DNA of 22,235 nucleotides from a virus, in IMG/VR virus record IMGVR_UViG_3300044949_000939, positions 1-22,235 of that record. One strand, given 5' to 3'. A program made the translations under genes and the position numbers. Every line of letters begins with the position of its first letter. Position 1 is the first letter of the stretch. This document shows, piece after piece, positions 1 to 22,235 of the stretch. Below the pieces are notes generated by a model, which ran no database searches, was not told where the DNA came from, and worked only from the letters and a program-made list of their open reading frames with translations.

Positions 1-284
1 TAATCAAAGCGTCTCTGCGGGCCGTATAAGCGGACAATCACATATCATATCAGGTGCATGGGCATGGGTGGGCATGACAAGCGCGAACCAACTATCAGTG
101 CGGACAGGTGGACGGGACGCGCAGGACGGCCAGCCGATAGGCGCGAACCCACTCGCAGATCACAGACCCCACCACACCCGTCTCCCACCCGACCTTCTCT
201 TGGCGCGGGCACTGCGACTGGGAAAATACCCCCTCTCGAAAATTTTCTGTGCAAAAGTAACCCGTCAAGTAATAATTTATTAGG
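1..284. other. Gene-free left end
   Basis: No convincing gene is visible. Open frames exist on both strands but have low-complexity Pro/Arg/Thr composition and no recognisable family. The only structure I see is a pair of direct repeats, GCGCGAACC followed by A or C and then ACT, starting at 81 and 141, exactly 60 bases apart. The segment lies upstream of the repeat cluster at 285-379. Confidence 0.5.
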
Positions 285-379
285 AACGCTACAACGCTAT
301 GGGACGCTATTTGAGCGTGGTGTAGCGTGGACGCTATCGCGCTATCCGCCCTTATAGAGGGGCGGTAGAGCGTAGCGTT
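285..379. repeat. Iteron-like ACGCTA/TAGCGT cluster with hairpin (possible origin)
   Basis: ACGCTA occurs directly at 286, 294, 304 and 331, with a degenerate copy CGCGCTAT at 338. The inverted form TAGCGT occurs at 323 and 373, and GAGCGT at 313 and 369. Bases 346-351 (CCGCCC) pair with 360-365 (GGGCGG) around an 8-base loop, and the pairing extends imperfectly outwards through the flanking ACGCTA/TAGCGT boxes (about 331-379). The cluster is followed by a C/T-rich tract (385-450) and an A/T-rich stretch (451-480). Clustered short boxes beside A/T-rich DNA in a gene-free region are typical of replication origins or multi-site operators. The origin role is inference; no Rep-type gene is recognised next to it. 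Confidence 0.5.
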
Positions 380-662
380 GTCTAGCCCCCACCCCCGTCT
401 CTTCTCTTTCTAGAGAACCCCCCTACCCCCTTCTTTTAAACGAACCCCGTCTTAAATATTTTTCTCTGTTATAAATTCGGGGCTGGTTTTATAACGGGTT
501 ACTCTATTAAAGGAATTGTCTCTATCCTTTAATATGTCTACGGCTTATACATATTGGGGGGAACGTGTCTATGTTTCGGGGTTTTGTGTACATGTTTCGG
601 GCTTTAACTGTTAACTACAGGGGTTTATTCAAGCCAAAATTGAACTATTGCCCATTTTGTAC
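380..662. other. Gene-free tract with direct repeats downstream of the leftward block
   Basis: This is the 3' side of the leftward gene block. It holds a pyrimidine-rich tract (385-450), an A/T-rich segment (451-480), and a tandem pair of 16-base units with a 21-base period (565-580 and 586-601), both reading GTGT, two variable bases, then ATGTTTCGGG. A related TGTTTCGGGGTT string lies at about 922-933, just upstream of the start of the gene ending at 663. I see no coding potential or clear terminator. Confidence 0.45.
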
Positions 663-920
663 TCAATTGTCATCTTCTAGAAAAATTGGGGTAGCCCCTC
701 CGACATAGGCTCCAGCCACGTTGTAGTCGAAGTATTCGTAGGCTTGCTCCTCGTTCATGCCCTCCTTAATGAAGCATTGGATGGCTTTGGACTTGGAGTA
801 GATGGCTATGGGGTCATTGAACTGATAGCCTATTCCGATAAAGGCTTCTTCTAGGCCGTCTGCGAATACTGCGCTCTCCTCTCTTTCCTTTAGGAGCTTA
901 TCTGCCTCTATGGTGGTCAT
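663..920 (-). CDS. Conserved small phage protein of unknown function (85 aa)
   Basis: The 85-residue product is acidic. Its C-terminal half reads EGMNEEQAYEYFDYNVAGAY followed by VGGATPIF. From memory this matches a widespread phage and prophage protein family with the pattern GM(T/S)xEEAxEYFxFNVxGAYVGxxTPxF, whose function is unknown. The upstream half contains FIGIGYQF and IAIYSKSKAIQCF, which also fit the family. The start ATG overlaps the stop of the upstream gene (ATGA), so translation is probably coupled. There is no Shine-Dalgarno sequence; the ATG is preceded by AACCCCGAAACAGA. It is the last gene of the leftward block. Confidence 0.8.
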   Translation of the reverse strand: MTTIEADKLLKEREESAVFADGLEEAFIGIGYQFNDPIAIYSKSKAIQCFIKEGMNEEQAYEYFDYNVAGAYVGGATPIFLEDDN

Positions 921-1177
921 TCTGTTTCGGGGTTGGTCTCGATTGGGCCCAAGGGTATGGGTTGGTTGAGCATAAAGGGCCGCTGGTGGGCTTTTCTGCT
1001 GGATGGCTTACGTCGATAGCCAACGAGGCACAAAGTCTCTCCTAGGACGTTGTAGATGGGAAGCAACCTTCCTTGCTTTAGCATTCTGTTGATTTTGTCC
1101 ATGGGTACTCTGTTTTGGGGTAATGGTACGTTTTTGCCGCTTAGTCTATCTCTATGGAGGTGGAGGTTTTTGCTCAT
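917..1177 (-). CDS. Hypothetical basic protein (86 aa)
   Basis: The predicted 86-residue protein is Arg/Pro-rich and not recognised. It has a central LLPIYNVLGETLCLVGYRRK segment that could form beta strands, and a proline-rich C-terminus. The ATG at 1177 overlaps the stop of the upstream 39-residue gene (ATGA). An internal ATG at about 1102 would give a shorter protein starting MDKINRML. It is preceded by CCCCAAAACAGA, which resembles the sequence before the next gene, so the shorter form is possible. The 3' end overlaps the next gene by 4 bases. Confidence 0.6.
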   Translation of the reverse strand: MSKNLHLHRDRLSGKNVPLPQNRVPMDKINRMLKQGRLLPIYNVLGETLCLVGYRRKPSSRKAHQRPFMLNQPIPLGPIETNPETE

Positions 1178-1293
1178 TTGGGTTCGGGCTTCTTTGTGTC
1201 AACTGGTTTTTTCTTCACCCACTTGATGGAGTCGTAGTTGTCCCGATACTTCGGGCCGTCTACTTTCCTTGGTTTGTCCCCCTTGCCAGCCAT
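1174..1293 (-). CDS. Small phage protein, MxGKGDKPR type (39 aa)
   Basis: Direct translation of the gap gives a 39-residue basic protein beginning MAGKGDKPRKVDGPKYRDNY, then an IKWVKKK segment and a KKPEPK tail. The N-terminal pattern M(S/A)GKGxKPRPx...Y(x)xNYDxI is one I know from many phage and prophage genomes as a tiny uncharacterised protein. Its start codon directly follows the stop of the upstream gene (TAG then ATG), and its stop overlaps the next start as ATGA. This supports a real, translationally coupled gene. Confidence 0.75.
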   Translation of the reverse strand: MAGKGDKPRKVDGPKYRDNYDSIKWVKKKPVDTKKPEPK

Positions 1294-1491
1294 CTAAAAC
1301 TCCAATGGGTCAATAACCCAGCCTAGTTGGGGGTGGCGATCTATGATTCGGCGTTGCAACCCCTTAACAAAGTCTTCTCCAGACTCCTTGATATCGCTAT
1401 CCAACCAATCTCTGGTGGACTCTAACAGTGTTCTTAACGTAGCTTCGGCGTGGGCCAGATCGTCGTTAAGCTGTGCAATTGTATTATTCAT
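1294..1491 (-). CDS. Hypothetical protein (65 aa)
   Basis: The 65-residue protein starts with a helical, probably coiled-coil segment (residues 1-32, MNNTIAQLNDDLAHAEATLR and following) and ends with LGWVIDPLEF. It is not recognised. It is followed without a gap by the 39-residue gene and preceded by a 74-base untranslated gap that contains a G/C-rich hairpin. No Shine-Dalgarno sequence is visible before the ATG. Confidence 0.6.
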   Translation of the reverse strand: MNNTIAQLNDDLAHAEATLRTLLESTRDWLDSDIKESGEDFVKGLQRRIIDRHPQLGWVIDPLEF

Positions 1492-1504
1492 GTGTTTAGA
1501 AGTT

Positions 1505-1538
1505 GGGGTGGGAGATAAGTCGAATTACCCCCCACCCC
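1505..1538. other. G/C hairpin in the gap upstream of the 65-aa gene
   Basis: GGGGTGGG at 1505-1512 is the exact complement of CCCACCCC at 1531-1538, with an 18-base loop. On the leftward transcript it would form between the genes ending at 1566 and starting at 1491. It lacks a T-tract, so it is not a standard intrinsic terminator; it may act as an attenuator, an mRNA-stability element or an operator. Confidence 0.35.
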
Positions 1539-1565
1539 GTTGTCGGCGCAAACCAAACGACAAAT

Positions 1566-1778
1566 TTAGAATGCCTCGTCTACTTCTTCTTCCTTCTTGT
1601 AAGGAGGAGAGAATTTGAGGCTGATGTAGTCCACTCCCTTTTGGGACTTCTGTTTCCAGCCCGCAACGTCGAGGAGGACGCCATTGACCATTACCTTACC
1701 CTTGTGGGTCGGGGCTTTGGGGTTATCACTTTTGTTCGGGAACAATGCTCCCGAATTGTCTTTTTGCTGATTGCTCAT
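1566..1778 (-). CDS. Small phage protein, GALFxNK type (70 aa)
   Basis: The 70-residue hydrophilic product has an N-terminal NSGALFPNKSDNPKAPTHKG motif, then VMVNGVLLDVAGWKQKSQKG and YISLKFSPP. The order GALFxN...(D/T)HxGxxxVNGxxxxxxxWxKxxxxGxxYxSLxFxP is familiar from small phage proteins predicted to adopt a beta-barrel (OB-like) fold, often found among replication genes. The function is not established. The tail is acidic (KKEEEVDEAF). The start overlaps the upstream putative nuclease gene by 4 bases. Confidence 0.7.
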   Translation of the reverse strand: MSNQQKDNSGALFPNKSDNPKAPTHKGKVMVNGVLLDVAGWKQKSQKGVDYISLKFSPPYKKEEEVDEAF

Positions 1779-2284
1779 ATGTTATTTGGTTTCTTTATTG
1801 TTGCTTCACTAATAGCCAGTAGATCCACAGTGGGTACTACGGTCATCAGATCTTTTCTACCTTCGCGTTGGTAAAGTCTATAGACAGCGGGCTTCAAGCT
1901 TTGTTCACTATTTCCCACAATTGCTTCGATATAGGGCATGAGGGCGCGGCGATTGACCACGATCCAATAGCGTCTGGTCTCAAATGCGATGTAGTCAGCC
2001 TCTCCGTAGAGCCAGCCCAGTTCTCCGTGGACGTTGCGTAGCTCGACAAAATGCATGCGGTCTGTGGGTTTTGTGTCGCTTCGCTTCCACCTCTTCATTG
2101 CCTTAACATCGTAACGCTTGCCATCCGATTCCACATCCCAATGCTCTTTCATATCTTGTTCAGGAGTTGAGAACTTGGGATTGTTTAGCAGTTGAGCAAA
2201 CCGTTGTTCGGCTTTTTGCCCGATTTCATGGCATGACTTGGTCGCTTCATGGCATGTTGTAGTTGTTTCGTTGTATGTTTCCAT
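1775..2284 (-). CDS. Putative PD-(D/E)XK-like nuclease (169 aa)
   Basis: The ATG at 2284 gives 169 residues. A longer TTG start is possible but would run into the upstream gene. An N-terminal helix (GQKAEQRFAQLL, residues 22-33, Glu27) is followed by HWD (Asp50), then RYDVKAMK, with Asp59-Val-Lys61 forming a (D/E)xK motif. A later block reads ELGWLYGEADYIAFETRRYW. The spacing of Glu, Asp and D-x-K, with a hydrophobic strand and the GWLYGxADxIAFE block, fits a PD-(D/E)XK-type fold seen in some phage proteins. Nuclease activity is inferred, not shown. The N-terminus carries a short duplicated string around TCHEATKSCHE. Confidence 0.6.
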   Translation of the reverse strand: METYNETTTTCHEATKSCHEIGQKAEQRFAQLLNNPKFSTPEQDMKEHWDVESDGKRYDVKAMKRWKRSDTKPTDRMHFVELRNVHGELGWLYGEADYIAFETRRYWIVVNRRALMPYIEAIVGNSEQSLKPAVYRLYQREGRKDLMTVVPTVDLLAISEATIKKPNNI

Positions 2285-2291
2285 AGATAGC

Positions 2292-2498
2292 TTAGACCCC
2301 GTAAGTCTTGAAGCGTTCAAAGTTTATTGCCATACACCGCATGGCCTTGCCGTCATTCCCCACATCCTTGGCCCATACAGCATTATCGCTCACCACCCCG
2401 TATTCTTGGAGGAAGTTCATTACTTCAACTTCGTCCTCAAGTCGGGTTTTGATCCACCTCTCTAGTTTATTCCCAGTATAGGAGGGCATAAATACCAT
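2292..2498 (-). CDS. Hypothetical protein (68 aa)
   Basis: The 68-residue product is not recognised. It has a charged helical centre (KLERWIKTRLEDEVEVMNFL) and an aromatic C-terminus. The first ATG (2498) lies inside the preceding 31-residue membrane-peptide gene; a second ATG at 2489 gives MPSYTGNKLE and is equally possible. A gap of 7 bases separates it from the putative nuclease gene downstream. Confidence 0.6.
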   Translation of the reverse strand: MVFMPSYTGNKLERWIKTRLEDEVEVMNFLQEYGVVSDNAVWAKDVGNDGKAMRCMAINFERFKTYGV

Positions 2499-2562
2499 AG
2501 GAGAATGTTCCCCAAAAGATAATGGCTAAGATAGAGGCTGCAACAATTGTGGTTAGCTTCAT
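2467..2562 (-). CDS. Tiny membrane peptide (31 aa)
   Basis: Direct translation gives a 31-residue peptide beginning MKLTTIVAASILAIIFWGTF and ending YALLYWE. One transmembrane segment covers almost the whole length (residues 4-28), with a single Lys near the N-terminus and a Glu at the end. It lies just after another tiny membrane-peptide gene (2 bases between stop and ATG) and overlaps the 5' end of the 68-residue gene in another frame by 32 bases. The close spacing in a row of similar genes supports translation. Possible roles are holin-like or membrane-targeting; none can be assigned. Confidence 0.55.
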   Translation of the reverse strand: MKLTTIVAASILAIIFWGTFSYGIYALLYWE

Positions 2563-2564
2563 TG

Positions 2565-2654
2565 TTATTCAGGTTTAATGCGGTCTTTGATGACCTTGAG
2601 AGCCACGACAAGCATAGCACCCCAGAAAACAATAGCTACAAATGAGTCAACCAT
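2565..2654 (-). CDS. Tiny membrane peptide (29 aa, or 38 aa from TTG at 2681)
   Basis: From the ATG at 2654 the product begins MVDSFVAIVFWGAMLVVALK and ends in a charged tail (VIKDRIKPE): a single membrane span with a basic, probably cytoplasmic, C-terminus. A TTG at 2681 in frame overlaps the upstream stop codon (TTGACTGA) and would add nine mostly hydrophobic residues; coupling to the upstream gene makes this alternative attractive. It is the middle member of three consecutive tiny membrane-peptide genes. Confidence 0.55.
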   Translation of the reverse strand: MVDSFVAIVFWGAMLVVALKVIKDRIKPE

Positions 2655-2673
2655 TGCGGCGATTAGTAAGGCA

Positions 2674-2757
2674 TCAGTCAAGGTATTTGTCAGTTATCTT
2701 CCACCAGCCGATAAACAAGCAGGCCAGCATTGCGTAGATAGATCCTAGTGCTTCCAT
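2674..2757 (-). CDS. Tiny membrane peptide (27 aa)
   Basis: Translation from the ATG at 2757 gives 27 residues: MEALGSIYAMLACLFIGWWK followed by ITDKYLD. Residues 4-19 are a hydrophobic span and the C-terminus is charged. It is the first of three tiny membrane-peptide genes and starts about 26 bases after a strong terminator-like hairpin. The sequence AAAGGAACACAAACACA precedes the ATG; AAGGA is a weak Shine-Dalgarno candidate at long spacing. Confidence 0.5.
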   Translation of the reverse strand: MEALGSIYAMLACLFIGWWKITDKYLD

Positions 2758-2782
2758 TGTGTTTGTGTTCCTTTCATAAAGC

Positions 2783-2815
2783 AAAAGGGAGGAGGCGTTT
2801 TGCCCCCTCCCTTAA
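2783..2815 (-). terminator. Intrinsic terminator after the 47-aa gene
   Basis: On the leftward strand, AAGGGAGGGGGC (rc of 2802-2813) pairs with GCCTCCTCCCTT (rc of 2785-2796) around a 5-base loop AAAAC, with one mismatch. It is followed by TTTTGCTTT. It lies a few bases after the stop codon at 2818. The stem and T-rich tail are typical of rho-independent termination. Leftward genes continue downstream, so they need read-through or another promoter. Confidence 0.7.
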
Positions 2816-2817
2816 AA

Positions 2818-2961
2818 CTACAGAAGCTTACGTTTTGCCCAGTGAAACAATTTGACACAAGTCTTAGCGATTTGTTCCAAATCCTTCCGCTGTAATGTTC
2901 CAACATAACCAATGCTTCCGTAGGGGCCGAATACGATGCCCGATGGTATTGTGCACCACAT
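2818..2961 (-). CDS. Small protein with strong ribosome binding site (47 aa)
   Basis: The ATG at 2961 sits 4 bases after a full AAAGGAGGTGA sequence and opens a 47-residue frame beginning MWCTIPSGIVFGPYGSIGYV. The second half is basic and helical (KDLEQIAKTCVKLFHWAKRK then LL), possibly amphipathic. The Gly/Tyr-rich first half, FGPYGSIGYVGTL, looks like beta strands. The product is not recognised. It is followed by an intrinsic terminator. The unusually strong binding site and downstream terminator suggest high expression. A longer overlapping frame on the same strand (2745-2969) is less likely, because it ignores this start. Confidence 0.65.
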   Translation of the reverse strand: MWCTIPSGIVFGPYGSIGYVGTLQRKDLEQIAKTCVKLFHWAKRKLL

Positions 2962-2965
2962 AATC

Positions 2966-2976
2966 TCACCTCCTTT
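2966..2976 (-). promoter_or_regulatory. Consensus Shine-Dalgarno sequence
   Basis: The leftward strand reads AAAGGAGGTGA four bases before the ATG at 2961, an extended complement of the 16S rRNA 3' end. It stands out because almost every other gene in the window starts without a recognisable Shine-Dalgarno sequence. Confidence 0.8.
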
Positions 2977-3009
2977 CTGTAAAAGAACGAAGATCAGATT
3001 ATGCCAGTT

Positions 3010-3168
3010 TTACTTTCCCCCGTAAAGAGTTATCCATAAAAGTCCCCACTGGGAAAAACAATATCCTCCCCAGATGACTGATAGGGCGTAGTTTCCGCGC
3101 ACAGCTTGTTCCAGAGAAACAATACCATAGCAGATACCCACCGCCCCAATCAGCCAGATGCTAGTCAT
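3010..3168 (-). CDS. Small two-span membrane protein (52 aa)
   Basis: The ATG at 3168 gives 52 residues starting MTSIWLIGAVGICYGIVSLE, then QAVRGNYALSVIWGGYCFSQ and WGLLWITLYGGK. There are two predicted membrane spans (about 3-18 and 27-48) joined by a short loop containing ARG/Asn. A longer frame from 3246 would lie almost wholly inside the upstream gene, so the ATG overlapping that gene's stop by 8 bases is preferred. The pattern Y-G-x-x-S-L-E-x-x-x-x-G-N-Y is seen in small phage membrane proteins of unknown role. Confidence 0.65.
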   Translation of the reverse strand: MTSIWLIGAVGICYGIVSLEQAVRGNYALSVIWGGYCFSQWGLLWITLYGGK

Positions 3169-3415
3169 CAGAAGACTCTTCTTTGACTTCTTCTTGTTTC
3201 GGTGTGGTGGATTCCTTGAGAGATCCAAGGACTTCTTCCATACCATCGTAGGTAAGAAGAATGTCCACGGGATCAGAGTCTTTGCGCTCTCCTTGGATCA
3301 TTACGATGTTATCAGTGCCGCCGTTAAGCAGTGTGTAGTCCTTGGCCACATAGGCGCTGTTCACGCGATTAGTAAGCACTTCGGACGGGTCTTGTTGTTT
3401 GGTTTCTTCACTCAT
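3161..3415 (-). CDS. Acidic hypothetical protein (84 aa)
   Basis: The product is 84 residues with highly charged ends: MSEETKQQDPSE at the start and KQEEVKEESSDD at the end. A central region (NSAYVAKDYTLLNGGTDNIV and MIQGERKDSDPVDILLTYDG) may form a small folded domain. It is not recognised. Its stop overlaps the membrane-protein gene by 8 bases and its start overlaps the upstream stop as ATGA. Confidence 0.65.
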   Translation of the reverse strand: MSEETKQQDPSEVLTNRVNSAYVAKDYTLLNGGTDNIVMIQGERKDSDPVDILLTYDGMEEVLGSLKESTTPKQEEVKEESSDD

Positions 3416-3633
3416 AGATTTATTTGGTAGTCTTCGCTGAATCGGACGAATAGATTTCCGTCCATGTACATATGGTCGAGGTGGACTGGCTCTTTGTCAA
3501 CCCGCCAAAGAAACATTGCCTTCCCTTCTCCGACTCGTTCGGTGGTGATGTAGCCTTCGTGGTCATGTTCAAACTGAGAACACTCTTTCCAGCCACTGAC
3601 CATTTCAAAGACTTTGGATAGTCCTTCGCTCAT
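3412..3633 (-). CDS. Hypothetical protein (73 aa)
   Basis: The ATG at 3633 gives 73 residues starting MSEGLSKVFEMVSGWKECSQ, with a beta-rich second half (GYITTERVGEGKAMFLWRVD, DGNLFVRFSEDYQINL). It has clusters of His/Asp (FEHDHEG, HLDHMYMDG), which could bind metal, but no known motif. A longer frame reaching 3843 is antisense-like sequence over the deaminase gene and is rejected. It lies 34 bases downstream of the deaminase gene. Confidence 0.65.
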   Translation of the reverse strand: MSEGLSKVFEMVSGWKECSQFEHDHEGYITTERVGEGKAMFLWRVDKEPVHLDHMYMDGNLFVRFSEDYQINL

Positions 3634-3667
3634 AATTTGGTTAATAGAGACGAGGATTCGGGATATG

Positions 3668-4114
3668 TCAAGAGAAAATAACCCTAACTCCAGCCTCGTC
3701 AAACATCTGGAGGGCGGCCTTGAAGGAGTCGGCCCAACGCTCGTAGCTATCCAGATGGGCATTGAACGGGCAATACACATCTTTGATTCCAGACTGAATG
3801 ATAGACGCCGCACAATGGGCACATGGTTGGAAGGGCCAGACAAAGAGAGAATAGTCTTTAAGTGGTTCTTTAGCCGACAAGATGGCGTTCATCTCGGCGT
3901 GGATAGTATAGAGGAGTTTGGTATCGCGATTTGTGATACGTTCATGGCAATCCTCCACTCCTCGCGGAAACCCATTGAACCCGACAGAAGCTATGGTTCG
4001 ATCTGGTCGGACGATGACAGCGCCCACTTGTGACGAAGGGTCCTTACTCCATGTGGAGACTTCTTCAGCCAATTTGATAAACCGTGCAACCCACTTGTCT
4101 TCAATTATTTTCAT
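3668..4114 (-). CDS. dCMP deaminase (148 aa)
   Basis: This is a zinc-dependent deoxycytidylate deaminase that converts dCMP to dUMP, the precursor for dTMP synthesis. Zinc ligands and the catalytic Glu are clear: HAE at residues 72-74 and PCAHC at 97-101 (Cys98, Cys101). Upstream are DPSSQVGAVIV (25-35) and GFNGFPRG (45-52), typical of the family. Length is normal. The ATG at 4114 is preferred to a TTG just before it. It overlaps the upstream gene's 3' end by 14 bases. Phages use this enzyme to shift host nucleotide pools to DNA synthesis; no thymidylate synthase is seen in the window. Confidence 0.93.
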   Translation of the reverse strand: MKIIEDKWVARFIKLAEEVSTWSKDPSSQVGAVIVRPDRTIASVGFNGFPRGVEDCHERITNRDTKLLYTIHAEMNAILSAKEPLKDYSLFVWPFQPCAHCAASIIQSGIKDVYCPFNAHLDSYERWADSFKAALQMFDEAGVRVIFS

Positions 4115-4364
4115 CAACTTGGAATCCTTTGTTTTCTAGCTTCTTAACCATGGAGGAAATCATGGATGTTTTGAGTTTTCGCTCGTAGGAGTCTTTGGCT
4201 CTCCACATTTTGACTTCCGAAATTAGTAGATCAATTGAGATGATCGGGCTTTCTCCTTCAAAGGTCTGATATTCAGCAAGTAGCTGCTTGATTTCATCAA
4301 TCTGCGAGCAGGAAGGACACGGGATGTAGTCTTTCCCATTGCTGCCGTTGAGTAGGTCAATCAT
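4101..4364 (-). CDS. Hypothetical protein with CPSC motif (87 aa)
   Basis: An 87-residue, mostly helical protein with an early CPSC pair (residues 16-19) and then long charged helices (SQIDEIKQLLAEYQTFEGES, ISEVKMWRAKDSYERKLKTS). A single Cys pair is not enough for a zinc ribbon unless it dimerises. It is not recognised. It overlaps the HExxH gene upstream by 8 bases and the deaminase gene downstream by 14 bases. Confidence 0.65.
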   Translation of the reverse strand: MIDLLNGSNGKDYIPCPSCSQIDEIKQLLAEYQTFEGESPIISIDLLISEVKMWRAKDSYERKLKTSMISSMVKKLENKGFQVDENN

Positions 4365-4929
4365 AGTATGGGTCGGTAAGTTTTGCTGGGGGGAACAGCG
4401 CGGTGTTTAAAGATATGATTTTTTCGGGCATCATGCTCCAGATCCTTGTAGTCTCGTAACTTTTCTTGCACCACTTGCGATTGTTGAACATCCAGTGGTA
4501 GCCCAAAATGTAGGCATTGGCCATCTGGGCATAGCGTTTAAGATCTACGGGTAGTTTGTTTCGGGAGATCTTGCGGACAGAGCGCATCTCGCAATCCCAC
4601 TCCAGTTCAACAACGAGTCGGATGTATTTATCCACATAGTCTACCTTCTTGCCAGCAAGCCAGTCATCTAATTTCCCAAGAGCATCCTCTCTGACATCGT
4701 GCCACTTGGGTCTTTGGAGTTGCTGGTCGAGGTGACAGGTCTCATGGACAAAAACATCAAGCCATGTGGATACGGGGCGCTTGGTGGCTATACGGAGTTC
4801 TTTATCATCTGCCCACCCTACAGAGGTGGCCTTGCCTGTGATGAGGTATTTCTGGGGAACAAACGAAAGTTTAAACTGGCGGTATTTAAGGATAGCCCGC
4901 CCCAGAAAGTTGATTGTCGCCTGATCCAT
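4357..4929 (-). CDS. HExxH putative metallopeptidase (190 aa)
   Basis: The motif FVHETCHLDQ holds a canonical zinc-peptidase HExxH (His62, Glu63, His66 from the ATG at 4929). Forty or so residues later, VVELEWDCEMRSV provides Glu108, Glu110 and Glu114, any of which could be the third zinc ligand, as in gluzincins. Phage proteins with HE(T/L)CHxDQ and a Trp-rich C-terminus exist in my memory as uncharacterised metallopeptidase-like proteins. The C-terminal half is rich in Trp and Tyr. There is no signal peptide, so action in the cytoplasm is likely. An alternative GTG start lies 6 bases upstream. The substrate is unknown. Confidence 0.7.
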   Translation of the reverse strand: MDQATINFLGRAILKYRQFKLSFVPQKYLITGKATSVGWADDKELRIATKRPVSTWLDVFVHETCHLDQQLQRPKWHDVREDALGKLDDWLAGKKVDYVDKYIRLVVELEWDCEMRSVRKISRNKLPVDLKRYAQMANAYILGYHWMFNNRKWCKKSYETTRIWSMMPEKIISLNTALFPPAKLTDPYYD

Positions 4930-4931
4930 CG

Positions 4932-5084
4932 TCACTCTTCTTCGACATCGGTTTCCTCAATTTGTTCAAACAGCCTTCTGATAGGATTGTCGCAAAAACC
5001 CTCTTCTTGTTCTGGGAACGGCATCAGAACACCCGTATCATCATAGGCGACTTTTAGATCATCATCAAACTGCTTTTGATTCAC
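4932..5084 (-). CDS. Acidic small protein, GTG start (50 aa)
   Basis: Translation from the GTG at 5084 gives 50 residues: an acidic protein beginning (M)NQKQFDDDLKVAYDDTG, a central PFPEQEEGFCDNPIRRLFEQ and an acidic tail ending EEE. It is not recognised. The gene overlaps the RusA-like gene upstream by 20 bases, and its stop lies 2 bases upstream of the HExxH gene's ATG. Filling an otherwise empty 135-base gap in a tightly packed block supports it. The start codon is uncertain. Confidence 0.5.
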   Translation of the reverse strand: MNQKQFDDDLKVAYDDTGVLMPFPEQEEGFCDNPIRRLFEQIEETDVEEE

Positions 5085-5445
5085 GGAACAACTCTATAAT
5101 CGTCTCTTCTTTTTGACGAGTTTTTTCTTGCTTCGTTTCAATAGTGACATCTTCCGCACGGTCATCTGGAATTGCGCCAGCATAGCGGAGGCAGTCAATG
5201 AAGTATTTGAAAACGAGATTGTCTGGGTCAATAAGTCGTTTCCTTCTTGCCGTAAGGCGGATGTGAATGCGTCCTGTATTTTCTTTTTTGCCGCCGCTCT
5301 TCGCCAGTGGTTCATTGCGAACAGCGCGTTTAGGCTTGGCGTTACTGCTGGCACTCTTACGATTAAGAAAGGTTCGTTGGATTGTGTCGATTCGCTCATA
5401 GACTCCTTTACTCACTTCCACATAGCCTGCGGGTATTTCTTTCAT
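5065..5445 (-). CDS. RusA-like Holliday junction resolvase family protein (126 aa)
   Basis: The C-terminal part reads IDPDNLVFKYFIDCLRYAGA then IPDD. Asp73, Asp75, Lys80, Asp84 and Asp94/Asp95 match the RusA arrangement DxDNLxK...D...G(V/I)xxDD, whose acidic residues bind metal to cut four-way junctions. The first 50 residues are basic and probably disordered. RusA-family enzymes act on recombination and replication intermediates before packaging. The start overlaps the upstream stop as ATGA. Confidence in the fold is high; activity is inferred from family. Confidence 0.8.
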   Translation of the reverse strand: MKEIPAGYVEVSKGVYERIDTIQRTFLNRKSASSNAKPKRAVRNEPLAKSGGKKENTGRIHIRLTARRKRLIDPDNLVFKYFIDCLRYAGAIPDDRAEDVTIETKQEKTRQKEETIIELFRESKAV

Positions 5446-5615
5446 TGCTCAAGCAATACTTCCTCTTTGAGTTTTTCGGCTTCGGGGTCGGGTGCGATGC
5501 ACATCATCAGTGCTTGGCGAGCCTTCTCCAACTGCCTTTCTTTCTGCTGTAGCAACACCTCAAACACATCCGCATGGACGGGGTTGATGTTAGAATAGAC
5601 TCGTCCAACAGTCAT
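5442..5615 (-). CDS. Small coiled-coil protein (57 aa)
   Basis: The gap translates as a 57-residue frame starting MTVGRVYSNINPVHADVFEV, followed by a charged helix (LLQQKERQLEKARQALMM) and an acidic end. It is flanked by ATGA overlaps on both sides: its start with the upstream stop (5612-5615) and its stop with the RusA-like start (5442-5445). This is good evidence for a real coupled gene. The function is unknown. Confidence 0.65.
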   Translation of the reverse strand: MTVGRVYSNINPVHADVFEVLLQQKERQLEKARQALMMCIAPDPEAEKLKEEVLLEQ

Positions 5616-5917
5616 TTGATGGCCTCCCTAGCATATTTAGCCACAAGCTTTATGAATTCGGCGCTTGGTTCGTCGTTCTCGGAGTTTAGCCATGCCTCGC
5701 AGTCTTCGGCAATTAGTTCCAAATTGCGGCGGTATTGGTCTAATTTGCTTGCCAGACCAGAATTAAGAACCTGTCCAACTTCAAACTGCTGGATAACTTC
5801 ATCGCGTTCGCTCTCTAGTTTTCGGCAAAGATCTGCAAGCTGATCGCAGCATTCATCGTAAGGAACCCTGTCAAACTCTTGATTGCTCAAAAGCATATCT
5901 GTTTCAGATACACTCAT
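5612..5917 (-). CDS. Helical hypothetical protein (101 aa)
   Basis: The 101-residue acidic protein is almost entirely helical, with a coiled-coil stretch around residues 20-75 (CCDQLADLCRKLESERDEVI, LASKLDQYRRNLELIAEDCE) and a helical C-terminus EFIKLVAKYAREAIK. It is not recognised as a named family. Both ends overlap neighbours by 4 bases. Confidence 0.65.
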   Translation of the reverse strand: MSVSETDMLLSNQEFDRVPYDECCDQLADLCRKLESERDEVIQQFEVGQVLNSGLASKLDQYRRNLELIAEDCEAWLNSENDEPSAEFIKLVAKYAREAIK

Positions 5918-6243
5918 TTGATGATCCCCTCTTCACGGGCGATGGCCTCAATCTGGCTCACATACTCACGGGTGCAATTGAATACCTCGGCAACGGCAGT
6001 AAAGTTGGTTTCGGGATTGTTTATAATGAAACCCAAAATCTTGAAAGACCTTCCCCCGTTGGACAAGCGCCTTTTGGTGGTCTTCTTGCGCCTCGCCCGA
6101 ATGCCAGTCCGCTTCAACGCCGAAGCCATGGCATGGTAGCTTGATCCGTGTTTTACGGCTAGTTCACCAATGGTGATTTCGGGGTTTTCTTGAATTTCAG
6201 TAGGTAGAGTAGATGTGTTGATCATATAATTATGTATTGACAT
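5914..6243 (-). CDS. Double helix-turn-helix DNA-binding protein (109 aa)
   Basis: Two helix-turn-helix units are visible. Residues 23-49 (ITIGELAVKHGSSYHAMASA, LKRTGI) look like a MarR/sigma-type recognition unit. Residues 79-108 (TNFTAVAEVFNCTREYVSQI, EAIAREEGII) form a second unit. They are joined by a basic linker (ARRKKTTKRRL). A regulator role is likely. An alternative start is at residue 7. An 82-base gap upstream holds the 14-base palindrome at 6273-6286, which might be its own operator. Confidence 0.7.
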   Translation of the reverse strand: MSIHNYMINTSTLPTEIQENPEITIGELAVKHGSSYHAMASALKRTGIRARRKKTTKRRLSNGGRSFKILGFIINNPETNFTAVAEVFNCTREYVSQIEAIAREEGIIK

Positions 6244-6272
6244 TACACAGTAGCTGGGCTTTAATCGCCGTC

Positions 6273-6286
6273 AAATATTAATATTT
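6273..6286. promoter_or_regulatory. 14-base A/T palindrome, possible operator
   Basis: AAATATTAATATTT is a perfect palindrome in the gap (6244-6325) between the HNH gene and the HTH gene. On the leftward strand it is followed by TTGACGGCG, so it may overlap a promoter. A related TTAATATTT string is repeated at about 7549-7557 in the divergent control region, which hints at a shared regulator. Confidence 0.4.
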
Positions 6287-6325
6287 CGGGGGCGTGGAGA
6301 CTTTCGTTTCTGCGCCCTCTGTGGT

Positions 6326-6856
6326 TTAGCGCCGTTTCTTGGTGGCGCGAATTTCCTTTCCAGCTAACGCTTGCTGGTATGCTTCTTCGGTAATGACTCG
6401 CCCTCGCAGCTTGAATAGCCAGTTGGGTTGGCGTGTAAAGCTCCAACTAAGTCCTAAAGCTTTTAGAGTCGCTGCCGTCATTCCGCCCTTAATCTTGAGG
6501 CTTTCGACAATCTTGGAATCGATGACTCTGGTATTTGTGGCTTTGTCCCGCCTGTTTGGTTCCACGGGTTCGGTCATGGGTTCGGGCTTTGGTCTGGAAA
6601 TCTTCCGTTGAAACTTGCGGGACTCCTCGCGTTCTACAGCGTGGAAGTTCTTGTGGCACTTTTTACAGAGACAGATCAAGTCATCAAGGTGGTTTAGTTC
6701 GTCCCCCTTATGCTCGTAAGTTCGATGGTGGGCCTGCAAGTCCAAGGGGCTATTACAGAGTTGGCAGCGGAATCCCGCCCGCTTCTTGACTGCTCTGCTC
6801 ACCTCCCGCCAATAAGGAGTTGTAAGGTAGGCTTGGTATTGAGATTGCGTTATCAT
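6326..6856 (-). CDS. HNH endonuclease (176 aa)
   Basis: Residues 1-75 form an HNH nuclease with two zinc-binding Cys pairs: CQLC (31-34) and CKKC (64-67). Between them lies LQAHHRTYEHKGDE (His43, His44) and DDLICLC; CHKNFH gives Asn70 and His72. The C-terminal part (residues 115-176: KIKGGMTAATLKALGLSWSF, GRVITEEAYQQAL) looks like a DNA-binding domain. Such proteins are common in phages as homing-type or packaging-associated nucleases. This gene is far from terL and in the opposite orientation, so a free-standing or mobile nuclease is more likely. The start overlaps a small upstream frame as ATGA. Confidence 0.85.
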   Translation of the reverse strand: MITQSQYQAYLTTPYWREVSRAVKKRAGFRCQLCNSPLDLQAHHRTYEHKGDELNHLDDLICLCKKCHKNFHAVEREESRKFQRKISRPKPEPMTEPVEPNRRDKATNTRVIDSKIVESLKIKGGMTAATLKALGLSWSFTRQPNWLFKLRGRVITEEAYQQALAGKEIRATKKRR

Positions 6857-6921
6857 CGCGGAACCTTTGCGCTGCGCGGCTTATCGGTTCGGTCAGTAAC
6901 TGGATTATTTCGGTATTTCAT
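6853..6921 (-). CDS. Possible 22-aa basic peptide
   Basis: Between the winged-helix gene (stop at 6926) and the HNH start lies a 22-residue frame beginning MKYRNNPVTDRTDKPRSAKV. Its stop overlaps the HNH ATG as ATGA, and its ATG lies 4 bases after the upstream stop. The coupled position is the only support; it may instead be a chance frame or a leader that tunes HNH translation. Confidence 0.3.
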   Translation of the reverse strand: MKYRNNPVTDRTDKPRSAKVPR

Positions 6922-6925
6922 CCGA

Positions 6926-7444
6926 TTACCACAATCCCCGAATTTCTCCCTGATACTCCTCCTCATCCCCATAACCCGATACAATACTTTCGGTATCATA
7001 GATAGTATTCTTATTAATTGTATTCTTAGGAATGGTATTCTGGTGATCTGAAGGTTTTCGATCGTCGATATTTCGATCTTCCAAAACCTTGAGATCGATA
7101 ACTCCGCGCCAGTTGGTCTTGTTGCTTCTCTTATCGGCGGGAAGCGGAACGGTGTAGAACGTCCAGATGTTGCGGAAGGTTCCCCGCCCGAAGCTTTCAA
7201 TCTTGTGGTGAGCATAACCAAAGGCTTCCAGTTCCTTCATATACTTCTTTACTCTGTTTGCAGGCTCGTTGGTGTGGCGCAACAGGTAGTCGCGGGTTAC
7301 CTCCCACTCATCACAATTACTCAAGACAAGGGACATTACCCCCTTTGCCCCGAAAGACATGCGCGGATCTCGCGGTAGTTCGTTTGGCGTCTGAAAAAAC
7401 CCGACTGGGTTAATTACTCTATAGATGGTTTGATGTTTGCTCAT
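6926..7444 (-). CDS. Winged-helix replication-type protein (172 aa)
   Basis: The ATG at 7444 gives 172 residues. Residues 15-105 match the N-terminal winged-helix domain of phage replication/replisome-organiser proteins: FFQTPNELPRDPRMSFGAKG, VMSLVLSNCDEWEVTRDYLL, then VKKYMKELEAFGYAHHKIES and FRNIWTFYTV. This pattern (fxxip..l..dprLs..AkG.l..lls....W..s...L) is well known. The C-terminal 70 residues are polar and Asn/Thr/Ile-repetitive (NTIPKNTINKNTI), probably disordered. It is the first gene of the leftward block, directly at the divergent control region, so it may act as an early replication initiator or regulator; dnaB lies in the opposite arm. An upstream non-ATG start is unlikely. Confidence 0.75.
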   Translation of the reverse strand: MSKHQTIYRVINPVGFFQTPNELPRDPRMSFGAKGVMSLVLSNCDEWEVTRDYLLRHTNEPANRVKKYMKELEAFGYAHHKIESFGRGTFRNIWTFYTVPLPADKRSNKTNWRGVIDLKVLEDRNIDDRKPSDHQNTIPKNTINKNTIYDTESIVSGYGDEEEYQGEIRGLW

Positions 7445-7446
7445 AG

Positions 7447-7603
7447 CAATAAATAAAATTGCCACTCAAATGACGGGGCGTGGGATGATTGAGAACCCGA
7501 CAATGAACACTGCTAGATGCTCCCTCACCCCGCCACTTGAATGGCAGATTAATATTTATTGTTAGAGTAGTGTTCATATTGAATCGTCTGGGTTCTCACA
7601 TCA
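7447..7603. repeat. Two interleaved inverted repeats
   Basis: Pair 1: 7447-7485 and 7521-7561 are imperfect reverse complements sharing CAATAAATA, TGCCA(C/T)TCAA(A/G)TG and CGGGG; most differences are transitions. Pair 2: GAGAACCC at 7491-7498 pairs with 7590-7597, and ATGAACACT at 7503-7511 pairs with 7569-7577. The order is left1-left2-right1-right2, so the two pairs interleave rather than nest. In pair 1 the copy on each side reads outwards towards the gene block it faces, which suggests twin divergent promoter/operator modules. Confidence 0.7.
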
Positions 7604-7670
7604 GACTGTTGTAACTTCTCACAAAGGGTCAGACATGGCAAGTTCAAAAACGCTCAAAAAAACATTGAAC

Positions 7671-7683
7671 GCCCCGAAGGGGC
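7671..7683. other. G/C hairpin in the rightward leader
   Basis: GCCCCGAAGGGGC forms a 5-base-pair stem with a 3-base loop. On the leftward strand it is followed, after about 8 bases, by a run of seven T residues, so it could terminate antisense or leftward transcription entering from the right. On the rightward transcript it would be a leader hairpin. A second C/G-rich fold is possible at about 7757-7784, just before the T-rich sequence and ATG at 7799. Confidence 0.4.
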
Positions 7684-7798
7684 CATGGTCTATGTCTATA
7701 TGAATACTTTTGGAGGCGGGGAGACTCGGCATGAAAATGCGAAGGCTTCAAAGATCGGGGGGTCGATGAAGTCGCGCCACCCCGCTTCCAATCTTTTT

Positions 7799-8080
7799 AT
7801 GAAACCACTACTAATAGTATTACTACTAACAGCTAATATTCAGGCACAAGACGGTAGCTTTTCGGGTACAGTCTATGATTTGGATTCGGGGCGGATACAG
7901 GTCATCAGCGGATCTGTGGATATCAAACCCAAGGAGGATACCTATCTTTCTACCCTTCGCCGCATCAATGCGGAGTTGGCGGAATCAAACGCCCGTATGA
8001 GTGCGGAGATTACAGCCAACAATCAACTTTATGAACTGCGCGAGCAGACAAGGCTCTTGCGTAAAATTGCCGACCAATGA
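7799..8080 (+). CDS. Secreted coiled-coil protein (93 aa)
   Basis: The ATG at 7799 gives a clear Sec signal peptide: MKPLLIVLLLTANIQA with likely cleavage before QDGS. Then comes a short beta-rich part (FSGTVYDLDSGRIQVISGSV) and a C-terminal coiled coil (about residues 50-93, STLRRINAELAESNARMSAE, YELREQTRLLRKIADQ). A longer frame from 7685 would bury the signal peptide and is rejected. The stop overlaps the next ATG. It is probably periplasmic, or membrane-anchored if not cleaved. No family recognised; an inner-membrane spanin-like role is a weak alternative. Confidence 0.7.
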   Translation: MKPLLIVLLLTANIQAQDGSFSGTVYDLDSGRIQVISGSVDIKPKEDTYLSTLRRINAELAESNARMSAEITANNQLYELREQTRLLRKIADQ

Positions 8081-8727
8081 GCAACTATCTCAACGTCAAT
8101 ATCCCCACCTTCTTTGCTTTTGTAGATGAAGGGTTCTTTTATGACTTGGAACCTTGTGTCAGCAGGGAGAGACAACTAGTCGAGGTATTTGCCTTCACCT
8201 CCATCCCCCAACGATGTGGATTGTTTAGCGTGATGACTGAATACGGAAGCCAACATGCCCGTGTCCCGATCCATTACCTCCATGCAGAGGATACAGGAGG
8301 ATCGTCTTACCCATTGGACTGGATACAGCTATGGGATTCCATGAGCTACTATTGCTCGGTTAACATCTTGGACTACTGCAAGAATCGGGCAGCAAACATC
8401 ATGCTAAAGAACAAAACCTTTGAAAGGGCTAAGTATATGTTCACCTTGGACTGGTGTTTCGGCCCCCAGTATACCTCTGGCTACGGCGAGATGGCGGCTG
8501 GGCATAAGTGCGGTCATGTATTAGTAGGAGAAGGTGGTCAATATTTTTTACAACCTAACAACCGTGTGCTGTGGATGGATGGGGGATCGTTTATTGCCAA
8601 GCAATTCCCCATGAAGCCTGACTGGAGGGTCTTTAGCCAAGAGTTTAGCTGCGAGCATACGGGTAGTAGGTGGGTTAGCGAAAGCGAGGAGGAACTATGG
8701 TTCTACGATTTCAAAGAGCAGGGATAG
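8077..8727 (+). CDS. Conserved phage protein of unknown function (216 aa)
   Basis: The protein contains MTEYGSQHARVPIHYLHAE, YPLDWIQLWDSMSYYCSVN, YMFTLDWCFG, GHKCGHVLVGEGGQYFLQPN, NRVLWMDGGSFI and PDWRVFSQEFSCEHTG. From memory this series of motifs marks a protein conserved across many tailed phages, often near replication or DNA-metabolism genes, with no assigned function. It is rich in Trp, Tyr and Cys and lacks a signal peptide. It starts with an ATGA overlap and its 3' end overlaps the lipoprotein gene by 31 bases. Confidence 0.75.
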   Translation: MSNYLNVNIPTFFAFVDEGFFYDLEPCVSRERQLVEVFAFTSIPQRCGLFSVMTEYGSQHARVPIHYLHAEDTGGSSYPLDWIQLWDSMSYYCSVNILDYCKNRAANIMLKNKTFERAKYMFTLDWCFGPQYTSGYGEMAAGHKCGHVLVGEGGQYFLQPNNRVLWMDGGSFIAKQFPMKPDWRVFSQEFSCEHTGSRWVSESEEELWFYDFKEQG

Positions 8728-8987
8728 TAATCGCACTACTTATTACAAGTGGTTGTGTTTCCTATCCACCCCGCCCCTATCCTTGGAACTTTCCCCCAGA
8801 ACATGAATGGAATGCACCCTTGGAGACTAGCTGGGTCAATGCCGTTGATGCCTTCCGTAACTGGACAGCCCCCAAGGGGAGAGTCTGGAATCCGATTATT
8901 CGGCAGTATGAGCCTGATTTTGGCTATGAGATTGAACTGATGAAGGTTCTTGAGAAGGATATTGAAGAGCATGAAATGTATCAATAA
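8697..8987 (+). CDS. Putative phage lipoprotein (96 aa)
   Basis: The N-terminus MVLRFQRAGIVIALLITSGC is a lipoprotein signal peptide: basic start, hydrophobic core, then a lipobox-like end with Cys20 as the lipidated residue. The mature part begins VSYPPRPYPWNFPPEHEW, Pro/Trp-rich, and ends in an acidic helix. A GAGGAGG sequence 5 bases before the ATG may be a ribosome binding site, though it also codes for Glu in the upstream gene. Phage lipoproteins act as outer spanins or superinfection-exclusion proteins; which applies is unknown. Its last 92 bases lie antisense to the HNH gene. Confidence 0.7.
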   Translation: MVLRFQRAGIVIALLITSGCVSYPPRPYPWNFPPEHEWNAPLETSWVNAVDAFRNWTAPKGRVWNPIIRQYEPDFGYEIELMKVLEKDIEEHEMYQ

Positions 8988-9282
8988 TCCATCCCTGCTT
9001 TCGGGCCTCTCGTCCATTAGCGTGGCACCAATCATGGCAACCCCGACAAAGCGCGGCAAACAGACTGTAATCACAAAGGTATCGACCAACCCTGCCCGCC
9101 TTATGATGGATGTCTTGACTCTTCGACTTCTTGCACTTCTCACACATGGGATGCAGTGCCAAGTAAGCTTTCTTCACCTTTGCATACTCCTTGTATTCAC
9201 TCTGGCGCTTGGGGGATGCATGCCGCAACCTTCCGCTGCGTTTAAGTGGAGTTTTTGAACGAAGTGGAGTTTTTCTTGTCAT
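8896..9282 (-). CDS. HNH endonuclease, reversed in the rightward operon (128 aa)
   Basis: On the leftward strand, MTRKTPLRSKTPLKR begins with the basic KTPL repeat found in many phage HNH proteins. The nuclease core has CEKC (47-50), QDIHH (His59, His60), then CRGCHDWCH (Cys79, Cys82, His83, His87), a zinc-bound HNH fold. The C-terminus is polar. A GTG start 15 bases upstream is possible. It is opposite to its neighbours, overlaps the 3' end of the lipoprotein gene, and diverges from the next rightward gene with only 7 bases between the two ATGs. This suggests insertion as a mobile gene. Confidence 0.85.
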   Translation of the reverse strand: MTRKTPLRSKTPLKRSGRLRHASPKRQSEYKEYAKVKKAYLALHPMCEKCKKSKSQDIHHKAGRVGRYLCDYSLFAALCRGCHDWCHANGREARKQGWIIDTFHALQYPSQEPSSVQSHSQNQAHTAE

Positions 9283-9289
9283 ACCTACT

Positions 9290-9478
9290 ATGATCACTTG
9301 GAACGATTACAATGATACAAAACCTGATGCAGAGGGAATCTACCTCATCAAAAACGATGAGTCAAACCCTCCATTAAAATGGGCCTGCCACTACCACCCC
9401 CACCATGGATGGAGCGGGGTTGGACATATCCTTGAACGTGTGATTAAGTATTGGACACCATGGCCCGATTCAAAGTAG
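9290..9478 (+). CDS. DUF551-like small protein (62 aa)
   Basis: The ATG at 9290 gives 62 residues: MITWNDYNDTKPDAEGIYLI, then a His-rich centre (WACHYHPHHGWSG) and YWTPWPDSK. The pattern W....KP...G.YL.........A.Y....GW.......I.YW.P.P resembles DUF551-type small phage proteins that end in HWMPLPEPP. The function is unknown. It starts 7 bases from the divergent HNH start, so the two genes must share their 5' control sequences. The next gene overlaps its end by 19 bases. Confidence 0.65.
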   Translation: MITWNDYNDTKPDAEGIYLIKNDESNPPLKWACHYHPHHGWSGVGHILERVIKYWTPWPDSK

Positions 9479-9687
9479 TCCTTACGGTAATCAATGAAGA
9501 CTCCGTTTCTCCATTCGTTGTCGGCCCAAGATTTCGTAGGGGCGGGCCCATGCCGATGGAAGCACTCTACGCTGAACGTGGTGGCTACTTCTTCGACCCA
9601 GAATCAGAAATCGAGATGGCCAGAGATTGCGCTGAACAGTTTACCAAATACCTCAATCAAGCAGAAACCAAGAAAAAGAAAAAATGA
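9460..9687 (+). CDS. Hypothetical protein with Lys tail (75 aa)
   Basis: The ATG at 9460 gives 75 residues: MARFKVVLTVINEDSVSPFV, then VGPRFRRGGPMPMEALYAER, GGYFFDP and a helical segment ending in a run of lysines. A TTG start 9 bases upstream is less likely. It is not a family I can name. It overlaps the DUF551-like gene by 19 bases and the next gene by 4 bases (ATGA). Confidence 0.65.
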   Translation: MARFKVVLTVINEDSVSPFVVGPRFRRGGPMPMEALYAERGGYFFDPESEIEMARDCAEQFTKYLNQAETKKKKK

Positions 9688-9872
9688 CTAAAGACAAAAC
9701 ATTCATTGTGTGCTACGGGGATAAAGTTGTGGAACTCCATGCCTCTGGACTAAGCAAGGAAGAAGCAACCATTGAGTCTGAAAGGCTAACAGGCAAAGGA
9801 TATAACAACGTTCGTATTCGCTTGGAAGATCCTGTTCATCCGACTTGGCCGCTCAACTTCGACGCACAGTGA
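9684..9872 (+). CDS. Hypothetical protein (62 aa)
   Basis: The 62-residue protein reads MTKDKTFIVCYGDKVVELHA, then SGLSKEEATIESERLTGKGY, NNVRIRLEDP. It looks like a small alpha/beta fold: a strand, a strand, a helix and a strand. It is not recognised. It overlaps the previous gene by 4 bases, and its TGA overlaps a GTG start of the next gene (GTGA at 9869-9872). Confidence 0.6.
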   Translation: MTKDKTFIVCYGDKVVELHASGLSKEEATIESERLTGKGYNNVRIRLEDPVHPTWPLNFDAQ

Positions 9873-10852
9873 ATATTGCTTTTGCTTATCACAACGGGGA
9901 CGCCGAATTAGCCATGGAGTCGGCCAAAGCGATTACGGCTTTTGGCATCAACATGCGACATAAAGCGACCCTATGCTGTACGAAGGATACATTTGGAGCT
10001 TCTGATATCATCCATGAACTAAAGAAGAGCTTTCCCGAAGTAGACCAATTGTTCACCCAAGACGGGTTTGATGGCTGGCCAATTGGCCCTAACCAGATGT
10101 TTGCCGATGTGGCCGCTGCCATGTATTCAACCAATGTTCCATTCTACTTCTGGGAGCCAGATTGCGTTCCCATGAAAGAGGGGTGGGTTGACGATCTCGA
10201 CGCCGAATACCACAAACAGGTTGGTATCCTTGGTCACCTTTACGAAGGGGGTATGGCATCCAATGGTAAAAACATCTACAAGATGATCGTTGGAAGCGCG
10301 GTCTACCCTCCTAATTTCTTGGACTTCTGCCCTTCGGCCCAATCTCTATCAACCTACAATTTGGCCTATAGGGAATCGGGAAATGTTCCAGAGCCTTGGG
10401 ACGTTCGTTGTCGCTGGAACTTCATGGAGATTGGCCGCGACACACCCCTCATCCGAACCTACTGGAAAAGCGTGAACTACCAGTGGAAGGATGGAAAGAT
10501 TGTATTCTACGCTGAAGACCCCGAAGCCCAAGCGGTTCAGGGTGTTACTTGCCAAGACAGAATCATCTCCAGCCAAGCGGTGGTCATCCACGGGTGTAAA
10601 GACGGATCTCTCCACAAAATGGCACAAGAGGGGTTTCCAATGCCGTCAGATTCGACGGGATTAGTGCAAAGCGTCAACAATGATGCACAAAGTGGGGCGG
10701 TTTGTGATAAAGCATCTAAAGTGGTGCGTAAACCGCCCAAAAAAACCAAGAAGAAGCGGGTAATCTCGGAAGTAGAGCGCGAACGCCGCAGGCAGGCGAT
10801 GATGGAAATTTTGCAAAGAAAGCGTGAACGAAAGGCCCAAGAGGCTGTCTAA
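9869..10852 (+). CDS. Glycosyltransferase-like phage protein (327 aa)
   Basis: From the GTG at 9869 (GTGA overlap with the upstream stop) the protein is 327 residues; a TTG at 9845 would give 335. It starts with a Rossmann-like strand, MNIAFAYHNGD, then GWPIGPNQMFADVAAAMYS, and an acidic site PFYFWEPDCVPMKEGWVDDL (residues 91-110). The pattern FxxxEPDxVPxxxGWxxxLxxEY is typical of phage GT-A-like proteins, where the acidic residues could bind a metal and nucleotide-sugar. The last 40 residues are very basic (RKPPKKTKKKR, RERRRQAM). A sugar-transfer role, for example on DNA or host envelope, is inferred only from the fold-like pattern. Confidence 0.6.
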   Translation: MNIAFAYHNGDAELAMESAKAITAFGINMRHKATLCCTKDTFGASDIIHELKKSFPEVDQLFTQDGFDGWPIGPNQMFADVAAAMYSTNVPFYFWEPDCVPMKEGWVDDLDAEYHKQVGILGHLYEGGMASNGKNIYKMIVGSAVYPPNFLDFCPSAQSLSTYNLAYRESGNVPEPWDVRCRWNFMEIGRDTPLIRTYWKSVNYQWKDGKIVFYAEDPEAQAVQGVTCQDRIISSQAVVIHGCKDGSLHKMAQEGFPMPSDSTGLVQSVNNDAQSGAVCDKASKVVRKPPKKTKKKRVISEVERERRRQAMMEILQRKRERKAQEAV

Positions 10853-10860
10853 CGCTTCCT

Positions 10861-12165
10861 ATGCAAGAAGTCATCTTTGAACCATCCGCCGAAACCGCCA
10901 TCCTTTCCTGCCTCTGTCATGCTCCGTCAGAGGATCAGCGTGAGATCCTTTTATCTATAAAGGAAGATCACTTTTACCTTCAGGAGAACAAGATCATCTT
11001 TCGGGCAGTCATGCGCTGTATCGCCAAAGGGATGCAGGCAGACATCATTAATGTTAAGGGAGAGATCGAAGCTGCCAACGAATACGATATCGTCGGGGGT
11101 GAACAAAAGATTACAGAAGTTGCAACTTCGTGTGTAGCCCACAACAACTGGAAACGTTACTATCCCAAGTTGGAAGAAGCCCGCTACAGAAGGTCGCTGG
11201 AATACTTGGCCAACGACATGGTTCACAAGGCCAGAGACCGCGAATTAAAGATCGAAGAACTCAAGAACTGGTCGGAGACCACTGTCATGCGGGCTGACTA
11301 TGAGATGGATGATGGCAGCAAGCTTTCTATTAACAATGCCTTGGATCGTGCTGCCCAGAACATCGAATCCACGATCGCTGGAAAACCCTGTATAGGCATT
11401 CGCACTGGCATCACTCCATTGGATGACCTTCTCATGTTTGGCTTGCGCGGCGGAGACATGGTTGTCTTGGCCGCAAGACCAGCAGTTGGCAAGACGGCCA
11501 GCGCCCTTCAAATTGCCGAAAACGTGGCACTCAACCAAAAGAAGCGGGTCTTGATCTTCTCTTTGGAGATGACAAGCGTTGCCCTCATGGAGCGCATGAT
11601 CCGCTCGCGGGCGCGTGTGGGCGCTGCTGACATCTTGTCTGGTCGGGTAACCCCGCATCAGAAGCAATCTCTCGGAAGGGCCGTGCAGGAAATCCAAGCA
11701 TCCGAAATCATCTGTGACGATAGCTCGGCCAAATCTATCGGCTATCTCAAGGCGGTAGCTCGCCGCGCCCATCAGCGCACACCGCTAGATCTCATCATCA
11801 TTGACTACCTTCAGTTGGTCAAGGGCGATAGCAAGCGTGGAAAAGACAATCGCGTGTGCGAAGTGGAAGAGATTAGCGGCGGCATCAAGGATCTGGCCAA
11901 GACCCTCAAGGTTCCTGTTCTGGTGCTGGCTCAACTCAATCGCGACCCAGACAAGCGCGGAGGACGCCCCAGCCTTTCAGACCTCAAGGGATCTGGAGCC
12001 ATCGAGCAAGATAGCGACATTGTCATCATGCTTCACAGTGAAGACGCCCAAGACCATGAGCAGAATCCCACCATGGAGTTTATTGTCGGCAAGCATCGTG
12101 ACGGGCCCACAGGCGTAGCCAACATGAGCTTCAATAAGGGGATTACCCGATTTGAGGTGGCGTAG
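10861..12165 (+). CDS. dnaB: Replicative DNA helicase, DnaB family (434 aa)
   Basis: A typical DnaB-like hexameric helicase that unwinds the fork and travels 5' to 3'. The N-terminal domain (residues 5-110, SAETAILSCLC, DHFYLQENKIIFRAV) is followed by the linker and the RecA-like motor: Walker A ARPAVGKT (205-212), SLEMTSVALMERMIRSR (234-250), Walker B LIIIDYLQL (311-319), LAQLNRDPDKRGGRP (356-370), DLKGSGAIEQDSDIV (374-388) and the arginine-finger loop KHRDGPTG (411-418). Length is normal. It starts 8 bases after the glycosyltransferase-like gene. Its 3' end overlaps the convergent cysteine-rich gene by 23 bases. No primase is seen nearby. Confidence 0.96.
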   Translation: MQEVIFEPSAETAILSCLCHAPSEDQREILLSIKEDHFYLQENKIIFRAVMRCIAKGMQADIINVKGEIEAANEYDIVGGEQKITEVATSCVAHNNWKRYYPKLEEARYRRSLEYLANDMVHKARDRELKIEELKNWSETTVMRADYEMDDGSKLSINNALDRAAQNIESTIAGKPCIGIRTGITPLDDLLMFGLRGGDMVVLAARPAVGKTASALQIAENVALNQKKRVLIFSLEMTSVALMERMIRSRARVGAADILSGRVTPHQKQSLGRAVQEIQASEIICDDSSAKSIGYLKAVARRAHQRTPLDLIIIDYLQLVKGDSKRGKDNRVCEVEEISGGIKDLAKTLKVPVLVLAQLNRDPDKRGGRPSLSDLKGSGAIEQDSDIVIMLHSEDAQDHEQNPTMEFIVGKHRDGPTGVANMSFNKGITRFEVA

Positions 12166-12745
12166 CCTTCCAGCAGAAGGCTGGGAAGTTCAACCCTTCC
12201 CCACCTTGTGTGTCAACTGGAAGATGGACAGAGACTGCATTGTAACAGCCACAAATTCCACAGGCTTTAAGCTGCTGGTCATAAGATGTTGTTTTTGCTC
12301 CCGCAATATGGGGTAGCATTCCAGCAATTCCCTTGCACCCCCAACAGCCAGAAGTGGAAATTTGATGTGGGCAGGCTGCACAAATCTTGGCCCTGCGCTC
12401 CGCCTCCTCTTGATCGACTAGCTGGAATTTGTTGTCTTTGGCAAAGTGATACATTGCCTTGACCCAGCGGACAATTTGAGAGAACCCCAAAGTTTGTTTT
12501 TCTTGGGTGCATGGCACACAGTTTTCGTTTCCAGCCATTCTGTCGCAAAGATTGTGTTCTATTTGTGACACAAGATCCACTGGCGGTGTAATGCCCTTGG
12601 AGATTAATAGCTTCTCGCAATTCGCAACCATGTCATGCCAATCGCCTCCGCGAACGGGCTCGTCCACAATCGGACAATTTACCCACCATCCCTGTGGGGG
12701 AACACTTGATTTTCTCTCGTAGCAAAATTTTGGTACCTCATTCAT
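12143..12745 (-). CDS. Cysteine-rich, probably zinc-binding protein (200 aa)
   Basis: The ATG at 12745 gives 200 residues with 14 cysteines. CxxC pairs occur at 76-79, 122-125 (ICAACP), 134-137 (GCWGC) and 162-165 plus Cys167 (ACGICGC). The EERRAKICAACPH type motif followed by GC..C and CGICGC is a pattern seen in phage proteins often found beside terminase genes. Zinc ribbons are the likely reason for the cysteines. The function is unknown. It starts 8 bases inside the upstream HTH gene. Its 3' end overlaps dnaB in convergent orientation. Confidence 0.7.
   Translation of the reverse strand: MNEVPKFCYERKSSVPPQGWWVNCPIVDEPVRGGDWHDMVANCEKLLISKGITPPVDLVSQIEHNLCDRMAGNENCVPCTQEKQTLGFSQIVRWVKAMYHFAKDNKFQLVDQEEAERRAKICAACPHQISTSGCWGCKGIAGMLPHIAGAKTTSYDQQLKACGICGCYNAVSVHLPVDTQGGEGLNFPAFCWKATPPQIG
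12164..12182. other. Hairpin at convergent dnaB end
   Basis: AGCCTTC (12164-12170) pairs perfectly with GAAGGCT (12176-12182) around CAGCA. It begins on the dnaB stop codon and lies inside the last codons of the convergent cysteine-rich gene. There is no T-tract on either strand, so it is at best a weak bidirectional terminator or a mRNA end-protecting structure. Confidence 0.35.
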
Positions 12746-13508
12746 TGACAACTAACTCCGCTTCATAGGTGTTGTTTTCTGGAATCTTCATGGATTCCAA
12801 CTTGGTAGCAATGTTAATTTGAATTGCATTCTGTTGGTTGTTGCCCTCAGAAAAGTTGATGGCGGCAGCTTCTGCCAACTGCTTGATGTTCCGCATCATT
12901 CCAAGAGCTTCCATACCATCTAGGTCTTGCGCGGCATCAGCGGCCTTGACCAATACCTTACCAGTCAGAAACTTGATCGACTTCTTCATGGTTTCCAGAG
13001 ACGCCGTGATTTCTGACATCACAGAAGGAACTCCATCATCTTCCCAAGGAGCGGGAGATTGTTCGTTTACCAAACGCTCCCTACACTGAATCCAGCGTTG
13101 GGTATCCCGCCATAGGCAAACAGTAGACTCGCTTACCTTTAGTTCCTCGGCAATATCCCGCAGGGTGCGCCCAGAACAGTACATGGAGAACCCCTTGATA
13201 CATTCCATTCTACGCTTCTTGTCCATCTCCTCCATTCTGGAAGGAGGTGTAACCAAGGCTACGGGACGTTCTTTATCCCAAGGGTAGAGGTTTTCCACTT
13301 CGGGATTTTCCTGCCATACCTTGACATACTCGTCCCACTTCTCGCTATAAATTAGTTTTTCCAGAGTTGGTTTATGCTTTGTTTCCAAAGCTTTCATTAC
13401 CTCTGGCAATCCCCTCCCAGCGGCGTAGAGCCTAAATGCATTCTGTTTTTTGATGCGGTTTTCTGGCGTATCCCAATCCCGCTCTCCGCTCTTGCGCTTT
13501 TTCTCCAT
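12738..13508 (-). CDS. Terminase small-subunit-like double HTH protein (256 aa)
   Basis: This 256-residue protein has a basic N-terminus and two related helix-turn-helix blocks: residues 24-63 (AFRLYAAGRGLPEVMKALET, then KLIYSEKW) and 107-146 (GFSMYCSGRTLRDIAEELKV, then SESTVCLWRDTQRW). The second resembles the HTH of phage small terminase subunits that recognise packaging sites. Residues 160-225 form long helices possibly used for oligomers. It is divergent from terL with 28 bases between the start codons, which supports a packaging role. An alternative is a DNA-binding regulator. Reverse orientation relative to terL is unusual. Confidence 0.65.
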   Translation of the reverse strand: MEKKRKSGERDWDTPENRIKKQNAFRLYAAGRGLPEVMKALETKHKPTLEKLIYSEKWDEYVKVWQENPEVENLYPWDKERPVALVTPPSRMEEMDKKRRMECIKGFSMYCSGRTLRDIAEELKVSESTVCLWRDTQRWIQCRERLVNEQSPAPWEDDGVPSVMSEITASLETMKKSIKFLTGKVLVKAADAAQDLDGMEALGMMRNIKQLAEAAAINFSEGNNQQNAIQINIATKLESMKIPENNTYEAELVVNE

Positions 13509-13536
13509 TCGGATTAGTTTAGTATAAATTTCATAA
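13509..13536. promoter_or_regulatory. 28-base divergent start region between terS-like and terL
   Basis: Only 28 bases separate the leftward HTH gene (ATG at 13508) and terL (ATG at 13537). The rightward strand has TATAAA at 13523-13528, 9 bases before the terL ATG, a -10-like element. If used, the transcript would be almost leaderless. No Shine-Dalgarno sequence is visible for terL. Confidence 0.35.
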
Positions 13537-15378
13537 ATGGCAACAGTTGATCAAGGGATAGAGAAATACGGGAGGTTGTGGTTACCTAAAGACGGACAGG
13601 CAATTACGCCAATCCGCATTGAGATGGACGCCTTCTTGCAGGGGCTTACCCCCGAAGAAGGTGGGCTCGGCAAGGCTCGACATTATCGCAATGTTGTCTC
13701 GGCAATCTGGCCAACCTTCCAGTGGCATAGGTGGGCGGAACTTAGCGCACAGGCATTCTGCAACCAGATCTACGAGGTGGATGAGGCTACGGGCAATCGA
13801 TTTGTCCGAAGTGTTACTGGTCTCGCTGGTGGCACCGACTCTGGAAAGTCCTACGGGATGGCGGCGTTTGCGCTGGTCAACTGGTTCTGCGATCCGATCA
13901 ATACAATGACCATTGTGGTCTCTACGTCCAAAATTGACGCCAAACAGCGTATCTGGGCGGCACTGGTCAAGATGTATCGCGAAGCCCGAAACATGGGACT
14001 GGCTTCTGGAAGACTCATTGAGTCCATGGATATCATCAAGCTTTCGGATGAGGAGGGGGCTATTATTGATCCCGAAACAGGAGTGAGTGACGCATCTTCC
14101 ATCATGCTTTTGGCGGCTGGCGATGAATATAAAGATGATGCCCAAAAACGACTTCAGGGTAAAAAGAATCGTCGTATCGTGTTGATAATAGACGAGTTAC
14201 AGGACTGTTCTGCTTCCGTAATTAACGAAGCGGTCTGGGGATTCAAGGGCGCACAAGAACTCTACATTGTCGGCGCTGGCAATCCCTCCTCCATCTTTGA
14301 CCCCCATGGAAAGTTCTGCGAACCCATCAAGGGATGGATGAGTGTGGACGAGCAAACCCCGAATTGGAAGATACGGGTGGCTGGTATTGAGGGAGTATGT
14401 ATCAGGTTTGATTCTGAAAACGACAACCCGAACCAACAATCGTTCGATGCGGGCAAGGGACTGCGTTATCCGTTTCTCCCCAAACCTAATGATGTGGCCT
14501 TGGCCCGAAAGGAACTCGGAGAACTTAACCCCCAGTATTGGAGGAAGTTTCGGGGCTTCTGGCCTCCTGCTGACGCTGACGATTCCACGATTGTCTCGGA
14601 CATCCTGCTGGCCCGCCATGGGGCACTGGATAAGCCGATCTGGGATGGAACCCCGAAAGATATTGCAGGGATTGATCCAAGTTACACTGAGGGAGGTGAC
14701 CGATTCGTCTTTACCCACCTCAAGTATGGCAAGCTGATTAGTGGCAAGTGGGCGATAGCTGTCGAAAAACAGTATGTCCTTAACCGAAGGGCTGGGTCTC
14801 AGGAAGACTTCCAATACGAAATGATCCAACAAATCCACGATCTCTCTCTTAAGTTGGGAATTCCAAATCAATGGATGGGCGTAGACGCCTCGGCTGGTGG
14901 TATCTTTTGGTCGATTGGAGAAAGGGAACTGCTAAAGGGTTGGCACGCAGTAAGTTTTGCAGGAGCGGCTTCAGATCTTCCAGTAAGCGCCCAATACGCC
15001 ATGAGGAACGAAGCCACGGGAAAACCCCAAGTAGGCAAGGAATTGTTCCACAACATGGCTTCAGAACTTTGTTTCGCCTCCCGATACTTCTTGGAGTGTG
15101 AGCAACTCAAGGGGATTACCCCTGATCTGGCATGGGAAATGACTCAGAGAAAGTATGTACGAAGGACTCGGAAGATTATTATTGAGTCCAAGACCGACAT
15201 GAAAAAGCGGATTGGAAAGTCTCCCGACTTATTTGACTCATTTGCAGTAGGATTGTTTGTTGCTCGTAAGGTATTTGGAGCCATGGCTGGTAGTGAGGCG
15301 ATTGAGGAAAAGAAACGGATCAACAAAGAGACGTTTAAAAAACTCAAACAAGCCTTGACTATAAGGAAGAATTGGTAG
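13537..15378 (+). CDS. terL: Terminase large subunit (613 aa)
   Basis: The ATPase-nuclease motor that packages DNA into the prohead. Walker A is GGTDSGKS (residues 98-105), Walker B is VLIIDE (215-220, catalytic Glu220), and motif III is around YIVGAGNPSS (243-252). The C-terminal RNase H-like nuclease has its acidic residues at AGIDPSY (Asp380), MGVDAS (Asp450) and SPDLFDSFA (Asp564, Asp567). The length of 613 residues is in the normal range. The gene starts the rightward structural block and is 28 bases from the divergent small-subunit-like gene. Portal and capsid genes do not follow; fibre genes do, so the morphogenesis block must lie outside this window. Confidence 0.95.
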   Translation: MATVDQGIEKYGRLWLPKDGQAITPIRIEMDAFLQGLTPEEGGLGKARHYRNVVSAIWPTFQWHRWAELSAQAFCNQIYEVDEATGNRFVRSVTGLAGGTDSGKSYGMAAFALVNWFCDPINTMTIVVSTSKIDAKQRIWAALVKMYREARNMGLASGRLIESMDIIKLSDEEGAIIDPETGVSDASSIMLLAAGDEYKDDAQKRLQGKKNRRIVLIIDELQDCSASVINEAVWGFKGAQELYIVGAGNPSSIFDPHGKFCEPIKGWMSVDEQTPNWKIRVAGIEGVCIRFDSENDNPNQQSFDAGKGLRYPFLPKPNDVALARKELGELNPQYWRKFRGFWPPADADDSTIVSDILLARHGALDKPIWDGTPKDIAGIDPSYTEGGDRFVFTHLKYGKLISGKWAIAVEKQYVLNRRAGSQEDFQYEMIQQIHDLSLKLGIPNQWMGVDASAGGIFWSIGERELLKGWHAVSFAGAASDLPVSAQYAMRNEATGKPQVGKELFHNMASELCFASRYFLECEQLKGITPDLAWEMTQRKYVRRTRKIIIESKTDMKKRIGKSPDLFDSFAVGLFVARKVFGAMAGSEAIEEKKRINKETFKKLKQALTIRKNW

Positions 15379-15394
15379 ATTCTATTTGCCATTT

Positions 15395-15757
15395 ATGGCT
15401 CAACTACCGATTGCGGAAGCGGACATCTGCGTGTTTCAAGGTGCCACTTTCAATCAGACTTTATTCTATGAGACGGGCGAACCATCGGCTCCCGTGGATC
15501 TTGCGGGATTTACGGCCAAGATGCATATTCGGTCAAAACCCGAATCCAAGGCACTAATTCTTGAATTGTCTACAACTAATGGTAGAATTGTTTTGAATGA
15601 AGCTACTGGATCTATTAGGCTTACTATATCGGCGTCTGACACGGCATCGCTCTCGGTTTGTGATAAAGCCGTATATGACCTTGAGCTTTACAACGGGGCC
15701 GTCACAACCCGAATCCTGCAAGGCAATGTTATCATTTCACCAGAGGTTACCCGCTAA
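15395..15757 (+). CDS. BppU-like baseplate/fibre adaptor protein A (120 aa)
   Basis: The ATG at 15395 gives 120 residues; a TTG 9 bases earlier is possible. The sequence has QGATFNQTLFYETG, APVDLAGFTAKMHIRSK, GSIRLTISASDTASL, AVYDLELYNG and ILQGNVIISPEV. This is the pattern of BppU-type N-terminal domains of phage baseplate or fibre-anchoring proteins (kGdtf...PvDLtGyta.m.ir...G.i.l.lt...Ta.l....yDleL). It is paralogous to the gene at 18008-18376. Directly followed by the next gene (TAA then ATG). Confidence 0.7.
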   Translation: MAQLPIAEADICVFQGATFNQTLFYETGEPSAPVDLAGFTAKMHIRSKPESKALILELSTTNGRIVLNEATGSIRLTISASDTASLSVCDKAVYDLELYNGAVTTRILQGNVIISPEVTR

Positions 15758-16081
15758 ATGAGCAAGATCTGTATCCCTATTCCTTCTTCCAGTGTTATCG
15801 GCGTTTCCTCAACCCCGATTCAAACTCCCAGCGTCAATATCCTTCGTGTCGAGCCATCAATCACTGGACTAGAAGGTGGTGGATCAGCAAATCTTGATGG
15901 ATTGGCCACAGTTAGTGGAACCTATGCAGTTGGGATTGTTATCTTTTTGGTGATTGCTGGGCTTCCTGCCATTTATCAACTAACAAATGGCACCGATGCC
16001 GAAAATTTGCCATTCGTAGTCAGGCCCAATGATTATGATAGCCAAACAGGAACTAAAAGGGTTTGGAAGCGACTAATGTAA
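15758..16081 (+). CDS. Small fibre-locus protein with one membrane-like segment (107 aa)
   Basis: The protein begins MSKICIPIPSSSVIGVSS and contains VEPSITGLEGGGSANLDGLA, then a hydrophobic stretch GTYAVGIVIFLVIAGLPAIY (about residues 53-72), and ends with AENLPFVVRPNDYDSQTGTK. The hydrophobic segment is probably part of a beta-rich fold rather than a true membrane span, because the surrounding Gly/Ser/Thr sequence looks like a fibre domain. It is probably a structural accessory of the adjacent fibre, but it is not a recognised family. Confidence 0.6.
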   Translation: MSKICIPIPSSSVIGVSSTPIQTPSVNILRVEPSITGLEGGGSANLDGLATVSGTYAVGIVIFLVIAGLPAIYQLTNGTDAENLPFVVRPNDYDSQTGTKRVWKRLM

Positions 16082-16083
16082 CA

Positions 16084-17994
16084 ATGAAATATATTCTCTC
16101 ACTTATTATCAGTGGAGCCTTGGTGGTTTCGGGCTTCGGTCAAACGCGCAATGTTCTGGTTGGAACCAACAACGCTGTAGTCCAGCCCACCAACTTTTGG
16201 AGTGCGGACGCTTCCAACGCTCGCACGGGACTCGGTTTGGGAACCGCAGCCACAAACCCAGCATCCGCATTCCAATCTTCTTCTGCCACGCTTTCCAACT
16301 TGGCTGCGAGTAATGGCGGAAATTTAACGAATCTTCAGTCCGCAAATTTGGTTGGCATTATTCCAGCGTCCAATATTCCGTCAACTACATTAACCAATAT
16401 TTCTGGAACTCTTTCGATTGCTTCTGGTGGAACAGGAGCCACCAACGCCGCAACAGCAAGAACTAACCTTGGATTGGGCTGGTCTGCGCTTACGAATACA
16501 GATGCCACAAACTTCCGCAATGCCATCGGGCTTGGAGTTTTAGATAGTGTTGAATTTACAGATATAACTGCTGTTAATATTTTGGGAAGTGGAAATACCA
16601 ATATAGTAATTGACTTGGATGATTCTTGGTTGTTGGCAGAAGGTTCAATTGTTTTTGAATGGCAAACAGAAGCAATAACTTTTTATACTCCAATTGCGTT
16701 TGGGGGAACAAATTCAAGTCTTCAGGCATCAAAAAGTCGCACAAATCTTGGCCTACCTTGGAGTGGGCTAACCAATACCAACGCTGTTGGATTTCGCAAT
16801 GCTTTGGAAATAGGGACAACCAATACTCTTACAATTGCTGGAATTACTGCTCAAAATATTACGGTTACGGCGGGAGGTGGTATTACATTGCAGTCTGTTA
16901 TTACAAATGCCGCATCGTTTAGGACTAATATTAGCCTTCCTTGGTCTGGTCTCACAAATGCAAATTCTTCAACATTCCAAGCGGCATTATTTGGATCTAA
17001 TACCAATCCAGTTTTGGTTAATACCAACGGAGAAGTGGTTAGTCCAACCAACTTCTGGGCAGTGGCTCCCATTTCCACAACTGTCCAATATCAGACAAAT
17101 GTTACTGGAACATCAACAAATGATGCAACAAACAGTCGCAATCTATTTCTGTTCAGTCTTTCTCCTTCGGTGTCGGGAATTACCAATACGGTGACATTGC
17201 CCACGAACCCCGCAACCACATTTGAAGGAGATAGAGCAACTATTATTCATCTAGCCCAAACAACCAATGCTGTAACAGCTATTAGGCAATTGGGCGCAGC
17301 AACCAATATTATTACGCTCAACCAGCTTGATGAAACGGTTCTATTGATGTATCGCAGCGGAGCATGGATACTGGCCGACAACATCTCTTATGTTGAGCCT
17401 ATCTTCTTTTCAGGAACCAATGCAGCAGCTAATGCGGCGGCAAGTAGGGCAAATTTGGGATTGGGCGCGACCAATCAAGTTGTGTTCTCAAATGTTGTTG
17501 CACAACAAATACAAACAGCCGCCGTTGCGCCAATCTATACACTCGATTTATTTAACGCAAGCATCCTTTTTAACACAAACATCCTTCTTAGTTGGTCTGA
17601 CACAGAATTTACATTCGCAATTCCCGTTGAATTTGGTAACACCACTAACGCCGCAACTACTCGCACCAACCTCGGCCTTGGCCAAACCAATAGCGTCACA
17701 TTTTCTTCGCTAACTCTTTCAAGTGATCTAACTTTTGGCAGTGGAGATAACATTGTTCTGTCCACAACAAATGGAACAAAGATTGGAACAGCAACAAACC
17801 AGCTTCTTGGCTTTTATAATCAAACTCCTATTGTGCAACCATCCACAACGGGAGTTACCACCAACGGATTTACTCAGGGAAGCGGAAACAATGTCCACCC
17901 AAATAGCACATTTACTGGTGGCATAGGAACAAATGCATACACGATTTCGGATATTGTAGCGCATTTGAAATCTCTTGGACTGATCGCTCCTTAA
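16084..17994 (+). CDS. Repeat-rich tail-fibre-like protein with signal peptide (636 aa)
   Basis: The ATG at 16084 opens with a typical Sec signal peptide, MKYILSLIISGALVVSGFGQ, followed by an Asn/Thr/Gly-rich protein with repeats of the form AxxRTNLGLGxxxLTNTxxxxFRNA (near residues 45, 126, 219, 280, about 455 and 525). The C-terminus, KIGTATNQLLGFYNQTPIVQ then ISDIVAHLKSLGLIAP, matches the end of many phage fibres. A fibre or receptor-binding role is likely. The signal peptide is unusual for a virion protein. A TTG at 16063 would add seven residues before it and is rejected. Lower-complexity repeats may aid trimerisation. Confidence 0.75.
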   Translation: MKYILSLIISGALVVSGFGQTRNVLVGTNNAVVQPTNFWSADASNARTGLGLGTAATNPASAFQSSSATLSNLAASNGGNLTNLQSANLVGIIPASNIPSTTLTNISGTLSIASGGTGATNAATARTNLGLGWSALTNTDATNFRNAIGLGVLDSVEFTDITAVNILGSGNTNIVIDLDDSWLLAEGSIVFEWQTEAITFYTPIAFGGTNSSLQASKSRTNLGLPWSGLTNTNAVGFRNALEIGTTNTLTIAGITAQNITVTAGGGITLQSVITNAASFRTNISLPWSGLTNANSSTFQAALFGSNTNPVLVNTNGEVVSPTNFWAVAPISTTVQYQTNVTGTSTNDATNSRNLFLFSLSPSVSGITNTVTLPTNPATTFEGDRATIIHLAQTTNAVTAIRQLGAATNIITLNQLDETVLLMYRSGAWILADNISYVEPIFFSGTNAAANAAASRANLGLGATNQVVFSNVVAQQIQTAAVAPIYTLDLFNASILFNTNILLSWSDTEFTFAIPVEFGNTTNAATTRTNLGLGQTNSVTFSSLTLSSDLTFGSGDNIVLSTTNGTKIGTATNQLLGFYNQTPIVQPSTTGVTTNGFTQGSGNNVHPNSTFTGGIGTNAYTISDIVAHLKSLGLIAP

Positions 17995-18007
17995 GCACAT
18001 TTTATAA

Positions 18008-18376
18008 ATGACTAACTACTGGAGACTTGAAAGAGATATTGAAATCGTCCAAGGAAAAACATGGACGGCGAAGTTTCGTTATCTGACCAAGTCTTGTAAG
18101 GGGAAGTCTAATGTCCCAGTCAATCTTTCGGGCTACGGGGCCAACATGGTCATCCGTGAGTGCGCCAAGGATAGTGCCACTTTGCTCACATTGACCTCTG
18201 GAAGCGGGATTACGCTCGGCGGGAGCGCGGGCACCATCGAAATCGAAATCACCGCTACACAGGCCGCAAACCTCACCGCAGGCGACAACGTCTACGAAAT
18301 CGAACTCTACCTCGGCTATACCTATATCGCATTTGCTACGGGTAAGGCCAAGGTCTATCAGGAGATTGCCCGATGA
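18008..18376 (+). CDS. BppU-like baseplate/fibre adaptor protein B (122 aa)
   Basis: The 122-residue protein shares the order of motifs with the protein at 15395-15757: [54 protein letters not shown] and [13 protein letters not shown]. Length differs by two residues. It is likely a duplicated adaptor that serves the downstream fibre. It starts after TTTATAA and its stop overlaps the next ATG (ATGA), so it is coupled to the 1052-residue fibre gene. Confidence 0.7.
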
Positions 18377-21300
18377 GCCAAGAAGTCATTGAGGTAACAG
18401 AAAGAGAAGTAGAAGTTATTGAGATTGTGGAGCGCGGCCCCGTTGGGCCAACTGGCCCGCAACCAGATATTAACTATACTGTAGTTTCTTCTAATACCAC
18501 ATTGCAGGCAGCAGATCTTATTGCTGCCGATACTTCTGGAGGGTCTTTTACTCTTACTCTTCCACTAAATCCTAGTAACGGTGATGCGGTAGACATCTTC
18601 GATTTCTCTGACACTTTCGACACCAACAATCTGACTATCGCCAGAAACGGAACCAAGATTGAGGGAATTGAAGAGAATTTAGTCTGTAACATTGAAGGAG
18701 CCTACTTCACGATGATTTATACGGGAGCAACCCGTGGATGGCAGATTCTTCCGCGCTACGGCACTTCTGGCGGTGCTGGAGAGTCTACACTTACCACAAC
18801 TGGTGACATGCTCTATCGGGCTACAGGCGTCAATGCCCGACTCCCAATAGGAACCGCAGGACAGGTTCTGAAAGTAAACAGTGGAGCCACTGCTCCCGAA
18901 TGGGGAACCATCTCCACCGCACCTAGCGGCCCCGCAGGCGGAGACCTCACTGGAACCTATCCTAATCCAACTTTAACTACTACGGGGGTTGTTGCTGGTA
19001 CCTACACCAAAGTCACCGTTGATGCCAAGGGGCGGGCTACTGTCGGAGCTTCCGCCACAAAGTCTGATGTCGGATTAAGCAATGTGGACAATACGTCTGA
19101 TGCCAACAAGCCCGTATCCACAGCTACCCAGACGGCACTAAATCTCAAAGCCAATCTAGAATCTCCCGCTCTCACGGGAACCCCGACAGCACCTACTGCT
19201 GCTGCTGGAACTGATACTACTCAGATTGCTACTACGGCATTTACGCTGGCGAATCGCGGAGACCGATATCTAACAACCAGCACATCTTCCCACTCTCTTA
19301 CTACTGGTTCCAAGACATTTACTGTACAGTCGGGACTTAGTTATACTCCAACACAGGACGTTACCATTGTATACGATGCAGCCCGTCATATGCATGCTTT
19401 TGTTACCAGCTATTCTGGAACATCATTGGTTGTTAATGTCGATACCGTAGAAGGTAGCGGAGGGCCATTCACAGCTTGGACGATCAATGTTGGCGGGCTT
19501 TTGACGGCGCAAGGGGCGCTTCTAGAGGTTAACAATCTCAGTGATGTCAGCAACCCCGCAACCGCACTAACTAATATCGGAGGTGTGCCAACATCCCGAA
19601 GTATTAGTGCTGGCACTGGATTGACTGGCGGCGGCGACCTCACGGCCAACAGGACTTTGGCCGTATCTTACGGAACCACAGCGGGAACCGCTTGCGAGGG
19701 GAATGATGCGCGGCTTTCGGATGACCGCGACCCGAATCTTCATGCCGCAAGTCACCTCCCCGATGGCGCGGATGAGCTTTTTGATCAGTCGTTGAATACG
19801 GGGGATAACGTTGAGTTCGCTAATGTAATATCCACTAGCGGCGTCGAAACTTTCGATCTCATTGTTAATGCTAGTTTTGAGTTTAAGGACTCAGCAAACG
19901 AATTTTCTGCAACAATATCCGCTCAAGACAAACTTAGCGCAAACAGGCAAATTGATATACCCAACGCCAGCGGAACACTCGCCCTCCAAGGAGCCATCAC
20001 CACCTCTGGCCTAACCCAAGCCACCGCCCGCATCCTCGGCCGCACGACAGCCAGCACAGGTGCCGTCGAGGAAATAACAATCGGCTCGGGATTGAGCCTG
20101 TCGGCGGGGGAGTTGTCTTCCACCGTCAGCGCGGGCATCCCTGCAACCCTCCTTGACGCCAAAGGCGACCTCATCGTGGCCTCGGCAGCGGATACGGCGG
20201 CACGGCTGGCAGTCGGAGGCACCAACGGCCATGTGCTGACAGTCGATTCGGCTGAGACTTTGGGAGTGAAGTGGGCGGCGGCGGCTGGAGGCATCGGCGG
20301 CGGCACAGGCTCCACCGACAACGCCATCCTCCGCGCTGACGGCACAGGGGGCAGCACGTTGCAGTCGAGCGGACTCGTCATCGAAGACGCAGTGACCGCT
20401 TTCGCCACAGTCACAGGCGACGCGGGCACCGACATTATCACCGCCACTGGCTCGGCTTTCGCCAACGGCCAAAAGGTGCGCTTCACGGCCCTCACTGGAG
20501 GCGCGGGGCTTAACACCACTACCAACTACTTCGTCATCAACGTCAGTGGAGCGACATTCCAGTTGTCTACGACAGAAGGCGGATCGGCCTCGCTTTTCAC
20601 AACCAACATCACGGCTGGCACTTTGCTCACGGGACACTCCGCCCAAGCTCATGTTCAAGTAAGAAACGCAGCAAGCGATACTAATTCGGCCTTGGTGCTA
20701 ACACCGAAAGGAACTGGGGCATTTATTGTTGGGCCTACTCCAGATGGAACCGCAACTGGCGGAAATGCAAGAGGCGCAAATGCTATTGATATTTCTGCAA
20801 ACAGATCAACAGCAGATCAGGTGGCGAGCGGGAGTAGTTCTTTGGTAATCGGCCAAGGAAGTCGAGCAAGCGCGTCATTTGCAATCGCTTTTGGACAAAA
20901 CATAAATTCATCAGGCCAAGAAGGCGTTGCGGTGGGATATAATTCAAACTCTTCTGCATTTCAGTCTTGTGCGTTTGGGCCAAATTCAAATGCTAACACA
21001 TCTACTGGAGCGTGTGCTGTTGGCCGAAACGCATCATGCAGTGGAGATACCGCATCAGCTTTAGGAAGTTCCTCAACTGCCAGCGCCACTAATGCAGCAG
21101 CAGTAGGGGCAGCAACAGCAAGTCTCCGCGCACAGTTAGCAAGCCGCCCATTCAATGCAATTTATTGGGGCGGCGAAACCACCACCGCAACCCCGCTCAT
21201 TCTCAACTTAGATGCAACGGCCACCAACCGCTTCACCATCGCCGCCTCCACCGCGCTGGCCGTGGACATCCTGCTCGTCGCCCGCCGCTCGGACACGCAG

Positions 21301-21531
21301 GACAAATGGCTCGTCGCCCGCCGATTCCTCGGCATCCGCAGGGATGGTAGCAACAACACATCCCTCATCGGCACGGTGCAAGATTACGGACTCGACCAAT
21401 CCGCAGGCTCGCCTTCATGGACGTTCGCGCTGACCGCCGACGATACCAACGAAGCCCTGCAACTAGAAGTGACAGGCGCGGCCTCCGAGACGATCCAATG
21501 GCGGGCCACTGCATTTTACCGAGTCGCTTAA
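18373..21531 (+). CDS. Large modular tail fibre with YadA-like beta-roll (1052 aa)
   Basis: Modules in order: charged N-terminus; short GPVGPTGP collagen-like link (22-29); fibre domain [20 protein letters not shown] to GWQIL (35-127); fibre repeats [20 protein letters not shown] and [20 protein letters not shown]; the [20 protein letters not shown] block; [20 protein letters not shown] and related repeats; a Hep_Hag/YadA-like beta-roll (about 796-916, repeats such as [20 protein letters not shown]); and a C-terminal beta-sandwich-like domain ending WRATAFYRV. These are established host-binding fibre modules. G+C rises sharply at about 19960-20650 and 21170 onward, suggesting modular exchange. 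Confidence 0.85.
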
Positions 21532-21532
21532 T

Positions 21533-22069
21533 ATGAACTCCGAACAAATCTATAACGTCCTGCTTGACCAGCCGCGCCAGATCGACGGCAAGACATGGCA
21601 CGGCTTGAGCTACCAGCTAACCCGCGACGAAAGCGGAAAGGTCACGGTCAACGAGCATGGATGGCCGACGAAGCTCACAATCTACGAGGCGGACGGCCCC
21701 GAACTGGATGCGCTGGACGAGGCCACGGTCAAAGCCGCTATCGAGGCCGCGCTGCCCGTGGATGAGAGCTATGTGATTCCGCCGCCGCCTGTGCCGTTTG
21801 TGGAGACTTTTACGGCAGAGCAAGTGGTCGCCAAGTATTTCTCCGCCTACCAAATCGCCGCCCTGCAACGCTTGGAAATGGCCCTGCTCCAAGCAGGCAA
21901 ACCGCTCGGCCCGAAGATGACGGCCTGCAAGCAATGGCTGGAATCCGTCATGCTTGGCTGGGCGCTCGATCCTACGCCGAAGGAGAGCTTTGGCCAGCCT
22001 GCGGCATCGTTTGAAGAGGCCAGCGCGGAGGCTGTTACCGACCTCGCCAGCCCGAACCCCGAAACATAA
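21533..22069 (+). CDS. Fibre-associated protein, possibly assembly factor (178 aa)
   Basis: This 178-residue protein follows the large fibre after one base. It begins MNSEQIYNVLLDQPRQIDGK, has DGPELDALDEATVKAAIEAA, a proline-rich link IPPPPVPF, then helical VVAKYFSAYQIAALQRLEMA and LGPKMTACKQWLESVMLGWA. The position immediately after a fibre gene is typical of tail-fibre assembly chaperones or fibre caps, but the sequence is not a family I can name. It is G+C-rich like the fibre's C-terminal domain, so the two were probably acquired together. Confidence 0.6.
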   Translation: MNSEQIYNVLLDQPRQIDGKTWHGLSYQLTRDESGKVTVNEHGWPTKLTIYEADGPELDALDEATVKAAIEAALPVDESYVIPPPPVPFVETFTAEQVVAKYFSAYQIAALQRLEMALLQAGKPLGPKMTACKQWLESVMLGWALDPTPKESFGQPAASFEEASAEAVTDLASPNPET

Positions 22070-22109
22070 TAGTCGCCTAGAACCCCGAATCCAGATATAC
22101 TAAATAGAA

Positions 22110-22235
22110 ATGGCCTCCCTCTCTGCATATTACCCATTACCAGTAGTAGCTGGCACCACCGCAGGAACCTATGCGGAAGGAGATGACCCAAGGTTTGGAG
22201 ACGGTCTCACCGAAGCCCCAGAAGACGGAATCATA
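22110..22235 (+). CDS. Further fibre-type protein, truncated by the window end
   Basis: An ATG at 22110 opens a frame that runs off the window with 42 codons: MASLSAYYPLPVVAGTTAGT followed by YAEGDDPRFGDG and LTEAPEDG. The AGTYAEGDDPRF and TEAPEDG strings resemble fibre N-terminal segments. It is the third fibre-like gene in the locus. The gap before it (22070-22109) is short and A/T-rich, with no Shine-Dalgarno sequence. Confidence 0.6.
   Translation, partial: MASLSAYYPLPVVAGTTAGTYAEGDDPRFGDGLTEAPEDGII

Follow-up and report, generated by a model that had tools for sequence, protein, structure and literature searches.

A catalogue of small phage genes was reportedly assembled by Fremin in 2022. 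According to a review, phage small proteins (<100 amino acids) are now recognised in the millions (PMC11323111). Imm of the virulent phage T4 is a small inner-membrane protein with two spans, and for its full effect it reportedly depends on another membrane protein (PMC9952470). The phi29 proteins p1 and p16.7 are described as membrane-associated and as binding terminal protein (PMC4974454).

Here we analyse a locus of a tailed phage contained in a 22,235-base IMG/VR virus record (the window, by which we mean that whole stretch). A first-pass annotation had picked out three consecutive leftward frames of 27, 29 and 31 residues, whose coordinates, lengths and peptides are as it gave them (p27, p29 and p31; Table 1). 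The cassette that they form is real and conserved, is larger than first described, and belongs with the phage small membrane proteins.

Results

The locus and its neighbours

The three frames sit inside a leftward, minus-strand cluster of replication and nucleotide-metabolism genes, in which profile matches mark replication-initiator-like, HNH, RusA-like, dCMP deaminase and SSB-like genes. When the window was compared by megablast with 50,697 phage records, no match emerged, nor did one from a terminase tblastn search. Downstream of the cassette, family searches with q68 gave no match, and those with N181 gave weak matches only (NUC, E=0.041; phrog_793, E=0.0044). Some relatives (L003, L006, L010 and others) carry a 168-residue ORF inserted between q68 and N181, and in the 72.8-kb relative G001 an open frame of 3077 residues occupies 15032-24265 (L073/L074).

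Table 1. Features of the locus, listed from right to left; positions are those of the window
Feature	Positions	Strand	Description
q84	3161..3415	-	precedes E52; 8-nt overlap between its stop and the start of E52
E52	3010..3168	-	52 residues; hydrophobic, predicted two-helix hairpin; upstream of the cassette in 30/30
q47 unit	2758..3009	-	candidate moron-like layout
extended -10-like box TGGCATAAT	2998..3006	-	upstream of q47; one copy in the window
q47	2818..2961	-	47-residue ORF between E52 and p27; in 24/30; dN/dS 0.178 (86 pairs)
terminator-like hairpin	2785..2813	-	12 bp, GC-rich, T-rich tail; between q47 and p27
p27	2674..2757	-	27 residues, single span; MEALGSIYAMLACLFIGWWKITDKYLD
p29	2565..2654	-	29 residues, single span, ATG start; MVDSFVAIVFWGAMLVVALKVIKDRIKPE
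p31	2467..2562	-	31 residues, single span; MKLTTIVAASILAIIFWGTFSYGIYALLYWE
q68	2292..2498	-	soluble, 62-68 residues; start inside p31; dN/dS 0.175 (20 distinct sequences)
N181	1775..2320	-	downstream of the cassette; anchor for finding relatives (46 loci)

Three tiny genes under purifying selection

Three such frames in a row had been held improbable by chance, and simulation bears this out. We counted triples of ATG frames of 25-42 amino acids with a 17-residue Kyte-Doolittle mean of at least 1.6 and neighbours within -25 to +30 nt; the window's minus strand contains one, and 0 of 2000 simulated strands of the same length (order-2 Markov) contain any. Using E78, the long form of E52, as query, we found 29 other IMG/VR contigs, which with the window make n=30. 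p29 is present in all 29 evaluable contigs (in L004 the contig end cuts it off), p31 is missing only from L030 and so occurs in 28 of 29 (L004 does not reach it), and p27 is present in 26 of 30 (absent in L006, L016, L019 and L028). The set had been said to fall if relatives carried its frames broken by stops or frameshifts; among the carriers we found no broken frame of p27, p29 or p31, a result that favours the set.

The comparison of synonymous with non-synonymous change, also suggested at first pass, reveals purifying selection on all three frames. For pairs with dS<0.8, dN/dS is 0.110 for p27 (54 pairs), 0.122 for p29 (61 pairs) and 0.252 for p31 (50 pairs); over all usable pairs the values are 0.22, 0.20 and 0.34. 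Several contigs are near-identical, leaving 19, 25 and 24 distinct nucleotide sequences of p27, p29 and p31, respectively. Because such pairs share ancestry, we also used disjoint nearest pairs, which give pN/pS ratios of 0.286 for p27 (9 pairs, Fisher p 5.5e-9), 0.217 for p29 (12 pairs, p 3.5e-21) and 0.343 for p31 (12 pairs, p 9.1e-15). Part of the constraint on p31 may stem from q68, because the last 32 nt of p31 overlap that gene. Alternative frames over the three stretches mostly contain stops. In 23 of 24 sequences the +2 frame of p31 has no stop, but we rejected it as a gene: it is open owing to middle-T codons, and it is the third position of frame 0 that collects most of the changes.

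Judged by these comparisons, p27, p29 and p31 are three real protein-coding genes. That they are chance open frames in a non-coding stretch, as their shortness and the lack of a Shine-Dalgarno site directly before p29 or p31 might suggest, is hardly credible against the simulated strands and the intact, selected frames of divergent relatives. The same intact frames and purifying selection give good support to the view that these real, tiny membrane peptides, each with a single span, form a coherent set. As a set of three, however, the original description holds for the peptides and is too narrow for the block, since E52 with its two spans precedes them and the soluble q68 overlaps their end.

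Junctions, conserved patterns and predicted orientation

The 2-base gap reported between p29 and p31 is correct in the window; among 28 sequences this junction is a 4-nt overlap in 15 and a 2-nt gap in 13. The overlap reported between p27 and p29 (TTGACTGA) exists for a 38-residue form of p29 that starts with TTG at 2681, but not at the conserved start. We rejected this longer form: the TTG nine codons upstream is found only in the window, and an in-frame upstream start before a stop occurs in only 5 of 29 sequences. Conservation marks ATG as the p29 start, and the p27/p29 gap in the window is therefore 19 nt. Among 25 sequences, the p27/p29 junction is a 19-nt gap in 11, a 4-nt overlap in nine, a 1-nt overlap in three, and +11 and -8 in one each.

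Each peptide family has a pattern of its own: F..WWK.T.K..D in p27, with lysine or arginine on the C side; IKD.I.P at the C end of p29; and FW....YG.Y in p31. In every distinct peptide of p27 (13 of 13) and of p29 (19 of 19), lysine and arginine follow the span on its C side, and for this reason the positive-inside rule predicts that both have their C end inside. In p31 these residues are more numerous on the N side in 6 of 19 peptides and on the C side in 1 of 19, so its orientation is uncertain.

A search with a p27 pattern recovered 15 stretches, none of them outside the contigs that the set already included. A DNA pattern for the p31 motif recovered 20 stretches, nine of them outside the E52 set, and eight of these nine are not p31-like; gene context among the nine was viewed for L179 and L167. 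We discarded a 31-residue ATG frame with the p31 motif in L179 as a chance occurrence: the motif lies elsewhere in the peptide, the frame is antisense to an 89-residue frame, and the gene context is different. Neither the peptides nor E52 matched a named family in Pfam, NCBIfam or PHROGs. Profile searches of the PDB with E, p31, p29 and p27 gave no hits or weak ones (E 0.16 or worse), and our literature search, by title and abstract start, found no paper on the cassette, by which absence is not proven.

E52 and the q47 unit

E52 has the lowest dN/dS of the block (0.078) and the family pattern S.WLI...G..Y....EQ..KGN.......GY.FS..GL. In its AlphaFold2 model, helices 4-23 and 27-49 form a hairpin (mean pLDDT 92.1, pTM 0.68). 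A 78-residue form was set aside, as the longer reading is not conserved and conservation covers only the 52 residues from the ATG. A Foldseek search of BFVD with E52 returned 0 matches at E<=0.001 and many nameless hairpins. The E family gave no Pfam or NCBIfam match above cut-off and none in PHROGs better than E 0.079; at E<=10, no superinfection-immunity profile of Pfam matched E52, six of its E-family relatives or three tiny peptides.

Between E52 and p27 or p29, 24 of the 30 contigs carry an additional unit, which consists of a box of the TGG[CT]A[TC]AAT type, a conserved leader, a strong AGGAGGTG site, an ORF of 46-50 residues and a GC-rich hairpin. The folding energy of the hairpin is at most -21.8 kcal/mol in each of the 24 carriers, and in most of them a T-rich tail lies just before the next start. 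In the six contigs without q47, E52 abuts p27 (L008, L012, L017 and L018) or p29 (L006 and L019). An extra gene thus stands between genes that are adjacent in relatives, a layout that by its sequence features resembles that of a moron. Because promoter-like sites in the region do not exceed those in shuffled sequences (2 found, 3.9 expected) and the box occurs once in the window, promoter activity of the q47 unit is proposed from conservation. In many carriers the hairpin ends about 10 bases before the p27 start, which leaves no space for a Shine-Dalgarno site.

The E gene in distant phages

Viral contigs carry the E family widely: 325 stretches were confirmed, of which the best 80 were kept. 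Among 84,980 bacterial and archaeal species genomes, searched with slightly longer patterns, we found one locus, in an Anaerolineae MAG. Five phage records contain the family, one of them with a named host, Methylophilaceae phage P19250A. The proteins P19250A_0048, UOF80855, UOF80267 and UOF77927 belong to the same family as E52, with 59-67% identity to a distant-family query; identity to E52 of the window is 38% for UOF80855 and 37% for the frame in MW202879. The E-family proteins of sequenced phages are annotated as hypothetical and, unlike in the window, p29 and p31 were not seen beside those examined. At L071:2537-2677 (MW202879), the annotated hypothetical protein UOF82903 uses another frame than the E-family gene there.

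We compared 50 distant E loci (39 distinct sequences), which are not independent, many coming from one podovirus-like group. Within this set, the E gene is followed by a single-span ATG frame of 20-45 residues with an ATGA stop overlap in 12 of 39 distinct sequences, as against 6 of 314 other genes at the same loci; a tiny single-span frame within -20 to +60 nt accompanies 14 of 39 E genes and 18 of 314 other genes. In the remaining 27 of 39 distinct sequences no tiny peptide overlaps the E gene directly. L120 carries the pair immediately upstream of a family A DNA polymerase gene, and in MW202711 the order is E, a 33-residue single-span peptide and a 111-residue protein. The 33-residue peptide (L072:2637-2738) is annotated as photosystem II protein Y (psbY), a name that looks unfounded. 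In P19250A the E gene is part of a run of hypothetical genes, with an annotated holin gene some 2 kb further on; in MW202879 holin and peptidase genes precede it by about 1.3 kb.

Profile comparison aligns p27 with the distant-phage peptides in register around W-[KR] (E 0.0037, probability 9%), a weak match which suggests that p27 may be their counterpart. Kinship of p31 with these peptides was rejected, as hhalign aligned a single column. p29 and p31 were seen only in the phage group of the window.

Discussion

The cassette probably acts on the host inner membrane during infection rather than in bursting the cell. We lean, tentatively, towards a superinfection-exclusion or host-takeover device akin to T4 Imm. 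E52 and the single-span peptides would be made together early in infection and would enter the inner membrane of the host, where the C ends of p27 and p29 would face inwards and p31 would perhaps have the reverse orientation. There they would assemble into a small hetero-oligomer, with the peptides as partners of E52, whose most likely job would be superinfection exclusion or host takeover. The q47 unit in between would allow different expression levels for E52 and for the peptide block. Coding, coupling, span content and gene context are what the results above show; early expression, assembly with E52 and action on the membrane are what we infer.

Several observations argue for this Imm-type model. 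The three frames are unbroken and have low dN/dS; E52 precedes the set in 30 of 30 contigs and, where q47 is missing, abuts p27 in four and p29 in two; overlaps of 4 or 1 nt and 2-nt gaps are common at the junctions; an E gene with an ATGA-overlapping peptide recurs in distant phages, in L120 just ahead of a DNA polymerase gene; the cassette is located among replication genes; and E52 is predicted to fold as a hairpin. Because p27, p29, p31 and E52 match no named family, the parallel with Imm is architectural only. Against the model, E-family genes elsewhere are not always near replication genes (P19250A, MW202879), most distant E genes have no overlapping tiny peptide, the 39 distant sequences are not independent, and the profile comparison of p27 is weak.

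The tiny peptides might instead modulate a host inner-membrane enzyme, transporter or protease as stray small subunits, by analogy with KdpF or CydX. Their size and single span suit such a role, and the conserved aromatic positions (FW....YG.Y, WWK.T) suggest specific helix-helix contacts; no Pfam or NCBIfam small-subunit family matched above cut-off, however, the best hits being at chance level, and we regard this reading as rather doubtful.

The neighbouring SSB-like, RusA-like and replication-initiator genes, together with the distant-phage pair that precedes a DNA polymerase gene, could indicate that E52 and the peptides serve as a membrane anchor of the replication machinery, like phi29 p1 and p16.7, and keep replication proteins or DNA at the inner membrane. 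The basic C ends of p27 and p29 would be on the predicted cytoplasmic side, but these tails are too short for a folded DNA-binding domain. Small genes also tend to gather in early regions, so the neighbours may have no functional link to the cassette. We consider an anchor of this kind unlikely.

A holin-like role, which the first-pass annotation had put forward, is disfavoured. The relative G001 (72,849 bases) has the same gene order around the cassette as the window, with E52 and the cassette at about 38.6-39.3 kb on the minus strand, whereas a PF09682 holin (E 1.3e-8) and an Amidase_2 endolysin (E 1.6e-20) lie together at 70.6-72.1 kb on the plus strand, 31 kb away. In this one relative, then, the cassette is not beside the endolysin and would not be the sole holin. 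The window is a fragment in which lysis genes of its own were not seen, and the argument is drawn from G001. Small membrane peptides would befit a holin, pinholin or accessory lysis set, and some E-family genes in other phages do lie within a few kb of lysis genes. Set against these points, the position within the leftward replication cluster and the absence of a holin family match for the peptides or E52 in Pfam, NCBIfam and PHROGs join the evidence from G001 in making a lysis set quite improbable.

A more speculative reading reaches beyond the window: E52-type hairpins with one to three translationally coupled single-span peptides might constitute a recurrent, unnamed early membrane complex of tailed phages, built of very small subunits, which would take over or seal the host inner membrane during replication, and of which the window's lineage would have the expanded three-peptide form. 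If coupling reflects a shared complex, several subunits would make up a minimal membrane device, one found again in different kinds of phages and without a Pfam, PHROGs or NCBIfam match above cut-off. Such a device would offer a small, testable system for phage action on the inner membrane before lysis. The tiny genes also illustrate that comparison alone is enough to validate phage genes as short as 27-31 codons.

Among described systems, phage morons share with the q47 unit the arrangement of a promoter-like box, an ORF and a terminator-like hairpin between genes that touch in relatives; the unit differs in that its promoter is putative, with promoter-like sites not above chance in the scan. 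The phi29 proteins p1 and p16.7 resemble the cassette as phage membrane proteins tied to DNA replication, but p16.7 is described as binding DNA strands and terminal protein (PMC4974454), and the peptides of the cassette are too small to accommodate a domain of that sort. T4 Imm has two spans, as does the model of E52 (helices 4-23 and 27-49, pLDDT 92), and the place of its second membrane protein would be taken by the products of the coupled single-span genes downstream of E52. The locus departs from Imm in the 52-residue length of E52, in the three single-span peptides that follow it and in the putative nature of exclusion by E52. Like other phage small proteins, p27, p29 and p31 are small genes of unassigned function; what sets them apart is that they are three in a row, coupled, and tied to a widespread two-span partner.
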